NCBI GenBank assembly: GCA_947495035.1
Contig: CANLXI010000004.1
Coordinates: forward strand, 124,001-188,000
DNA length: 64,000 nt
Direction: 5' to 3'
Source: an uncultured Granulosicoccus sp.
Lineage (GTDB): Bacteria; Pseudomonadota; Gammaproteobacteria; Granulosicoccales; Granulosicoccaceae
The position numbers were made by a program, and so were the translations under genes. The notes under the pieces are model-generated. The model did no database searches and was not told the DNA's origin. It saw only the letters and a list, made by a program, of their open reading frames with translations. Of this stretch, positions 1-64,000 are shown piece by piece. How positions within the stretch are numbered: the stretch's first letter is position 1; each line of letters starts with the position of its first letter.

Positions 1-1733
1 TCCTTGAATTCATCATAGGCACCGATGCCCGGTTTCATCATCTTGTCCAGCGGTCCGCGCTCGGTGTGTTCGGGGGCGATCTTCAGATAGCCACCGACAT
101 GATGAGTAACCAGTTCTTCGACGTATTCGGGCGACTTGACTGCGAGGTCGTAACGCAGCCCGGAGGCGATCAGGACCTTCTTGACGCCCGGCAGCTCGCG
201 GGCACGCTTGTACAGTTGAATGAGCGAGGAATGGTCGGTGTTCAGGTTCGAACAGATATCGGGGTAGACGCAGGACGGCAGCCGGCAATTGGCCTCGATT
301 TCCCGCGATTTGCAGGCAATGCGATACATGTTGGCAGTTGGTCCACCCAGATCGGAGATGACACCGGTGAATCCCGGTACCTCATCACGTATGGTCTCGA
401 TTTCCTTGATGATGGACTCTTCCGAGCGGTTCTGGATGACACGCCCCTCGTGCTCGGTGATCGAACAGAAGGTGCAGCCGCCAAAGCAACCACGCATGAT
501 ATTGATCGAGAAACGGATCATCTCGTAGGCCGGTATGCGTGCCTTGCCGTACATCGGGTGCGGAACCCGGGCATACGGCTGATCGAAGACGTAGTCCATT
601 TCCTCGGTGGTCAGGGGAATGGGCGGTGGGTTGAGCCACAGTTTCTGGCCGCCCTGGTTCTGCACCAGTGCGCGGGCGTTGCCGGGATTGGTCTCCAGGT
701 GCAACACACGATTGGCATGAGCGTACAGGACCTTGTCATTGCTGACCATGTCGAACGATGGCAGGCGCAGCACCGTCTTGTGCCGTTTCTGCTGGCGAAT
801 GGCCTGGCGCTCTTCACGGCTCATGAAATTGAGCACCTGCGTGTTGCCACTGCTCGATACTTGACCGATGACCGCTGATTCATCGCCGGTCACGGGCGCA
901 ACCTCCGCTCCGGAGCCATCCTGACAGGGAGCTCCCGCCATCTCGGTGGAACTGTTCTCCGGCACGATGTAGGGGTTGACCGGTTCCTCGATTCGCCCGG
1001 GTTTGTCCACCTTGCTTGAATCGATGACGATCCAGTCTTCAGGCAGATCCTCGATCATGTAGGCGGTACCGCGCAAGTCCGTGATGTCCGAGATGGCCTG
1101 CCCGGCAGCCAGGCGATGAGCGATATCGACGATGGCGCGCTCGCCATTGCCGTAGACCAGCAGATCGGCCTTGGCGTCGGCCAGAATGGAGTGTCTGACC
1201 TTGTCCTGCCAGTAGTCGTAGTGGGCAATCCGGCGCAGGGAAGCCTCGATGCCACCGATGACGATGGGGACATCACGATAGGCTTCACGGCAGCGATGCG
1301 AATAGACGATGGAGCTGCGATCGGGACGCTTGCCGCCGATATCGTCCGGTGAGTAGGCATCATCGGAGCGTATCTTGCGATCCGCCGTGTAGCGATTGAT
1401 CATCGAGTCCATGTTGCCGGCGGTCACGCCAAAGAACAGGTTCGGTGCACCCAGTGCCTCGAATGCCGTCGTATCCTGCCAGTCCGGCTGGGCAATGATA
1501 CCGACACGAAAGCCATGGGCTTCCAGCAGCCGTCCGACGATAGCCATGCCGAAGCTCGGGTGATCGACATAGGCGTCGCCGGTCACCACGATGATGTCGC
1601 AGCTGTCCCAGCCGAGTTCATCCATTTCCGCCCGGGACATGGGCAGAAAGGGCGCACGGCCGTAACACTCCGCCCAGTACGGCGGATAGTCGAAAAGCGG
1701 TCGAGCGGGATTGACGGGGAGCCTTGAAGCCAT
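1..1733 (-). CDS. ygiQ: YgiQ family radical SAM protein (3' end outside window)
   Basis: Radical SAM protein of the YgiQ (UPF0313) family; the cellular reaction is not established. About 577 codons are visible from an ATG at 1733, and the C-terminus runs off the left edge. The family signature CFGGCTFC (CX3CX2C, Cys416, Cys420 and Cys423 for the 4Fe-4S cluster) lies at about 465-488. The N-terminus carries a cobalamin-binding-like region with the YgiQ hallmark [12 protein letters not shown], and the C-terminal visible part contains [19 protein letters not shown], typical of YgiQ. It is followed on the same strand (upstream in reading) by the DUF4124 gene after 116 bp. The family assignment is firm; the function is unknown. 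Confidence 0.95.
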
Positions 1734-1849
1734 GACACGGATCTGCTGAGCAATTCGCTATGGTACCTGTTTAACCGTAGCGGGTCTGATCGTGTGTCGC
1801 AATAGGCCCGTGAAGTGCCGAATGCGGGCGGTTTCCGGCAATGATCGAC

Positions 1850-2722
1850 TCAGCAACGTGCCAATTGCATCCGCAATTGCCGGTGCAATGCCCGAATCCT
1901 ATCCTGATCGGCGGTCGAACTGCCATTCTGCATCCGTCCATTGGTGTTCTCGATGGTCTCGCTGATGCGCTGCCGGCAACTGGCGCGTTCGTTGACAGCG
2001 CGCGTGGCTGCGGCTCTGGCTGCCGAGTCATCAATGGAGGCTGTCGGGGCGGACGGCGCCGCGTAACGGGTCGGTACTGCCGCGCCAACGGCTGGTTCGT
2101 CCGCCGCAACGGGCAAGGCCTGTGGCTGCTCGGAATCGGTCCCCGCGCGCTCTGCGATGTTGTCCGATTCACCGCGAGCGGCCTCGCAACCGCCCAGTTG
2201 CTGCACGAATTCGAAGGGATAGGTCTCACAACGGCGGACATTGGCTCCGAAAGAGCCTACCTGGCAACGTTCGGTGGCCAGCGTCGCGATGCGGCCGGCG
2301 CTGACGGCCTCATTGCCCCGGAATGTGTAGATGTAGCTGATCAGTCCCATCACTTCCGGTGACAGGCTGTCCATGCCACCGTGCGTATCGAACAGGGATT
2401 CTGAAGACTCGCCCTGTTTCATGCGGCGTGTGGTGTCAAAGGCCAGTTTGCGGGCGATGCGGCAATCGAGTCCGGCAACGGCCGTGGCGCTGCTTGATAT
2501 GCGTCGGGTGGATTCATCATGAGCGCAAGGTGCGCTGGTGTAGGTGGTATCCCCCGAGGCACTGACACATTTGAAAATGGCTGCAGTGGCCGGAGTCGAC
2601 ACACTCCCGACCATCTGCAGCGCAAGGATGCCGGCGACGCCGCAAACTCCGCGAACAAGGCGGATCACTCCGCCGAATACGGACGACTGGACGATGGGAG
2701 AGGGGTGGCTGTGCGCTGTCAT
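1850..2722 (-). CDS. DUF4124-type exported protein
   Basis: Predicted exported protein of unknown function, 290 aa from the ATG at 2722. An in-frame GTG at 2797 would add 25 residues, but the signal-like segment fits the shorter form. A hydrophobic stretch (GVCGVAGILALQMVGS) ends in an Ala-rich cleavage-like site TPATAA. It is followed directly by a DUF4124-like module (IFKCVSASGDTTYTSAPC) with paired cysteines. The remainder is low in recognised motifs, contains further cysteines that could form periplasmic disulfides, and has an Ala-rich linker. It is transcribed away from the thioesterase gene. The DUF4124 call rests on the short Cys-containing motif; the function is not known. Confidence 0.7.
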   Translation of the reverse strand: MTAHSHPSPIVQSSVFGGVIRLVRGVCGVAGILALQMVGSVSTPATAAIFKCVSASGDTTYTSAPCAHDESTRRISSSATAVAGLDCRIARKLAFDTTRRMKQGESSESLFDTHGGMDSLSPEVMGLISYIYTFRGNEAVSAGRIATLATERCQVGSFGANVRRCETYPFEFVQQLGGCEAARGESDNIAERAGTDSEQPQALPVAADEPAVGAAVPTRYAAPSAPTASIDDSAARAAATRAVNERASCRQRISETIENTNGRMQNGSSTADQDRIRALHRQLRMQLARC

Positions 2723-2779
2723 GTGTTGTTGTCGCTGATCCGGCAAGACCGATGGAGGGACTTCTACCGATAGCGGCTC

Positions 2780-3376
2780 ATGATCGAACAAGTTCACCTA
2801 TCACTGTGCGCCGATTGGCAGCTACCATGCAGACTGGTCAATCATTTGAAGATAAATAACGTGGTCTCACCAATTTCCGATCAAGCTGGCGATGCTGGCG
2901 GCCCGCAGCTGCGCTCCGGCGAGGAGCAGCAGCGTCTGCTGGACGACATCACGACGCTGTTCGAACACCGCATCAGTTTCAACGAATTTCTGGGTTTCAG
3001 GATACAGCAGCTCGATCCGGGTCCCATTCGCATCGGCTTTCAGATGCGGCCGGAACTCATCGGGCATTACCTGTTCGGGCGGCTGCACGGCGGCGTCATC
3101 TCATCCGTGCTGGATGTGACGGGTGGTCTGGCCGTCATGATGGGAATTGCCGGTTTTCACAAGGAGGAGAACAGTGAGCAGATCCTGCAGCGTTTCTCTC
3201 GACTGGCGACCATCGATCTGCGGGTCGACTACCTGCGACAGGGCATCGGCAAGGAATTTCTGGCCGAAGCCGAGGTGGTAAGACTGGGGCGGCGCGTCGC
3301 TGTGTGCAGCATGCGACTGAGAAACGATGAGCAGACGCTGATAGCAACCGGCAACGCCAACTATATCGTGAGTTGA
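2780..3376 (+). CDS. Hotdog-fold thioesterase family protein
   Basis: PaaI-like hotdog-fold acyl-CoA thioesterase of 198 aa. The core shows the usual helix motif GRLHGGVISSVLDVTGG, with the HGG segment that positions the thioester. A strand-rich C-terminal half follows (ATIDLRVDYLR, GRRVAVCSMRLR), ending ATGNANYIV. The first 50-60 residues precede the fold; an in-frame GTG at 2861 gives a 171-aa form that may be the real start. The promoter must lie in the short gap shared with the divergent DUF4124 gene. The stop codon falls inside the first degenerate unit of the 38-bp repeat array. The substrate is unknown. Confidence 0.85.
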   Translation: MIEQVHLSLCADWQLPCRLVNHLKINNVVSPISDQAGDAGGPQLRSGEEQQRLLDDITTLFEHRISFNEFLGFRIQQLDPGPIRIGFQMRPELIGHYLFGRLHGGVISSVLDVTGGLAVMMGIAGFHKEENSEQILQRFSRLATIDLRVDYLRQGIGKEFLAEAEVVRLGRRVAVCSMRLRNDEQTLIATGNANYIVS

Positions 3377-3632
3377 GTCACGGAAATGAAGGCCGCCTCA
3401 TCGTGAATCGAGTCAGAGGAAAGCGAAGGGCCACCTCATCGTGAATCGAGTCAGAGGCAAGCGAAGGGCCACCTCACCGTGAATCGAGTCAGAGGCAAGC
3501 GAAGGGCCACCTCACCGTGAATCGAGTCAGAGGCAAGCGAAGGGCCGCCTCACCGTGAGTCCAATCGGAGGAAAGTGAAGGCAACCTCACCATGGCTTGA
3601 ATCCGGAGCAACGAAAGCCACATCGGCGAGAC
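3369..3632. repeat. 38-bp tandem repeat array, about 7 copies
   Basis: Direct repeats with a constant 38-bp period start at 3404, 3442, 3480, 3518 and 3556. A degenerate unit precedes them (3369-3403) and another follows (3594-3632). Units begin TGAATCGAGTCAGAGG and end CACCTCACCG. Each junction carries the small palindrome TCACCGTGA. The inner three copies differ at one or two positions. The array fills the space between the convergent thioesterase and HTTM-DCC genes and seems non-coding (recurrent TGA in one frame, period not a multiple of 3). Confidence 0.95.
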
Positions 3633-3669
3633 GGCAGAGACGGTCAGAATGACACTGACACTCGAATAC

Positions 3670-5496
3670 TCAGGAATCGGCAAATTCCGGGTAACACCAG
3701 TGTCGCCAGATCCTGCGCCGCGTTTCTTCCTTCTGCTGCCCCTGTGTGTTGGTTCGCAGTTTCACCACATGAATTTCGAGGGTTGCCAGTTGGGTATCGC
3801 GCGACCGAGGCTGATTGTTCCAGCTCTTGCACAGATAGCTGCCAAAAGCCTCTCGCACCGCATTGTTGCGATGTCCGTCAACGCGGCCCAGGTACTTGCG
3901 CCAGCGATAGCCGTCATACAGCGGGTAGAATCGCTCCGGAGGCTGCCAGTCCGGCAGGCTGGACGTCAGCGGGTACAGATCGACTTGTTCTCCATTGCGC
4001 AATTGCCCCGGTATGAGCAGATAGGAGGAGGTGGTCAGCGGGTAGGGCGCGAACATGTCCCAGCGCTGGTTGATGCGAAAGACCCTGGCCAGATGATTGA
4101 CATGCTGCGGCATCTGCCCACGCATTCCCGGCATGCCGTAGAGGTTGAAGGCAGTCACGACGTAAAAGAACAGCACCGCCAGCAGCGAGCCGATGAGGGT
4201 GGGTCGGAGGCTGAGCGCCCTGAACGGCAGAACACGCTCGGTCAGAGTACCCATCAGACCGCGGTTGTCAGCAACCCAGCGATAGAGGCGGTTACCCAGG
4301 TACAAGAGGGGAGGCAGGGACATGATCCAGGCCAGCACCTTGAATGGCCAGCGTTGCCGGAACAGCAGGACCATGGCATGCCAGTGAATATGCGCCTTGC
4401 CTTCGGCATCGGTGACGACCCAGGAGTTCTCGCGCTCCATGATGGCGTGAATCTCGGGATGATTCTGCGCCTTGAGAATCCTGCAGTCCTGCGGCAGCAG
4501 GAAACTGCGCAGGATCAGGCAGGTCTTCAGGCAGAAGCCGCAATCTTCATCGTAGTAGATGACAATCGCGGACTGCCGCTGTCGGCGAGCGCGTTGTCTG
4601 TCGGTGCTGCGTAGCCAGACCCAGGCGCTGCCGGGTATCAGCAGACTCAATGCCATGAAATCGATCAGTGGGAACAGACCGATGTGCAGCATCAGCAGGA
4701 ATGCCGCATGCAGTGACGCCAGCAACAGAAGCCCGATGATTCTCAGGCGTGGCCAGTAGAAGGGGCTGAGCACCAGCAGCGGTGCAATGAACTCGACCGC
4801 CAGGACATAGAAGGTGGCCGGTTTCAGCAGCAGGGGAAACTGGCCGATCCAGTGACCGATCGGTGTGGCGAAATGCTGCAGATTGACCGCATAGAACGCC
4901 GCATCGAAGCGACTGACCCAGGCGTCTCCGGTTTTCAGAAAAGCGGTGAATGTGTACAGATACAACACCTGGAAAACGATGGCGATGGTCGCAATCGAGA
5001 AGTAGGGTTGTTCCCGGAAAGCGTTGGCCGGCACGGCATTGGGGTTGTGCCTGTGTACGGTCTGTAGCGCACTGTCGATGGAATAGCGTGCGCCCAGCGG
5101 CAGAAACATTGCCCAGAAACTCATCACCACCAGCAGATTGTCGCCACCTTGCAGCAGCAGTCCATTGCGATTGAGCAGGGACGCCAGCAGGATGAAGGAG
5201 GCGACGGCTGCCAGCTTGCTGCGATAACCGAACAGCAGTGCCAGAGCGAAGGCGGCGGCGATGAGGAACAGCAGAGCCTGCCACCACAGTTCTCCACTGG
5301 CGGCGTGAATGGACCAGTGCCACTGGTGCGTAACCTTCAGCCACTGATAACGCGGCAGAACACCTGCATCGGTATAGAAGACCGACAGATCCAGGCTGCG
5401 CAGCGCCAGATCTGCCAGTAACAGGAGTGCGAGCATGATGCGGAACAGCGCAATGGATCTGAGATCCAGGCTGAACACGCGCCTGACATGATGCAT
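3670..5496 (-). CDS. HTTM domain - DCC thioredoxin-like fusion membrane protein
   Basis: Membrane protein of 608 aa from the ATG at 5496, which has a good Shine-Dalgarno (AGGGAC); the frame also opens at a TTG 27 bases upstream. The N-terminal half has about eight hydrophobic segments of the HTTM type (related to vitamin K-dependent gamma-carboxylase). A soluble insert beginning IVIYYDEDCGFCLKTCLIL then follows, the signature of DCC (DUF393) thiol-disulfide oxidoreductase-like proteins. A further membrane segment (LLAVLFFYVVTAF) and a soluble tail containing RWDMFAPYP, common in HTTM proteins, complete it. The fusion suggests a redox role at the membrane. Substrate and true activity are unknown. 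Confidence 0.85.
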   Translation of the reverse strand: MHHVRRVFSLDLRSIALFRIMLALLLLADLALRSLDLSVFYTDAGVLPRYQWLKVTHQWHWSIHAASGELWWQALLFLIAAAFALALLFGYRSKLAAVASFILLASLLNRNGLLLQGGDNLLVVMSFWAMFLPLGARYSIDSALQTVHRHNPNAVPANAFREQPYFSIATIAIVFQVLYLYTFTAFLKTGDAWVSRFDAAFYAVNLQHFATPIGHWIGQFPLLLKPATFYVLAVEFIAPLLVLSPFYWPRLRIIGLLLLASLHAAFLLMLHIGLFPLIDFMALSLLIPGSAWVWLRSTDRQRARRQRQSAIVIYYDEDCGFCLKTCLILRSFLLPQDCRILKAQNHPEIHAIMERENSWVVTDAEGKAHIHWHAMVLLFRQRWPFKVLAWIMSLPPLLYLGNRLYRWVADNRGLMGTLTERVLPFRALSLRPTLIGSLLAVLFFYVVTAFNLYGMPGMRGQMPQHVNHLARVFRINQRWDMFAPYPLTTSSYLLIPGQLRNGEQVDLYPLTSSLPDWQPPERFYPLYDGYRWRKYLGRVDGHRNNAVREAFGSYLCKSWNNQPRSRDTQLATLEIHVVKLRTNTQGQQKEETRRRIWRHWCYPEFADS

Positions 5497-5541
5497 GGCG
5501 TCCCTGTCTCCGGTGTCGATCAAAGGGTTGGTGGCGATAGC

Positions 5542-5940
5542 TTACGGCGTATCGATGACGGGCGCCAGTGACGAAAAATCGACCCACTGCGCGTCGGGTT
5601 CACCGTCGATGTGCAGCAATGCCCGGCTGTGGATGTAGTCTGCGTCCTTGACCGTGGCTTTGCGGTTCTGGTAAGGCCCGGCCTTGATGGCTATCGCCAG
5701 CCCCGGCGTCAGGGCAGGCAGGCGATGACGCTGCACTTGCTGTTTGCGTGCTTCATTGTTGGCCAGCATGGCAAGCAGTGATCGGCGTCGTTTTTCGAGT
5801 TCTTCCGGAGAATGTTCCGAAAGGTCGGCCGTCAGGTCGATAAGCGGTGAGTTGGATTCCTGTTCATCGGGAGGCAGATCCTTCTGCATGGCCTTCCAGA
5901 AGCTCTGGTCGGCGTCCTGTTTGTTCCCGGGTTTTCTCAT
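5542..5940 (-). CDS. Small protein with KOW-like C-terminus
   Basis: Hypothetical protein of 132 aa. The ATG at 5940 (MRKPGNK) is chosen because the longer frame would run into ppsA. The N-terminal half is charged and helical, with EELEKRRRSLLAML and NEARKQQVQRHR. The C-terminal part, LTPGLAIAIKAGPYQNRKA followed by TVKDADYIHSRALLHIDG, resembles a KOW motif of the NusG/ribosomal protein type (G-x-x-V-x-I-x-x-GPY-x-G-x-x-A-x-V). That would suggest RNA, ribosome or RNA polymerase contact. It lies 10 bp after the ppsA stop on the same strand and may be cotranscribed. The KOW call is inferred from pattern only. Confidence 0.65.
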   Translation of the reverse strand: MRKPGNKQDADQSFWKAMQKDLPPDEQESNSPLIDLTADLSEHSPEELEKRRRSLLAMLANNEARKQQVQRHRLPALTPGLAIAIKAGPYQNRKATVKDADYIHSRALLHIDGEPDAQWVDFSSLAPVIDTP

Positions 5941-5950
5941 GGGTGCAACG

Positions 5951-8317
5951 CTAGCTCGACTGTCTGGAAGCCAGGAATTGCCAGGTTTCCACAATGGTAT
6001 CCGGATTCAGGGACACGCTGGAGATACCCTGATCCATCAGCCACTGCGCCAGATCCGGATGATCGGATGGCCCCTGGCCGCAGATACCGACATACTTGTT
6101 CTGGTCATGAGCCGCCTTTATGGCCATCTGCAGCATTTTCTTGACCGCCGGATCCCGTTCATCGAACAAGTGTGCCACCAGGCCCGAGTCGCGATCCAGT
6201 CCCAGTGTCAGTTGCGTCAGGTCGTTGGAGCCGATGGAGAAGCCGTCGAATCGTGTCAGGAACTCCTCGGCGAGAATGGCATTGCTCGGTACTTCGCACA
6301 TCATGACCACTCGCAGGTCATGGTCGCCGCGTTGCAGACCGTTCTCCGCCATCAGCGCCAGTACCTGATCCGCTTCCTCGAGCGTGCGTACGAAGGGCAC
6401 CATGAGTTCGACGTTCCTGAACCCCATGACCTCGCGCACCTGCTTCAGCGCGCGGCACTCGAGCTCGAAGCATTCCGAGAAGGAGGAAGACAGGTAGCGT
6501 GATGCACCACGGAATCCGATCATCGGATTCTCCTCCTCGGGTTCGAACAGCACACCACCGATCATGTTGCGGTATTCGTTCGACTTGAAGTCGGACAGGC
6601 GCACGATGACCGGGTGCGGAGCAAAGGCGGCAGCCAGAGTGGCCACGCCTTCGGCAATCTTGCTGACATAGAAGTCCAGAGGATCGGCATAGCCGGCGCT
6701 GCGCTCGGCAATCTGCTGCTGAACATCTTCCGGCATGGCGTCATGGTGCAGCAATGCCTTGGGGTGAATGCCGATGGTGTTGCTGATGATGAATTCGAGT
6801 CTGGCCAGACCGATACCGTTGTGTGGCAACTGACTGAAGCTGAAAGCCCGCTCCGGATTGCCGACATTCATGGTGAGCTTGAACGGCAGTTCAGGCAGGT
6901 TGTCGAGTTGGGTTTCGGCAATATCGAATGTCAGACTGCCCTCGTAGATGTAGCCGGTGTCGCCTTCGGCGCAACTGACCGTGACTTCCTGACCGTCCTG
7001 CAGCTGGCTGGTCGCGTTGTTGCAGCCGACAACCGCGGGCACACCCAGTTCACGCGCGATGATGGCCGCGTGACAGGTACGTCCGCCGCGATTCGTGACA
7101 ATGGCTGCGGCTCGTTTCATGACAGGTTCCCAGTCGGGGTCGGTCATGTCGGTGACCAGCACATCGCCATCCCGAACGCTGCCGATATCGGCAATGCTGT
7201 CCACGATTCGCACGACGCCGGCACCGATACGCTGACCGATACTGCGTCCGCTGGCCAGCACTGCCGCCTGGTGAGAGGCCAGTTGATAACGGGTGATGAC
7301 ATTGCGATTGCTGCGTGATTCGACCGTTTCCGGGCGAGCCTGCAGAATGTAGAGCTTGCCATCATTGCCGTCCTTGCCCCATTCGATATCCATTGGCCGG
7401 CCATAGTGCTGCTCGATGGTCACAGCCATGCGGGCCAGGGCATGCACATCGTCATCATCAAGAGAAAAGCGCATCTGATCGGCCTGATCGACATCGACGG
7501 TATCGACAGCGGTGCTCTGACCGTAGATCATCTTGATGCGCTTGGCACCGCGGCTGCGCTTGAGCACAGCAGGTCGTTCCGCAGCCAGCGTCGGTTTGTG
7601 CACATAGAATTCGTCCGGGTTGACCGAACCCTGTACCACGCATTCACCCAGACCCCAGGAGGAGGTGATGAACACGGCATCACTGAAACCGGATTCGGTA
7701 TCGATCGAGAACATCACGCCACTGGCGCCGATATCACTGCGTACCATTCTCTGGATACCGGCCGACAGAGCCACATCGGCGTGCGCGAAACCCTGATGAA
7801 CCCGGTAGGAGATGGCGCGATCGTTGTAGAGCGAGGCAAATACCTCGCGGATCCGGTGCAGCACATCGTCCAGAGACTGCACATTGAGAAAGGTTTCCTG
7901 CTGACCGGCGAAGGAGGCTTCGGGAAGATCTTCCGCCGTCGCCGATGAACGCACCGCGACCGATGCAGCGCCGCCGGCACCTTCGCTGATCTCGGCCCAG
8001 CCTGCGGTTACTGCTTCAACCAGGCCTGCTGGCAAGGGAGTCTCGATGACCCATTGGCGGATCTTCGCACCGGTTTCTGCCAGCGCCTGCATGTCATCGG
8101 TGTCCAGTTCGTCCAGGCAGGCATTGATTCGCGCATCCAGACCGCTGACCTGAAGATGCTCGCGGAAGGCATCAGCCGTCGTGGCGAAACCGTCCGGTAC
8201 GCTGATGCCGGCATTGGACAGGTTGGAGATCATCTCGCCCAGAGAGGCATTCTTGCCACCAACCACCGGGACATCGTTCATGCCCAGCTCTTTGAACCAA
8301 CGGATGTATTGAGTCAC
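5951..8317 (-). CDS. ppsA: Phosphoenolpyruvate synthase
   Basis: Converts pyruvate, ATP and water to phosphoenolpyruvate, AMP and phosphate in the cytosol, opening gluconeogenesis from C3 compounds. At 788 aa it has the expected family length. The N-terminal ATP-grasp-like domain begins with [15 protein letters not shown]. The central swivelling domain carries [20 protein letters not shown] with the phosphorylated histidine. The C-terminal PEP/pyruvate domain shows [40 protein letters not shown] and [15 protein letters not shown]. The start is GTG at 8317, preceded by a perfect AAGGAG. It is divergent from ppsR, whose product is expected to switch PpsA off and on by reversible phosphorylation. 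Confidence 0.98.
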
Positions 8318-8337
8318 TTCAACTCCTTGTTACAAGA

Positions 8338-8354
8338 CGTTGCCAGTGGCAACG
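8338..8354. promoter_or_regulatory. 17-bp palindrome between ppsA and ppsR
   Basis: CGTTGCCA-G-TGGCAACG is a perfect inverted repeat with 8-bp arms around one base. It lies 21 bp upstream of the ppsA GTG and about 110 bp from the ppsR start, in the divergent intergenic region. Size, symmetry and position fit an operator; the cognate regulator is unknown. Confidence 0.5.
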
Positions 8355-8463
8355 GTTGGTATTCAGGTACAGCAGGAAGCTTGCCTGAAAGTTCATCGTG
8401 TCGCACAGTGCCGGGTATGGTAATGGATTTGCCCACTGCAGATTGCACTCACATTCAAAGCTC

Positions 8464-9291
8464 ATGCCCAACACACAGAAACGCACGGCCTTTATTGTCT
8501 CGGATCGCACCGGATTGACGGCGGAGGCCATGGCTCACAGTCTGTTGAGTCAATTTCCCGGATTCGACTTCCACATGGAAACCTTCACCTTCGTGGACAC
8601 TGTCGACAAGGCTCGCAGGCTGGTGGAACGCTGTAGCCGGATTCGTGAGCAGAGCGGCACGTCCCCGCTGGTCTTTCTGACCATGGTCAACGATAACCTG
8701 CGTGCCGTGTTTGATGAGTCGGATATGGAGGTCTTCGATCTGTTCCGAACGTTCATCGGTCCTATGGAAAAACGTCTGGGCGTGAAGTCGTCCCATACCA
8801 TCGGCAAATCGCACGGGGTCACCGACGAGAAGGCCTATACATCGCGAATCGCCGCGGTGCATTTTGCCCTGCAGACCGATGATGGCATGGACTTCGATCA
8901 TTACCGGCAAGCGGATCTGATCATTGTCGGGGTATCGCGTTGTGGCAAGACGCCGACATCGCTGTACCTGTCCCTGCATTATGGTCTCTATGTGTCCAAC
9001 TACCCCTTGACCGATCACGAACTCGAGCGCAAGGAGCTGCCTCAGGCTCTGCAACGTTATACCGACAAGCTGTTCGGTCTGACAATCGATCCGTTTCGCC
9101 TGTTGCAGATTCGGCAGCAACGTTATCAGGGGTCGACCTACAGTACCGCGGCAACCTGCCAGCGCGAGATAGCCCAGGCAGAAGCCCTGTTTCGTTCGCA
9201 CGGCATTCCCTGGCTCAATACCACGCGCATGTCCGTCGAGGAGATCGGCGCCATGGTGGTCAACCGTACCAAGTCCGACACACGACTCTGA
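8464..9291 (+). CDS. ppsR: PEP synthase regulatory protein (kinase/pyrophosphorylase)
   Basis: DUF299-family bifunctional enzyme of 275 aa. It inactivates PEP synthase by ADP-dependent phosphorylation of a threonine and reactivates it by phosphate-dependent dephosphorylation. Family marks are the start RTAFIVSDRTGLTAEAMAHS, the P-loop-like VGVSRCGKTPTSLYLS, and the downstream NYPLTDHELERKELPQAL and LFGLTIDPFRLLQIRQQR. The ATG at 8464 begins exactly at the conserved domain; the frame is open to 8398, but the extra residues are not conserved in type. The divergent position next to ppsA is the usual arrangement and supports the substrate assignment. Confidence 0.97.
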   Translation: MPNTQKRTAFIVSDRTGLTAEAMAHSLLSQFPGFDFHMETFTFVDTVDKARRLVERCSRIREQSGTSPLVFLTMVNDNLRAVFDESDMEVFDLFRTFIGPMEKRLGVKSSHTIGKSHGVTDEKAYTSRIAAVHFALQTDDGMDFDHYRQADLIIVGVSRCGKTPTSLYLSLHYGLYVSNYPLTDHELERKELPQALQRYTDKLFGLTIDPFRLLQIRQQRYQGSTYSTAATCQREIAQAEALFRSHGIPWLNTTRMSVEEIGAMVVNRTKSDTRL

Positions 9292-9530
9292 TACTGATGG
9301 TCATGCAGCGCGTTCGCGGTCCCGAGCCTGCGACCACCGACGGGTGACTCTGCATGATGCTGTCGCTCGTCTCGCCGGGGGCTGCAGTCAACTGTGATCC
9401 AGCTGCAATCGAGCTGGCCGAGGCTGCCGAGGACGATGCAGCGGGTGCGGCAAGCGCACAGGATCATCGGCATGGCCCTTTCAATTCGCTGTAACCGTTT
9501 CGGGGGCAGCTGCCGGTAAAGAAAATCTCG

Positions 9531-11063
9531 ATGGTGCCGCTGGGAGACTCAAGTCATGTTTCCAGAGGTTCCTTCGTGCCAATATCGTGCACCAGGTCGC
9601 AGCATCGAGACAACACGCGCTTGCCGCGTAGCGCTGTGCCGGCAAGGCGAGTGCGTGTGCGGAGGCTCGGGAGTGTGACTGTCATGCTCGCCAGTCTGCT
9701 GAGTCCGGCCATCGGCACGGCGGAGACTGCAGAGTTTGCCGAACTGTCAGCCCCTGGCGCTGCTGACTCGACACTGCAGGTGGTGGAAGGAGACATACTG
9801 GTGTCCGCCAGCAGCAGCAAGACACGGTCGATCGGGCTCAACAGAACCTCGCGTCTATGGCCGGACGGTATCGTGCCGTACCGGCTTGATGCCAGCCTGA
9901 CAGCCAGTGGTGTGGTGGCAGTCAGACAGGCCATCGACTACTGGAACAGTGTCAGTGGCATTACCTTGATGGCACTGGATGAGTGGCCAGCCGGGCAGGC
10001 AATGCCGGCCGATTCGGTGGTGTTCCAGTACGGTGAGGGCTGCGCTTCCTGGGTGGGCAGGCGTGGCGGCGAGCAGGAAATCTGGGTGGCACCCAATTGC
10101 AATGCAGGAAGCATGATGCACGAGATCGGGCATCTCCTCGGGCTTGAGCATGAGCACACACGTCCGGATCGTGATCAGCATATCCGGATTCACTGGGAAA
10201 ACATCAGTGCCGACAAGCGGCACAATTTCGATGTTGCACCTGCAGGTACTCAGCTGCTGGGTGACTACGACCACGGATCCATCATGCACTATGGACCCAT
10301 GAACTTTTCGGCCAACGGCCAGCCGACCATTACCGCGCTGGCGGATAACGGTGTCACGATGGGGCAGCGCATTGCCCCCAGCGCCGGAGATCTGGCCGCT
10401 GTGGCCGAGCTGTATGCGGCAGATCTGTCCATCGTGTCGAAATTCGCTGCAGATGACGGACTGGCCGAAGTGAGTCTGTATGTCAGCAACGGCGGATTGC
10501 AGGGCGCTCATCTGATCGAGGTTGATGTGCAGTTCGGCAATGCTCGACTACTGAGTCATTCAGGTGACGGCTGGCAGTGTCTGAACCTGACGCCTGGTCA
10601 TGCCAGCTGCGAGCTGGCGCGCATGAGTGGCAGCAGCAGCAGTCAGTTGGTGCTGTCACTGTCAGGTTCACTGACGGCTGGCGACATCACGGCGCAAGTC
10701 AGCTCCAAGACACCGGATGATGACCCGGACAACAATGCCGACAGCGTTACCCAGGTTCCGATGCAGGCAGCCGCCAATGCACTGGAAGATCCGATCGTTA
10801 CCGAGTCGACAACCACCATCACACAACTCGGCGCTGTCAGCTGGAGGTGGTTACTGTTGACGGGCCTGTTATTGCTGCACCGGTTGACCGGTGAGCGGAT
10901 CTATCGGCAGGCCCGTGACCGGGTCAAACGAATCCGGTGGGGGTGCGCCGGACGGGTCGGGCGGTGGTGCATCGGCAATGTCCTGCGGCGCTTCGGTCTG
11001 CTCCACCGGGACGCCTTCGTCGTTCAGCGGCTGATCATCGACTATGATGTCGTCGGCCGGTGA
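9531..11063 (+). CDS. Astacin-like (M12A) secreted metalloprotease
   Basis: Zinc endopeptidase of 510 aa. The catalytic signature HEIGHLLGLEHEHTRPDRD (His197 onwards) and the Met-turn SIMHYGP are intact, with an upstream PYRLDASL start of the catalytic domain. The N-terminus has basic residues and then VTVMLASLLSPAIGTAETA, a signal-like segment; translation may start later than 9531, for example at the GTG or ATG near 9675-9684. After the protease domain comes a beta-rich domain and a C-terminal hydrophobic segment (WRWLLLTGLLLLHRL). A basic tail then overlaps the opposite-strand gene by 195 bp. The tail probably arises from read-through beyond an ancestral stop. Confidence 0.88.
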   Translation: MVPLGDSSHVSRGSFVPISCTRSQHRDNTRLPRSAVPARRVRVRRLGSVTVMLASLLSPAIGTAETAEFAELSAPGAADSTLQVVEGDILVSASSSKTRSIGLNRTSRLWPDGIVPYRLDASLTASGVVAVRQAIDYWNSVSGITLMALDEWPAGQAMPADSVVFQYGEGCASWVGRRGGEQEIWVAPNCNAGSMMHEIGHLLGLEHEHTRPDRDQHIRIHWENISADKRHNFDVAPAGTQLLGDYDHGSIMHYGPMNFSANGQPTITALADNGVTMGQRIAPSAGDLAAVAELYAADLSIVSKFAADDGLAEVSLYVSNGGLQGAHLIEVDVQFGNARLLSHSGDGWQCLNLTPGHASCELARMSGSSSSQLVLSLSGSLTAGDITAQVSSKTPDDDPDNNADSVTQVPMQAAANALEDPIVTESTTTITQLGAVSWRWLLLTGLLLLHRLTGERIYRQARDRVKRIRWGCAGRVGRWCIGNVLRRFGLLHRDAFVVQRLIIDYDVVGR

Positions 11064-11489
11064 GCCACTGGGCAGAAACTGATCGTCACCGCCACTACTG
11101 CCTGCCGAGCTGCCTTCTCCCATCATCAACACCACTTCGACGATGTCGCTGTCCGGCGCCTTGCTGCTGCGCACCAGCATGTGATTGGGACTGAGCTTTG
11201 ACAAGGCCTTTTGCAGTGGTTCATCCACGATATCGATATTGACCATTGTCTCGGTATCACCGGTCACCACCACACTGATGCCCAGTTCATCGGTCAACAC
11301 CTGAGCCAGGGCGCTGGCGGATGTGTTACTGGCCTGGACAGACAGCAGGCCATCGTTCTCGCTCACCCGCACCGATTGCTGGGCGAGAGCCTGACCAGGT
11401 AAAGCGAGAGCCAGGCCGCACATGGTGGCCATCAGGGTTGCTGAACGAAGCAGCGCAGGAAAGACAATTGACCGTGACATGTGCGTCAT
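10869..11489 (-). CDS. Exported STN-domain-like protein with Pro/Asp-rich tail
   Basis: Predicted periplasmic protein of 206 aa with a clear signal peptide (LLRSATLMATMCGLALALPGQALAQ, split by the membrane core, cleaved near residue 36). The segment ASALAQVLTDELGISVVV, then MVNIDIVDEPLQKALSKL, resembles the secretin/TonB short N-terminal (STN) domain. The C-terminus is low-complexity and rich in Pro, Asp and Gly (DPVTGLPIDPLTGQPVQQ). No partner secretin or FecA receptor is nearby. Its last 65 codons lie opposite the astacin gene's tail. The STN assignment is by pattern and moderately sure; the function is unknown. Confidence 0.7.
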   Translation of the reverse strand: MTHMSRSIVFPALLRSATLMATMCGLALALPGQALAQQSVRVSENDGLLSVQASNTSASALAQVLTDELGISVVVTGDTETMVNIDIVDEPLQKALSKLSPNHMLVRSSKAPDSDIVEVVLMMGEGSSAGSSGGDDQFLPSGSPADDIIVDDQPLNDEGVPVEQTEAPQDIADAPPPDPSGAPPPDSFDPVTGLPIDPLTGQPVQQ

Positions 11490-11778
11490 CCGAAGTGTTC
11501 TGTTCTGGAGTGTAATCGCATGAGGAAATCCTGGGATGGCAAAGTGGTAAGACGCGGGCCTTTTTCTGTTTCATTGGAGCAAGTATTTTGCAGAATTGCT
11601 GACTGCTCGATGCTGCGAGTCGACGATGCTGGCGACCTGCGGCAGATTCCCGGTGGCAGGCTCGATGGCGGCTGTGGGGTCGCGTTCCGCGGGTATGTGT
11701 ATATATTACAAATTATTGCAATCAACAAGGTATGCTGACTGATACTGCTTCCATCATCCACGAACCGGAAGCCTGTTC
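11490..11778. other. Intergenic region upstream of the tandem regulators
   Basis: About 290 bp between the divergent STN-like gene and the first regulator. The half next to the regulator is unusually AT-rich for this window (11697-11740, with runs such as TATATATTACAAATTATTGC), which fits a promoter or a bent-DNA region. No clear -35/-10 pair with normal spacing was identified. An 85-codon open frame (11481-11738) has no ribosome binding site or recognisable motif and was not called. Confidence 0.5.
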
Positions 11779-13179
11779 ATGCCCTCAAGACCCACTTCGC
11801 TGGTGCTGGAAGATGATGTCACTCTTGCACGAGCTTACGAGCGGGTGCTGGTGTCACTTGGCTATGAGGTGACCATCGCCCATCGAGTCGATGCGGCACG
11901 CGCGCAGATTCGCGACAAAGGACCGGAGCTGATGCTGATCGATATCGATCTGCCGGACGGCAATGGTCTGGACCTGATGGAAGAGCTTCGCAACGACACG
12001 CGTGGCCGTTTCATCGTCATCAGCGGGGACAATTCCCAGCGCGCTGCCATCAAGAGTATTCGCAGCCAGGCGGTTGAGTTGCTGATAAAGCCGGTTGACC
12101 TGGCCAGTCTGCGTGCCATGCTCGATCCGCATCAGGCCAGCGAACATGCGATGAGCAAGGAAGAGCGCTCATCGTCAGGCTCCGCGGAGCGGGCTGCCGA
12201 CGAGAATGGCGTGGCAAACCTCGATCGCTCCGCCGGGCTGATGGGCGTCGCCGTTGCGAAGAGCGGCTGGTTTCAGGTGGGTGATCACCATGCACTGAGC
12301 ACCTTGCGCACGACCATGAGTTTCAGTGCGGAACGCAGCCGGGGACACGCTCTGATTACCGGTGAGCCCGGCGTCGACAAGCCGTCGGTTGCTCGTGCCA
12401 TTCATCAGCGAGGCAGGAGAACAGGGCAATGTCTGGTCATCGACTGCGCCGATGAAACCGGTGAGCTGGCCATGGTGCGAATGTTTGGCCGGGAAGACCC
12501 TCGTAGTGGTGAAATTCTGCACCGCGGGTATATCGAGCAGGCAGCGGCCGGCACACTGGTGCTGGATCATGTCGAGAAGCTGCCCATGGACATGCAATCG
12601 CGGCTGCTGCCGTTTCTGGAATCGGGATCATTTCGACGGGTTGATGGCAACCGTGGCGCGGAAGCTACCTTGTCGGTCATTGGCATCGCTCGCGACTCCG
12701 GCACCACGGATGTGGACGAGACCTCACTGCGTTCGGATTTCCTGTTCCGCTTGGCACAGACCACGCTCGCGGTACCCAATCTGCGCCAGTGCCGAGATGA
12801 TATTCAGGCCATTGCCGATTGGTTGCTGGCCGAGGCTGCCGGAGCGCGGGAGGGCGAGCTGCGCTTTTCGGCATCCAGTCGCGAACTGATCGCCAATGCC
12901 GTCTGGAAACGCAATGTGCGCGAGTTGCGTAGCGTCATCGAACAGGCGGTCGCTGCGACCGGATCCGGTGAAGAGGTGCAGATCGAAAGCGATCAGACCG
13001 ATGCGGCCAGTGCAGAATCGGGTTCGGAAATCGAGCAGTGGGTGGGAACCACCATCTGGGAATTCGAAAGACAGTTGCTCAATGCCACGCTGTTGCACTT
13101 CGATGGTGACAAGGAGAAGACGGCGAAGACGCTTGGCGTCAGTCTCAAGACACTCTACAACCGCATGAACGCCTACTGA
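11779..13179 (+). CDS. NtrC-like response regulator with degenerate AAA+ domain (copy 1)
   Basis: A 466-aa protein with the layout receiver - AAA+ - Fis-type helix-turn-helix. The receiver keeps the acidic pair (EDD at 11-13), the phospho-acceptor Asp55 in LIDIDLPDGNG and Lys104. The AAA+ domain is decayed: the P-loop position reads GEPGVDKPS (195-203) and the Walker B reads LVLDHVE with the catalytic Glu replaced. The GAFTGA sigma-54 contact loop is missing altogether (MFGREDPRSGEILHRGYIEQ). The C-terminal DNA-binding segment TAKTLGVSLKTLYNRMNAY is intact. So it is probably a phosphorylation-dependent DNA-binding protein and not a sigma-54 activator. No sensor kinase is adjacent. Confidence 0.88.
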   Translation: MPSRPTSLVLEDDVTLARAYERVLVSLGYEVTIAHRVDAARAQIRDKGPELMLIDIDLPDGNGLDLMEELRNDTRGRFIVISGDNSQRAAIKSIRSQAVELLIKPVDLASLRAMLDPHQASEHAMSKEERSSSGSAERAADENGVANLDRSAGLMGVAVAKSGWFQVGDHHALSTLRTTMSFSAERSRGHALITGEPGVDKPSVARAIHQRGRRTGQCLVIDCADETGELAMVRMFGREDPRSGEILHRGYIEQAAAGTLVLDHVEKLPMDMQSRLLPFLESGSFRRVDGNRGAEATLSVIGIARDSGTTDVDETSLRSDFLFRLAQTTLAVPNLRQCRDDIQAIADWLLAEAAGAREGELRFSASSRELIANAVWKRNVRELRSVIEQAVAATGSGEEVQIESDQTDAASAESGSEIEQWVGTTIWEFERQLLNATLLHFDGDKEKTAKTLGVSLKTLYNRMNAY

Positions 13180-13199
13180 GAGCCGACAACAGAATCACC

Positions 13200-14588
13200 A
13201 TGAGAGACAAGACAATGAACGAACAGCCGGTTCTGGACGTACTGATCGTGGAAGACGATGTGGCCACGGCATCTGCCCTGCAGCGAGTGCTGGAGCGAGC
13301 CGATTTCAAGGCCGACAATGTGCAGAAGCTGTCAGAGGCGATGCAGCGGGTTCAGCAACAGCCTCCTGCCGTGGTCCTGCTGGATCTCTCGCTGCCGGAC
13401 GGAGATGGCGTTGACGCGATAAAGTCGCTGAGTGCTGCGGGCGTCGGGCAGATCATCGTCATCAGCGGTACTGATGACGCCGAGAGAACCCGCCGTTGCC
13501 TGCAAGCCGGGGTCTTCGATTTTCTGGTGAAGCCTGCCCAGGCACGTGATCTGTTGCTGGCGGTGCGTCGCGCCGATGCGCATCGGCGCAAGTCCACCGT
13601 CGCCACCCGGGACTATCCACCGGAACTGACCCTGGGGTTTGGTGCTCTGGAGGGCAGTTCACCGGCAAGTCAGGAGTTGTTCAGACAACTGAGGAACGTG
13701 GGGGAGAAAGCCCCGTGTCCCGCCCTGATCATCGGGCAGCCGGGTGTTCTCAAGGGCGATGTCGCGGCACTGCTGCACCAGTATGGCAAACGTCCCGGCA
13801 AGGCCTATGTGATCAGTTGCGCCAGCGAAACCGGTAGTCAGGCGATTGACAGATTCTTTGGCGATCATGGGCGCGAGGCGGGCGGCGAGGCCGGTGGCAT
13901 CGAAGCCTACCTGCAGAAAGCCAATGGCGGTACGCTGGTGCTGGATGATGTCTCGACCCTGTCACTGGATATTCAGCGGCGCTTGAAGAGCTTCATGGTG
14001 TCTGGCAAGGCGCTGGCCAGCAACGCCTTGACGCCGACGGCCTACGAGTGCTCCATCGTTGGCATATTGCGGGAGCCGGCGGAAGTGGCGCTTGCCGAGG
14101 GTCGGTTGTACGATCCCTTCTATTACACTCTGGCGAAAAATACCATTCGTGTGCCGCCTCTGGTCGAGCGCAAGGAGGATATCGAACTGTTCGCAAGACG
14201 TGCCGTGGATCAGCTCAACAAGGTATTTGACAGTGAAAAGAGCCTGTCCCTTGCCATGCTGGATCAATTGCGCGGCCATTACTGGCCGGGCAATCAGGTC
14301 GAATTGAAGAATACGCTGTTGACCGCTTACCGACTGACCGAGGACGGTGATGAGATCGGTGCCGACCCCACGCTGTTCGTGGAAGGGGACAGCGGTGTCA
14401 GCGACCAGATAGCACCATTCATCGGCATGGCGTTCAAGGATGTGGAAGAACAACTGATCAAGGCGACACTGATCGCCTGCGACAACAACAAGAGCCAGAG
14501 TGCCAAAGTTCTGGGTATCAGCCTCAAGACTTTGTACAATCGCCTGAACCGCTATGAAGAGGAGCAGCAAACCGCTGTAGAGAGTTGA
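13200..14588 (+). CDS. NtrC-like response regulator with degenerate AAA+ domain (copy 2)
   Basis: Paralogue of the preceding gene, 462 aa, starting 20 bp after it; the alternative ATG at 13215 (MNEQPVLD) is equally plausible. The receiver has EDD, Asp62 in LLDLSLPDGDG and Lys111. The P-loop position is GQPGVLKGD (179-187), the Walker B is LVLDDVS (246-252), and there is no GAFTGA loop. The Fis-type end AKVLGISLKTLYNRLNRY closely matches copy 1. The two genes probably form one operon and arose by duplication followed by divergence. Mixed oligomers are possible. The loss of ATPase and sigma-54-contact features in both copies argues for long-standing use without that activity. Confidence 0.88.
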   Translation: MRDKTMNEQPVLDVLIVEDDVATASALQRVLERADFKADNVQKLSEAMQRVQQQPPAVVLLDLSLPDGDGVDAIKSLSAAGVGQIIVISGTDDAERTRRCLQAGVFDFLVKPAQARDLLLAVRRADAHRRKSTVATRDYPPELTLGFGALEGSSPASQELFRQLRNVGEKAPCPALIIGQPGVLKGDVAALLHQYGKRPGKAYVISCASETGSQAIDRFFGDHGREAGGEAGGIEAYLQKANGGTLVLDDVSTLSLDIQRRLKSFMVSGKALASNALTPTAYECSIVGILREPAEVALAEGRLYDPFYYTLAKNTIRVPPLVERKEDIELFARRAVDQLNKVFDSEKSLSLAMLDQLRGHYWPGNQVELKNTLLTAYRLTEDGDEIGADPTLFVEGDSGVSDQIAPFIGMAFKDVEEQLIKATLIACDNNKSQSAKVLGISLKTLYNRLNRYEEEQQTAVES

Positions 14589-14653
14589 TCTCTGGCACCT
14601 GAGTCCGGGCTGCCTTCTTCACGCTGCGGATCACAGGCGCGGAAGGTGGCAAG

Positions 14654-16579
14654 ATGGTTCGATGGCTTGGACGAATACTGGCAGCACTCACGCTATTGAT
14701 TGCAGCCCTGGTTCTGTTGGCCACATACCTGCCCGGTAACTGGTTGGCTGATCGCCTGGCATCCCTGGCTACCAGCAGACTCGATGCTCATGTTGCAATG
14801 AAAGACGTGGAGATCAGGCCTTTCGGCCCGTTGCTGCAAGTCGATGTGAGTAGTATGAGCATCGAGCCCGATCAGGGAGCGGCAATGCTGTATCTGGACT
14901 CGATGCAGGTATCGGTACGATGGCTGGATCTGCTGCGTGGCCATCCTTCTGTCGACAGACTATCCCTTGCCGGGGCGGACTTGCAGCTGCACGATGAACC
15001 GAACAGACCAGACAATCTGCAATCACTGCTTGAACACCTGGTGGATGAAGGGTCTGTCGTACGCCGCCTTGTCGACTCACTGTCTGATCTGCAGATTCGC
15101 GATATCCTGATCGATTCCATGACGTTGCATAGCGGTCGTGATGAAGTGTCGCAGAGTGTCAGTCTGCGTATCAGTGGTGCTGCCTCGACGGATAACTCCG
15201 GGAATGGCACACGTCTGCAGATTGATGGCGAATTGCTGGGCAGAACATTGTTGATGTCGGCCGATTTGCCAAGCTTGCATTACATGACAAGAGGCTTTCC
15301 CAAGGGGGCCGGTGCCGAGGGTGTGAAGCTGGATGTCGAGTTGGGAGACAGTCATTTGTTGCTCGAAGGGTCTATCGGCAAACCGGCTCGGTTGTCCGAC
15401 GTGTCCCTGGGCTATTCGATGAATATTGCGTCTGTCCGGGATTGGCAACTCATCGTGCCTGCATCCTTCGCAGATCTGTCACCATTGACCGTATCGGGTG
15501 ACGTGCTGCGAGACGAAGCAGAATGGCAGCTGAACGAGTTTGCCTTGCAATGGGGGCAGAGCGATCTTGTCGGTGAAGCACGCCTCGATACGAGCAGCAA
15601 GCCGATCACCGTGAAGGCGCAATTGAGTTCCGAAGAACTGCACGGCGAGGACCTGCGCTTCTTGTCGTCAGAGCAGGCCTTGCCGGCCGAGTTCTCGCTC
15701 ATGGCGCTGGCAGGAGAGGGTTCTGCGTTCGGGAGCCTGATGCGCTACCTGGGTTCGGCGGACAAGCCCCTGGTGGGTAGCGTCAGCTATCGAGCGGATC
15801 GAGTGGTGGCGGAGACCTGGCCGGTGTCGATGTTCGATGTCCAGGCGGAGATGGTGGATGACCGGCTGATGCTGGCCATTGATCGGATGAATCTGGGCAG
15901 CGGGGTCCTGGAAGGCGTTGTCGATACTCGATCCACCGGTACGCAGACTGAAACCTCATTGAATCTGTACCTGAAGCGTTTCGAGCTGGCGGCAGACAGC
16001 TCGTCGTCAGGCAAGCCTGGCAGTCTGGCAGTCTATCTTGATGTGCAACTGTCGCAACAGGGAACGGACGAGGCGCCGCGGGTGAAGGACGGTCAGCTGC
16101 TGGCGCTGGTGGCAGCTGGCGATGCAAGCCTGGTGCTGTCGCGTTTCATGAATGGGAACGGGTTATCGCTACTTGACAGTGCCGCCGAGTCGATCGATCC
16201 GGCCAGCGTGAAGTGTTCATTTGTCGATCTGCAACTGTCCGCGGAAAACATTGATATTGCAACTCTGGTGATCAGTACGGAAGATGCGATCGTACTGGGC
16301 GATGGCAGCTTGTCCTTGAGCGATCATGCACTGGATGTGTCCATGGAATCGCATGCGACAGGCAAGAACACAGCGTCCGCCTGGCAGGTGCAGGGGCCGC
16401 TGACTGCACCCGTTGGTGCATCTGCCAGTCCGGTGCTGGGGCGAGATACCGCCGCCGTTGTTCTGGCCGATATCGTGGCGCCGGCAGCAAGGCTGATGCC
16501 GTTTCTGGATCCCAGGGGAGAGGCAATGTACAGTGCTTATTGCTCCGGTATGGCCAATGCGCTGCAAGGCGAACAATAG
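14654..16579 (+). CDS. AsmA-like inner-membrane anchored protein
   Basis: A 641-aa protein with one N-terminal membrane anchor (ILAALTLLIAALVLLATYLPG) and a large periplasmic beta-rich body. The early segment DRLASLATSRLDAHVAMKDVEI and the C-terminal LSLSDHALDVSMESHATGKN are typical of AsmA/DUF748-type proteins. These are bridge-like proteins linked to lipid transport and outer-membrane homeostasis. A strong ribosome binding site (GGAAGGTGGCAAG) precedes the ATG. The gene lies 65 bp after the second regulator and 14 bp before the molybdopterin-binding fusion gene, so cotranscription is possible. Precise role unknown. Confidence 0.8.
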   Translation: MVRWLGRILAALTLLIAALVLLATYLPGNWLADRLASLATSRLDAHVAMKDVEIRPFGPLLQVDVSSMSIEPDQGAAMLYLDSMQVSVRWLDLLRGHPSVDRLSLAGADLQLHDEPNRPDNLQSLLEHLVDEGSVVRRLVDSLSDLQIRDILIDSMTLHSGRDEVSQSVSLRISGAASTDNSGNGTRLQIDGELLGRTLLMSADLPSLHYMTRGFPKGAGAEGVKLDVELGDSHLLLEGSIGKPARLSDVSLGYSMNIASVRDWQLIVPASFADLSPLTVSGDVLRDEAEWQLNEFALQWGQSDLVGEARLDTSSKPITVKAQLSSEELHGEDLRFLSSEQALPAEFSLMALAGEGSAFGSLMRYLGSADKPLVGSVSYRADRVVAETWPVSMFDVQAEMVDDRLMLAIDRMNLGSGVLEGVVDTRSTGTQTETSLNLYLKRFELAADSSSSGKPGSLAVYLDVQLSQQGTDEAPRVKDGQLLALVAAGDASLVLSRFMNGNGLSLLDSAAESIDPASVKCSFVDLQLSAENIDIATLVISTEDAIVLGDGSLSLSDHALDVSMESHATGKNTASAWQVQGPLTAPVGASASPVLGRDTAAVVLADIVAPAARLMPFLDPRGEAMYSAYCSGMANALQGEQ

Positions 16580-16593
16580 ACGATGGGTAGAAC

Positions 16594-18216
16594 ATGAAGT
16601 TTGGTGATATTCCGGTGGAGGATTCTGCGGGCAGTCTGCTGGCACATTCGGTACGGACTTCTGCGGGAAAGATACGCAAGGGGCAGCGTCTGACCGCGGC
16701 TCTGGTGCAGCAACTGCAGGCGGACGGCATTGCCAACATAACTGTGGCCCAGCTCGACAGTGACGATATCCACGAGGATGAGGCAGCACTGCAACTGGCG
16801 ACGGCACTGGCGGGTGAAGGGCTGAGGCTGGGAAAGGCCAGTACCGGTCGAGTGAATCTGCATGCTCAGACCGACGGGATCTGTGATTTCGAGCGAACCC
16901 TCGTCTATCAGGCCAACCTGGTGAATGAAGGCATCACCATTGCGACCGTGCACCCGTCGACTTCGGTTGGCAAGTCACGACTGGTTGCAACCGTCAAGAT
17001 CATTCCCTACGCGGTCAGCAAGAATGCCTTGCAACAGGTTCTGGCGGGTTTGCAGGGGCGACAGATTCGGGTGCATGCCACCGTACCCCAGCGAGCCGCT
17101 CTGATCCAGACGCGCCTGCCGGGCATGAGGGAGTCGATTCTTGACAAGACCGTCGGTGTCACCAGGCAGCGGCTGTTGAAGCAGGGTGCGCAGCTGACGA
17201 GCGAACGGCGAGTGTCACATGACGTCGACGAGCTTGTCAGGGCCATGAGCGATGCTGTCGAAGGTGGCGTGGACTGGCTTCTGGTGGCAGGGGCGTCGGC
17301 TATCAGCGATCGTCAGGATATCGTGCCATCGGCCATTGTGAGGCTGGGTGGTCAAGTGGAACATTTCGGGATGCCGATGGATCCGGGGAATCTGTTGCTG
17401 ATCGGCAGGCTTGGGAACACCAGCATCATCGGTCTGCCGGGTTGCGCGCGGTCGCCCAAACCCAATGGGCTGGACAAGGTGCTGGAGCGTCTGTCTGCCC
17501 GGCTGCCGGTGAGCTCCGGCTGGATTGCCTCGCTCGGTGTGGGGGGGCTGTTGCATGAGATCGTCGACCGGCCAGAGCCGCGTGTCAGGGGCACAGGCAA
17601 TCTCGGCGTTGCGGCCCTGGTGCTGGCAGCAGGGTCTTCCCGACGCTTTGGCGAGCATAACAAGTTGCTTGCCACGCAAACCGGCAAGCCTCTGCTGACT
17701 CATGTTCTGGACGCAGTGGGACACAGTGGTCTTGACAGCGCTCTCGTGGTGACCGGCCATGATGCCGAGTCGGTCGAGCAACTGTGTCAGATCGCCGATC
17801 AGCGCGCGAGCCTGCCGATAAGCACCGTACACAACGCACTGCATGCCAGTGGCATGGCCAGTTCCCTGATCTGCGGCATCGGTGAACTCGGTGAAGCCGG
17901 AGTGGACGCGGTGATCGTCTGTCTGGCTGACATGCCGGAAGTCACTGCCAGCGTCATGCAATCCCTGTTAGCTGCATACCGCCTGAATCCGGGCAAGGCG
18001 CTGTATATCCCGACCTATCAGGGGCAGCGTGGCAATCCGGTGCTGATCGCTGCATCGCTGTTCGATTCGGTGCTGCGACTGGAAGGAGATGTCGGCGCCA
18101 GGGTGCTTGCAAGGGATTTTCCGGACTGTGTGCAGGAGGTGCCTTGCGATTCTGCCGGTATCCTCAAGGATATCGATGAACCGTCCGACCTGCAGCCGAC
18201 CATGGCGGCGTCATGA
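16594..18216 (+). CDS. Molybdopterin-binding / MobA-like nucleotidyltransferase fusion
   Basis: A two-domain 540-aa protein. Residues 1-330 resemble the MoeA/MogA-type molybdopterin-binding fold (TLVYQANLVNEGITIATVHP, LLVAGASAISDRQDIVPSAI, GMPMDPGNLLLIGRLGNTSI). Residues from about 340 begin an NTP-transferase domain with VAALVLAAGSSRRFGEHNKL, the nucleotide-binding signature of MobA/MocA enzymes, and continue with VIVCLADMPEVTASVMQSL. Such fusions are associated with maturation of molybdenum hydroxylases of the xanthine dehydrogenase/CO dehydrogenase type by cytidylyl transfer. No such hydroxylase is in this window; the sulfite oxidase at 59415 uses a simpler cofactor form. Confidence 0.85.
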   Translation: MKFGDIPVEDSAGSLLAHSVRTSAGKIRKGQRLTAALVQQLQADGIANITVAQLDSDDIHEDEAALQLATALAGEGLRLGKASTGRVNLHAQTDGICDFERTLVYQANLVNEGITIATVHPSTSVGKSRLVATVKIIPYAVSKNALQQVLAGLQGRQIRVHATVPQRAALIQTRLPGMRESILDKTVGVTRQRLLKQGAQLTSERRVSHDVDELVRAMSDAVEGGVDWLLVAGASAISDRQDIVPSAIVRLGGQVEHFGMPMDPGNLLLIGRLGNTSIIGLPGCARSPKPNGLDKVLERLSARLPVSSGWIASLGVGGLLHEIVDRPEPRVRGTGNLGVAALVLAAGSSRRFGEHNKLLATQTGKPLLTHVLDAVGHSGLDSALVVTGHDAESVEQLCQIADQRASLPISTVHNALHASGMASSLICGIGELGEAGVDAVIVCLADMPEVTASVMQSLLAAYRLNPGKALYIPTYQGQRGNPVLIAASLFDSVLRLEGDVGARVLARDFPDCVQEVPCDSAGILKDIDEPSDLQPTMAAS

Positions 18217-18295
18217 GAGGCTGACTTTCCACTGGTGCCCCTCGATTACGTTGTAGACTGACGGCTGATACGACTCTGTACAAGGGAAATCGCTC

Positions 18296-20257
18296 ATGAA
18301 TCACAGCATCTCCGGCACGGGCATCAAGGCCCTGCTATTCGTGCCGCTTCTGACGTGCGGCCTGACCGCCAGTGCTCTGGCTGCGGATCTGCAGCTGCGT
18401 CTGATGCAGACCACCGATCTGCACATGCATGCACTGAACTTCGATTACTACAAGAACACCGAGGTGGATGATTTCGGTCTGGCACGAACCGCCACTCTGA
18501 TCAGAGACGCCCGCGCCGAGGCTCGCAACAGTCTGCTGTTCGACAATGGCGATCTGCTGCAGGGCAATCCGATGGGAGACTACATGGCACGCTCGCGGGG
18601 GCTGAGCTATGGTGAAGTGCATCCGATGTTCAAGGCAATGAATCTGCTGGGCTATGATGCTGCCAATATCGGCAATCATGAATTCAATTACGGTCTGGAG
18701 TTTCTGCTCAAATCGCTGTCTGGGGCCAACTTTCCGTATGTGTTGTCCAACGTCTTTGCGGTGGACGGGGACGAGGATCCGAGTAATGATCGCAGCTACA
18801 TCCAGCCGTATGTGATGCTGGATCGGCGCGTGATGGATGACGATGGACAGTGGCAGGACCTCAAGGTGGGCGTCATCGGCTTCACACCGCCACAGATCAT
18901 GAGCTGGGACAAGGGCCATCTGGAAGGTCGTGTCACGGTGCGTGGTATTGTCGACACGGCCGAGGCTCTGGTGCCCGAGATTCGTGAAGCGGGCGCTGAT
19001 GTGGTCGTTGCCATCGCTCACAGCGGTATCGCGACCTCGCACCCGGATGGCTTGAAGGAAAATGCAACGGCCGAGCTGTCGCAGGTAGACGGTATCGACG
19101 CCATCCTGTTCGGGCATGCGCACAGCGTATTTCCTTCCGACGCCTACGAGGGCTTTCCCGGGGCTGATCTGGAAAAAGGCACGCTCAATGGTGTTCCGGC
19201 TGTCATGCCGGGTTTCTGGGGAAGTCATCTGGGCATCATCGACCTGACATTGACTCAGGAAGGCGACGCCTGGACGGTCAGTGACAGTGCCGTGGAGAAT
19301 CGCGCCATTTTCCGCCGCGAAGGACGCGACAGTATTCCCGTTGTCGGCTCGCAGCAGGACATCGTTGATGCCGTTGCCGATGAGCACGAAGCGACCATCG
19401 AATGGGTGGGTCAGGCAGTCGGCAGTATCGCCTCACCGATCAACAGTTTCTTTGCCCTGGTACAGGACGATCCGTCCATCCAGATCGTCAACAATGCGCA
19501 AGCCTGGTACGGCAAGCAGGTCATTGAAGGTACCGAATACGAAGGTTTACCGGTCTTGTCCGCCGGCGCACCGTTCAAGGCTGGTGGTCGTGGCGGTCCG
19601 GATTACTTCACCGATCTGCCAGCTGGCGAAATAGCCATTCGCAACGTTGCTGATCTGTACATCTACCCCAATACGGCACGATTGGTAAAACTCGATGGGG
19701 CGCAGGTACACGAATGGCTGGAGCGTTCCGCCGCGCAGTTCAATCAGATCGATCCGTCCTCGACAGAGCCCCAGGAGCTGATCAGCGAGACGCATCCGTC
19801 CTACAATTTCGATGTCATCGACGGCGTCAGCTATCAGATCGATGTGGCTCAGCCTGCGCGCTACGGCGACAAGGGAGAACTGCTGGACGAGACGGCTCGT
19901 CGCATCATCAATCTGACGTTCAATGGTGAGCCCATCGATCCGGACCAGGAGTTCGTGGTGGTTACCAACAATTATCGTGCTGGTGGCGGCGGAAACTTCC
20001 CGGCTCTCGATGGCAGCACCATCATTGTCGAAGCTCCGCAAACCAATCGACAGGTGCTGGTCGACTATATTCTGGCCTCGGGAGAACTGGATCCGAAGGC
20101 TGACGGCAACTGGCGTTTCGCGCCGATCAATGGTGACGTTCAGGTGCAGTTCCAGACATCGCCAGCGGCGGCAGAAGCCGACAATGCGCAGCGCTTCGAA
20201 TACATCGATACGCTGGACAGTGGGTTTGCCAGTTACCGGATTCCGTTGTCCGAGTAG
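18296..20257 (+). CDS. cpdB: 2',3'-cyclic-nucleotide 2'-phosphodiesterase/3'-nucleotidase
   Basis: Periplasmic bifunctional phosphoesterase of 653 aa that hydrolyses 2',3'-cyclic nucleotides and 3'-nucleotides, salvaging RNA breakdown products. A signal peptide (LLFVPLLTCGLTASALAAD) precedes the metallophosphatase domain. Its metal-binding motifs are visible: TTDLHMHALNFDYY, FDNGDLLQGNPMGDY, NIGNHEFNYGLEF, AIAHSGI and LFGHAHSVFP. The 5'-nucleotidase C-terminal domain includes LSAGAPFKAGGRGGPDYF and VVTNNYRAGGGGNFPAL. Length and motif order fit CpdB. A strong hairpin follows, then a Crp/Fnr regulator gene. Confidence 0.95.
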   Translation: MNHSISGTGIKALLFVPLLTCGLTASALAADLQLRLMQTTDLHMHALNFDYYKNTEVDDFGLARTATLIRDARAEARNSLLFDNGDLLQGNPMGDYMARSRGLSYGEVHPMFKAMNLLGYDAANIGNHEFNYGLEFLLKSLSGANFPYVLSNVFAVDGDEDPSNDRSYIQPYVMLDRRVMDDDGQWQDLKVGVIGFTPPQIMSWDKGHLEGRVTVRGIVDTAEALVPEIREAGADVVVAIAHSGIATSHPDGLKENATAELSQVDGIDAILFGHAHSVFPSDAYEGFPGADLEKGTLNGVPAVMPGFWGSHLGIIDLTLTQEGDAWTVSDSAVENRAIFRREGRDSIPVVGSQQDIVDAVADEHEATIEWVGQAVGSIASPINSFFALVQDDPSIQIVNNAQAWYGKQVIEGTEYEGLPVLSAGAPFKAGGRGGPDYFTDLPAGEIAIRNVADLYIYPNTARLVKLDGAQVHEWLERSAAQFNQIDPSSTEPQELISETHPSYNFDVIDGVSYQIDVAQPARYGDKGELLDETARRIINLTFNGEPIDPDQEFVVVTNNYRAGGGGNFPALDGSTIIVEAPQTNRQVLVDYILASGELDPKADGNWRFAPINGDVQVQFQTSPAAAEADNAQRFEYIDTLDSGFASYRIPLSE

Positions 20258-20290
20258 TTCGGCAACGAGAATCTGCTGCGGTAGTCGTGG

Positions 20291-20323
20291 CACGAGCCGG
20301 CAGCGGGAAGTTGCCGGCTCGTG
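20291..20323 (+). terminator. Hairpin terminator after cpdB
   Basis: CACGAGCCGGCA (20291-20302) pairs perfectly with TGCCGGCTCGTG (20312-20323) around a 9-nt loop. A moderately T-rich stretch (GCTGTTGTCATTTCC) follows. It lies 33 bp after the cpdB stop and 36 bp before the regulator start. Confidence 0.7.
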
Positions 20324-20358
20324 GCTGTTGTCATTTCCTGCAAGTGCAATGGATTTCT

Positions 20359-21012
20359 ATGGACTGGCTTTCAACATTTCCGGCCCTGGCGCAGCTGTCC
20401 GCGGAAGATCACGATCTGCTCCTTGGTGAGAGCAAGATCATCAAGGCACCCGCCGATACGGTGGTCTTTGGTCCCGGTCAGAAGCCGGACAATCTGCTGA
20501 TGGTTCTGAGCGGTACGGTTCGGGTCCAGCATCTGTCTGAAAAGGGTCGTGAGATCGTTCTGTACCGAGTTCGGGGTGGTCAGAGCTGTGTGCTCACGAC
20601 ATCCTGTCTGCTGGCTCATGAGGAGTACACGGCGTCTGGTGTGACGGAGACCGAGGTGCAGGCGGTGGCCATTCCGCGGCGCTTGTTCGACAGGCTGCTG
20701 GAACATTCCAGTGAGTTCCGACAGTTCGTCTTTCATGCCTATTCCCGCCGTATCAGTGATCTCTTTCTGATGGTCGAGGAGGTCGCCTTTCAGCGCATGG
20801 ACGTAAGGGTTGCGCAAAAACTGCTGGAGCTCGCAGGCGGTGACTCCGATATCACCATCACCCATCAGCAATTATCAGCGGAGCTGGGCACTGCCCGCGA
20901 AGTCATTTCCCGTCAACTGGCAGAGTTCCAGCGCCGTGAGTGGGTCAGACAGACGCGCGGGCATATCGAACTGATCAACTGCGCCGCTCTGGAGACGCTG
21001 GCCAGTCATTGA
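20359..21012 (+). CDS. Crp/Fnr family transcriptional regulator
   Basis: A 217-aa cyclic-nucleotide-binding-type regulator starting at the ATG at 20359; the frame is open to 20287, but those residues precede the fold. The N-terminal beta-barrel domain includes LLMVLSGTVRVQHLSEKGRE and GQSCVLTTSCLL. The C-terminal winged helix includes THQQLSAELGTAREVISRQL, whose recognition helix has the E-x-x-S-R pattern that reads FNR-like TTGAT half-sites. There is no N-terminal cysteine cluster for an iron-sulfur sensor, so it is not a classic oxygen-sensing FNR. The effector is unknown. The neighbouring cpdB degrades cyclic nucleotides, but these are extracytoplasmic 2',3' forms, so a link is speculative. 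Confidence 0.9.
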   Translation: MDWLSTFPALAQLSAEDHDLLLGESKIIKAPADTVVFGPGQKPDNLLMVLSGTVRVQHLSEKGREIVLYRVRGGQSCVLTTSCLLAHEEYTASGVTETEVQAVAIPRRLFDRLLEHSSEFRQFVFHAYSRRISDLFLMVEEVAFQRMDVRVAQKLLELAGGDSDITITHQQLSAELGTAREVISRQLAEFQRREWVRQTRGHIELINCAALETLASH

Positions 21013-21413
21013 GAATGGGCTTATCCGGGAGGTCATGGTCCGACCCAGGAGACGAAGGGCGTTATTCGTGCGCTCATGGTCCGACCCCGGAGGCCACTGG
21101 CATGGTCCGACCCTGAAGGTGAGGGGCGTTGTCCGTGCGCTCATGGTCCGACCCCATGAAAGCACCGACTGTATGGTCGCGGGGTTCGCGTGTGAGGTCG
21201 CGTCTTCTGCATGCATCGTGCTTGCGTGTTTGCCAACGGGGCCGACGCCAGTAGCGCCGGATTCCGATCGGTGTCACCTGTTCCATCCCGACAGGAAAAG
21301 TCGCTAGCACACTATTTGCAGTAGTCAAGGGCCAAACAACAGGTTCTATCAATATTTCTCTGGCATTCAACTTGCGATTCCCTGCCCATTCGACCTGCAG
21401 GTTAGGCAGTGGC
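21013..21413. other. Intergenic region with dispersed short repeats
   Basis: About 400 bp without a convincing gene between the Crp/Fnr and GGDEF genes. Its first part holds the CATGGTCCGACCC repeat block (listed separately). The part after 21300 (CACACTATTTGCAGTAGTC and onwards) is more AT-rich and presumably carries the promoter of the GGDEF gene. No tRNA, small protein or riboswitch pattern was recognised. Confidence 0.6.
21033..21167. repeat. 67-bp tandem duplication built on CATGGTCCGACCC
   Basis: The motif CATGGTCCGACCC begins at 21034, 21075, 21101 and 21142, spaced 41, 26 and 41 bp. This forms two diverged copies of a 67-bp block (21034-21100 and 21101-21167). Both copies share GGGCGTT and CGTGCGCT inside. 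Each motif contains the near-palindrome GGTC-C-GACC. The block is non-coding and lies just after the Crp/Fnr gene. Confidence 0.85.
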
Positions 21414-22241
21414 ATGAGAGCAGACAGACAACCATTCGCATTTCCCCCGGGAATTTTCCTGGCAGGTGCTGTCGCCGTGGCGGCAGTCATCCTGTGTCTG
21501 ACGTTCGCTTTGGGAGGTGGTGTGCTGGCGGTGACGGCCAACAGCCTGCTGGTAGGTCTGATGGCGCGTCACATCCTGGGCGAGCCAGAGCGAGTCCGCT
21601 CGAAGGTGCGTTCCCGAACGTCCGCCCTGCAGGACATTGCCTACCGTGACAGCCTCACTGGCTTGCCGAATCGACGCTTCTTCATCTGGTATCTGGAGCA
21701 GAACCTGGCCATGCGCATGCAGAACCGCCGTCGGGGCTCGCGTGTCAACCGTGTCGTGCTGTTCGATCTCAACGGTTTCAAGGCAGTCAATGATACTTAC
21801 GGGCACGAGGCTGGCGATGAACTGCTCAAGTTCATTGCTGTGACGCTGACGGCCTATCTGCCCTCCGATGCATTGCTGGCACGACTCGGTGGTGACGAAT
21901 TCGTGGTGCTGGTGCGAGACAGCCATGGTGGCCGCAAGACGCGGGAAGTGGAAGCAACCATCCGCAAGGCGGCAGAAACCGTATTCGTGTTTGACGGTCA
22001 GGACATCAGCGTGTCAGCCAGTGTCGGCGTCTCGTCTCCGGCGACGGCACGCTCGACGGCCGAACAGTTGTTGCGGGAATCGGATCAGCGCATGTATGCC
22101 GACAAGATTGCCGGCAAGGAAAGACGTGGAGAGGCGGTGCCGGCCGAGGTGGAAACCGTAATACCGGCCGCGCAGAATCCCAGTCTGAACGAGCGCCGCC
22201 GCATCCGTGCACGGCTGATGCTGTCAGCCGGCAGTCGCTGA
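21414..22241 (+). CDS. Membrane-anchored diguanylate cyclase (GGDEF)
   Basis: Makes cyclic di-GMP from two GTP. The 275-aa protein has two N-terminal hydrophobic segments (GIFLAGAVAVAAVILCLTFA and VLAVTANSLLVGLMA) and a short linker. A complete GGDEF domain follows, with RDSLTGLPNRRFF, FDLNGFKAVNDTYGHEAGD and the active site LARLGGDEFVVLV. The inhibitory I-site RxxD is not present in its usual position (SDALLARLGG). There is no periplasmic or PAS sensor domain, so signal input is obscure. The ATG at 21414 is chosen over the open frame from 21372 because residue 1 then precedes the first membrane segment normally. Confidence 0.93.
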   Translation: MRADRQPFAFPPGIFLAGAVAVAAVILCLTFALGGGVLAVTANSLLVGLMARHILGEPERVRSKVRSRTSALQDIAYRDSLTGLPNRRFFIWYLEQNLAMRMQNRRRGSRVNRVVLFDLNGFKAVNDTYGHEAGDELLKFIAVTLTAYLPSDALLARLGGDEFVVLVRDSHGGRKTREVEATIRKAAETVFVFDGQDISVSASVGVSSPATARSTAEQLLRESDQRMYADKIAGKERRGEAVPAEVETVIPAAQNPSLNERRRIRARLMLSAGSR

Positions 22242-22254
22242 GGCGCTTGATCGA

Positions 22255-23070
22255 TCAAGCCATGGGGATTGTCAGCTGCAGACCGTCATGTGCGGGTATG
22301 ACATGTTCGGGTAGCTGTGCCTGCAAGGCGGCGTAATCCAGTTCGGTCGCCATATTGGTGAGAATGGCTTTCTCGGGCCCGATTCGCTCGATGAAGGCCA
22401 GAGACTCCTGCAGGTTCATGTGCGATGGGTGCGGCTCATGGCGCAAGGCGTCGATGATCAGGATGCGGCAGCCCTGCAAGGCATCCAGGCTGGTCGGGTC
22501 AGTGATGCGTTTCATGTCAGGCAGATAGGCGACGTCGGCAATGCGGAAGCCCAGCGCATGGATGTCACCGTGCTCCGCCAGCAACGGCATTGCCGAAATT
22601 CTGCCACCTTGTCCGTCAATGATGCTCGCCACACCGTGTGTGATGGTCTCCTGCTGGCAGAAGGGCGGGTAGCTACTGCCCGGAGACTGATGGAAACAGT
22701 AGCCGAAGGGTTGCATGACCACGTCAGCGGTTGCCTGATCCATGTGGACGGTGATACTGGAACGCAGGCTGATGGCCAATTGACGCAGATCGTCAAGTCC
22801 GAAGATATGATCGGCATGCGGATGAGTGAGCAGAACGCCATCCAGATTCCCGACCTGAGCATCAAGCAATTGCTCGCGCAGGTCTGCTCCGGTATCGATG
22901 AGTACGGTTGTAACCCCGCCGTCGCCCCCGATCGCTTCTATCAGCAGTGCGCAGCGACGCCGTCGGTTAAGCGGATTCTGCGGGTCACAGACGCCCCATT
23001 GATTGCCCACACGTGGTACGCCACCTGACGAGCCGCAGCCCAGCACAGTGAATCGCAGTTTTTCAGTCAT
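22255..23070 (-). CDS. MBL-fold metallo-hydrolase (PhnP-like)
   Basis: Metallo-beta-lactamase-fold hydrolase of 271 aa. It begins with the PhnP-type glycine-rich segment TVLGCGSSGGVPRVG followed by RRRRCALLIE. The metal-binding motif is LLTHPHADHIFGLDDLR (HxHxDH), with the later ligand segments LLAEHGDIHALGFRIADVAY and LIIDALRHEPHPSHMNL. The PhnP relatives hydrolyse cyclic phosphodiesters, and other members act in lipoate or PQQ-related chemistry, so the substrate cannot be fixed. The ATG at 23070 begins at the fold; an upstream start at 23103 is possible. It stands alone, with no phosphonate operon nearby. Confidence 0.88.
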   Translation of the reverse strand: MTEKLRFTVLGCGSSGGVPRVGNQWGVCDPQNPLNRRRRCALLIEAIGGDGGVTTVLIDTGADLREQLLDAQVGNLDGVLLTHPHADHIFGLDDLRQLAISLRSSITVHMDQATADVVMQPFGYCFHQSPGSSYPPFCQQETITHGVASIIDGQGGRISAMPLLAEHGDIHALGFRIADVAYLPDMKRITDPTSLDALQGCRILIIDALRHEPHPSHMNLQESLAFIERIGPEKAILTNMATELDYAALQAQLPEHVIPAHDGLQLTIPMA

Positions 23071-23147
23071 GTTGCCTACAGGAATCGGATGCGGAACCGA
23101 CACGCGGAAAACCCGGTCTTCGAGGCGTGCCGTTGGAAAAGATAGGG

Positions 23148-23198
23148 GCTGACTGGCACGAATGGTAGCTGATAAAGGGGTATTCGTGCCCGTTCAGC
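23148..23198 (-). terminator. Hairpin terminator of the amidohydrolase gene
   Basis: On the minus strand, just after the stop at 23207, the arms GGCACGAAT (pairing 23155-23163 with 23182-23190) form a 9-bp perfect stem. The stem extends through a small internal loop by the 5-bp pair GCTGA/TCAGC. A pyrimidine-rich run with CTTTT follows in the direction of transcription, as in intrinsic terminators. Confidence 0.65.
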
Positions 23199-23206
23199 GC
23201 CAACTA

Positions 23207-24043
23207 TCAGAGATTCCAGAGCCGCAAGGCGTTGTTGCGCAGTAACGCCGCCTTTTCATCGGCCGAGCAACCGTCGATCAGGGCGTGCGTGGCGGCCACC
23301 CAGGTCTCGATACGGCCTCCCTGGGTACAGACAGGACTGTCGCTGCCCCAGACCACACGATCCCAGCCGAAGGCACTGATGGTGTGCTCCACATAGGGCC
23401 GCAGATCGTCCAGTACCCAGTTGTCGTGATCGCCATAGGCCATCACGCCAGAGACCTTGCCCACCACATTGTCGCGTCTGGCAAGTTCCGTCATGTTTTC
23501 CTGCCACGGTGACAGTTCTCCGGATTTCACGTCAGGAACACCACAGTGATCCAGTACGAACTGCACATCCGGGCAGTGATCCACCAGTTCGATGGCCAGC
23601 GGAATCTGTCTGGCCAGCACGCAAAGGTCGAAAGTCAGGCCGGTGCCTGTCAGGCGTTTGACATTATCCCGGAAAGTCCGTGAGGTGGACAGGTCGTCCG
23701 GTACCACGTGCAGGATGCGGCGCAGGCCGATGATCTCGCTGCGTGAGCGCTGGCTGTCGAACCAGGCTGCGAATTCGTCGGATTCCGGACGGCAGGAAGC
23801 GATGGCGCCGCGCATCAGGCTGCCGGGTTGATCCATCAGGGATTTCACCAGGTCGGTTTCCGCATCCCGGTCCGGGTCGGCCACATCAACCTCCATGTGC
23901 AGCGCGCCGATGATGCCGACTCGATGGGCGATGCTCGCGTAGTCCGCATAGCTGGCATCACGGTTCAGCTGTTCGACGTTGGCCAGCCAGGGGTAGCTCA
24001 GCTTGTCGCGGTAGATCAGGTGCAAATGGGTGTCGATCAACAT
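23207..24043 (-). CDS. Amidohydrolase, probable sugar lactonase
   Basis: Amidohydrolase_2 family protein of 278 aa, similar in layout to L-fuconolactonase, L-rhamnono-lactonase and 2-pyrone-4,6-dicarboxylate hydrolase. Motifs are the N-terminal metal site MLIDTHLHLIYRDKLSYPWL, the central FVLDHCGVPDVKSGE, and the C-terminal WDRVVWGSDSPVCTQGG with the conserved Asp. The start at 24043 has a clear GGAGAG ribosome binding site. It is divergent from a sugar ABC importer/dehydratase operon. By context it would open a sugar lactone made by the dehydrogenase at 29967 into the acid used by the dehydratase at 28442. Lactonase activity is inferred. Confidence 0.85.
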   Translation of the reverse strand: MLIDTHLHLIYRDKLSYPWLANVEQLNRDASYADYASIAHRVGIIGALHMEVDVADPDRDAETDLVKSLMDQPGSLMRGAIASCRPESDEFAAWFDSQRSRSEIIGLRRILHVVPDDLSTSRTFRDNVKRLTGTGLTFDLCVLARQIPLAIELVDHCPDVQFVLDHCGVPDVKSGELSPWQENMTELARRDNVVGKVSGVMAYGDHDNWVLDDLRPYVEHTISAFGWDRVVWGSDSPVCTQGGRIETWVAATHALIDGCSADEKAALLRNNALRLWNL

Positions 24044-24130
24044 CAAGGACTCTCCGGTGGATGGTGGGCTCATTGTGGGCTGAAGTTTCAGCGAATTTCC
24101 AGATATAACTTGATTGTATGTGAAAATTGC

Positions 24131-24145
24131 GTTTATATTTGAAAC
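24131..24145. promoter_or_regulatory. Candidate operator in the divergent sugar-catabolism promoter region
   Basis: GTTTATATTTGAAAC is an imperfect inverted repeat (GTTT and AAAC arms). It sits in an AT-rich stretch between the divergent amidohydrolase and ABC binding-protein genes. It could be a site for the IclR regulator at 31016. No second copy was found, so support is weak. Confidence 0.25.
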
Positions 24146-24189
24146 ACCTGTCGTATTCAGGCACGGTGCTGTACTCACAAGAAGGGGGC

Positions 24190-25506
24190 ATGATCTTGAA
24201 AAACTCTAAATACCGGGCAGCCACCACGCTGGCCATTCCGCTGCTGGCCATGTCTGGTATGGCGACAGCTGCGGAATTCGATGGCGTGACGCTGGATGCA
24301 AAACTCATTGGCGGCCAGCAATATGAAGCGCTGTATGCACGCATTGCCGACTGGGAGGCCGAGACCGGTGCCAGCGTCAATGTCATCTCGAAGAAAAACC
24401 ACTTCGAGCTGGACAAGGAATTCAAATCGGACCTGGCAGCCGGGTCTCTGGGATGGTGCGTTGGCTCCAACCATTCTTCCTTCGCGTCGCAGTATCCATC
24501 CTTGTATACCGATCTGACCCCGTATCTGACGCCCGAATTCATTGCCGACTATGTGGATTCCAACATTGCCGCATCCAGAATCGGCGACAGTCTGGTCATG
24601 CTGCCACGAGCCCAGTTCGATGTGTCGGCATTGTATTATCAGAAGAGCCTGTACGAAGATGCCGATAAGCAGGCGGCCTTCAAGGAGGAATATGGTTATG
24701 ATCTGACGCCGCCTGACACCTGGCAGCAAGTCAGTGACCAGGCGGTGTTCTTCAGCGATCCTCCCAATTTCTATGGCACCCAGTTTGCCGGCAAGGACGA
24801 GGCGATTGTCGGTCGTTTCTACGAAATGGTCGTGGCCGAAGGCGGGCAGTTGTTCAATGACGACTGGTCACCGGCATTCAACAGTGAAGCCGGTATCCGT
24901 GCGCTGGACTGGTTCGTCAATATCTATCAGCAAGGCGCGGCTCCCAAGGGCACGACCTCCTACCTGTGGGATGAGCTGGGGCAGGGCTTTGCCTCGGGTA
25001 CCATTGCCCTGAATCTCGACTGGCCCGGCTGGGCAGGTTTCTTCAATGATCCGGAGAGCTCCAAGGTTGCCGGCAATGTCGGTGTCGTGGTGCAGCCCCA
25101 GGGCAGTGCCGGTATCCGCACCGGCTGGTCCGGTCATCACGGATTCTCGGTTACCGAGTCCTGCGAGAACAAGGAAGCTGCCGCTTCACTGGTTGCCTTC
25201 CTGACCAATGAAGAGAGCCAGAAGCTGGAGAGCTCGGCAGGTCCCTTGCCCACCCGCAAGGCCGTGTGGGAGCACGTCGTGGCTCAGGCGGAGGGAGATG
25301 CCTATCGGAGCGAAGTGTTGCAAGCGTTTCAGGCGGCGGCCGAGCATGCCTTTCCGGCACCCAAGACGCCTTACTGGATAGAGGCCACCAATGTCATCTA
25401 TCCGGAGTTGCAGGCAGCCATTCTGGGAGACAGGACATCGGCAGAAGCGCTGGAAGTGGCAGCGGAAGCCGTTGACGAGATGATGCGGGAAAACGGCGAG
25501 TACTAG
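24190..25506 (+). CDS. Sugar ABC transporter substrate-binding protein
   Basis: Periplasmic binding protein of 438 aa in the extracellular binding family 1 (MalE-like, CUT1). A signal peptide (TTLAIPLLAMSGMATAAEF) follows an ATG with an AAGGGGGC ribosome binding site at 24190. The body shows typical features: an early IADWEAETGASVNVIS, LNLDWPGWAGFF, and a C-terminal ASLVAFLTNEESQKL followed by AGPLPTRKAVWEHV. It heads an operon with two permeases and an ATPase gene. The ligand is probably a mono- or oligosaccharide or sugar acid, judged from the downstream enzymes. A hairpin just after the gene may keep its mRNA more abundant than the permease message. Confidence 0.93.
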   Translation: MILKNSKYRAATTLAIPLLAMSGMATAAEFDGVTLDAKLIGGQQYEALYARIADWEAETGASVNVISKKNHFELDKEFKSDLAAGSLGWCVGSNHSSFASQYPSLYTDLTPYLTPEFIADYVDSNIAASRIGDSLVMLPRAQFDVSALYYQKSLYEDADKQAAFKEEYGYDLTPPDTWQQVSDQAVFFSDPPNFYGTQFAGKDEAIVGRFYEMVVAEGGQLFNDDWSPAFNSEAGIRALDWFVNIYQQGAAPKGTTSYLWDELGQGFASGTIALNLDWPGWAGFFNDPESSKVAGNVGVVVQPQGSAGIRTGWSGHHGFSVTESCENKEAAASLVAFLTNEESQKLESSAGPLPTRKAVWEHVVAQAEGDAYRSEVLQAFQAAAEHAFPAPKTPYWIEATNVIYPELQAAILGDRTSAEALEVAAEAVDEMMRENGEY

Positions 25507-25530
25507 GGTGCCGATCCTTCAGCATGTACA

Positions 25531-25553
25531 ACGACGGAGCGTGGCTCCGTCGT
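25531..25553 (+). promoter_or_regulatory. Intercistronic hairpin covering the permease start
   Basis: ACGACGGAGC (25531-25540) pairs perfectly with GCTCCGTCGT (25544-25553) around a 3-nt loop. The right arm includes the first two bases of the GTG start (25552) of the first permease gene. The left arm holds the only Shine-Dalgarno-like GGAG. It may stabilise the upstream binding-protein mRNA and reduce permease translation. Confidence 0.6.
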
Positions 25554-26454
25554 GACCAGAGCATTTCGTCGACTACCACCGTGGCTGGCACTGTTGCTGC
25601 CAGCCATCGTGATCCTGCTGGTCGTGGTGCTCGTGCCGTTGTTGCTCTCACTGTACTCGAGCTTCACGCCGTATCGCCTGACCCGACCCGAGTCCCTGTA
25701 CAAGTGGATCGGAGAATACAACTACGTCAAGGTTGCCACCGATGCCAACTTCTGGTGGGCTTTCGGGCGCACGGTGTTCCTGCTGACGGTGGCATTGAAT
25801 CTGGAGATGCTGCTGGGCCTGGGACTGGCACTGCTGGTCAACAAGGTGACCTGGGGGCAGCGTGGCCTGCGCACCATCATGATGTTTCCGATGATGTTCT
25901 CACCCATCCTGGTGGGCTTCCAGTTCAAGTTCATCTTCAACGACAATGTCGGGCTGGTGAACAATGCCCTGCAGTCGCTGGGTATCACCGATCAGGCCAT
26001 CGCCTGGCTGGTTGACGGCAAACTGGCGATGTTCTCGATCATCTTTGCCGAGGTATGGATGTCCACTTCGGTGTTCGCCATACTGATTCTGGCAGGGCTG
26101 TTTGCCATACCGCGTGACCCGCTGGAGGCGGCCAAGGTCGATGGCTGTACCCCGTGGCAATCCTTTCGTCACATCAGCTTGCCGTTTCTGATGCCCTTCA
26201 TCTACATTGCCATGGCCATTCGCAGTCTGGATGTGGCGCGCGCCTACGACATCGTACAGATCATGACCAACGGTGGCCCCGCCAGACGCACCGAACTGTT
26301 GTGGACCCTGATCGGTCGCACAGGCTATGTGGATGCCAAGATGGGTCTGGCCAATGCCATGGGCTATGTCTCGATTTTTCTGGCCATCTTCTTCACCGTC
26401 TACTTCTTCAGGAAGCTCAACGCATCGCGCACGGCGCTGGGATACAACGCCTGA
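25552..26454 (+). CDS. Sugar ABC transporter permease (MalF-like)
   Basis: Inner-membrane permease of 300 aa with six or so membrane segments. The first is WLALLLPAIVILLVVVLVPL, typical of CUT1 permeases. The cytoplasmic EAA loop that contacts the ATPase is clear: DPLEAAKVDGCTPWQSFRHI. It forms a heterodimer with the next gene product. The start is a GTG at 25552, buried in a hairpin; no better downstream start exists before the first membrane segment. One base separates its stop from the next ATG, so the two permeases are translationally linked. Confidence 0.94.
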   Translation: MTRAFRRLPPWLALLLPAIVILLVVVLVPLLLSLYSSFTPYRLTRPESLYKWIGEYNYVKVATDANFWWAFGRTVFLLTVALNLEMLLGLGLALLVNKVTWGQRGLRTIMMFPMMFSPILVGFQFKFIFNDNVGLVNNALQSLGITDQAIAWLVDGKLAMFSIIFAEVWMSTSVFAILILAGLFAIPRDPLEAAKVDGCTPWQSFRHISLPFLMPFIYIAMAIRSLDVARAYDIVQIMTNGGPARRTELLWTLIGRTGYVDAKMGLANAMGYVSIFLAIFFTVYFFRKLNASRTALGYNA

Positions 26455-26455
26455 C

Positions 26456-27322
26456 ATGGATATCAATCAACAACATCGTCTGAAGAAATTCGGTCTGAAG
26501 GCAGCGCATCTGATCACGCTGTTCATCGCCATGTCGATCATCTGCCTGCCCGGCTTGTGGATCGTGCTCAACTCCTTTCGACCGACGGTGGAGATCATGG
26601 CCAAGCCGCCGATCTGGATTCCGGAAAAGCTCAGTCTCGATCACTACCGAGCCATGTTCGGTGCTGTCGGGGAAGGTGGAGTGCCGGTGCTGCGCTATTT
26701 CATGAACTCGCTGATCATCTCGGTGACCAGTACCATCATCGCCATTCTCGTCGGCATTGCCGGTGGCTACGCCTTTGCCCGCTATCGTTTTCGTGGAAAA
26801 TCGGCCATCTTCGTCGGCTTCATGGTCACTCGTGCGGTGCCGGGTGTGGCCTTGTCACTGCCCTTGTTCATCGTCTTTGCCAAGGTGGGTATAATCGATA
26901 CGCACTTCGGGCTCATTCTGGCCTACGTGGCCATGAATGTACCGTTCTCCATCTGGCTGATCGATGGCTTTTTCAGGCAGGTGCCGCGCGAACTGGCAGA
27001 AGCCGCCGAGATCGATGGCTGTACACGCTGGCAGGCCTTTTGGAAAGTGGAGTTTCCGGTGGCCAAGGCCGGTATTGCATCGGCGGCCATCTTTGCGTTC
27101 CTGACCTCCTGGAACGAGTATGCGCTGGCCAGCCAACTGACCCGCTCGGTCTTTTCCAAGACCATGCCGGTCGGCCTGTTGGACTTCACGTCCGAATTCA
27201 CCATCAACTGGGGCGGCATGTGTGCGCTGGCCGTCCTGATGATCATTCCGGCTCTGATACTGACCTTCATCGTGCAAAAGCACCTCATCAGTGGCCTCAC
27301 TTTCGGCGGAATCAAGGGATAG
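26456..27322 (+). CDS. Sugar ABC transporter permease (MalG-like)
   Basis: Second permease subunit, 288 aa, starting one base after the MalF-like gene. The N-terminal membrane segment is LITLFIAMSIICLPGLWIVL, then NSFRPTVEIM. The EAA loop reads ELAEAAEIDGCTRWQAFWKV. The C-terminal end LIPALILTFIVQKHLISGL-like (here IIPALILTFIVQKHLI) followed by SGLTFGGIKG is characteristic of MalG-type CUT1 permeases. The gene is followed after 3 bp by the ATPase gene. Confidence 0.95.
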   Translation: MDINQQHRLKKFGLKAAHLITLFIAMSIICLPGLWIVLNSFRPTVEIMAKPPIWIPEKLSLDHYRAMFGAVGEGGVPVLRYFMNSLIISVTSTIIAILVGIAGGYAFARYRFRGKSAIFVGFMVTRAVPGVALSLPLFIVFAKVGIIDTHFGLILAYVAMNVPFSIWLIDGFFRQVPRELAEAAEIDGCTRWQAFWKVEFPVAKAGIASAAIFAFLTSWNEYALASQLTRSVFSKTMPVGLLDFTSEFTINWGGMCALAVLMIIPALILTFIVQKHLISGLTFGGIKG

Positions 27323-27325
27323 TCA

Positions 27326-28420
27326 ATGGCACGCGTTTCGCTCAACAAGATCATCAAGCGCTACGGCAAGGTCGAGGTCGTGCATGGTATCGATCTGGAT
27401 ATCGCGCACAACGAATTCGTCGTACTGGTCGGACCCTCGGGCTGTGGCAAGTCCACCACCTTGCGCATGATTGCCGGCCTGGAGGAACTCAGCAGCGGCG
27501 ATATCCACATCGGTGAACAGCGGGTGAATGATCTGCCGCCAAGAGATCGAAACATCTCCATGGTGTTCCAGAACTACGCCCTGTATCCGCACATGACCGT
27601 GGCTGAGAATCTGGGGTTTTCCCTGAAGATTGCCAACCGCAGCGACGCGGAGATCGACAAGGCCGTGGCCGAGGCTGCAGAAATACTGAGCCTGGGCGAA
27701 TTGCTGCAACGACGACCAGCGGAGCTATCCGGTGGGCAACGGCAACGGGTGGCCATGGGGCGAGCCATCGTGCGACACCCGGACGTCTTCCTGTTCGACG
27801 AACCTCTGTCCAACCTCGATGCCAAACTGCGAGCGCAGATGCGTATCGAGATCAAGAAGTTGCATCAGCGTATCAAGACTACCATCGTGTATGTCACGCA
27901 CGACCAGGTGGAGGCCATGACTCTGGCTGATCGGATCGTCATCATGCGCGATGGCCATATCGAGCAGCAGGGGACGCCCTTGCAGGTGTTCGAGAATCCC
28001 GTCAACACCTTCGTGGCCACCTTCATCGGTTCACCGCCGATGAATCTGCTGCCTGCCACCATCGACAGCGATGGTCAGCATCTGTGCCTCGAAGACGGCG
28101 CCCGATTGCCTGTGCCTGCACGGCTGCTGGGTGGTGTCGTCGCCGGGCAGTCGGTGATCTTCGGGTTTCGTGCCGACAATCTGATGCCGGAGGGGCACGG
28201 TCTGACGCTGGGCTCGGAAACCGCCAGCTTCGATCTGCTGATCAATCTGTCCGAGCCGCTGGGCACGGAAACGGTATTGTTCGGCGAAATCGCCGGTAGC
28301 GAGATCCAGGCCAAGATGCTGAATCCGCGACCGGTCTCGATGGGTGAAACACTGCGATGTCAGCTGGACATGAGTCGCGCCCATCTGTTCGATGCCGATA
28401 CACAACTGAGTCTGGGCTGA
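27326..28420 (+). CDS. Sugar ABC transporter ATP-binding protein (MalK/UgpC type)
   Basis: Cytoplasmic ATPase of 364 aa powering the importer. Motifs are Walker A GPSGCGKST, Q-loop MVFQNYALYPHMTV, ABC signature ELSGGQRQRVAMGRAIVR, Walker B VFLFDEPLSNLDAKL and the switch histidine in YVTHDQVEAMTLADRI. About 130 C-terminal residues form the TOBE/OB regulatory domain usual in MalK/UgpC. The gene is immediately followed by catabolic enzymes. All four transport genes read as one transcription unit. Confidence 0.96.
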   Translation: MARVSLNKIIKRYGKVEVVHGIDLDIAHNEFVVLVGPSGCGKSTTLRMIAGLEELSSGDIHIGEQRVNDLPPRDRNISMVFQNYALYPHMTVAENLGFSLKIANRSDAEIDKAVAEAAEILSLGELLQRRPAELSGGQRQRVAMGRAIVRHPDVFLFDEPLSNLDAKLRAQMRIEIKKLHQRIKTTIVYVTHDQVEAMTLADRIVIMRDGHIEQQGTPLQVFENPVNTFVATFIGSPPMNLLPATIDSDGQHLCLEDGARLPVPARLLGGVVAGQSVIFGFRADNLMPEGHGLTLGSETASFDLLINLSEPLGTETVLFGEIAGSEIQAKMLNPRPVSMGETLRCQLDMSRAHLFDADTQLSLG

Positions 28421-28441
28421 AGCGGGAACACCGGAAAGAGC

Positions 28442-29551
28442 ATGGCAACCATAGAACACGTCGAATTGTGCATGGTCGATCTTCGACCCAAGGTCAGACG
28501 CACCGATGCCATTCAGTCCTTCGTCAGCCAGGAAACCCCGTTGCTGCGAATAACGGACAGCGATGGCGCAGTGGGCATCGGGTATTCCTACACCATCGGG
28601 CAGGGTGGTCCGGCCGTCATGTCATTGCTGGCCGAGACGCTGGCGCCACAACTGATCGGTCAGGAGGCAGAGAACATCGACCGGATCTGGCGCGAGCTGA
28701 TGTTCTCGACGCATGCCACCACGGTCGGGGCGATCACTTCACTGGCGCTGGCGGCGATCGACACGGCATTGTGGGACCTTCGCTGCAAGCGTGCCTCCCT
28801 GCCGCTCTATCGAATGCTGGGTGGCGCCAAGGACAGTGTCCCCATGTATACCACCGAAGGTGGCTGGCTGCATATCGATACCCAGGCCCTGGTGGATGAT
28901 GCCGTGGCAGCGAAGGAAAAGGGCTTTGCCGGTTCCAAGATCAAGATCGGTCGGCCGCATCTGTCAGAGGATCGCAAACGCCTGGCGGCAGTCAGAAAGG
29001 CCGTGGGCGACAGTTCGGAAATCATGGTTGATGCCAATCAGGCTTTCGGTCGAGCCGAGGCAACGCGACGTGCCCGGGTGCTGGAGGAGTTTGATATCGC
29101 CTGGTTCGAAGAGCCGATGCCGGCAGATGATGTCATGGAGCATGTGCGTCTGGCAGCCAGCACCACGGTGCCCATTGCCGTGGGCGAGAGCATGTACTCG
29201 CTGAGCCAGTTCAAGGATTATCTGACCCTGGGGGGCGCCTCCATCGTACAGGTGGATGTGGCACGCATTGGCGGCATCACACCCTGGTTGAAAGTGGCGC
29301 ACATGGCCGAGGCACACAATGTGCCGGTATGCCCGCACTTTCTGATGGAGCTGCATGTCAGTCTGGTGTGCGCCATTCCGAATGCGCCGTGGCTGGAGTA
29401 CATACCGCAACTCGATGACATCACGGGCAGCGGCATGCGCATGGAGAATGGACGCGCGTTCCCGAGTGCCGAGCCCGGACTGGGTATCGACTGGGACTGG
29501 GACGAAATCGACAAGCGCCGCGTCGACATCCTGACAACACGAATCAACTGA
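28442..29551 (+). CDS. Enolase-superfamily (mandelate racemase/muconate lactonizing type) dehydratase
   Basis: A 369-aa enzyme of the mandelate racemase subgroup, most likely a sugar-acid dehydratase. The barrel shows the catalytic KxK (SKIKIG) and the three metal ligands in MVDANQAF, WFEEPMP and AVGESMY. The Asp-His dyad lies in QVDVARIGGIT and CPHFLMELH. A capping domain begins at the N-terminus (TDAIQSFVSQETPLLRITD). In context with a lactonase, a dehydrogenase and dgoKA further on, a galactonate- or related aldonate-dehydrating activity (to 2-keto-3-deoxy acid) is reasonable. The exact sugar acid cannot be read from sequence. Confidence 0.9.
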   Translation: MATIEHVELCMVDLRPKVRRTDAIQSFVSQETPLLRITDSDGAVGIGYSYTIGQGGPAVMSLLAETLAPQLIGQEAENIDRIWRELMFSTHATTVGAITSLALAAIDTALWDLRCKRASLPLYRMLGGAKDSVPMYTTEGGWLHIDTQALVDDAVAAKEKGFAGSKIKIGRPHLSEDRKRLAAVRKAVGDSSEIMVDANQAFGRAEATRRARVLEEFDIAWFEEPMPADDVMEHVRLAASTTVPIAVGESMYSLSQFKDYLTLGGASIVQVDVARIGGITPWLKVAHMAEAHNVPVCPHFLMELHVSLVCAIPNAPWLEYIPQLDDITGSGMRMENGRAFPSAEPGLGIDWDWDEIDKRRVDILTTRIN

Positions 29552-29562
29552 GGAAACGACAG

Positions 29563-29892
29563 ATGCAACGCATGGGCATGGTCATTGGACTGAATGCAGA
29601 CAAGGTGGCGGAGTACAAGCGATTGCATGCCGATGTCTGGCCGGGGGTGCTGGCGAAGATCAGCGAATGCAATATCCGCAACTACACGATCTTCCTCAAG
29701 GAGCCGGAAAACCTGCTCTTCGCCTACTGGGAATACCACGGCAGTGACTTTGCTGCCGATGCCGCGCTGATGGCAGCTGATCCGGAAACACAACGCTGGT
29801 GGAGCGTCTGCAAGCCTTGCCAGAACCCACTGGAGACTCGCAAGGAAGGCGAATGGTGGGCCATGATGGAAGATGTCTTTCACCTGGATTGA
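29563..29892 (+). CDS. L-rhamnose/L-fucose mutarotase family protein
   Basis: Small cytosolic protein of 109 aa in the RhaM (DUF718) family, which interconverts anomers of hexoses. Motifs are MVIGLNADKVAEYKRLHADV, then WPGVLAKISECNIRNYTIFL, LFAYWEYHG and the tail ADPETQRWWSVCKPCQNPL. The conserved His and the Tyr and Trp pairs of the family are present. It sits 11 bp after the dehydratase. It suggests that the imported compound, or an intermediate, is a free reducing sugar such as a 6-deoxyhexose or galactose-like hexose, which the downstream dehydrogenase would oxidise. Confidence 0.92.
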   Translation: MQRMGMVIGLNADKVAEYKRLHADVWPGVLAKISECNIRNYTIFLKEPENLLFAYWEYHGSDFAADAALMAADPETQRWWSVCKPCQNPLETRKEGEWWAMMEDVFHLD

Positions 29893-29966
29893 CGCGTTCG
29901 GGACATCGGACCGCCAGGCTGTCTTGCCGACGGTAGAACAACTCATAGCAACGAGCGGAGCATACG

Positions 29967-31019
29967 ATGCCTTTCAGGCAACACTGGCCACTGGCCAGCC
30001 AGGCGCGCCCCATTGTCATCATCGGAGCCGGGTCCATTGTCTCCGATGCCCACTTGCCGGCTTATGAGAAGGCGGGTTATCGGGTGCAGGGCATTTTCGA
30101 TCCGGATCTGGACAAGGCACGGGCGCTGGCCGGTACCTGGGGGTGTACGGCCTATGCGTCGATGAGTGAAGCCGCTGCCGCCGGTGAGGTCGTGTTCGAT
30201 CTGGCGACGCCGCCAGCGGCGCACCTGGGAGTATTGCAGCAGTTGCCTGAAGGCGCTGCCGCACTGATCCAGAAACCCATGGGCAGTGATCTGGCCGAGG
30301 CCACCGAGATCCTGTCGCTTTGTCGCGAGCGCAAGCTGCAGGCGGCGGTGAATTTTCAGCTGCGCTTCTCGCCCATGATGCTGGCTCTGCAGGACGCCAT
30401 CGGTCAGGGCATGCTGGGTGAGGTACTGGACTTCGATGCCTGGCTGGCGCTGGATACACCCTGGGGGCTATGGAAGTTTCTCGAAGGGCTGCCGCGGGTG
30501 GAGATTGCGCTGCATTCGATCCATTACCTGGACTTCGTTCGGGGCGTTCTCGGCAATCCACTGGGTGTGCATGCCAGAACCATGGGCCATCCAGCCAGCA
30601 CCATGGCGCAGACCCGCACCAGCGCCATACTCGATTACGGCGAACGTGTGCGCTGCAGCCTGTCCGTCAATCATGACCATGCCTTTGGCCGGCGTTTTCA
30701 GGCCTGTGAATTCCGGCTTTGCGGGTCCGAGGGGGCAGCCTACGTCAAGCTGGGTGTCAATCTGGATTACCCGCGAGGTGAGCCCGATGAATTGTGGCTG
30801 AAACACGGTGAACAGGGCTGGCAGCAGATTGATCTGCAGGGGGAGTGGTTTCCTGACGCGTTTGCCTCGAGAATGTCACAATTGCAGCGTTTCGTGACCG
30901 GAGAGGACTCACAATTGATCAGCAGTGTCGAGGATGCCTGGCAGACCATGGCTCTGGTGGAGGCCGCCTATGTCAGCAGCGCCGCACCGGCCACACCGAT
31001 TGCGGAGCTCCCGAAGTGA
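29967..31019 (+). CDS. Gfo/Idh/MocA family oxidoreductase
   Basis: NAD(P)-dependent sugar or polyol dehydrogenase of 350 aa. The Rossmann start IVIIGAGSIVSDAHLPAYEK and the family motif ALIQKPMGSDLAEATEIL (EKP-like Lys-Pro) are clear. A substrate-binding domain includes DTPWGLWKFLEG and a likely catalytic region EIALHSIHYLDFVRGVLG. It lies in the operon after the mutarotase and overlaps the IclR gene by 4 bases. A role in oxidising the sugar at C1 to a lactone, upstream of the divergent lactonase, is inferred from context; other reactions are possible in this broad family. Confidence 0.9.
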   Translation: MPFRQHWPLASQARPIVIIGAGSIVSDAHLPAYEKAGYRVQGIFDPDLDKARALAGTWGCTAYASMSEAAAAGEVVFDLATPPAAHLGVLQQLPEGAAALIQKPMGSDLAEATEILSLCRERKLQAAVNFQLRFSPMMLALQDAIGQGMLGEVLDFDAWLALDTPWGLWKFLEGLPRVEIALHSIHYLDFVRGVLGNPLGVHARTMGHPASTMAQTRTSAILDYGERVRCSLSVNHDHAFGRRFQACEFRLCGSEGAAYVKLGVNLDYPRGEPDELWLKHGEQGWQQIDLQGEWFPDAFASRMSQLQRFVTGEDSQLISSVEDAWQTMALVEAAYVSSAAPATPIAELPK

Positions 31020-31798
31020 ACCGCCCGCAGGAGCGTTCCGACAAGTACACCGCTCCGGCCCTGTCCAAGGGGCTGGACATACTCGAGTTTCTGGCTTCCG
31101 AGCCCGAGGCACAGAAGAAGGCCGATATTGCGCGGGCGCTGCAACGCTCCATCAGCGAGATCTTTCGCATGCTGGTGGTACTGGAAGAGCGCGGCTATGT
31201 GGCATTCGACGATCACAGTGAGCGCTATTCCCTGACGACCCGGCTGTTCGAGGTGGCGCATCGTTATCCGCCGGTCAGACGCCTGTCGACAGTGGCTGCC
31301 GCATCGATGCAGGCGCTGGCTCGGGAGATCAACCAGTCGGTGCATATGGCCATACGTCACGACACGGATATTCTGGTCATCGCCCAGGTGGATTCACCGG
31401 GCAACAACGTGACATCAGTACGACTGGGTGCACGTATTCCGCTGGTTCAGACCGCTTCGGGGGCGGTGCTGACGTCCGATATGTCCAAAGAGGATCTGCT
31501 GCTGCTGGATGAGCAACTGAGTGATCAGCCAGCGAAACTGCGACGCCTGTTCGTGCAGAATCGAGAGTTCGCCATCGCACATGGTTACAGTGAATGCACG
31601 TCGATGGTGGTGGAAGGGGTCACCAATATCTCGGCACCCTTGCATGATCATTCCGGACAGATCATCGCCGCCGTGACCATTCCGTTCGTCAAGCGCCTGA
31701 CCGCCGGGGAGCATCCCTGCAAGGTGGAGGCCCGCAAGGCCCTGATGCAGATGTGCCGTCAGGTCTCTCACATGCTGGGTGGCAGAGTCAGCGAATAA
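31016..31798 (+). CDS. IclR family transcriptional regulator
   Basis: A 260-aa regulator with an N-terminal winged helix (ALSKGLDILEFLASEPEAQK, IARALQRSISEIFRMLVVLE) and a C-terminal IclR effector domain (TVAAASMQALAREINQSVHM, SAPLHDHSGQIIAAVTIPFV). The start GTG overlaps the stop of the preceding dehydrogenase (GTGA). As the last gene of the catabolic operon it probably autoregulates it and the divergent amidohydrolase in response to the sugar acid or 2-keto-3-deoxy acid. Confidence 0.95.
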   Translation: MNRPQERSDKYTAPALSKGLDILEFLASEPEAQKKADIARALQRSISEIFRMLVVLEERGYVAFDDHSERYSLTTRLFEVAHRYPPVRRLSTVAAASMQALAREINQSVHMAIRHDTDILVIAQVDSPGNNVTSVRLGARIPLVQTASGAVLTSDMSKEDLLLLDEQLSDQPAKLRRLFVQNREFAIAHGYSECTSMVVEGVTNISAPLHDHSGQIIAAVTIPFVKRLTAGEHPCKVEARKALMQMCRQVSHMLGGRVSE

Positions 31799-31899
31799 GA
31801 AGAAAAATGCCGGAAAAGTAACCCTTCCGTCATATGTGGCTGCGATGCTGTGCGCTTCAGTGTGTACGAACATCCACCCATCATCCGAGAAGGAATTAC

Positions 31900-33162
31900 A
31901 TGAACGTTTTCATGAGCGGTGTTGTACTGGCTGTTGCCAGTGCCGCCAGTGTTGTCTCCGGGACGGCCGTTGCCGGTCAAACCGATCCGGTCCATCTGGG
32001 ACCGCGTCCGTTCTATCTGGTTGATCAGTTACAGGACAGCGAGCTGAAAGACACGCTGCAAGGATGTGCAGTCACCAAGACCCAGTATGATCGTCGCAAT
32101 TTCTCCATTGCTCACCGTGGCGCATCGCTGCAGTTTCCCGAGCACACCATGGAAGCCTATCTGGCCTCACATCGCATGGGTGCCGGCGTGATCGAATGTG
32201 ACGTGACCTTCACCAGTGATGCCGAGCTGGTGTGCCGTCACGCGCAGTGCGATCTGCACACGACCACCAACATTCTGGCCACACCGCTGGCAGAGAAATG
32301 CTCGATACCCTTTCAACCAGCCAGCTACGATGAAAACGGCGAGATGATCGAGGCAGCCACTGCCCGTTGCTGCGCCAGTGATCTCACGCTGGAGGAATTC
32401 AAGTCGCTCAAGGGCAAGATGGATTCCGCCAACAGGGCTGCGACTACCGTGGAAGAATACATGGGAGGCACTGCCGACTTCCGCACCGATCTCTATGCCA
32501 CGGGCGCAACGCTGCTGAGCCACAAGGAAAGCATCCAGCTGATCAGCGAGCTGGGTGGGCAATTCACACCGGAACTCAAGGGCGTCACCGACGGCTTTGG
32601 CGATTCGGGTCTGACCCAGGCCAATTACGCCCGCAAGTTCATTCAGGACTATGTCGACGCAGGCATCTGGTATGACGATGTGTGGCCACAATCCTTCGAC
32701 ATCGATGACACTGCCTTGTGGATTCGCGAGTTCCCCACCTACGGCAAGCAGGCAGTCTGGCTCGACGGCCGCAACCCGGCAGACATGGCCGCGACGCCGC
32801 CCAGCCGCGAGGAATTTGCAGCACTCAAGCAAGCGGGGTTGAACATCATTGCACCCCCCATGCCCACGCTGCTGACGACAGATGACAACAATCAGATCGT
32901 TCCCTCCGAATATGCTGTCAATGCCAGGGAGGCTGGTCTGGATATCATCTCCTGGTCTTCCGATCGATCGGGCCGAATCGTCGAGGATGTGATCGAGGGC
33001 AATGGCAGCTATTACTACCAGAGCACGCTGGACGCCTTGCACAGCGATGGTGATATTCTGACGACCATTGATGTACTGGCGCAGGACGTGGGTGTCATCG
33101 GTGTATTTTCCGACTGGCCGGCGACCACGACGTTCTATGCCAACTGCATGGATCTGCCCTGA
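31900..33162 (+). CDS. Glycerophosphodiester phosphodiesterase, exported
   Basis: A 420-aa periplasmic phosphodiesterase that releases glycerol 3-phosphate from deacylated phospholipids. A signal peptide (VVLAVASAASVVSGTAVAG) follows an ATG at 31900 with the site AAGGA. GDPD motifs are FSIAHRGASLQFPEHTMEAY, VIECDVTFTSDAELVCRHAQ and FTPELKG. Several cysteine-rich insertions (CRHAQCDLH, EKCSIPF, ARCCASD) lie between the second and third motifs, as in the longer GlpQ-like forms. It follows the sugar operon after 101 bp but is probably independent of it. Confidence 0.93.
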   Translation: MNVFMSGVVLAVASAASVVSGTAVAGQTDPVHLGPRPFYLVDQLQDSELKDTLQGCAVTKTQYDRRNFSIAHRGASLQFPEHTMEAYLASHRMGAGVIECDVTFTSDAELVCRHAQCDLHTTTNILATPLAEKCSIPFQPASYDENGEMIEAATARCCASDLTLEEFKSLKGKMDSANRAATTVEEYMGGTADFRTDLYATGATLLSHKESIQLISELGGQFTPELKGVTDGFGDSGLTQANYARKFIQDYVDAGIWYDDVWPQSFDIDDTALWIREFPTYGKQAVWLDGRNPADMAATPPSREEFAALKQAGLNIIAPPMPTLLTTDDNNQIVPSEYAVNAREAGLDIISWSSDRSGRIVEDVIEGNGSYYYQSTLDALHSDGDILTTIDVLAQDVGVIGVFSDWPATTTFYANCMDLP

Positions 33163-33180
33163 GTCCAGCTACTGGCCATG

Positions 33181-33284
33181 ACTGCCCGTAGAGCTGGTTT
33201 ACGGGTAGTGAGTCTGCCGGATCCCTCCAGGGCCGGAGGCGGGTGCAAACGTCTCGAGACCTTGCATTCTGCCTCCGGCCCTGG
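33181..33284 (+). terminator. Two hairpins after the glycerophosphodiesterase gene
   Basis: First hairpin: ACTGCCCGTA (33181-33190) with TACGGGTAGT (33200-33209), 10 bp with one G-T pair. Second: CCAGGGCCGGAGGC (33227-33240) with GCCTCCGGCCCTGG (33271-33284), a perfect 14-bp GC-rich stem. Inside its 30-nt loop are TGCAA/TTGCA and the palindrome GTCTCGAGAC. Neither has a T-run after it. They may block transcription or RNA decay, or act as cruciform DNA between the two genes. Confidence 0.5.
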
Positions 33285-33334
33285 CGGGTTCGGTAATTCC
33301 GTTCCAGCCAATCGAATGAAGACTGACCCTGACA

Positions 33335-34267
33335 ATGACTGAACAAAGACTGCGACACGCACTGGATGAATCCGAGTGGCTCGAAGACGAGATGGAGGAG
33401 CTGCTCAACGAGGACATGGCACCGCTGTTCGACGGACTGGAAATGCCCGAAGAGTTGCTGGAGATCTATGCCGAGTCCCCGCGTTCACAGTTGTCACGTT
33501 CCACTTACATGCGTGAACTGCTGATCCTGCAGCGCGAGTTGATCAAGCTGCAGGACTGGGTGGTCCACAGCGGCGAGAAGGTGGCCATCATCTTCGAAGG
33601 TCGTGATTCGGCGGGCAAGGGCGGTGCCATCAAGCGTATCACCCAACGGCTCAATCCGCGTGTTGCCAGGGTAGTGGCACTGAACAAGCCGACCGAACGC
33701 GAAAAGTCACAGTGGTATTTTCAGCGCTACGTACCGCATCTGCCATCAGGTGGTGAAATCGTGCTGTTCGACCGTTCCTGGTACAACCGATCGGGCGTCG
33801 AATCGGTCATGGGCTTCGCCAGTGACGATGAGGTGGAGCAGTTCTTTCAGGATGTGCCCGAATTCGAACGCATGCTGGTCCGCTCCGGTATTCGTCTGAT
33901 CAAGTACTGGTTCTCCATCACCGATGAGGAGCAACAGCGGCGCTTCAAGATGCGGATCTACGATCCACTGAAGCAGTGGAAGCTGAGCCCCATGGACCTG
34001 CAGGCGCGTGTTCAGTGGGAGCAATACACCAAGGCCAAGGAGCTGACCTTCGAACGCACCAATATCCCCGAAGCCCCATGGTTCATCGTGGCAGGCAACG
34101 ACAAGAAGGTGGCGCGCCTCAACTGCATCAGTCATCTGCTGGAGCAAGTACCTTATCAGGATGTGCCGCACGACCCGATCGAGCTGCCAGAGCGTGTCCA
34201 TAACTCCAATTACGAACGGCAGGTACTACCCAGCGAGCTGTACGTCAGCAATCGCTACGGAAAGTAG
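33335..34267 (+). CDS. ppk2: Polyphosphate kinase 2
   Basis: PPK2-family enzyme of 310 aa that transfers phosphate between polyphosphate and nucleoside diphosphates. Motifs are the N-terminal MRELLILQRELIKLQDWVVH, Walker A EGRDSAGKGGAIKRIT (about residues 88-102), and Walker B GGEIVLFDRSWYNRSGVESV. The lid and C-terminal features are QQRRFKMRIYDPLKQWKLSP and APWFIVAGNDKKVARLNCI. A 50-residue acidic N-terminal extension precedes the core. Single-domain architecture fits class I enzymes, but the class and nucleotide preference are not certain from sequence alone. Confidence 0.95.
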   Translation: MTEQRLRHALDESEWLEDEMEELLNEDMAPLFDGLEMPEELLEIYAESPRSQLSRSTYMRELLILQRELIKLQDWVVHSGEKVAIIFEGRDSAGKGGAIKRITQRLNPRVARVVALNKPTEREKSQWYFQRYVPHLPSGGEIVLFDRSWYNRSGVESVMGFASDDEVEQFFQDVPEFERMLVRSGIRLIKYWFSITDEEQQRRFKMRIYDPLKQWKLSPMDLQARVQWEQYTKAKELTFERTNIPEAPWFIVAGNDKKVARLNCISHLLEQVPYQDVPHDPIELPERVHNSNYERQVLPSELYVSNRYGK

Positions 34268-34284
34268 TCAGGGTTTGCAGCTGT

Positions 34285-34303
34285 GGGTGTCGGGACGGCA
34301 CCC
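34285..34303 (+). terminator. Hairpin after ppk2
   Basis: GGGTGTC (34285-34291) pairs with GGCACCC (34297-34303), including one G-T pair, around a 5-nt loop. It begins 18 bp after the ppk2 stop. There is no T-run, so factor-independent termination is uncertain. The rest of the 220-bp gap up to 34487 shows no gene or recognised element. Confidence 0.35.
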
Positions 34304-34487
34304 AAGCCCCCGGCGGTATGGGTGGCATCATGTTGCAGTTCTCGAGTCGAGTGACCGCAGTGCATCGACTGATACGGGCCGGGCTGGCTGTGCATCGTCA
34401 TCGTGGCCGCACAGATCGAGTGCGCACCCGGCTTCAAGGGTTACAATCGGTCAGACATCCCACACGCCACGATGCGGAGACCCTCTA

Positions 34488-35543
34488 GTGAACCGATTGA
34501 AGAAGCGCCTGGCATTATCCTGCCTGGCTGCAAGCCTGTTGTCGAGCCTGACCCTGGTCGGTGCCAGTAATGCCGTCGCTGCCGACGTTACCCTGCGCAT
34601 GCATCAGTTCCTGCCGGCTCAGGCAAATGTTCCGAAGCTGATACTCGATGTCTGGGCCGACGACATCGAAGAGGCGTCCGGCGGGCGCATCGAGATCCAG
34701 CGTTTCCCATCCATGCAACTGGGTGGTAAACCGCCGGAGCTGATCGATCAGGCCATTGACGGAGTGGCAGATATTGTCTGGACGGTTGTCGGGTATACGC
34801 CCGGCAGATATCCGCGTACCGAGGTATTCGAACTGCCATTCATGATGACCGATGGCGAAGCGGTTTCACGCGCCTACTGGAGCCTGTTCGAAAAGGAGAT
34901 GAAAGACACCGAATTCGCGAATCTGAAGGTGCTGGGAACCTGGGTGCACGGACCCGGCGTATTGCATTCGGCCAAGCCGATATCCTCGGTCGATGACATG
35001 AAGGGTGTCAAGATGCGTGGCGGTTCGCGCATGGTCAACAAGTTGCTGGAGAGTCTGGGCGCGACCCCCATCGGCATGCCCGTACCGGCCGTGCCGGAAG
35101 CGCTGTCCAAGGGTGTCATCACGGCGACAACCATTCCCTGGGAAGTGACCACGTCATTGAAAGTCTCGGAGCTGGTCGAGAATCATACCGAGTTCGGCAA
35201 TCATGCCCTGTATACCCTGACATTCGTGCTGGCGATGAACAAGGCGCGCTATGAGGCATTGCCTGAAGACCTTCAGCAGGTCATCGACGAGAATTCAGGC
35301 ATGGAGTTCTCGGCCTTTGCAGGACGTACCCAGCAAGAGGCGGATGCGCCGGCCAGGGAGCTGGCTGTGCAGCGAGGCAATACGATCAATGTGCTCGATG
35401 ACGAAGAGGCGGCTCGTTGGGAGGAGAAGGCGGCGCCAGTGATCGAGGAATGGGTGGCAGACATGAACGATCAGGGTATCGATGGTCAGGCACTGCTGGA
35501 CGAAGCGCGTGCCTTGATCGAGGAATATACCGAGGCCGAATAG
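34488..35543 (+). CDS. TRAP transporter substrate-binding protein (orphan, DctP family)
   Basis: Periplasmic TRAP binding protein of 351 aa starting at a GTG at 34488, followed by a clear signal peptide (LALSCLAASLLSSLTLVGAS, then NAVAAD). The mature start VTLRMHQFLPAQANVPKLIL and the motif GVKMRGGSRMVNKLLESLGA are typical of the DctP family. So is the C-terminal region VNT-like NRARYEALP (here NKARYEALPEDLQQVIDENS). No dctQ or dctM gene is adjacent: ppk2 lies upstream and dgoA convergently downstream. It must use membrane subunits encoded elsewhere. Ligand unknown; carboxylic acids are usual. Confidence 0.92.
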   Translation: MNRLKKRLALSCLAASLLSSLTLVGASNAVAADVTLRMHQFLPAQANVPKLILDVWADDIEEASGGRIEIQRFPSMQLGGKPPELIDQAIDGVADIVWTVVGYTPGRYPRTEVFELPFMMTDGEAVSRAYWSLFEKEMKDTEFANLKVLGTWVHGPGVLHSAKPISSVDDMKGVKMRGGSRMVNKLLESLGATPIGMPVPAVPEALSKGVITATTIPWEVTTSLKVSELVENHTEFGNHALYTLTFVLAMNKARYEALPEDLQQVIDENSGMEFSAFAGRTQQEADAPARELAVQRGNTINVLDDEEAARWEEKAAPVIEEWVADMNDQGIDGQALLDEARALIEEYTEAE

Positions 35544-35659
35544 GCAGTCGCTTTGCAAGAGGCCGTTGGCCGGGACTGCCGATCCCGACCAACGGCACAG
35601 CCGCAGTCCGTTTTCCGCAGGAGATCAGTGCAATGCGACCGACCCCGGGAAATGGCTGC

Positions 35660-36268
35660 TTATCGACTCTGGCACTGATCGTATGCAGCCACAATGCTCT
35701 CGGCGCGACTGGCAACATCAGCCACGGTGAATCCAGGCTTGTAGATTCCGGTGCCGATACCAAAACCGCTGGCGCCGGCATTGATCCACTCGGCAAAGTT
35801 GTCCGGACCAACCCCACCGACGGCATAGGTTTCTGCACTGGGTGGCAGAACGGCCTTCAACGCTGCCAGACCGGCCGCACCCAGCAAGGAAGATGGGAAG
35901 AACTTGAGACCATCGGCGCCATTTTCCAGTGCCAGAAAACACTCGGTAGCGGTCATGACACCGGGGTAGGAGAACATGGCATGAGCCTTGGTCGCCCTGA
36001 TGACCTCGGGGTTGCAGTTGGGTGAGACGATCAGCTTGCCGCCGACGGCTGCTACCTGTTCGACATCTTCCACGGTGAGCACCGTACCGGCACCGACAAG
36101 AGCCGACTCACCGAATTGACTTGCCAGCAGCTCGATGCTGTTGAAGGCATCGGGTGAGTTCAGGGGAACCTCGATGGAGGAGATGCCCGCCTCGATGATT
36201 GCCGCTGTGATGTCGACCACTTCCGCAGGGGTCACTCCTCTGAGGATGGCTATCAGATTTCGGTTCAC
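35660..36268 (-). CDS. dgoA: 2-dehydro-3-deoxy-6-phosphogalactonate aldolase
   Basis: Cleaves 2-keto-3-deoxy-6-phosphogalactonate to pyruvate and glyceraldehyde 3-phosphate. The 202-aa class I aldolase shows the KDPG/KDPGal family marks LIAILRGVTPAEVV, EVPLNSPDAFNSIELL, GAGTVLTVEDVEQVAAVGGK, FIVSPN-like LIVSPNCNPEVIRATKA and GADGLKFFPSSLLGA with the Schiff-base lysine. The NSP and LKFFPS patterns favour the galactonate type over the KDPG type. It starts at a GTG three bases after the dgoK stop, so the two are coupled. Confidence 0.95.
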   Translation of the reverse strand: MNRNLIAILRGVTPAEVVDITAAIIEAGISSIEVPLNSPDAFNSIELLASQFGESALVGAGTVLTVEDVEQVAAVGGKLIVSPNCNPEVIRATKAHAMFSYPGVMTATECFLALENGADGLKFFPSSLLGAAGLAALKAVLPPSAETYAVGGVGPDNFAEWINAGASGFGIGTGIYKPGFTVADVASRAESIVAAYDQCQSR

Positions 36269-36271
36269 TGC

Positions 36272-37204
36272 TTATGACTCCTGTTGACTGTGATGAGCGG
36301 CGATCAGACCGGCCAGAGTCAGGCTGGCGCCATCGGCCACGGCCACCTGAGTCTCGACCTGAGACAAGGCCTGCGAATAAAGTCCTGCCAGTCTGTCGTC
36401 GCCGACAATGGTAACGTGTTTGTCCTGCCAGTACGTGCGGGTTGCCGCGAGTTCGGCCCCCAGCAACAGGCCGGACAATCTCGATTTCAATTCGTGGCCG
36501 GGAACATCGTTGATCAGGTTCTCGGCTCGCAAGGCAAACAGCTGACTGGACAGGCTGGCGGGGTTGGCCAGGATGTCGCTGACGCCCCGGGTAAAGGAGT
36601 CGTCTGACCACTGAGAATCCTGCATGGAGTGACGCAGAACCGACTGGGTGGAGAGCAGGGCGAACATCTCGCCGCTCATGCAAGTCTGGAAGGAACTGAT
36701 GCAGCCGCTTTCGACCCGTGCCCATTTGGTATGGGTACCAGGCAGACAGACCGTGCCATCAAAGGCAGGCGTCTGGTGCAGCAAGCCGGCAATCTGGGTC
36801 TCCTCACCGCGCATGACATCGGCCGGGGAGGCCTGCTTCACGCCGGGAAGAATGGCAACGCTGATTCTGTCATCGTGGGTGGCGACGCCATGTGCCGGGC
36901 TCCGGCTGTCGCGGCTCACGGGAGTGCTCAGATAGCCGGCATCGCTCCAGCCCTGACGGGCACCGACCATGCCGCAGCAGATCACCGGCAGCGTTCTGCC
37001 TGCGTCCAGCCAGGGTTCCAGCAAGGCAACGAGGGTCGGCTCGAACTCGTCTGGCTGCAATGTCCCCATGCCGGCACTGGAGCCGAGTGAGTGCAGAGGC
37101 GTGTCATCGGCACTCATGACCCATACCCGCAGATTGGACGTCCCCCAATCCACTCCGGCCCATGCGGGCGTTTGCTCTGCTGTTGTTTCCACAGTGTTTT
37201 CCAT
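36272..37204 (-). CDS. dgoK: 2-dehydro-3-deoxygalactonokinase
   Basis: Phosphorylates 2-keto-3-deoxygalactonate with ATP at position 6. The 310-aa protein begins near GVDWGTSNLRVWVM, the phosphate-binding start of the family, and continues with LPVICCGMVGARQGWSDAGY, CLPGTHTKWARVESGCISSF and MSGEMFALLSTQSVL, all typical of DgoK. The ATG at 37204 is chosen; the frame stays open to 37294. It forms a two-gene operon with dgoA. No galactonate dehydratase gene is attached, so the dehydratase of the operon 8 kb away (28442) is the natural candidate partner. Confidence 0.95.
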   Translation of the reverse strand: MENTVETTAEQTPAWAGVDWGTSNLRVWVMSADDTPLHSLGSSAGMGTLQPDEFEPTLVALLEPWLDAGRTLPVICCGMVGARQGWSDAGYLSTPVSRDSRSPAHGVATHDDRISVAILPGVKQASPADVMRGEETQIAGLLHQTPAFDGTVCLPGTHTKWARVESGCISSFQTCMSGEMFALLSTQSVLRHSMQDSQWSDDSFTRGVSDILANPASLSSQLFALRAENLINDVPGHELKSRLSGLLLGAELAATRTYWQDKHVTIVGDDRLAGLYSQALSQVETQVAVADGASLTLAGLIAAHHSQQES

Positions 37205-37340
37205 TGTTGCCGTTCGATTGTAAGGATGAATCCCGATTGCAAGCCAACAGCCTGCAACGCAAGAGCGGTCATGAGGTTCCCGGAACAGAGACAATCAGCC
37301 CGTGATCTGCCCGTTCATCAGCCGCCTGTTGAAAACTGTT

Positions 37341-37370
37341 CACAATATTGTGTGCAAAAATGTGTGCAAT
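37341..37370. promoter_or_regulatory. Palindrome and direct repeats upstream of the NCS2 permease
   Basis: The perfect 12-bp palindrome CACAATATTGTG (37341-37352) overlaps two direct copies of TGTGTGCAA (about 37350-37369). They lie 50-80 bp before the permease ATG and in the intergenic region shared with divergent dgoK. Position and symmetry fit an operator for one or both genes; the regulator is unknown. Confidence 0.5.
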
Positions 37371-37420
37371 ATGCCGTTTGCTCGTGTACATTCGAATCAG
37401 GTCCAAAACCGGAGCACTAC

Positions 37421-38818
37421 ATGGCACGCACTCAAGCCGGCATGACGCCCGCGCAAATGCGCGATCCGAACTACTTTCCCGGCATCGTCAAGGGCACCCC
37501 CCTGGGTATTCAGCATGTACTGGCAATGTTCGTCAGCAATGTCACTCCTGCCATTATAGTGGCTGGGGCGGCAGGCTTCGGATTTGGCTCGGCCGATATC
37601 TCCGACATGATCTACATGATTCAGATGTCAATGGTCTTTGCCGGGGTGGCGACACTGATCCAGACCATCGGCATGGGCCCCATGGGGGCGCGTCTGCCGG
37701 TGGTGCAGGGCACCAGTTTCGCATTCATCCCCATCATGATTCCCATTGCCGTGCAGTTCGGCATGGCGGCCTTGATGGGCGGCATCATCATCGGCGGCAT
37801 CTTTCATTTCTTTCTGGGGACCGTCATCGGCCGCATCCGTCATTGGTTGCCTCCACTGGTTACCGGTCTGATCGTTCTGATGATCGGTCTGGCTCTGGTC
37901 AAGGTTGGTATTCAATACGCGGCTGGCGGGGTGCCGCTCATCGGCACGCCGGAATACGGTGGCCTGACTCACTGGGGACTGGCACTGCTGGTCATCTGCG
38001 TGACGCTGGGGCTGAAGTTCTTCACCCATGGCATGATGTCCGTGTCCGCGGTCTTGCTGGGTCTGCTGGCAGGGTATCTGGTTGCCATTCCCATGGGCAT
38101 GGTCAATTTCGACAATGTCGCCAGAGCGACCTGGTTTTCAGCGCCGGATCCGTTTCACTTCGGGATCGAGTTCAATGCCGCCGCCATTATCGGCATGTGC
38201 CTCATGGGCGTCATATCGGCGATCGAAACCGTGGGTGATATCTCGGGTATCACCAAGGGTGGAGCCGGACGAGAAGCGACTGACAAGGAAATTTCCGGTG
38301 GTACGCTGGCTGATGGTTTTGGTACCGCATTGTCTGGTGTGTTCGGCGCACTTCCGAATACCTCGTTCAGCCAGAACGTAGGGCTGATCTCCATGACCGG
38401 GGTCATGAGTCGTCATGTCGTGACCATCGGTGGCCTGTTTCTGATTGTCTGTGGTCTGGTGCCCAAATTCGGCGCAGTCATTTCGAGCATGCCCATTGCC
38501 GTTCTCGGCGGTGGCGTCATCGTGATGTTCGGCATGGTCGCCTCCGCCGGTGTCAGCATGCTGTCGGATGTCGTCTGGGATCGTCGCAACATGGTGATCT
38601 TCGCCATCGCCCTGTCGGTCGGTCTGGGGCTGCAACTGGAACCGGACGCCTTGCAGCACCTGCCGGCTACGGTCAAGGTGCTGATGACCTCGGGACTGTT
38701 GCCGGCTGCCATCATCGCCATCGTGCTGAACATCGTTATTCCGCACGAGCCTGAAGAAGAGTCTCCGGACATGGATGTGGCATCACCCGCGTCCACGCTC
38801 AGCGGTGCCAGAGACTGA
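37421..38818 (+). CDS. NCS2 family nucleobase (xanthine/uracil type) permease
   Basis: Inner-membrane nucleobase:cation symporter of 465 aa with about 12-14 membrane segments. The start MARTQAGMTPAQMRDPNYF precedes the conserved PLGIQHVLAMFVSNVTPAII. Further marks are GARLPVVQGTSFAFIPIMI and the family signature SQNVGLISMTGVMSRHV (Gln318 region, Q-N-x-G-x4-T). The xanthine/uric acid branch is suggested by the QNVG pattern, but substrate choice cannot be settled. The frame opens far upstream, but the conserved protein starts at the ATG at 37421. Confidence 0.93.
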   Translation: MARTQAGMTPAQMRDPNYFPGIVKGTPLGIQHVLAMFVSNVTPAIIVAGAAGFGFGSADISDMIYMIQMSMVFAGVATLIQTIGMGPMGARLPVVQGTSFAFIPIMIPIAVQFGMAALMGGIIIGGIFHFFLGTVIGRIRHWLPPLVTGLIVLMIGLALVKVGIQYAAGGVPLIGTPEYGGLTHWGLALLVICVTLGLKFFTHGMMSVSAVLLGLLAGYLVAIPMGMVNFDNVARATWFSAPDPFHFGIEFNAAAIIGMCLMGVISAIETVGDISGITKGGAGREATDKEISGGTLADGFGTALSGVFGALPNTSFSQNVGLISMTGVMSRHVVTIGGLFLIVCGLVPKFGAVISSMPIAVLGGGVIVMFGMVASAGVSMLSDVVWDRRNMVIFAIALSVGLGLQLEPDALQHLPATVKVLMTSGLLPAAIIAIVLNIVIPHEPEEESPDMDVASPASTLSGARD

Positions 38819-38828
38819 CGCAATGCAA

Positions 38829-38852
38829 GCCCGTCTCCTGTTGGAGGCGGGC
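38829..38852 (+). terminator. Hairpin terminator after the NCS2 permease gene
   Basis: GCCCGTCTCC (38829-38838) pairs with GGAGGCGGGC (38843-38852), ten base pairs including one G-T, around a TGTT loop. It begins 11 bp after the stop. There is no T-run, so it may work as a bidirectional block with the convergent LysR gene. Confidence 0.5.
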
Positions 38853-38944
38853 AGTCCGAACAGGCGGGATAGCGCAAGTGCCGCACAGCTGCAGCGCGGT
38901 CCTGTCGAATAGGCCTGTCACGGCCATTCTCGCTTGCCTGCCTG

Positions 38945-39940
38945 TCAATCTGCCGGGCCATTTGTCCGGCCATCTGTCGGAATGATGCTGAACAGCCAGT
39001 CCTTGAACAGCTTGACAGCATCCGACCGTCCGCGTGCCGAGCTCTGTCCTGTTTCCCTCACCATGGCTGTGCTCCTGCCATCACTGAATGTTGATGACGA
39101 ACCGGCCTTGCCGCGAGAGTGCGCATGTTCCAGCACATGATAATTCCAGGAATCCTTCACCGTGACCTCGGAGAGCCGAACCAGCCGACCGGTGCGCAGA
39201 TCGTCCTGCAGCATGGCCGGTGGGCACAGGGCCACACCCTGTCCGGAGAGCACGGCAGCGCGCAACAGGTTGAAGTCCTCGTAAATCGCGCCGGGTACTG
39301 ATTGCTCACATCCTGCGGCTCTTCGGAACCAGGCTTGCCAGCCGAGTGTGTCCGAGTCATGCAGAAAACTGATGTCGCTGCTCGCTGCCAGCAGCTTTTG
39401 TGTGTCCAGCGTGGCCGCTACGGCCGGGCTGCACACCGGTACGCTGGCGCCCGGCATCAGATAATGGGCCTGGGTACCAGCGATATCCGGCTCTCCGTCG
39501 GCATACACGAAAGCAAAATCGACGTCGTCGATATCCAGTGCCTGACCGTGAAATGCATAGATGATGCGGATGGTGATATCCGGGTGTCGTTGCCTGAAAT
39601 GCGACAACTGCGGAATCAGCCAGCAGACAGCCACGGACGGAATGGCAGCAATCACCAGATCTGCTGAACCGGTACCACGTGGCTGAACACGATCACAGGC
39701 GTGCCGAATCTGTGCCAGCGAATGCCGCAGCGTATCTGCCAGTTCTTCGGCGCGCTGCATTGCCTGAGGTCGACTGCCGCTACGATCGAACAAGGGGGTG
39801 TCGAACCATTGCTCCAGATGTCGAATCTGGTGGCTGACCGCTGACTGGGAAACGCACAACTCATCGGCCGCCGCCCGGAAGCTGCCATGTCGGACGACGG
39901 ACTCGAATACACGCAGGGCGTTCAGGGGGAGCTGGGACAT
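38945..39940 (-). CDS. LysR family regulator (GcvA-like), probably of creatinase
   Basis: LysR-type regulator of 331 aa. The N-terminal helix-turn-helix reads LPLNALRVFESVVRHGSFRA, AADELCVSQSAVSHQIRHLE, a GcvA/AmpR-like pattern. The effector domain follows with PVCSPAVAATL and LLRAAVLSGQGVALCPPAML. Near the C-terminus there is an unusual polar insertion of about 35 residues (SRGKAGSSSTFSDGRST and onward) before the normal ending VKLFKDWLF. It is divergent from creatinase with a 120-bp shared promoter region, which makes it the likely regulator of that gene. Confidence 0.92.
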   Translation of the reverse strand: MSQLPLNALRVFESVVRHGSFRAAADELCVSQSAVSHQIRHLEQWFDTPLFDRSGSRPQAMQRAEELADTLRHSLAQIRHACDRVQPRGTGSADLVIAAIPSVAVCWLIPQLSHFRQRHPDITIRIIYAFHGQALDIDDVDFAFVYADGEPDIAGTQAHYLMPGASVPVCSPAVAATLDTQKLLAASSDISFLHDSDTLGWQAWFRRAAGCEQSVPGAIYEDFNLLRAAVLSGQGVALCPPAMLQDDLRTGRLVRLSEVTVKDSWNYHVLEHAHSRGKAGSSSTFSDGRSTAMVRETGQSSARGRSDAVKLFKDWLFSIIPTDGRTNGPAD

Positions 39941-40060
39941 GACGCTCTGTCGACATGAGAAAAACTAAAGCTTGCATGAAAATCGATCGGTTGAACAGAG
40001 CGGCGTCGGAGTGCATTCTCGGACGATTGACAGACAAAGTGGGATCAGGAGACCAACGCC

Positions 40061-41275
40061 ATGCAACGTGAACGATTTCAGGATTACACCGGTAACGGTG
40101 AGAAGGCCCAAGGCACGTTTTCCGCCGCTGAAATGCAGCAGCGTGCGCAGGCCATGCGCCAGCACATGGCTGAGCAGGCTATTGACGCCGTTCTGTTCAG
40201 TTCCTATCACAACATCAACTACTACGCCGACTTTCTGTACTGCCAGTTCGGGCGCCGATATGGCCTGGTGATGACCCATGATGAGTTGACCAGTATCAGT
40301 GCGGGTATCGATGGTGGGCAGCCCTGGCGACGCACCGCCGGCAAGAACCTCACCTATACGGACTGGAGTCGCGACAATTATCTGCAGGCAGTCAAACAGT
40401 TGCTGGGTCAGGTACGACGAGTTGGAATCGAGTTCGATCATGTCAACATCGATTTTCTGGCTGACCTGAAGAGCTTTTTCCCGCAGATCGACTTCGTGGA
40501 TATTGCCGCCGCTGCCATGCGTCTGCGCATGATCAAGTCGGACGAGGAGATCGCCCATATCACTCGAATGACACGTATTGCCGACATCGGGGGTGCTGCC
40601 TGTGTCGAAGCTGCCACCGTCGGTACGCCGGAGCACGAAGTGGCCCTGCATGCCACGGCCACCATGGTGCGCGAGATTGCCAGTACGTGGCCGCAGGCAG
40701 AGCTGCTCGATACCTGGACCTGGTTCCAGTCGGGACTGAATACCGATGGCGCTCACAACCCGGTCACCAGTCGCAGGATCGAACGGGGTGACATCCTGTC
40801 GTTGAACTGTTTTCCGATGGTGGCAGGCTATTATGTTGCTCTGGAGCGCACCCTGTTTGCCGAGGAGGTGGACGAGGAATCGCGGCGCCTGTGGGAGATC
40901 AACTGTCGGGTGCATGACCGGGGAAAGCAGTTGCTGGTTCCGGGCAACCGCTGCTCGGACATCGCCCGAGAGCTCAATGAGCTCTACGCCAGCGAGGATC
41001 TCTTGCAGTACCGCTCCTTTGGTTATGGGCATTCCTTCGGCGTGTTATGTCATTACTACGGACGTGAAGCCGGGCTGGAGCTGCGGGAAGATTGCGATAC
41101 GGTCCTGCAGCCGGGCATGGTGGTTTCCATGGAGCCGATGATCACCATCCCGAATCATCTGCCGGGGGCGGGGGGTTATCGTGAGCACGATATTCTGGTT
41201 CTGACCGAAGACGGGAATCGTAATATCACAGGGTTCGATTATGGACCCGAGCACTTGATTGTCGGCGGCAGCTGA
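40061..41275 (+). CDS. Creatinase (creatine amidinohydrolase)
   Basis: Hydrolyses creatine to sarcosine and urea in the cytosol. The 404-aa protein has the pita-bread fold of M24 proteins without a metal site and keeps creatinase-specific segments: SYHNINYYADFLYCQFGRRY, IDGGQPWRRT, DTWTWFQSGLNTDGAHNPVT with the catalytic His232, GDILSLNCFPM, RSFGYGHSFGVLCHYYGREA and SMEPMITIP. Length and motif order match known bacterial creatinases. It is divergent from a LysR gene. No sarcosine oxidase, creatininase or urease genes are in the window, so the sarcosine and urea must be handled elsewhere. Confidence 0.96.
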   Translation: MQRERFQDYTGNGEKAQGTFSAAEMQQRAQAMRQHMAEQAIDAVLFSSYHNINYYADFLYCQFGRRYGLVMTHDELTSISAGIDGGQPWRRTAGKNLTYTDWSRDNYLQAVKQLLGQVRRVGIEFDHVNIDFLADLKSFFPQIDFVDIAAAAMRLRMIKSDEEIAHITRMTRIADIGGAACVEAATVGTPEHEVALHATATMVREIASTWPQAELLDTWTWFQSGLNTDGAHNPVTSRRIERGDILSLNCFPMVAGYYVALERTLFAEEVDEESRRLWEINCRVHDRGKQLLVPGNRCSDIARELNELYASEDLLQYRSFGYGHSFGVLCHYYGREAGLELREDCDTVLQPGMVVSMEPMITIPNHLPGAGGYREHDILVLTEDGNRNITGFDYGPEHLIVGGS

Positions 41276-41422
41276 ATGGGGCAAATGGGGCAAGAGCCAC
41301 AGGGAGACAAGCTGGCATGAAGTGAAGGGGGGGCATGGCTGGCATGATTCTTGTGTGACGATAATGTGGTATTACGACACGGCATTGGAATTCGTCTGAC
41401 CCCGACCCCTGGAACGCCTGGC

Positions 41423-41926
41423 ATGATTCCCATCATCGTTGATATCGAAGCTTCCGGATTCGGCAGTGCCAGCTATCCGATCGAAGTGGGTCTGGTGACT
41501 GTCGGTGGCCAGCGTCACAGCCTGTTGATCAAGCCTGCCAGTGACTGGACTCACTGGGAGGAATCGGCCGAAGCCGTGCATCGAATTTCACAGCAGACGC
41601 TGCGTCGGCATGGCAGGCCGGTTCGTGAAGTGGCTGAGACCTTGAACGAATTGCTGGCAGGCCAGTCTACCTATTCAGATGGATGGGTCGTCGACAAGCC
41701 CTGGATGACGACACTGTTCCAGTCAGCAGGACTTGCCATGCAGTTTCGACTGAGTCCCATCGAGCAACTGATGAGCGAGGCGCAAACCGAGCGATGGGAT
41801 GCGGTCAAGCAACAGGTGCTCAGCGAGCACCGGGAAATGCGTCACCGGGCCAGTTATGATGCCTGGGTCATCCAGCAGACCTATCTTCGATCCTGCGATT
41901 CGAGCGACAGACAGGGTGTTGGCTAG
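41423..41926 (+). CDS. DnaQ-like 3'-5' exonuclease family protein
   Basis: A 167-aa protein with the RNase H-like exonuclease fold. The first motif IPIIVDIEASGFGSASYPIE has the Asp and Glu of motif I. HRISQQTLRRHGRPV resembles the region after it, and SDGWVVDKPWM may supply motif II. HRASYDAW gives the His and Asp of motif III (DEDDh type). It is a small stand-alone exonuclease-like protein of unknown substrate. The ATG at 41423 starts exactly at the fold. It lies between creatinase and paaK without a clear functional link. Confidence 0.8.
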   Translation: MIPIIVDIEASGFGSASYPIEVGLVTVGGQRHSLLIKPASDWTHWEESAEAVHRISQQTLRRHGRPVREVAETLNELLAGQSTYSDGWVVDKPWMTTLFQSAGLAMQFRLSPIEQLMSEAQTERWDAVKQQVLSEHREMRHRASYDAWVIQQTYLRSCDSSDRQGVG

Positions 41927-42008
41927 CTACTCGGGATCGGCTTGCAGCTTGTGTTCGGGGCGCGTGCCGGTATTGTCGGATGCCAGTGCCGGATGGTGAT
42001 GTGTATAG

Positions 42009-43355
42009 TTGCCTGTCCGAATACAATCATTGCGCGGGGGAGCAACCATTAAGACGAACAGGCAAGCAGGCAGTCTTGAACCGATCGAGACCGCGAGTAT
42101 CGATGAGCTGCAAGGCATTCAACTCGAACGCATGCAGCAGAGTGTGCGTCATGCGTATACCCGGGTCGCCCCTTACCGTCTGAAGTGCGAGGCGCTTGGC
42201 GTCACACCGGATGATCTGCAGTCGCTGTCCGATATCGCGAAGTTTCCCTTTACCACCAAAGGCGATCTTCGCGATAACTATCCCTTCGGTCTGACGGCTG
42301 TGCCGATGGAGGATGTTGTCCGGATCCATGCATCCAGTGGCACCACAGGCAAGCCGACCGTCGTCACCTACACCCGTCAGGATATCGACCATTGGGCAGA
42401 CCTGGTCGCGCGATGCATCCGCGCCAGCGGCGGTACCCGCAAGGACATGTTGCACGTGTCGTATGGCTACGGCCTGTTCACTGGCGGCCTGGGTGCTCAC
42501 TACGGGGCCGAGCGCCTGGGTTGTGCCGTCATCCCCATGGGGGGCGGCCAGACGGCCAAACAGATTCAGCTCATCCAGGATTTCAAGCCGAGCATCATCA
42601 TGATCACGCCTTCCTACATGCTCAATGTCATTGATGAAATGGAGCGACAGGGAATCGACCCGCGGGAGACCTCTTTGAAGGTCGGTATCTTCGGTGCCGA
42701 GCCCTGGACCAACAGCATGCGACAGGAGATCGAAAGCAGGCTGGGTATCGATGCGCTGGACATCTACGGGCTGTCCGAAGTGGGTGGGCCCGGCGTTGCC
42801 AATGAATACATCGAGAGCAAGAGCGGGCCAACCATCTGGGAGGATCACTACTACCCCGAAATCATCGATCCCGAGACCGGAAAGGTGCTGCCCGAAGGGG
42901 AGTACGGGGAACTCGTTATCACGACGCTGACCCGAGAGGCCTTGCCGATGATCCGTTATCGCACGCGTGATCTGACGCGTCTGCTGCCACCGGATTTTGG
43001 TCCGATGCGTCGCATGGACAAGATCACGGGGCGTTCGGATGACATGCTCATCATTCGCGGAGTCAACATGTTCCCCAGCCAGATCGAGGAAATACTGTTG
43101 GGTATCGATGGCCTGTCTCCCCATTATCAGCTGCTGGTGGAGCGTCAGGCCAGCATGGATACACTGTCGGTCTTTGTCGAGACGCGGGAGTTGCAGGATG
43201 CCACGACCATGGCCAGACTTCGCACCGAACTGGGGCGCAAGATCAAGTCTCTGGTCGGGTTGAGCAGCACGATCGAATTGTCCGGGCCTGGCACTATCGA
43301 GCGTTCCGAGGGCAAGGCCCGGCGCGTTGTCGACAAGCGCCCGGCCCTGAGTTGA
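42009..43355 (+). CDS. paaK: Phenylacetate-CoA ligase
   Basis: Adenylate-forming enzyme of about 430-448 aa that activates phenylacetate (or a related aromatic acid) with CoA and ATP. Motifs are FPFTTKGDLRDNYPFGL, the P-loop IHASSGTTGKPTVVTYT, HVSYGYGLFTGGLGAHYGAE, GAEPWTNSMRQEIE, the adenylation motif YGLSEVGGPGVANEY, and KITGRSDDMLIIRGVNMFPS. The start is unclear. TTG at 42009 or 42030 or an ATT at 42048 are the only candidates, and the best ribosome binding site (GGGGGAG) sits just before the ATT. No other paa gene is visible. Confidence 0.94.
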   Translation: MPVRIQSLRGGATIKTNRQAGSLEPIETASIDELQGIQLERMQQSVRHAYTRVAPYRLKCEALGVTPDDLQSLSDIAKFPFTTKGDLRDNYPFGLTAVPMEDVVRIHASSGTTGKPTVVTYTRQDIDHWADLVARCIRASGGTRKDMLHVSYGYGLFTGGLGAHYGAERLGCAVIPMGGGQTAKQIQLIQDFKPSIIMITPSYMLNVIDEMERQGIDPRETSLKVGIFGAEPWTNSMRQEIESRLGIDALDIYGLSEVGGPGVANEYIESKSGPTIWEDHYYPEIIDPETGKVLPEGEYGELVITTLTREALPMIRYRTRDLTRLLPPDFGPMRRMDKITGRSDDMLIIRGVNMFPSQIEEILLGIDGLSPHYQLLVERQASMDTLSVFVETRELQDATTMARLRTELGRKIKSLVGLSSTIELSGPGTIERSEGKARRVVDKRPALS

Positions 43356-43376
43356 AGACATGGGGGCTGGCCGGAC

Positions 43377-44426
43377 TCAGTCAGTTCCCATGGTCTTCCA
43401 GATATCCATCCTGCTCCAGTTTTCCAGAAAGCGGTAGGGATAGGCGGGCAGGCCGGTGGCTGATGCGACAGTCAGTTGCGCCAGCTCTGTCTCGCTGAGT
43501 TGCAACTCTGCCGCTGCCAGATTGTCGCGTAACTGATCCAGAGTACGTACCCCCAGCAGGATGGATGCCACCCCTGGACGGGATGCCAGCCAGGCCAGTG
43601 CAATGTGTGCTGCCGGTCGCGCATGCTGCTCTGCAATGGTTTCGAGCACTGCCAGCACTTCCCAGGTCTTGTCGGTATTGCGCAGATCCCAGGCTTCGAC
43701 ACCCCGGTTCGGGTCGATCCCCAGACGGGTATTGCCGGTGGGTCTGGTATGCGCCTGATACTTGCCGGTCAGCCAGCCGCCAGCCAGTGGTGACCAGGGT
43801 GTCAGTGCAATGCCGGCACTCAGGCAGCAGGGCAGGACTTCAAGTTCGATTCCTCGTTCCAGCAGACTGTACTGGGGTTGCAGAGCGACCGGCATGGGCA
43901 GTCGGTATGCCTCGGCTGTTGACACGATTTTCTGCAGCTGCCAACCCGCCAGGTTCGACCACGCAATATGGTGAATCTTGCCTGCCGTGACCAGATCAGC
44001 CAGTGTCGCGAGGGTGTCGGCGACATCGGTGTCCTGGTCCCAGCCATGGATGAAGTAGAGGTCGATGGCATCGATCTGCAGACGTTCAAGACTGGCATTC
44101 ACCGACCTGAGCAGACTGCGGCGAGAAGCGCCGTGGCTGCCGGCGGGTGGTGCGAATCGCCCCTTGGTTGCAATGACCAGATCGTCCAGGCCACCACGCT
44201 GTCGCCCCCATTTGCCGATGATCTGTTCCGACACACCATCGCTGTAGACGTCGGCGGTATCGATGAATGTGCCGCCGTGATCGACAAAGCAGTCCAGCTG
44301 ACTGAAGGCATCCGCTTCATTGGTTTCCGCACCGAATGTCATGGCCCCCAGTGCGAAGTTCGATACGCGTGGTCCGCCGTGGCCGAGGGTATTGATGCCC
44401 AGAGGGGATGTGATGTCTGTTTTCAT
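43377..44426 (-). CDS. Aldo/keto reductase
   Basis: NADPH-dependent oxidoreductase of 349 aa with a TIM barrel. The catalytic tetrad is visible as Asp and Tyr in FIDTADVYSDGVSEQIIG, Lys in VIATKGRF and His in YFIHGWDQD. Other family marks are GAMTFGAETNEADAF near the start and ARPAAHIALAWLASRPGVAS with SILLGVRTLDQLRDN near the end. The ATG at 44426 has an AGGA ribosome binding site. It is divergent from a LysR gene, which probably regulates it. The substrate is unknown. Confidence 0.94.
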   Translation of the reverse strand: MKTDITSPLGINTLGHGGPRVSNFALGAMTFGAETNEADAFSQLDCFVDHGGTFIDTADVYSDGVSEQIIGKWGRQRGGLDDLVIATKGRFAPPAGSHGASRRSLLRSVNASLERLQIDAIDLYFIHGWDQDTDVADTLATLADLVTAGKIHHIAWSNLAGWQLQKIVSTAEAYRLPMPVALQPQYSLLERGIELEVLPCCLSAGIALTPWSPLAGGWLTGKYQAHTRPTGNTRLGIDPNRGVEAWDLRNTDKTWEVLAVLETIAEQHARPAAHIALAWLASRPGVASILLGVRTLDQLRDNLAAAELQLSETELAQLTVASATGLPAYPYRFLENWSRMDIWKTMGTD

Positions 44427-44497
44427 GATGAAGTCCTGCTGGATCGGCTTGATTTGCAATCAGGCTACAGGCTTAATGGGTAACGCGAAATGATATG

Positions 44498-44515
44498 AAA
44501 TGAAAGGATATTTTC
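44498..44515. promoter_or_regulatory. Inverted repeat over the LysR start region
   Basis: ATGAAA-GGATAT-TTTCAT reads as a 6-bp-arm inverted repeat immediately before and into the LysR start codon, overlapping its AAAGGAT ribosome binding site. It lies in the 89-bp gap between the divergent aldo/keto reductase and LysR genes and may be an autoregulatory site. Confidence 0.35.
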
Positions 44516-45328
44516 ATGAATGAAAAGATAGTGCAGTGGTCGGACCTGCATCTGTTTCTGGCGGTGGCTCGCGAAGGTGGCCTGTCGCCGGCGGCCAGGG
44601 CAACCGGTAGCAGCGCTGCCACACTCGGCCGTCGAATGTTGCAGCTGGAGAGAGCCATGGGCCGCGAGCTGTTCATCCGACACGATCGTGGCTATGAGCT
44701 GACCGCAGATGCACGTGAACTGTTGCAGCAGTTGACCGACGTCGAAAGTCGTATCGGCACACTGACAGCCCGACCGGTTGATGCAAGGCAGCCACTGGTC
44801 AAGGTCTCTGCGGGCACCTGGACAACGTTGCTACTGTTGCGCAATCATGAAGCATTGAGCGGTAGCCCGCCGGATCTGAAACTGCGTTTTGTGCAGGCCG
44901 AAGACATTCTGAATATTCCTCGGCGTGAAGTCACCATCGGCTTCAGGAATCAGCGACCCACCGATGATCATCTGGCCACTCGCAAATTACAGCGTGTCGA
45001 GTTCGCACCGTATGCGGTAGCGGGAGCCCCGGAGCGCTGGATCCGGGTGATTGCCGACACACCCTCTGCCCGCTGGCTGAAAAGGATCGCCGGCAACGAT
45101 GGCGTCTGTGAGGTCAACACCCCCCGAAACAGTCTTGATCTGGTCATGGTCGGCGTGGGGATTGCTCTGTTGCCCACATTCATCGGAGACAGTGAGGCAG
45201 AATTGCAACGCAAGGGTGGAACCATTGCGGAGTTGTCTCACGATCAGTGGATCGTCACCCATCAGGATGATCGGCACCTGCCGGAAGTGCGTCGCGCGAT
45301 TGATCGATTGTGCAGCGTACTGGGGTGA
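44516..45328 (+). CDS. LysR family transcriptional regulator
   Basis: A short LysR-type regulator of 270 aa. The N-terminal helix-turn-helix reads WSDLHLFLAVAREGGLSPAA, RATGSSAATLGRRMLQLERA. The effector half is shorter than usual, with SLDLVMVGVGIALLPTFIGD near the end. It resembles the branch of LysR proteins that pairs with a single divergent enzyme gene. The ATG at 44516 is preceded by AAGGAT. Its expected target is the aldo/keto reductase gene. Confidence 0.92.
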   Translation: MNEKIVQWSDLHLFLAVAREGGLSPAARATGSSAATLGRRMLQLERAMGRELFIRHDRGYELTADARELLQQLTDVESRIGTLTARPVDARQPLVKVSAGTWTTLLLLRNHEALSGSPPDLKLRFVQAEDILNIPRREVTIGFRNQRPTDDHLATRKLQRVEFAPYAVAGAPERWIRVIADTPSARWLKRIAGNDGVCEVNTPRNSLDLVMVGVGIALLPTFIGDSEAELQRKGGTIAELSHDQWIVTHQDDRHLPEVRRAIDRLCSVLG

Positions 45329-45355
45329 GAGCCTTGAAAGACAGTCCGAGGCTTT

Positions 45356-46168
45356 TCATGAAATGATCTCTCCCTGCGTACTGTAGATCACCGGAAACCA
45401 GTCCTCACGGAGGCGGTCACCGGCCTGCATGGCATGACCCGGGAATGGCGGAGATGTCGGGCCCGGGCGTTCGACATAACGGGCATCATCGCCCAGCAAA
45501 CGCAGTGAAAAGGCCCGGCGACGGGTACCGGCATGATTGCCGCGCGCACCATGGAGAGTGGAGAACGAAAAGGCCACGGCATCGCCCGGTTCCAGCGTCC
45601 ATTCGCGAATGTCCATGCCTTCCTTGTCCGGGTCGGGGACCGGCAGGTAATCGTCGGAGTCCGGATAGAAATTGTCCTCGGCCAGCCAGCGAGTCGGCAG
45701 CACCGGCTTCTTCCACAGGTGGGAGCCGGCGACGCACCGCAGACTGGCATCACTGACGTGATCCAGCGGAGCCCAGAACGAGACATTCTGCTGACCTTCA
45801 ACGAAATAGTAGGGGCTATCCTGGTGCCAGGGCGTGGGTTTGCTTGTTCCAGGTTCCTTGATCAGTACATGATCGTGAAACAGCTGTACCTGTCGCGAGT
45901 CCATCAGCGAGGCGGCAACCTCGGCCACCGCCGACTCGCGGATGACCCTCTCGAAGGGCGCAATGCGGTGCCAGTTGCAATAATCATCGAAGAACCGTCC
46001 CGACTCACCACTCTGCAGATTCTCGGCAGCATAGGGGCCGGGACTGTTCAGGTTCTCTTCGACACCCTGTCTGAGGGTATCGATGTAGCCGTCGAACAGA
46101 CCGCGGATCAGGACGACACCATCGTTCTGGAAGGTATCGACATGATTCTGGGTGATGATGTCATGCAT
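45356..46168 (-). CDS. Phytanoyl-CoA dioxygenase (PhyH) family protein in the hut operon
   Basis: Fe(II)/2-oxoglutarate-dependent dioxygenase-like protein of 270 aa. The iron ligands are visible as HxD in TPWHQDSPYYF and a distal His in FSTLHGARGNHAGTRRRAFS, whose Arg can bind 2-oxoglutarate. The N-terminus FQNDGVVLIRGLFDGYIDTL is typical of the family. It starts at 46168, 55 bp after the hutU stop on the same strand, so it is probably the third gene of hutH-hutU-PhyH. Its substrate is unknown. The context suggests hydroxylation or oxidative removal of a group from an imidazole or histidine derivative. Confidence 0.9.
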   Translation of the reverse strand: MHDIITQNHVDTFQNDGVVLIRGLFDGYIDTLRQGVEENLNSPGPYAAENLQSGESGRFFDDYCNWHRIAPFERVIRESAVAEVAASLMDSRQVQLFHDHVLIKEPGTSKPTPWHQDSPYYFVEGQQNVSFWAPLDHVSDASLRCVAGSHLWKKPVLPTRWLAEDNFYPDSDDYLPVPDPDKEGMDIREWTLEPGDAVAFSFSTLHGARGNHAGTRRRAFSLRLLGDDARYVERPGPTSPPFPGHAMQAGDRLREDWFPVIYSTQGEIIS

Positions 46169-46223
46169 GACCGTGACTCCGTATGCTTCGAATGCTGATG
46201 TCCTGCGGTTGCTGAAGCGTCTG

Positions 46224-47930
46224 TCAGTCCAGAATGGCGGGCAGCTGCAGACCATTGTCCCGGGCACAGTCGAGAGCTTCGGGGTAGCCTGCGTCGGCGT
46301 GGCGCATGACGCCGGTGGCAGGGTCGTTCCACAATACACGTGCAATGCGCCGATCGGCCTCCTCGCTGCCATCACAGCAGATGACCATGCCTGAATGCTG
46401 GGAAAAGCCCATGCCGACGCCACCACCGTGATGCAGTGAGACCCAGGTGGCGCCGGAGGCCGTATTGAGCAGGGCATTCAACAGTGGCCAGTCGGACACG
46501 GCATCCGAACCATCCCGCATGGCTTCGGTTTCCCGGTTGGGAGAGGCCACCGAGCCGGAGTCCAGGTGATCACGACCGATGACGATCGGCGCTGACAACT
46601 CGCCGCTACGGACCATTTCGTTGAAGGCCAGTCCCAGTTTGTCACGGACACCCAGTCCGACCCAGCAGATGCGAGCCGGCAGGCCCTGGAAGGCAATGCG
46701 CTCGCGCGCCATGTCCAGCCAGTTGTGCAGATGATGATCGTCAGCCAGAATCTCCTTGACCTTGGCGTCGGTCTTGTAGATGTCCTCCGGGTCGCCTGAC
46801 AGCGCAGCCCAGCGGAATGGCCCGATACCCCGGCAGAACAGAGGCCGAATGTAGGCGGGTACGAAACCGGGAAAGGCAAAGGCGTTTTCCAGTCCTTCCT
46901 CCAGTGCCACCTGTCGAATGTTGTTGCCGTAATCGAGTGTGGGAACGCCGGCATTCCAGAAGTCCACCATGGCCGCTACATGCACCTTCATGCTGGCGCG
47001 AGCGGCTTTTTCCACAGCCTTCGGGTCACTCTCCTGACGACTCTTCCATTCTGCCACGCTCCAGCTCTGCGGCAGGTAGCCGTGCAGAGGATCGTGAGCG
47101 CTGGTCTGGTCCGTGACCATGTCGGGGCGAACGCCGCGTCTGACGAGTTCGGGATAGACGTCGGCAGCGTTGCCGATCAGAGCGACAGACTTGGCCTTTC
47201 CTTCGCTGGTCCATTGCTTGATCATGGCCAGGGCTTCATCCAGATCGTGCGTTTTTTCGTCCACGTAGCGAGTGCGTTGTCGGAAATCGGCTCGCGTCTC
47301 GTCACATTCCACGGCCAGGCAACACGCGCCAGCCATGACGGCCGCAAGTGGTTGTGCGCCCCCCATGCCACCCAGACCGGCAGTCAGAATCCAGCGACCG
47401 GTGAGATCACCATCGTAGTGTTGCCGGCCGGCTTCCACGAAGGTCTCGTAGGTGCCTTGCACAATGCCCTGGCTGCCGATGTAGATCCAGGAGCCGGCGG
47501 TCATCTGGCCGTACATGGCAAGGCCCTTCTTGTCCAGTTCGTTGAAATGATCCCAGGTTGCCCAGTGTGGCACCAGGTTGGAATTGGCGATCAGTACCCG
47601 TGGAGCATCGGCGTGGGTACGGAAAACACCGACGGGTTTGCCGGATTGCACCAGCAGAGTCTGGTCGGATTCGAGTTCCTGCAGGCTTGCCACGATCTTG
47701 TCGAAGTCATCCCAGGTACGCGCCGCGCGCCCGATGCCGCCATACACCACCAGTTCATGCGGATTCTCGGCGACATCCGGATGAAGATTGTTCATCAGCA
47801 TGCGTAGTGGCGCTTCGGTCAGCCAGCTCTTGCACGATAGCTCCTTACCCGTGGCGGGCATCACGGTACGCTGATTGTGTCGCGCATCGGGTCGAGGGGT
47901 GTTGTCTGATTCGGTGTTGGAGTCTGTCAT
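46224..47930 (-). CDS. hutU: Urocanate hydratase
   Basis: Second step of histidine breakdown: urocanate plus water gives imidazolonepropionate, using tightly bound NAD+. The 568-aa protein has the expected length. Marks are [31 protein letters not shown], the NAD-binding region [40 protein letters not shown], and the C-terminal [18 protein letters not shown]. It starts 14 bp after the hutH stop, so hutH and hutU are cotranscribed from the HutC-type promoter at 49522-49550. Confidence 0.98.
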
Positions 47931-47944
47931 GAGGGTGTCTTCCT

Positions 47945-49489
47945 TCAGGCATTGATGATGGGGGCCATGAACCGGTCCAGGCCGGCGACTTTGCACAGTT
48001 CGCCCTGTGTGACCAGTCTGGCAGCGGTGGCGATGTCGTCCGCCAGATAGCGGTCATTGTCGAGACTGGCAACACTGGCACGCAGCGTACTCAGTACGGC
48101 GCTCAGAACCGGACTGGTCGTCAGCGGGGTACGAAACTCGATGCCCTGAGCCGCGCACAGCAACTCTATTGCCAGTATGTTTCCCAGATTCTCGTTCATC
48201 CGCAACAGTCGTCGAGCACCGTGAGCTGCCATCGACACATGGTCTTCCTGATTGGCCGAGGTCGGGGTCGAGTCTGTCGAGCAGGGATTGGCCAGATGCT
48301 TGTTTTCACTCATCAGGGCCGCGGTGGTCACCTCGGCAATCATGTAGCCGGAGTTCAGGCCCGGTGAGGGGGTCAGAAAGGGTGGCAGATCGAATGAGAG
48401 GGTCGGGTCGACCATCAGTGCCACACGGCGCTGCGCAATGGCACCGATCTCGGCAATGCCTATGGCAATCTGATCGGCCGCGAAGGCAACGGGTTCTGCA
48501 TGAAAGTTGCCACCGGAGACTATTTCGCCAGTGTCCACCAGCACCAGAGGATTGTCCGTGACGGCATTGGCTTCGGTTTCCAGGGTTCGGCCGGCAAACA
48601 TCAGCAGGTCGATCGTTGCGCCGAGTACCTGAGGCTGGCAGCGAATGCAATAGGGGTCCTGTACTCGGGTATCACCTTCCCGGTGACTTTCACGTATTTC
48701 CGACCCTTCCAGCAACTGGCGCATGGCATCGGCAACGGCAATCTGCCCGGCATGACCTCGCAGCGAATGAATGGCAGGATTCAGCGGAGCAGTGGAGCCC
48801 ATGATGGCATCGGTTGCCATGGCCGAGATCAGTGTGGAGTTGGCAACCAGTCGCCAGGTATTGAACAGCCCGGCCAGAGCGCAGGCCGTTGAAAACTGTG
48901 TGCCGTTGATCAGTCCCAGACCTTCCTTGGGCCCCAGTTCAACAGGTGTCAGTCCTGCCTTTTGCAGTGCTCGGGCTGCCGGCATGGTCTCGCCATCCAG
49001 AACCGCCTGGCCTTCACCGAACAGGGTGGCGGCGAAGTGTGCCAGTGGCGCAAGATCGCCGCTGGCGCCTACCGAGCCCTGCACGGGCACGACCGGGGTG
49101 ACCCCCTTTGCCAGCATGCTCTCGATCAGGTCGACGGTCTGCAGTGATACCCCGGAGGCGCCGCGACCCAGCGACAACAGTTTCAGTGCCATCATCAACC
49201 GGGTTGTGGCCACGTCCAGTGCTTCACCGACACCGCAGCAGTGAGACAGCACCAGATTGCGTTGCAATGTGGCTGTGTCTTCTGGTTGGATCTTGATGCT
49301 GGCCAGCTTGCCAAAACCGGTGTTGACACCGTAGACGGCGACGTCACCGGCTGCCGCCTGCGCCACGAGTTCGGCTGCGGCCTGCATGGCAGGGCGCGCC
49401 TGTGGATCCAGTGCGGCGGCGTTTCCTGTTCTCCACAGTGTCTCCAGCGTGGCCAGAGATGTCGATCCCGGTACCAGAATCATGCTCAT
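47945..49489 (-). CDS. hutH: Histidine ammonia-lyase
   Basis: First step of histidine degradation: deamination of L-histidine to urocanate. The 514-aa protein carries the self-forming MIO cofactor triad Ala142-Ser143-Gly144 in [20 protein letters not shown], the tyrosine loop [15 protein letters not shown], and [15 protein letters not shown] and [10 protein letters not shown] further on. Initiation at 49489 (MSM) or the second Met (49483) cannot be separated. The promoter with the embedded palindrome lies about 30 bp upstream. Confidence 0.98.
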
Positions 49490-49520
49490 GATGAACTTGT
49501 CAGTCGTTGGTCAGTTGTGC

Positions 49521-49540
49521 CAATATGTCCATACATATTG
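49521..49540. promoter_or_regulatory. HutC-type operator between hutH and hutF
   Basis: CAATATGT-CCAT-ACATATTG is a perfect inverted repeat with 8-bp arms in the 81-bp gap between divergent hutH and hutF. The same palindrome recurs between hutI and hutC (52480-52499). Four bases after each palindrome comes TTGTCAAGT, so a block of about 32 bp is conserved. A GntR/HutC repressor is encoded at 52517. Confidence 0.8.
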
Positions 49541-49550
49541 AGATTGTCAA
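49522..49550 (-). promoter_or_regulatory. hutH promoter overlapped by the operator
   Basis: On the minus strand a perfect -35 TTGACA (49545-49550) and a -10 CATATT (49522-49527) are separated by exactly 17 bp. The palindrome occupies the spacer and -10, so bound repressor would block RNA polymerase. The predicted leader before hutH is about 25 nt. Confidence 0.7.
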
Positions 49551-49570
49551 GTGGACACGGGCATATCGTC

Positions 49571-50965
49571 ATGAAGATAATTCACGCGGCACAGGCACTG
49601 CTTCCGGATGGTTGGGCGGAGAACGTCAGCGTCAGCATCGATGATCAGGGGCGCATCGCCGCTGTGCACACCGCGACCACTGAAAGTGATGACCCGGCTC
49701 CGATTTCAAACAGCAGGGACACAAGCCATACAGCTAACTTGTTGCCGGCTGTCGCCAATCTGCACAGCCATGCCTTTCAGCGCGCCATGGCGGGATTGAC
49801 CGAGAAACGTGGACCCAATCCGAACGATACGTTCTGGACCTGGCGAGAGTTGATGTTCCGCTTTCTGGATCGTCTGACGCCGGATGATGTCGAGGCCATC
49901 GCGGCCTTTGTGCAGATGGAAATGCTTGAAGCAGGCTATGCCTGCAATGTGGAATTTCACTATCTGCACCATCAACCCGGCGGTCATGAATATACCGACA
50001 TGGCTGAACTGGCTTCCCGCGTGGCAGCAGCCTCGGCAAGCTCTGGCATGGGGTTGACCCTGTTGCCGGTACATTATCAGTACGGTGGCTGCGACCAGCG
50101 TACTCTGGGGCCGGGGCAATGTCGATTCGGGACGGACCTGGCTGCCTATGAAAGGCTCTGGACGGCCAGCCGCGAGGCCATCAGCCAGCTTCCGGCAGAT
50201 ACCCGCATCGGTGTGGCGCCACACAGTCTGCGGGCTGTCGGTCAGGATTCGCTGGCACCACTGCTGCAGATAGCCCCTGACGCACCATTCCACATGCATC
50301 TGGCAGAACAGATTGCCGAAGTCGATGAGGTACAGCAGGCCTGGGGAGCCCGCCCGGTGGAATGGCTGATGGATAATGCGGCGGTGAACGAGCGCTGGTG
50401 CCTGATCCACTGCACACAGATGCTGCCACATGAAACTGCAGCCCTGGCGCAAAGCGGCGCGGTGGCTGGCTTGTGTCCCATCACCGAATCCAGTCTGGGT
50501 GATGGCATTTTCGATGGCGTCAGCTATCTGTCGCAAAACGGTCGCATCGGCATCGGTTCGGATTCGAACATCCGCATCTCACTCAGCGAGGAACTGCGAA
50601 CCCTCGATTACTCGCAGCGACTACGTGATCATTCACGTGCGGCACTGGCCACGGTGGAGAAATCGACTGCCAGACGCCTCTACGATGAGGTCCTGTCGGG
50701 TGGTGCGCAGGCCGCTGGTCGACAGGCAGGGCGGATAGAGGTCGGGCAATGGGCTGACCTGATGGCGCTGGACAGTCAGCATCCGGACTTGGAAGGGCTG
50801 GTCGGGGATGTTCTGCTGGATACCTTCGTGTTCGCCGGTGACGATCGCATGGTGACGGATGTCTGGTCAGCCGGACGACATCAGGTCAGCGATGGACAGC
50901 ACATTGCGCGTGAGGCGATTGTGCGACGCTATCGAGAGGTCATGCAGAAGCTGCGCAGGCTCTGA
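49571..50965 (+). CDS. hutF: Formimidoylglutamate deiminase
   Basis: Converts N-formimidoyl-L-glutamate to N-formyl-L-glutamate and ammonia, defining the five-step histidine route. The 464-aa amidohydrolase shows the metal site VANLHSHAFQRAMAGLTEKR, LTLLPVHYQYGG, GVAPHSLRAVG, PFHMHLAEQIAEVDEVQQAW, CPITESSLGDGIF and GIGSDSNIRISLSEELRTLD. It starts at 49571, just past the divergent operator. The next enzyme, N-formylglutamate deformylase (HutG), was not found in the window. Confidence 0.97.
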   Translation: MKIIHAAQALLPDGWAENVSVSIDDQGRIAAVHTATTESDDPAPISNSRDTSHTANLLPAVANLHSHAFQRAMAGLTEKRGPNPNDTFWTWRELMFRFLDRLTPDDVEAIAAFVQMEMLEAGYACNVEFHYLHHQPGGHEYTDMAELASRVAAASASSGMGLTLLPVHYQYGGCDQRTLGPGQCRFGTDLAAYERLWTASREAISQLPADTRIGVAPHSLRAVGQDSLAPLLQIAPDAPFHMHLAEQIAEVDEVQQAWGARPVEWLMDNAAVNERWCLIHCTQMLPHETAALAQSGAVAGLCPITESSLGDGIFDGVSYLSQNGRIGIGSDSNIRISLSEELRTLDYSQRLRDHSRAALATVEKSTARRLYDEVLSGGAQAAGRQAGRIEVGQWADLMALDSQHPDLEGLVGDVLLDTFVFAGDDRMVTDVWSAGRHQVSDGQHIAREAIVRRYREVMQKLRRL

Positions 50966-51248
50966 GTTGCAGTTGCAGTTGCAGTGGTTGTTGTCGTTGC
51001 ATCAGTGACGCAGTGCACCGATGCAGATAGAGCCAACAACCAGAGTCGCGACCGCAGCCGCGATCTGCAGCCGCGATCTGCAGCCGCGATCTGTAACTGC
51101 GATCTGTAACTGCGATCTGTAACTGCGATCTGTAACTGCGATCTGTAACTGCGTTCGTAATTGCGATCTGTAATTCGCTGCCCGTAGAGATTCAGGCTGC
51201 CGAACGGGCAGAATTTCGGGTCAATCTCTTCAGAGAAGTCATCTCGGT
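50966..51248. repeat. 13-bp tandem repeats between hutF and hutI
   Basis: The convergent gap of about 280 bp holds a tandem array. Units GATCTGCAGCCGC start at 51062 and 51075, and GATCTGTAACTGC starts at 51088, 51101, 51114, 51127 and 51140. A broken copy at 51153-51164 and GATCTGTAATTCG at 51165-51177 follow; a degenerate first copy is at 51050. Near 50966 lies a small GTTGCA hexamer repeat. Nothing in the gap looks coding. Confidence 0.95.
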
Positions 51249-52445
51249 TCAATCTTCGGCGTCGGAAAACAGGCGCTGGTACAGCTTGTTGGTGCCGACC
51301 CGGTAGGATAGCTCAGCCGGATGCTCGACATCCCAGATCGCCAGATCGGCTCGCATGCCCTGACGAATGCGACCCGTGTCGCTCAAGCCAAGGGCAGAGG
51401 CAGCATGGCAAGTCACGCCCGCCAATGCCTCGGCAGGCGTCATGCGAAACAGTGTACAGGCCATGTTCATCATGAGCAGCAGGGAGGTTACCGGTGAAGT
51501 CCCGGGGTTGCAGTCTGTGGCCAGTGCCATGGCTACCCCGTGCTGCCGAAACGCTTCGATTGGCGGCTTGCGAGTCTCTCGCAGTGTATAGAACGCACCG
51601 GGCAACAGGACCGCCGTGGTACCTGATTCGGCCATCAGCCTGGCATCATCCTCATTGGCGTATTCCACGTGATCGGCAGACAGTGCACCATATCTGGCAG
51701 CCAGCGCCGTGCCGCCGATATGTGACAGCTGTTCTGCATGCAGCTTTACCGGCAGGCCCAGTCTGCCAGCCTCATCAAATACGCGTGCAATCTGTTCCGG
51801 GCTGAAGGCAATACCTTCGCAGAAACCGTCGACCGCATCCAGCAGTGACTCCGCATGCGCCAGACGCAAGGTGGGCAGGCAGACCTCATCGATATAGTCG
51901 TCTGCACGCCCCTTGTATTCCGGTGGTACGGAATGGGCACCCAGAAAGCTGGTGCGGATACGCACGGTACGCAGGGTTTCAATGAGGCGCGCAGCGCGCA
52001 GCATGTTCAGTTCAGTGGCTTCATCAAGTCCGTAACCAGACTTGATCTCTATGGTGGAGACGCCTTCGGCGAGCAAGGCATCCACACGCGGCAGGGCCGA
52101 CTCGATCAAGGCGTCGATATCGGAGGCGCGCGTGGCACTCATGGTGGATACGATTCCACCACCTGCGCGGGCAACTTCTTCGTAGCTGGCGCCTTCGAGC
52201 CGCATTTCGAATTCTCGTGCCCGATGGCCACCATGAACAATATGCGTATGGCAGTCGATGAAGGCAGGGGTCACCAGTTTGCCACCCAGGTCCTGTCGTT
52301 CATGTCTGGCATATTCTTCGGGTAGCTCGATTTCCGGGCCAGCCCATTCGATCCTGCCCTTGTCGATGACGACGGCACCCTGTTCTATCAGCCCATACGG
52401 GCTGTCCGTGTCCAGGGTGGCAAGGGTGGTATTGGCAAGGCGCAT
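51249..52445 (-). CDS. hutI: Imidazolonepropionase
   Basis: Third step of histidine degradation, hydrolysing 4-imidazolone-5-propionate to N-formimidoyl-L-glutamate. The 398-aa metal-dependent amidohydrolase shows [89 protein letters not shown] and [20 protein letters not shown]. An AGGAAA ribosome binding site precedes the ATG at 52445, with a HutC-type promoter about 30 bp upstream. Confidence 0.97.
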
Positions 52446-52479
52446 GCTGTTTCCTGCTGTGGTGCAGATCGGTAGTGAT

Positions 52480-52499
52480 CAATATGTTCATACATATTG
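52480..52499. promoter_or_regulatory. HutC-type operator between hutI and hutC
   Basis: CAATATGT-TCAT-ACATATTG, a perfect inverted repeat with 8-bp arms, differs from the hutH/hutF site only in the 4-bp centre. It lies between the divergent hutI and hutC starts, so HutC would control both hutI and itself. Confidence 0.8.
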
Positions 52500-52509
52500 A
52501 CTTTGTCAA
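52481..52509 (-). promoter_or_regulatory. hutI promoter overlapped by the operator
   Basis: On the minus strand -35 TTGACA (52504-52509) and -10 CATATT (52481-52486) lie 17 bp apart with the operator between and over the -10. The arrangement is identical to that at hutH. Confidence 0.7.
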
Positions 52510-52516
52510 GTCGTAC

Positions 52517-53284
52517 ATGCCATCCTCAATGGCAGAGCAAAGTGACTCTGTTGCACGGTCATCCAAGAATCGAATCGTCATGAAAGGTGTCTCCATCAAT
52601 GGCTGGCAGGACGTACAGACCGAAGTGTTGCGGCGGTTGCATGACAGATTCTGGAAACCGGGGGACTTGCTGCCCAGTGAAGCCGACCTGGCCGCCGAGT
52701 TCGGTTGTGCGCGTACCACGGTCAATCGGGCCTTGCAGGCCATAGCAGAAGAGGGTTTGCTGGAACGTCGCCGCCGCGGAGGAACGCGGGTTGTCATCAA
52801 TCCCGAGCGTCGGGCCACGTTCAATATTCCGGTTATCCGGCTCGAGATCGAACAGTTGCAGTGTGAGTACGGGTACCAACTGCTGAAGCGTCGACAGCAG
52901 CGCCCCTCGAAGGCTGTGCAGGAGCGCATGCAAGTCGAGGCCGATGCCAGGATTGTCTTTCTGCGCGCCCTGCACACGGCAGATGGGAAACCGTATGTGG
53001 TGGAGAACCGCTGGATCGACCTGGCGGTGGTTCCAGCAGCAGCCGATGCCGACTTCAACGTGCAGAGTCCGAATGAATGGCTGGTAGAGCATGTGCCGTT
53101 CAGCGGTGGCGATCTGGTCTTGTCAGCGCAATCGGCCAGCGAAGAAGATGCCGGAGCGCTTGGTTGTGAAAAGCACGCTGCCGTGTTCATGGCCGAGCGA
53201 CGAACGCGCAATACGCAAGATGCAACGATAACGGTTGTCCGACTGGTTTATGCTCCGGGCTACCGCATGGCTATTGATCTGTAG
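52517..53284 (+). CDS. hutC: Histidine utilization repressor (GntR/HutC family)
   Basis: GntR-family repressor of about 255 aa that normally responds to urocanate. The winged helix reads WQDVQTEVLRRLHDRFWKPG, LLPSEADLAAEFGCARTTVN and RALQAIAEEGLLERRRRGGT. The C-terminal UTRA-type effector domain includes DARIVFLRALHTADGKPYVV followed by ENRWIDLAVVP. The first ATG after the operator is 52517; 52529 and 52580 are alternatives (the last leaves only a few residues before the helix). No strong ribosome binding site singles one out. The last 14 bases overlap the convergent AraC gene. Confidence 0.93.
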   Translation: MPSSMAEQSDSVARSSKNRIVMKGVSINGWQDVQTEVLRRLHDRFWKPGDLLPSEADLAAEFGCARTTVNRALQAIAEEGLLERRRRGGTRVVINPERRATFNIPVIRLEIEQLQCEYGYQLLKRRQQRPSKAVQERMQVEADARIVFLRALHTADGKPYVVENRWIDLAVVPAAADADFNVQSPNEWLVEHVPFSGGDLVLSAQSASEEDAGALGCEKHAAVFMAERRTRNTQDATITVVRLVYAPGYRMAIDL

Positions 53285-54107
53285 CATCGCGCTTGCGGGC
53301 CAGCCATTCCTGCGGCGGGGTGCCGATGTGTCTGGTAAATACCCGCGTAAAGGCAGACTGACTGCCATAGCCCACCGCTTCGGCAATGCGTTCGATACGG
53401 CGTCCCTTGCGCAACATGGAACAGGCCACGCCGATACGCCAGTGTGTCAGGTAATTCAGCGGGGTCATGCCAGTCCTGGTCTTGAAGCGTGATGCAAAAC
53501 GTGCTCTTGACAGAGCCGCCAGTTCTGCCAGTTCTTCCAGTGTCCACGGATGATCGGGCCTGTCATGCATGGCCTTGATGGATTTGTGCAGACGCTCATC
53601 GCTCAGCCCGGCCAGAATGCCGGCACTGAGGCTGCCCGTGGAGATGACATGACGTAGCAACAGGACCAGCAGGTATTCGGTCAGTCGGTCCATGGCTGCC
53701 TGCTGGCCACTGTCTTCCTGACCAGCTTCCTCGAACAGCATCTGCAGGGTGGCCGCCAGCCGTGGCAAGGCCGCCAGCTCGATATGCAGTGTGGCTGGCA
53801 GGGCCACGATCAAGGGGTTGTTGAGCTCACTGCCCAGGTCGATGGCAGCACAGACCAGATCGGTTCCGCTGCCTGTCACAGGTTGCAGGCGGTGGTCCAT
53901 GGGGCGTGCATTGAGAAGCAGGCAAGGCTGGTCATAGGTGGTGGAGACGCCCGATCTGTCAATCAGCTGTACAGCGCCAGCTCGCAATACATGTAGATGC
54001 CCATGCCCTTCGCTGGCGGCAAAGCTCGAGGTCTCGAGCAGGTTGCCGGTGAAGAACACCCTGGCGGATGGAGTGAAATGCGTGAAGAGTGTAGACAGGT
54101 GGTCCAT
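53271..54107 (-). CDS. AraC family regulator with cupin-type N-terminus
   Basis: A 278-aa regulator. The N-terminal AraC_binding/cupin_6-like half includes GHGHLHVLRAGAVQLIDRSG and DQPCLLLNARP. The C-terminal double helix-turn-helix reads WTLEELAELAALSRARFASR, GMTPLNYLTHWRIGVACSML and IERIAEAVGYGSQSAFTRVF. It is divergent from a DUF417 membrane protein gene, a pairing that recalls RclR and RclC of the reactive chlorine response, so stress sensing is one possibility. The 3' end overlaps hutC by 14 bp. Confidence 0.92.
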   Translation of the reverse strand: MDHLSTLFTHFTPSARVFFTGNLLETSSFAASEGHGHLHVLRAGAVQLIDRSGVSTTYDQPCLLLNARPMDHRLQPVTGSGTDLVCAAIDLGSELNNPLIVALPATLHIELAALPRLAATLQMLFEEAGQEDSGQQAAMDRLTEYLLVLLLRHVISTGSLSAGILAGLSDERLHKSIKAMHDRPDHPWTLEELAELAALSRARFASRFKTRTGMTPLNYLTHWRIGVACSMLRKGRRIERIAEAVGYGSQSAFTRVFTRHIGTPPQEWLARKRDATDQ

Positions 54108-54209
54108 GTGATACCAACGGTCAATAGAGAGGCACTATTGTATACCGATAAAGGTAGATACTGTTCCTGCTTTCACACAACTACGCTAAGCAACAGGATC
54201 AATCAACTC

Positions 54210-54725
54210 ATGACTGCACAAACAACGACTGTAGACACTCGTCATCCAACCACGCGGGTCAGCGCTGCAGGCTCTGCCGGCCTGGGTGCCACACTGGCCC
54301 AAGCAGGTGAACTGGCCACTCGCTATTCGGTAGTGCTGGTTCTGCTCTGGATCGGTGCAATGAAATTCACGGCCTATGAAGCCACTGCCATTGAAGGTCT
54401 GGTGGCCTCCAGTCCGCTGGTGTCCTGGTTGTATGGCATCTTCAGCGTCCAGGCGACGTCCAACCTGATAGGTACCATTGAAATACTCACGGCCATCGCA
54501 CTGATTGTGGGCGCTCGCCAGCGTCAGTTGGCCATTCTCGGTTCACTGGCAGCCATCGGTACGTTTGTGGTGACACTGAGCTTTCTGTTCACGGCTCCCG
54601 GCTGGGAAGCGAGTCTGGGTGGATTTCCCGCACTGTCGGTTGTACCCGGCCAGTTTCTGCTGAAGGATGTGGTATTGCTGGCAGTCTCTGTGTCCTTGCT
54701 GGGCAAGGCATTGCAGCAGGATTGA
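54210..54725 (+). CDS. DUF417 family inner-membrane protein (RclC/YkgB-like)
   Basis: A 171-aa membrane protein with four hydrophobic segments. The hallmark YSVVLVLLWIGAMKFTAYEA followed by TAIEGLVASSPLVSWLYGIF identifies the DUF417 family. Later segments are IEILTAIALIVGARQRQ and LAAIGTFVVTLSFLFTAPG. The ATG at 54210 is preceded by CAGGA at a suitable distance. Family members such as E. coli RclC belong to a reactive-chlorine resistance operon. Here only the regulator and this protein are present, so the role is inferred at best. Confidence 0.9.
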   Translation: MTAQTTTVDTRHPTTRVSAAGSAGLGATLAQAGELATRYSVVLVLLWIGAMKFTAYEATAIEGLVASSPLVSWLYGIFSVQATSNLIGTIEILTAIALIVGARQRQLAILGSLAAIGTFVVTLSFLFTAPGWEASLGGFPALSVVPGQFLLKDVVLLAVSVSLLGKALQQD

Positions 54726-54821
54726 AGCACCCTTCATATCGCTTACAGCAGTCAGCAAGGGGTCAGTCCGTTTGAGCAGGCCCTTGTCGCTGCAGCTGGC
54801 TTCTGAAGAAATTCGCTGTTT

Positions 54822-54846
54822 TATGTCCATACATATGTGGTATAAA
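54822..54846 (+). promoter_or_regulatory. Short HutC-like site and extended -10 before the TRAP operon
   Basis: TATGT-CCAT-ACATA (54822-54835) matches the core of the two hut operators, including the CCAT centre of the hutH/hutF site, though outer bases are lost. TGG-TATAAA (54838-54846), an extended -10, follows directly, 31 bp before the TRAP binding-protein ATG. The site is therefore well placed to repress this promoter. Confidence 0.55.
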
Positions 54847-54876
54847 AAACTGGATTCAGCAAGTTTCAGGAGCATC

Positions 54877-55971
54877 ATGAAAAGACGGCAATTCGTAAAG
54901 GCAAGTCTGGTGGGCGCTGCGGCGACATCCACTGTGGGAATCACGGCACCGGTCATTGCGCAGGATGTTCGCAAGTGGAAACTGGTCACGGCATGGCCCA
55001 AGAACCTGCCAGGACCCGGTGTTGCGGCACAGATGCTGGCTGATCGCATCACGGCTTTGTCCGGTGGCCGCATCGAGGTCAAACTGTACGCTGCCGGCGA
55101 ACTGGTACCGGGGCAGGGTGTCTTCGATGCCGTGTCCGAAGGCACGGCGGAGCTCTACCATGCCGTACCCGCTTACTGGGGTTCCAAGTCCAAGGGTATC
55201 CTGTTGTTCGGCTCCCAGCCTTTTGGTCTGCGTGCCGATGAGCAGTTCGGCTGGCTGGCCCATGGGGGCGGTCAGGAGTTGTATGACGAGATGTATGGCC
55301 GCTTCGATATCAAGCCGTTTCTGTGCGGCAATTCAGGACCACAATGGGCTGGCTGGTTTCGCGAGGAAATCAATTCGGCTGAAGATCTCAAGGGTCTGAA
55401 ATACCGCACTACCGGGCTGGCTTCCGAGATGGCAACCAAACTGGGCATGGCGGCACAGGCCATGGGGGGCGGGGACATGTTCCAGGCCCTGCAGACCGGC
55501 GCCCTGGATGCCGGCGAATTCATCGGTCCCTGGACCGACTCGGCGCTCGGCTTCTATCAGGTTGCAAAGAACTACTACTGGCCCGGTGTCGGTGAACCGG
55601 CCTCAGCCGAGGAATGCGGTGTCAATGCCGAGGTGTACAACGAGTTGCCGGAAGATCTCAAACAGGTCGTGGACTTCGCCTGTCAGAGTCTCTACAACCC
55701 GGTCTGGACCGAATACACGACAAAACATGCACAGTCACTGCAAACCATGGTGGCCGAGCACGGTGTGCAGGTTCGTCGTCTGCCGGAGGATGTCATTACT
55801 GCCATGGGGGCGGCAGCGGCAGAGGTCATTGACGAGTTGCGTCAGGACGATGATGAACTGGTCAAGCGCATCACCGAAAGCTATCTGGCCTATCGGGATC
55901 TGGTGGGGGGCTACATGAGCTATGCAGATAACGGGCAGATGAATGCTCGCGCCGCAGTCATGGGCTACTGA
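54877..55971 (+). CDS. TRAP transporter substrate-binding protein with Tat-like signal
   Basis: Periplasmic TRAP binding protein of 364 aa (DctP superfamily, mannitol/chloroaromatic subgroup). The N-terminus MKRRQFVKASLVGAAATSTV carries the twin-arginine RRQFVK pattern, so export through Tat in folded form is likely. The mature part starts KWKLVTAWPKNLPGPGVAAQ and includes CGNSGPQWAGWFREEINSAE, DLKGLKYRTTGLASEMATKL and QALQTGALDAGEFIGPWTDS. The ATG at 54877 has a CAGGAG site. The HutC-like operator in front suggests a histidine- or urocanate-related ligand. Confidence 0.94.
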   Translation: MKRRQFVKASLVGAAATSTVGITAPVIAQDVRKWKLVTAWPKNLPGPGVAAQMLADRITALSGGRIEVKLYAAGELVPGQGVFDAVSEGTAELYHAVPAYWGSKSKGILLFGSQPFGLRADEQFGWLAHGGGQELYDEMYGRFDIKPFLCGNSGPQWAGWFREEINSAEDLKGLKYRTTGLASEMATKLGMAAQAMGGGDMFQALQTGALDAGEFIGPWTDSALGFYQVAKNYYWPGVGEPASAEECGVNAEVYNELPEDLKQVVDFACQSLYNPVWTEYTTKHAQSLQTMVAEHGVQVRRLPEDVITAMGAAAAEVIDELRQDDDELVKRITESYLAYRDLVGGYMSYADNGQMNARAAVMGY

Positions 55972-56076
55972 GGCTAGTCATACAGCACTCCATGCCCGGC
56001 GAACAGGCGCCAGTTTGCGCTGGTTTTCGCCGGGCTTCCACCTGACAATGACAGAGACTACCCGGGTACACGCTAG

Positions 56077-56577
56077 ATGCTGCAGCTCGCCGACTTCATT
56101 GATGCCATCAACAAGGGTGTCGCCGCTGTGGTTCGATGGCTGGTCCTGCTCATGGTGCTGGTCCAGTTCGGCATTGTGGTAGGGCGGTATGTGTTCGGAC
56201 TCAACAGCATCGCCGTACAGGAGAGTGTGCTCTACATGCATGCCACCCTGTTCATGCTGGCTGCCGGCTACACCTTGTTGGTGGACAAGCATGTGCGCGT
56301 GGATGTGTTCTACGCAAAGCTTGGCCCCGCAGCTCGTCGACGAATCGAGATTTTCGGTCATCTGGTTTTCCTGATACCTACCATGCTTGCATTGATATAC
56401 TGGTCATGGCCATCGGTGGTGAACGCCTGGAAGATTCTGGAAGGCCCGATATCGGTGGGTGGTATCAAGGCAGTGTTTCTGATGAAGACGCTCATACCGG
56501 CCTTCTGCATACTGGTTCTGCTGCAATCCGCAGCGCTGTTGCTGCGATTGTTCTCGGGTGCGAACAGCGATGACTGA
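56077..56577 (+). CDS. TRAP transporter small permease (DctQ)
   Basis: Four-helix small membrane subunit of 166 aa. Segments are WLVLLMVLVQFGIVVGRYVF, SVLYMHATLFMLAAGYTLLV, FGHLVFLIPTMLALIYWSW and TLIPAFCILVLLQSAALLL. The conserved HVRVDVFYAKLGPAARRRIE follows the second helix. It lies 105 bp after the binding-protein gene and overlaps the large subunit gene by 8 bases, so Q and M are translationally coupled. Confidence 0.94.
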   Translation: MLQLADFIDAINKGVAAVVRWLVLLMVLVQFGIVVGRYVFGLNSIAVQESVLYMHATLFMLAAGYTLLVDKHVRVDVFYAKLGPAARRRIEIFGHLVFLIPTMLALIYWSWPSVVNAWKILEGPISVGGIKAVFLMKTLIPAFCILVLLQSAALLLRLFSGANSDD

Positions 56578-58120
56578 GTATCTCGATGTCTTCATGTTCG
56601 CGGCTCTCATGGGGGCGATACTGCTGGGTTTTCCCGTGGCATTCAGTATCGGTGGTGTGGCCATTGTCTTCGCCTATCTGGGCTGGGCGCTGGACATCAT
56701 GGATATCTCCCTGCTGGGAGCTACCAGTCAGCGCATTTTCGGCCTGCTCAGCAATTCCGTACTCATTGCCATTCCGCTGTTCGTGCTGATGGGGGCGGTG
56801 CTCGAGAAGAGCCGAATTGCCGAAGAACTGCTCGATACCATGGGGCGGCTGTTCGGTCAGCTACGGGGTGGACTGGGTATTTCGGTGGTGTTGGTGGGTA
56901 CCTTGCTGGCGGCCTCTACCGGTATTGTCGGTGCCACGGTGGTGGCCATGGGCATGATCGCATTGCCTACCATGCTGCGTGCCGGCTACAACCCTCGTGT
57001 TGCCTCCGGCATCGTCTGTACTGCCGGTACGCTGGGTCAGATCATCCCACCCTCAACCTTGCTGATCATCCTCGCCGATGTCATGTCCAATGCCTATCAG
57101 CAGGCGCAATACGAGCAAGGCAAATTCTCGGTGGAGGCCTTGTCCGTCGGACAGTTCTTCGCGGCTGCCATCGTGCCCGGTCTGATTCTGGTGGTTCTGT
57201 ATCTACTGTACATTCTGCTGCGCGGCTGGATTCGACCGCAGGACATGCCACCGGCATCGATGGATCTGGCAATGCCATCGAGGCGGGAAGTGCTGGGGGC
57301 TATCGTGCCGCCTGTATTGCTGATCGTGACGGTACTCGGGGCCATACTGGGCGGGGTGGCAACACCGACCGAAGCAGCCTCCGTCGGTGCCGTAGGCGCG
57401 CTGCTGATGGCAGGCTTGCGTGTCGGGCAGTACCGAGGTTTGATTCTGACAGGTGCGGTGGCGTTGATTGTTCTGGGCGTCATGGCAGGGCTCTTTCCGG
57501 TGCGCCTGCAACGCAATGATCTGGATACAGTGGCGTTGGCGGCCGGAGGTATGTATATCGGTCTGACGCTGATCGCTGCGCTGGCCATCCTGGCGGCGCT
57601 GCGTGGCACATTTCGGCAGCGCATCATTCATGAGGCTGTCAGTTCGACCATGACCATGACAGCAATGATCTTCGCCACCATACTGGCTGCCGGAATCTTC
57701 TCTCTGGTGTTCGTCGGACTGGGGGGCGAGGAGCGCGTCGCGGCTATTCTTGCCGACATGCCGGGCGGCCCAGCCGGCGCCCTGCTGTTCTGTCTGGCAT
57801 TTGTCTTCGTACTCGGCTTCTTTCTCGATTTCGTCGAAATATCCGTGATCGTACTGCCTTTGATCGTGCCGCCACTGATTCTGATGGGGCACGACCCGGT
57901 CTGGTTGGGTATTCTACTGGCCATCAATCTGCAAACCAGCTTTCTCACGCCGCCCTTCGGCTTTTCACTGTTCTATCTGCGTGGCGCTGCGCCCAAGGAG
58001 GTCACTACCGGTCAGATCTACGCCGGTGTCCTGCCATTCATCGGTCTGCAGCTCATCGGGATACTGGTGGTCTGGCTGGCACCGGGCGTGTCTACATGGT
58101 TACCCGACGTGTTGTTCTAG
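56570..58120 (+). CDS. TRAP transporter large permease (DctM)
   Basis: Main membrane subunit of 516 aa, longer than typical DctM (about 430), as in the mannitol/chloroaromatic branch with extra helices in the middle. Marks are GFPVAFSIGGVAIVFAYLGW, IPLFVLMGAVLEKSRIAEEL, GIVGATVVAMGMIALPTMLR, GTLGQIIPPSTLLIILADVM, GGVATPTEAASVGAVGALLM and LTPPFGFSLFYLRGAAP. Solute import is driven by a sodium or proton gradient. The ATG at 56570 is preferred to an in-frame start at 56558. Confidence 0.95.
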   Translation: MTEYLDVFMFAALMGAILLGFPVAFSIGGVAIVFAYLGWALDIMDISLLGATSQRIFGLLSNSVLIAIPLFVLMGAVLEKSRIAEELLDTMGRLFGQLRGGLGISVVLVGTLLAASTGIVGATVVAMGMIALPTMLRAGYNPRVASGIVCTAGTLGQIIPPSTLLIILADVMSNAYQQAQYEQGKFSVEALSVGQFFAAAIVPGLILVVLYLLYILLRGWIRPQDMPPASMDLAMPSRREVLGAIVPPVLLIVTVLGAILGGVATPTEAASVGAVGALLMAGLRVGQYRGLILTGAVALIVLGVMAGLFPVRLQRNDLDTVALAAGGMYIGLTLIAALAILAALRGTFRQRIIHEAVSSTMTMTAMIFATILAAGIFSLVFVGLGGEERVAAILADMPGGPAGALLFCLAFVFVLGFFLDFVEISVIVLPLIVPPLILMGHDPVWLGILLAINLQTSFLTPPFGFSLFYLRGAAPKEVTTGQIYAGVLPFIGLQLIGILVVWLAPGVSTWLPDVLF

Positions 58121-58223
58121 ACACGACCGATCCTTGCCAATCGTGGCTACACCGTGGTGTCGCAACGCTGGCGAAGCTGCCCGAGTGGCTGTTCTTCGCC
58201 GTGCCTGTCATGCCTGTTCCGGC

Positions 58224-59207
58224 TCAGATGCCGATACCTGCCAGCAGTTCAAGTGAACGTGCTCGTGCCGTGCGATCGAATATCGGCATGCTGATCATCA
58301 GTTCTTCAGCCTGAGTGCGTTGCAGGAACTGCTCGAGTCCGGTGCGTACCGTGTCGGCCGAGCCCACGAAAGCACAGGACAGCATGTGGCTCACTTGCGC
58401 CTTTTCCGCGCTGTTCCAGTACGACTCGATGTCATCGATCGGGGCTGGCATCAATCCACGACGCCCTCGCATCATGCCGATGAACATCTGTTGCAAGGTC
58501 GTGTAGAGATAGCGCGCTTCGTCGTCGGTATCCGCCACGATCACGTTGATACAGGGAACAGCGTACGGTGTCTGCAACTGTTCGGACGGCTGAAAGCGCT
58601 CGCGGTAGGTGGCCAGAGCACTGTCCAGAGCATCTGGCGCAAAGTGGGACGCGAAGGCATAGGGCAAACCGAGCCGGGCACCTAACTGCGCACCGAACAG
58701 GCTCGATCCAAGCATCCACAGGGGCACCTTGAGCCCGGCCCCCGGTACTGCCTGAATGGGCTGGTTGGGTTTGGCCTCATCCAGTAGACGTTGCAGCTCC
58801 TGTACATCCTGCGGGAATCGCTCTGCGGCGGCGTGCAGGTCGCGTCGCATGGCCTGTGCCGTCAGTTGATCCGTACCCGGCGCACGTCCCAGACCCAGAT
58901 CGACGCGCCCGGGGTACAGGGATTCCAGGGTGCCGAACTGTTCGGCAATCTGCAGGGGAGAATGATTGGGCAGCATGATGCCCCCGGATCCGACGCGAAT
59001 ACTGGATGTGCCACCGGCCAGATAGCCAATGACGACCGATGTGGCAGCACTGGAGATGCCTATCATATTGTGGTGCTCTGCAACCCAGAAGCGCTTGTAG
59101 CCCAGTTTCTCGGCGTGACGTGCGAAGTCGAGTGCTTCCGGCAGGGCATCGGCGGGCGTATGGCCCTCTCGTACATGAACCAGGTCGAGAACGGATAGTG
59201 TGGTCAT
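58224..59207 (-). CDS. LLM class flavin-dependent oxidoreductase
   Basis: Bacterial luciferase-like oxidoreductase of 327 aa. Family marks are LSVLDLVHVREGHTPADALP, YKRFWVAEHHNMIGISSAAT, IRVGSGGIMLPNHSPLQIAE and LGLGRAPGTDQLTAQAMRRD. It resembles the YhbW/MsnO8-like group of FMN or F420-independent flavin enzymes of unknown substrate. It is convergent with dctM and divergent from sorA, and is probably transcribed alone. Confidence 0.94.
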   Translation of the reverse strand: MTTLSVLDLVHVREGHTPADALPEALDFARHAEKLGYKRFWVAEHHNMIGISSAATSVVIGYLAGGTSSIRVGSGGIMLPNHSPLQIAEQFGTLESLYPGRVDLGLGRAPGTDQLTAQAMRRDLHAAAERFPQDVQELQRLLDEAKPNQPIQAVPGAGLKVPLWMLGSSLFGAQLGARLGLPYAFASHFAPDALDSALATYRERFQPSEQLQTPYAVPCINVIVADTDDEARYLYTTLQQMFIGMMRGRRGLMPAPIDDIESYWNSAEKAQVSHMLSCAFVGSADTVRTGLEQFLQRTQAEELMISMPIFDRTARARSLELLAGIGI

Positions 59208-59274
59208 CAGGGTCTCCTGCAGCGTAGCCTGAAGAATGTCAGGCCAGTGCGTTCATGATTGAAAGTACCGGAAT

Positions 59275-59352
59275 ATGGGGAGTTCAGACGAAATGGCAAT
59301 GACGCAGCACAAATCGAGTGCCTTGCGCACTGGCCCAGTGCATACTCCCCAT
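59275..59352. promoter_or_regulatory. Nested inverted repeats upstream of sorA
   Basis: ATGGGGAGT (59275-59283) and ACTCCCCAT (59344-59352) are perfect 9-bp arms. They enclose the 15-bp palindrome GCACTGG-C-CCAGTGC (59327-59341). They lie in the divergent region before sorA, 60-140 bp from its start, and may be operator elements. A possible -10 GATAAT occurs near 59379. Confidence 0.45.
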
Positions 59353-59414
59353 CTGGACGACGCAAAAAAGTATCGTTGATTCGATAATCAGTACACATTC
59401 CAGAGGCGAATATC

Positions 59415-60728
59415 ATGGTAAAGAAACGCAAGATCGGATTGTTCGAACTGTATGCGAAGGATGCCGAGGCTGCGGACCGACAGATCTTCGGCAGAGTCAG
59501 TCACCCGGATCGTCGTGGCTTTCTGAAAGGGGCCGGATTGACGGCCATGGCAACCGCGCTGGGTGGCTTCATACCGTTCCATCGTTACATGCCCGCAGGT
59601 CTGATTCCTGCAGCCATTGCCGATGGCACCGTGAATTTCGACATCGATGGCAAGGACGGGCTGGTCGTGCTGAACGATCGCCCGGTCAATGCCGAAACAC
59701 CGGCGCATCTGCTGGATGCGGACATCACGCCCATCAATCGTCACTTCGTGCGCAACAATGGGGTGCCGCCGCAGGAGGTCAATGTCGATGAATGGACACT
59801 GAGCATCGCCGGTGAAGTCGAGAATCCACTGACGTTCACCATCGAAGAGCTGAAATCACAGTTCGAGGTCGTCGAGCTCGCCTTGCAGATCGAATGCGGC
59901 GGTAATGGCCGTGCCGGCTTCAATCCACCTGCCAAGGGCAATCAGTGGACCACCGGTGCCATCGGCAACTCCATGTGGACGGGTGTGCGTCTGAAGGATG
60001 TTCTGGAAAAGGCCGGCGTGAAGTCGACAGCCGTCTATACCGGACACCTCGGTGCGGACACCCATCTGTCCGGTGATCCGGAGAAATCACCCTTGTCACG
60101 TGGAGTGACGATCGAAAAGGCACTTGACCCTCACAACCTCATTGCCTTCCAGCAGAATGGTGAAGACATCCATCCGATGAACGGAGCGCCGCTGCGACTG
60201 GTGATGCCCGGGTGGCCGGGGTCCTGTTCGCAGAAATGGCTGACCGGAATCGTTCTGGCCGACAAGAAGTGGAACGGTACGAAGATGGCACCTCCGTCCT
60301 ACTCAGTGCCGTCCTATCCCGTGCAGCCCGGTGCCGAAGTCGCTGACAGCGACTTCGAAACCTTCCATTCAATGCCGGTCAAATCCCTGATCACCAGCCC
60401 GCGTTCGGGTGAAACGCTGTCCGCGGGGCAGACTTCCTTGCGTCTGCGTGGGCACGCCTGGGCCGGCGATGACACCGTCACCAAGGTGGAACTGTCCAAT
60501 GACTTCGGTAATTCCTGGACCGAAGCCACCCTTGCACCGTTGATGAACCCGTTCTCCTGGGCCACCTGGGAAGGCGAAGTGACGTTCCCGGTACACGGCT
60601 ATTACGAGATCTGGGCCAGAGCCACCGATGACAAGGGCAGGGTACAACCCTTCAGTGTCGGCTGGAATCCCAAGGGCTATCTGAACAACGCCATGCACCG
60701 CATCGCGGTCATGGTTCCCCAGGCATGA
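59415..60728 (+). CDS. sorA: Sulfite dehydrogenase, molybdenum subunit (SorA-like)
   Basis: Periplasmic molybdopterin enzyme of 437 aa oxidising sulfite to sulfate and passing electrons to a c-type cytochrome. A Tat motif (PDRRGFLKGAG) near residue 30 directs export. The oxidoreductase domain includes LQIECGGNGRAGFNPPAKGN with Cys161 as the molybdenum ligand, MWTGVRLKDVLEKAG, YTGHLGADTHLSGD and GAPLRLVMPGWPGSCSQKWL. The C-terminal dimerisation domain has SLRLRGHAWAGDDTVTKVEL. It overlaps the cytochrome gene by ATGA. Confidence 0.93.
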   Translation: MVKKRKIGLFELYAKDAEAADRQIFGRVSHPDRRGFLKGAGLTAMATALGGFIPFHRYMPAGLIPAAIADGTVNFDIDGKDGLVVLNDRPVNAETPAHLLDADITPINRHFVRNNGVPPQEVNVDEWTLSIAGEVENPLTFTIEELKSQFEVVELALQIECGGNGRAGFNPPAKGNQWTTGAIGNSMWTGVRLKDVLEKAGVKSTAVYTGHLGADTHLSGDPEKSPLSRGVTIEKALDPHNLIAFQQNGEDIHPMNGAPLRLVMPGWPGSCSQKWLTGIVLADKKWNGTKMAPPSYSVPSYPVQPGAEVADSDFETFHSMPVKSLITSPRSGETLSAGQTSLRLRGHAWAGDDTVTKVELSNDFGNSWTEATLAPLMNPFSWATWEGEVTFPVHGYYEIWARATDDKGRVQPFSVGWNPKGYLNNAMHRIAVMVPQA

Positions 60729-61177
60729 TCGGGAATCGGATGATCAAACGATTCGAGCGAGGTATTGCCCGCAAGATCGGAATCTCTGGGGCCATGGTGG
60801 TATTGATTGCCCTGTTGCCGATGGCGAACCTGCAGGCACAGGATGATCCCTTTGGCGCCAACTGGCCAGAGGGTGAAGGGCGGAATCTGACTGGTGCCTG
60901 GTGTGGCGGCTGTCATTCTCTCAACCTGGTCACGCAGCAAGGCCTGACCCGAGATGGCTGGGATGTGTTGCTGGACTGGATGAGCGAAAAGCAGAAAATG
61001 CCGCCCTTGCAGGGCGAGCAGCGAGATACCGTGCTGGATTATCTGGCGGCCAACTTCGGCATCGATCACAACGGTGGTGAACGAACCAGCATCACGGACA
61101 GCGAAGGCTTTTCAACGCTGAACCCGGTGCAGGGGATCAACCACCGCCCCATGCTGGAAATACGACCTGCCGAATAG
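60725..61177 (+). CDS. sorB: Monoheme c-type cytochrome, electron acceptor of sulfite dehydrogenase
   Basis: Small periplasmic cytochrome c of 150 aa with a signal peptide (GAMVVLIALLPMANLQAQ) and one heme site CGGCHS (Cys60, Cys63, His64). The axial Met is likely in KQKMPPL. The domain resembles SorB, the electron carrier of SorAB. The overlap of the start and the sorA stop (ATGA) supports a two-subunit complex. Electrons would go on to cytochrome c oxidase. Confidence 0.9.
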   Translation: MIGNRMIKRFERGIARKIGISGAMVVLIALLPMANLQAQDDPFGANWPEGEGRNLTGAWCGGCHSLNLVTQQGLTRDGWDVLLDWMSEKQKMPPLQGEQRDTVLDYLAANFGIDHNGGERTSITDSEGFSTLNPVQGINHRPMLEIRPAE

Positions 61178-61198
61178 TCTCGTGGCTCCGCGTTGAAG

Positions 61199-61249
61199 AT
61201 CGAGCCCTGAATCGGGTGTCTGCCAACAGCAGCTGATTCAGGCTCGATC
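61199..61249 (+). terminator. Hairpin after sorB
   Basis: GATCGAGCCCTGAATC (61199-61214) pairs with GATTCAGGCTCGATC (61234-61248) with a single bulged base and a 19-nt loop. It starts 22 bp after the sorB stop. A T-run is lacking on this strand, but the strong stem between two convergent genes suggests termination or RNA stabilisation. Confidence 0.55.
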
Positions 61250-61350
61250 ATCATTCGTGGCGTTGCTATCGACTGGAGGGCAGAAACGGGTCGGCTGCTT
61301 TCGCCGAGCCTTGTGCCAGGCATTGTCCGCACAGTAGGCCCAGCTCCTTG

Positions 61351-61977
61351 TCAGGGCTGCATGGCGTCCGGATGAGCCGCGATGAATGCCGGATGCTCAC
61401 GGCAGGCTTCTGCCACCTGGAGGATCCGTCGGCACCCCGAGAAGTCCGCACCCCAGCGTTCCGCATTGTACAACTGTGGCATCAGACAGATGTCGGCGAA
61501 GGAAGGCTTGTCTCCGATACAGTAGGGTGCCTGTTCGAAACCCGCCAGCAAGGCTTCGAAAGCGGCCAGACCCGGCGTGATGAAATGCTGCATCCATTCG
61601 GTACGCGCAGGCTCCTGACCAGCAGTGGCATGCTTGACCACCGACAGATTGCACACCGGATGCACATCGATCGCCACACTGTGCGCCAGGGCCTCCACTC
61701 TGGCACGTTGCAGCGGGTCAGTGGGCAGCAGGCCGAGACTGCGTGTACTGTCCAGATATTGCAGGATGGCCAATGACTGGGTCAGGCTCTGCCCGTCGAT
61801 CTGCAGGACCGGTACCAGGCCCTGCGGATTGCGTGCCAGATGTTCCGCCGACCGATGGTCTCCGGCGACCAGATCCACCGGAATCGATTGCCAGTCGATT
61901 CCCGCCAGATTCAAGGCAATGCGTACGCGGTAGCTGGCCGATGAGCGCCAATAGTCGTACAGTATGGTGGCACTCAC
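61351..61977 (-). CDS. maiA: Maleylacetoacetate isomerase (zeta-class glutathione transferase)
   Basis: Isomerises maleylacetoacetate (or maleylpyruvate) to the fumaryl form with glutathione, in aromatic ring degradation. The 208-aa protein begins MSATILYDYWRSSASYRVRI, the zeta-class active-site motif, then NPQGLVPVLQIDG and LTQSLAILQYLD, and CNLSVVKHA further on. It ends with SFADICLMPQLYNAERWGAD. It starts at a GTG overlapping the stop of the DUF2783 gene by 4 bases, within the same operon as the FAD monooxygenase. Confidence 0.95.
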   Translation of the reverse strand: MSATILYDYWRSSASYRVRIALNLAGIDWQSIPVDLVAGDHRSAEHLARNPQGLVPVLQIDGQSLTQSLAILQYLDSTRSLGLLPTDPLQRARVEALAHSVAIDVHPVCNLSVVKHATAGQEPARTEWMQHFITPGLAAFEALLAGFEQAPYCIGDKPSFADICLMPQLYNAERWGADFSGCRRILQVAEACREHPAFIAAHPDAMQP

Positions 61978-62183
61978 GAGGCAATCCTCGCGGCAGCCAG
62001 TGCCTCGCTCAGCACCTTGCGGTCACCGATATGATTGCACAGGATCAGAATCAGCCGGGCATTGTAGGCTTCACTCTGTTCATCGCTCAGACCTTCGTGG
62101 GCGCGCAGCAATTCATCGTAGAAGCCATCGCCGTCTGGCAGATTGGATTGCAGTTGCAGTGTCGTAGTCTCGGTATTGCTCAT
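61974..62183 (-). CDS. DUF2783 small protein
   Basis: A 69-aa protein of unknown function found as a companion of aromatic monooxygenases. It reads NLPDGDGFYDELLRAHEGLS, DEQSEAYNARLILILCNHIG and DRKVLSEALAAARIA, a helical acidic protein typical of DUF2783. The ATG at 62183 begins 4 bp after the monooxygenase stop, and the stop overlaps the next GTG. It may be an accessory subunit of the FAD enzyme; that is inference. Confidence 0.85.
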   Translation of the reverse strand: MSNTETTTLQLQSNLPDGDGFYDELLRAHEGLSDEQSEAYNARLILILCNHIGDRKVLSEALAAARIAS

Positions 62184-62187
62184 GATG

Positions 62188-63810
62188 TCACCCCTTGCCA
62201 ATGGCATTCCTGACGGCGGCCTGGACCCTCTCCGCATCGAATTCGCTCCAGCGTGCAACCACATGCTGGTCCGGCCGAACCAGGTAGACGCCACTGTCCT
62301 GGTCACCCAGATAGCGTGTCTGCAGCTTGCCGCTTGGATCGTTGTCCGATGACAGCTTCAGCATGCGTACCTCCAGGCCGTCGACCTCGAGGGATTCCGG
62401 TAGTGTCGCGTTGATACCCATGAGCACGAAATCATTGCCCAGTCTGTCCAGCAGATAACCATCATCCAGCTTGACATCGACACAGGCGGCGCCGACTCGG
62501 GTCGCAGCAGGGCCATCGAGCCTGTCTTCGCCGTTCAGTGGAAAGTTGTCGTAGACGCACGGTACAGACAGTCGCCCGGAGTTGACCAGTGGGCGGGCGA
62601 ATTCATGATGTTGCGCCAGTTGCAATACCGCATTGCGAAAGGTCTTGCTGGCTCTGGACTTGGGTGTCAGGAAATCTGTCGCGCGGCTGGAATTGAGAAT
62701 ATTCTCGTCAGCTCCGAAAACACGTTCCTCAGAGTAACTGTCCAACAGGCTGTCGGATGCAATGCCTTTGATCACCAGGTCGAGTTTCCAGGCAAGATTG
62801 TCCGTATCCTGTATGCCGGAGTTGGCACCACGCGCACCGAAAGGCGATACCTGATGCGCGCTGTCACCGGCAAACAACACAGAGCCGTGTCGAAATTTTT
62901 CCATGCGACGGCACTGGAAGGTGTAGATGCTGGTCCATTCCAGTTCGTAGTCGACGCCGTCACCCAGCATGGCATCCACCCGAGCCCGGATCCGTTCCAC
63001 CTCCAGTTCCTTCTTGCGATCGATATCCCAGCCCAGCTGGAAGTCGATTCGCCAGATGTCATCGGGCTGCTTGTGCAGCAAGGCGGACTGACCGGCGTTC
63101 TTGAACGGCGGTTCGAACCAGAACCAGCGTTCGGTCGGAAAGGGCGCGCTCATCTTCACATCGGCAATCAGGAAGTTGTCCTCGAAGACCCGTCCTTCGA
63201 AACCCAGCCCCAGCATGTCCCGCACCGGTGAACGGGCACCATCACAGGCAATCAGCCAGTCGGCTTCCAGCGAGTACGGACCTTCGGGCGTATCGACGTC
63301 GAGCGAGACGAAATCGCCATGATCCTGCAGGGCCGTGACCTGATTGCAACCCCGGATATCGATGGGCGTACCGCGCTCCTGTTCGATACGGATCTGCTCG
63401 ACCAGAAACTTCTCGAAATAGGGTTGTTGCAGATTGATGAAAGCCGGATTGCGCAAGCCCTCCTCAGGCGACAGATTGAAATCGTAGATTTCCTGCTCAC
63501 CGTGGAAGACACGACCCACGTTCCAGACCACGCCCTTGTCGAGCATGCGCTGTTCGCAACCGAGTCGGTCGGTGATCTCCAGCGTACGGCGGGCGAAGCA
63601 GATGGCGCGGGAGCCCTGGCCCACACCGGCATGGTCATCGAGCACCAGTACCGGTGTGCCTTTTCGTCCCAGATCCAGAGCCATGGCCATGCCGATCGGG
63701 CCACCGCCCACGACAACCACAGGGTGGCGTTTCGGTGTGCTCGTGTCCTGATCAGCGTGACGCTGGTAGGGGTAGAGTTCGAAGGCAGTGGTGTACCTTA
63801 CGTCGACCAT
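62188..63810 (-). CDS. FAD-dependent aromatic monooxygenase (MhpA/PheA type)
   Basis: Class A flavoprotein hydroxylase of 540 aa. The FAD fingerprint VVVVGGGPIGMAMALDLGRK is followed by LEITDRLGCEQRMLDKGVVW. The DG motif is WLIACDGARSPVRDMLGLGF and the GD motif is VLFAGDSAHQVSPFGARGAN. A C-terminal thioredoxin-like domain includes LLDRLGNDFVLMGI and ends with SGVYLVRPDQHVVARW. In context with maiA it probably hydroxylates a phenolic or aromatic acid feeding a gentisate/homogentisate-like ring cleavage. Substrate unknown. Confidence 0.92.
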   Translation of the reverse strand: MVDVRYTTAFELYPYQRHADQDTSTPKRHPVVVVGGGPIGMAMALDLGRKGTPVLVLDDHAGVGQGSRAICFARRTLEITDRLGCEQRMLDKGVVWNVGRVFHGEQEIYDFNLSPEEGLRNPAFINLQQPYFEKFLVEQIRIEQERGTPIDIRGCNQVTALQDHGDFVSLDVDTPEGPYSLEADWLIACDGARSPVRDMLGLGFEGRVFEDNFLIADVKMSAPFPTERWFWFEPPFKNAGQSALLHKQPDDIWRIDFQLGWDIDRKKELEVERIRARVDAMLGDGVDYELEWTSIYTFQCRRMEKFRHGSVLFAGDSAHQVSPFGARGANSGIQDTDNLAWKLDLVIKGIASDSLLDSYSEERVFGADENILNSSRATDFLTPKSRASKTFRNAVLQLAQHHEFARPLVNSGRLSVPCVYDNFPLNGEDRLDGPAATRVGAACVDVKLDDGYLLDRLGNDFVLMGINATLPESLEVDGLEVRMLKLSSDNDPSGKLQTRYLGDQDSGVYLVRPDQHVVARWSEFDAERVQAAVRNAIGKG

Positions 63811-63864
63811 GGCGGTTCTCTTGATAGTGAAAACGGATCTGTTGATCAGGTAGTGGCTTGTGGA

Positions 63865-64000
63865 TCAGCCTTGCAGGTCTTCCCACATCTTCTGATCGCG
63901 CGCGGCGGTCCAGATACGTGGTGTATCGATACCGCGAGCCTCATCGTAGGCTCGTGCCACGTTGAAGGGCAGGCAGTGCTCGTAGATGGCATAGTCTGAA
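63865..64000 (-). CDS. C-terminus of an upstream operon gene, unidentified
   Basis: The last 44 or so codons of a minus-strand gene that starts beyond the right edge. The visible end reads DYAIYEHCLPFNVARAYDEA, RGIDTPRIWTAARDQKMWED, LQG and stops at 63865-63867. It is probably the gene before the FAD monooxygenase in the same operon (55 bp apart). The short piece resembles nothing I can name with confidence; it could be a hydrolase of the same aromatic pathway. Confidence 0.7.
   Translation of the reverse strand, partial: SDYAIYEHCLPFNVARAYDEARGIDTPRIWTAARDQKMWEDLQG

Follow-up and report, generated by a model that had tools for sequence, protein, structure and literature searches.

A conserved tandem pair of NtrC-type response regulators with degenerate AAA+ motifs in Granulosicoccus

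Results and discussion

Two adjacent response regulators of an uncultured member of the marine genus Granulosicoccus, RR1 and RR2, have the receiver, AAA+ and Fis-type helix-turn-helix (HTH) architecture of NtrC-type sigma-54 activators (Pfam) and, when aligned to canonical bEBPs, lack the GAFTGA loop of such activators. The Walker A (GxxGxGK) and Walker B (DE) signatures are incomplete in both: the lysine and the aspartate are kept, and the glycine and the glutamate are lost. On balance, and judging from sequence, we suggest that RR1 and RR2 probably lack ATPase activity, act independently of sigma-54, bind DNA as phospho-switched regulators and control their own expression, and that they derive from an NtrC-type activator that was then duplicated. 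Their motor would have been out of action over a long span of evolution, and they probably regulate genes purely by binding DNA, in contrast to the ATP-driven action of their relatives.

Organization of the pair and its motor motifs

The window, by which we mean the whole stretch of 64,000 nucleotides analysed, lies on contig C4 of genome G000, where RR1 and RR2 are consecutive genes with 20-35 bp between them. Their features are as follows.

11779 to 13179, + strand: RR1, receiver, degenerate AAA+ and Fis-type HTH, 466 aa (ORF; Pfam Response_reg, Sigma54_activat, AAA_lid_14, HTH_8)
11938 to 11955, + strand: RR1 phosphoacceptor motif IDIDLP with Asp55 (invariant in 19 relatives)
12361 to 12387, + strand: RR1 degenerate P-loop GEPGVDKPS, with Asp in place of the last Gly and the Lys retained (alignment to canonical bEBPs)
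12484 to 12528, + strand: RR1 loop 1 without GAFTGA, FGREDPRSGEILHRG (alignment to canonical bEBPs)
12556 to 12576, + strand: RR1 Walker B LVLDHVE, Glu lost (alignment)
12727 to 12753, + strand: RR1 arginine-finger segment LRSDFLFRL, with both Arg retained (alignment)
13042 to 13176, + strand: RR1 Fis-type HTH (Pfam HTH_8; alignment)
13200 to 14588, + strand: RR2, receiver, degenerate AAA+ and Fis-type HTH, 457 aa from a start at 13215 or 462 aa from one at 13200 (ORF; Pfam Response_reg, Sigma54_activat, AAA_lid_14, HTH_8)
13380 to 13397, + strand: RR2 phosphoacceptor motif LDLSLP with Asp57 (alignment)
13734 to 13760, + strand: RR2 degenerate P-loop GQPGVLKGD, with Leu in place of the last Gly and the Lys retained (alignment)
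13857 to 13904, + strand: RR2 loop 1 without GAFTGA (alignment)
13935 to 13955, + strand: RR2 Walker B LVLDDVS, Glu replaced by Asp (alignment)
14106 to 14132, + strand: RR2 arginine-finger segment LYDPFYYTL, with neither Arg retained (alignment)
14421 to 14555, + strand: RR2 Fis-type HTH (Pfam HTH_8; alignment)

Alignment to canonical bEBPs bears out the claim of an earlier note on this DNA that GAFTGA is absent from both genes, and likewise its reading of altered Walker B motifs (LDHVE and LDDVS, aligned here as LVLDHV and LVLDDV). Its description of the P-loops as decayed holds for the glycine before the lysine, but is overstated for the rest of the motif: the Walker-A lysine and two P-loop glycines survive and are invariant across the degenerate clade (19 relatives for the lysine). 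The residue preceding that lysine is Asp, Glu or Gln in nine RR1 proteins and Leu, Met or Gln in nine RR2 proteins. Given the invariant lysine, the domain may retain some binding of nucleotide or another ligand. The arginine fingers, a point missed by the earlier note, are asymmetric, with a putative pair retained in RR1 and gone from RR2, and sensor II aligns as NVREL in RR1 and NQVEL in RR2. Both proteins thus have the bEBP architecture without GAFTGA, as in the GAFTGA-less sigma-70 bEBPs. An altered loop 1 is also found in other bEBP-type proteins of the same genome, reading GAFEGA (C25, L004) or DSLAGS (C18, L007), or with no such motif (C1, L008).

At the other end of the proteins the receivers are intact, as had been claimed: Asp55/Lys104 in RR1 and Asp57/Lys106 in RR2 (numbered 62/111 from the upstream start used earlier) are invariant across 19 relatives, and phosphorylation probably still switches both regulators, since these residues are in place. 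The Fis-type ends, once described as near-identical, are so in the recognition helix SLKTLYNR, which is exactly common to the two proteins and invariant over nine RR1 and nine RR2 proteins, but not over the whole HTH, where just 23 of 45 residues are identical. The RR1 and RR2 ORFs abut or overlap by a few bases in G016 and G007, which fits an operon arrangement.

Conservation, selection and age of the loss

The two genes lie side by side, with the same motif losses, in nine Granulosicoccus genomes (G000, G002, G007, G012, G014, G016, G023, G024 and G026). The earlier note proposed that they may be a distinct regulator family, and this is supported by their conservation and by a careful tree in which the degenerate rows, all without GAFTGA, split from canonical bEBPs with support 100/100; the split persists in a quicker second tree with 14 extra rows. 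Close homologues carrying GAFTGA or an intact P-loop in the same genes were sought and none was found. Degeneration extends to single-copy relatives in G003, G015, G018, G030, G313 and G316 and to a third copy in G002; every full-length Granulosicoccaceae relative is equally degenerate.

That the genes might be rare, decaying, pseudogene-like copies is a reading we regard as extremely improbable. It would account for the disappearance of several canonical motifs, but frames are intact in all nine pairs, the substitutions are shared, and dN/dS is low in every domain: 0.04-0.10 for the whole gene (against orthologues with measurable dS) and 0.04-0.07 for the AAA+ domain where unsaturated. Purifying selection therefore acts on both genes, and together with their conservation it rules out decay.

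An HTH-profile search of 274 genomes from the class and 399 from the phylum recovered many proteins of the same HTH type in other families. The out-of-family proteins that were read have a GAFTGA-type loop (GAFTGA, GSFTGA, GGFTGA or GGYTGA) together with a GESGxGK or similar P-loop; this reading covers the examined proteins, with L225 lacking a scorable ORF and most of the weaker HTH matches unread. Because these more distant relatives are canonical, the loss can be dated to the Granulosicoccaceae, and loss of GAFTGA and of an intact P-loop looks, from sequence comparison, like a trait of that family.

The AAA+ fold and relatives that have shed a domain

AlphaFold models of both proteins keep the AAA+ fold, with a TM-score of ~0.8 to the AAA+ domains of NtrC1, FleQ and FlrC, and their top structural matches are NtrX, NtrC4, NtrC1 and LuxO. 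The models were built from a shallow alignment (10 sequences) and have mean pLDDT of 76 and 79, with unreliable domain orientation. In these models the fold is kept; a fold match says nothing about activity.

Not every relative has the domain. G028 encodes, 237 bp downstream of a kinase gene, an intact ORF of 258 aa that has a receiver and this same HTH but lacks AAA+; if the assembly is correct there, the AAA+ domain is dispensable in this branch. Conversely, receiver-less degenerate bEBP-type proteins form convergent pairs in G003 and G018, where they flank BrkB, MscS, AI-2E or Dps genes.

L145, 7418 to 8599 and 12423 to 13379: receiver-less pair
L146, 7346 to 8539 and 10966 to 11964: receiver-less pair

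These observations bear on the idea that the AAA+ domain is a ligand sensor of the kind found in VpsR and FleQ, responding to c-di-GMP or nucleotide, with the Walker-A lysine serving the pocket and phosphorylation secondary. The invariance of that lysine and of two glycines across the clade, the strong purifying selection on the domain and the resemblance of the models to NtrX, NtrC1/NtrC4, LuxO, VpsR and FleQ would all suit such a sensor. Replacement of the glycine before the lysine by Asp, Glu or Gln, or by Leu, Met or Gln, should nevertheless hinder phosphate binding, and one family member lacks the entire domain. We consider a ligand sensor credible but unlikely, and retain the phospho-switched regulator as the preferred reading.

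Kinase partner and gene neighbourhood

The earlier remark that no kinase lies near either gene holds for G000, where the window contains no histidine-kinase ATPase domain, the nearest such domains on the contig are ~67 kb and ~107 kb away (87 HATPase_c matches in the whole genome), and no orthologue of the kinase described below was matched at E 1e-20. It does not extend to the relatives. A HisKA/HATPase kinase of ~400 aa adjoins the regulator in G030, G026 and G028, lies one gene away in G015, and is within ~4 kb in G016 and G002; in the copies of G030 and G028, Pfam recognizes RsbRD_N. Of the genomes that have a family regulator, 9 of 14 also carry this kinase, against 1 of 43 among those that have none (Fisher p = 2e-6, with no correction for relatedness); in that single exception, G022, the contig ends where the gene order of G015 would place the regulator. 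As relatives keep the kinase adjacent or nearby, the orphan state of RR1 and RR2 would be a local loss.

Recurrent neighbours in the relatives are envelope-stress genes (MscS, DUF2254, BrkB, AI-2E, YflT, Dps and hemerythrin). Around the pair in G000, G012 and G024 there is neither kinase nor stress island; in G000, DUF2254 and a stand-alone receiver sit on another contig, beside predicted sarcosine-oxidase-type genes. G014 combines stress genes with neighbours of the window type (ppsA, ppsR and astacin), which suggests rearrangement in the G000 lineage.

Other features of the window were recorded along the way. An astacin-type protease gene (9531-11063, +) and a gene for a small predicted secreted protein (10869-11489, -) overlap tail to tail by ~195 bp, and the ends of these ORFs also overlap in G012, G014, G023 and G024. 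At 16594-18216 a molybdopterin-binding-like domain is fused to a MobA-like nucleotidyltransferase. Tandem repeats lie at 3391-3591 (38 bp x 5.3) and 51047-51173 (13 bp x 8.8). Positions 56001-58000 have a strong AT skew (-0.25), for which the coding there of membrane proteins resembling TRAP transporter subunits would account.

A candidate operator and the class of promoter

Upstream of RR1 we identified a palindrome as a predicted operator.

11697 to 11711, no strand assigned: predicted operator GTGTATATATTACAA, 67 bp upstream of RR1, a palindrome of the form KTGTAW-N3-TTACAM (all 15 positions shared by 4 genomes)

The site is identical at 15 of 15 positions in G000, G012, G024 and G023, in promoters whose flanks have diverged. 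When 6-mer dyads were enumerated in 85 intergenic regions, with 100 dinucleotide shuffles as control, TTGTAA-N3-TTACAA was found in the islands of 8 genomes, counted in the same regions where it was discovered, and the best dyad of any kind in the shuffles reached 4. Sites cluster in islands with P = 5e-6 in G313 and 2e-5 in G016. The window copy has 2 mismatches to TTGTAA-N3-TTACAA and is the 1 match in 64 kb, with 0.25 expected; KTGTAW-N3-WTACAM has 2-3 matches per genome in G000, G012, G024 and G023. Genome-wide counts of TTGTAA-N3-TTACAA show no excess over a reversed-pattern control, so the regulon is probably small or degenerate, and a large one is unsupported.

The palindrome could instead belong to another regulator of the island, with RR1 and RR2 binding elsewhere. 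Only synteny ties it to the pair, and some islands do hold stand-alone receivers and other regulators. A candidate site nevertheless precedes the regulator gene itself in nine genomes (G000, G012, G024, G023, G014, G016, G026, G002 and G313), in some of them even where the island genes have gone, and we judge assignment to another regulator to be rather improbable. In canonical islands outside the family the operator was mostly not seen. In G248 a small stress-type ORF is preceded by a 1-mismatch sigma-54 promoter, with a 2-mismatch site 89 bp upstream of that promoter, and G572 has a 2-mismatch site upstream of the regulator; these cases are too few for any claim of conservation there. Elsewhere, a perfect operator-like site lies at ~7173 of L179 (G016:C77), flanked by an ECF-sigma-like gene pair on one side and a DUF4331-like gene on the other, and operator-like sites also occur near DUF4331/CHRD-like/ECF-like genes (gene names read by eye from sequence).

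G000 encodes rpoN and canonical bEBPs, and the presence of rpoN rules out genome-wide loss of sigma-54 as the cause of the degeneration. It could also be imagined that RR1 and RR2 still serve sigma-54 promoters within mixed hexamers, as modulators or dominant-negative partners of one of these intact bEBPs, where the retained arginine fingers of RR1 could act on a neighbouring subunit. No intact bEBP is conserved beside the pair, however, the candidate partners are distant (25-30% identity), and G028 has no ring domain at all. Moreover, sigma-54 promoter-like sites are nearly absent from the islands, with one distinct weak site (2 mismatches, in G002) in 85 intergenic regions whose status as targets is predicted. 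Service in mixed hexamers therefore seems decidedly improbable. A consensus scan found no good sigma-70 hexamer pair upstream of RR1.

Proposed mechanism and significance

We propose that the ancestor of RR1 and RR2 was an NtrC-type sigma-54 activator in an envelope-stress gene island, and that its ATP-powered motor was lost in the ancestor of the Granulosicoccaceae; the sequences show that the sigma-54-contacting loop, last P-loop glycine and Walker-B glutamate are gone. The AAA+ fold has been kept under selection, presumably as a scaffold for oligomerization and signal transmission. Conservation and position suggest that both proteins bind the palindrome TTGTAA-N3-TTACAA through their common recognition helix and act on sigma-70-type promoters, their own foremost. 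The regulator gene would later have been duplicated to give the operon pair, and, as the arginine fingers persist in RR1 and are gone from RR2, the two may assemble into mixed oligomers or be rivals for one site. Adjacency suggests that the input in relatives is probably the RsbRD_N-HisKA kinase; in G000, which lacks it, another kinase or a small phosphodonor would have to serve.

More tentatively, one family may span the whole transition between an ATP-driven sigma-54 activator and a simple repressor or activator switched by phosphorylation: canonical relatives outside, ATPase-dead full-length single copies, the dead-dead tandem pair with asymmetric arginine-finger loss as a hetero-oligomer, the receiver-less pairs and the AAA+-deleted member. 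Under this possible but doubtful scheme, the acidic P-loop residue may mimic the phosphate of a nucleotide and keep the oligomer locked.

NtrC-type regulators that have lost sigma-54 interaction have so far been known as scattered single proteins; here the loss involves a whole family, a set-up in which the remaining role of a dead AAA+ ring and the path from sigma-54 activator to ordinary regulator become testable. Many such proteins are probably misannotated as sigma-54 activators.

Comparison with known systems

A literature search on degenerate-Walker response regulators, RsbRD kinases and Granulosicoccus regulators returned nothing direct. Precedents are Rhodobacter capsulatus NtrC, Caulobacter NtrC, VpsR, TyrR, DhaR and HupR, reported to act at sigma-70 promoters without GAFTGA (PMC10274813, PMC3162934). 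The two NtrC proteins share with RR1 and RR2 the receiver, AAA+ and Fis HTH domains and a loop-1 deletion that removes GAFTGA. R. capsulatus NtrC requires ATP binding and Caulobacter NtrC requires Walker A and B residues (PMC10274813), whereas in RR1 and RR2 both P-loop and Walker B are altered, the genes form a tandem pair, and in the tree the proteins stand apart from the sampled canonical bEBPs. VpsR of Vibrio cholerae, likewise GAFTGA-less and a reported sigma-70 regulator for which ATP is not required (PMC10274813), is among the structural matches of both models; it senses c-di-GMP and phosphate, while RR1 and RR2 keep a normal receiver and are paired.

NtrX (Brucella abortus structure) is the best structural match of the RR1 model and has been crystallized with ATP and ADP, i.e., it is a nucleotide binder. 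Against the NtrX model NF051870, RR1 and RR2 score 162 and 126 bits, below the curated cut-off of 600.

ActR/PrrA/RegA are regulators composed of a receiver and a Fis HTH. This is the architecture left when AAA+ is removed, and the G028 relative has the same layout; with a score of 66 bits, where the cut-off for the family is 250, it looks to be of separate origin. Unlike ActR/PrrA/RegA, RR1 and RR2 retain the AAA+ domain. The class of GAFTGA-less sigma-70 bEBPs is already known. New in this case are the spread of the loss across a family, its extension to the P-loops, the tandem arrangement, a member devoid of AAA+, and the candidate kinase and operator.
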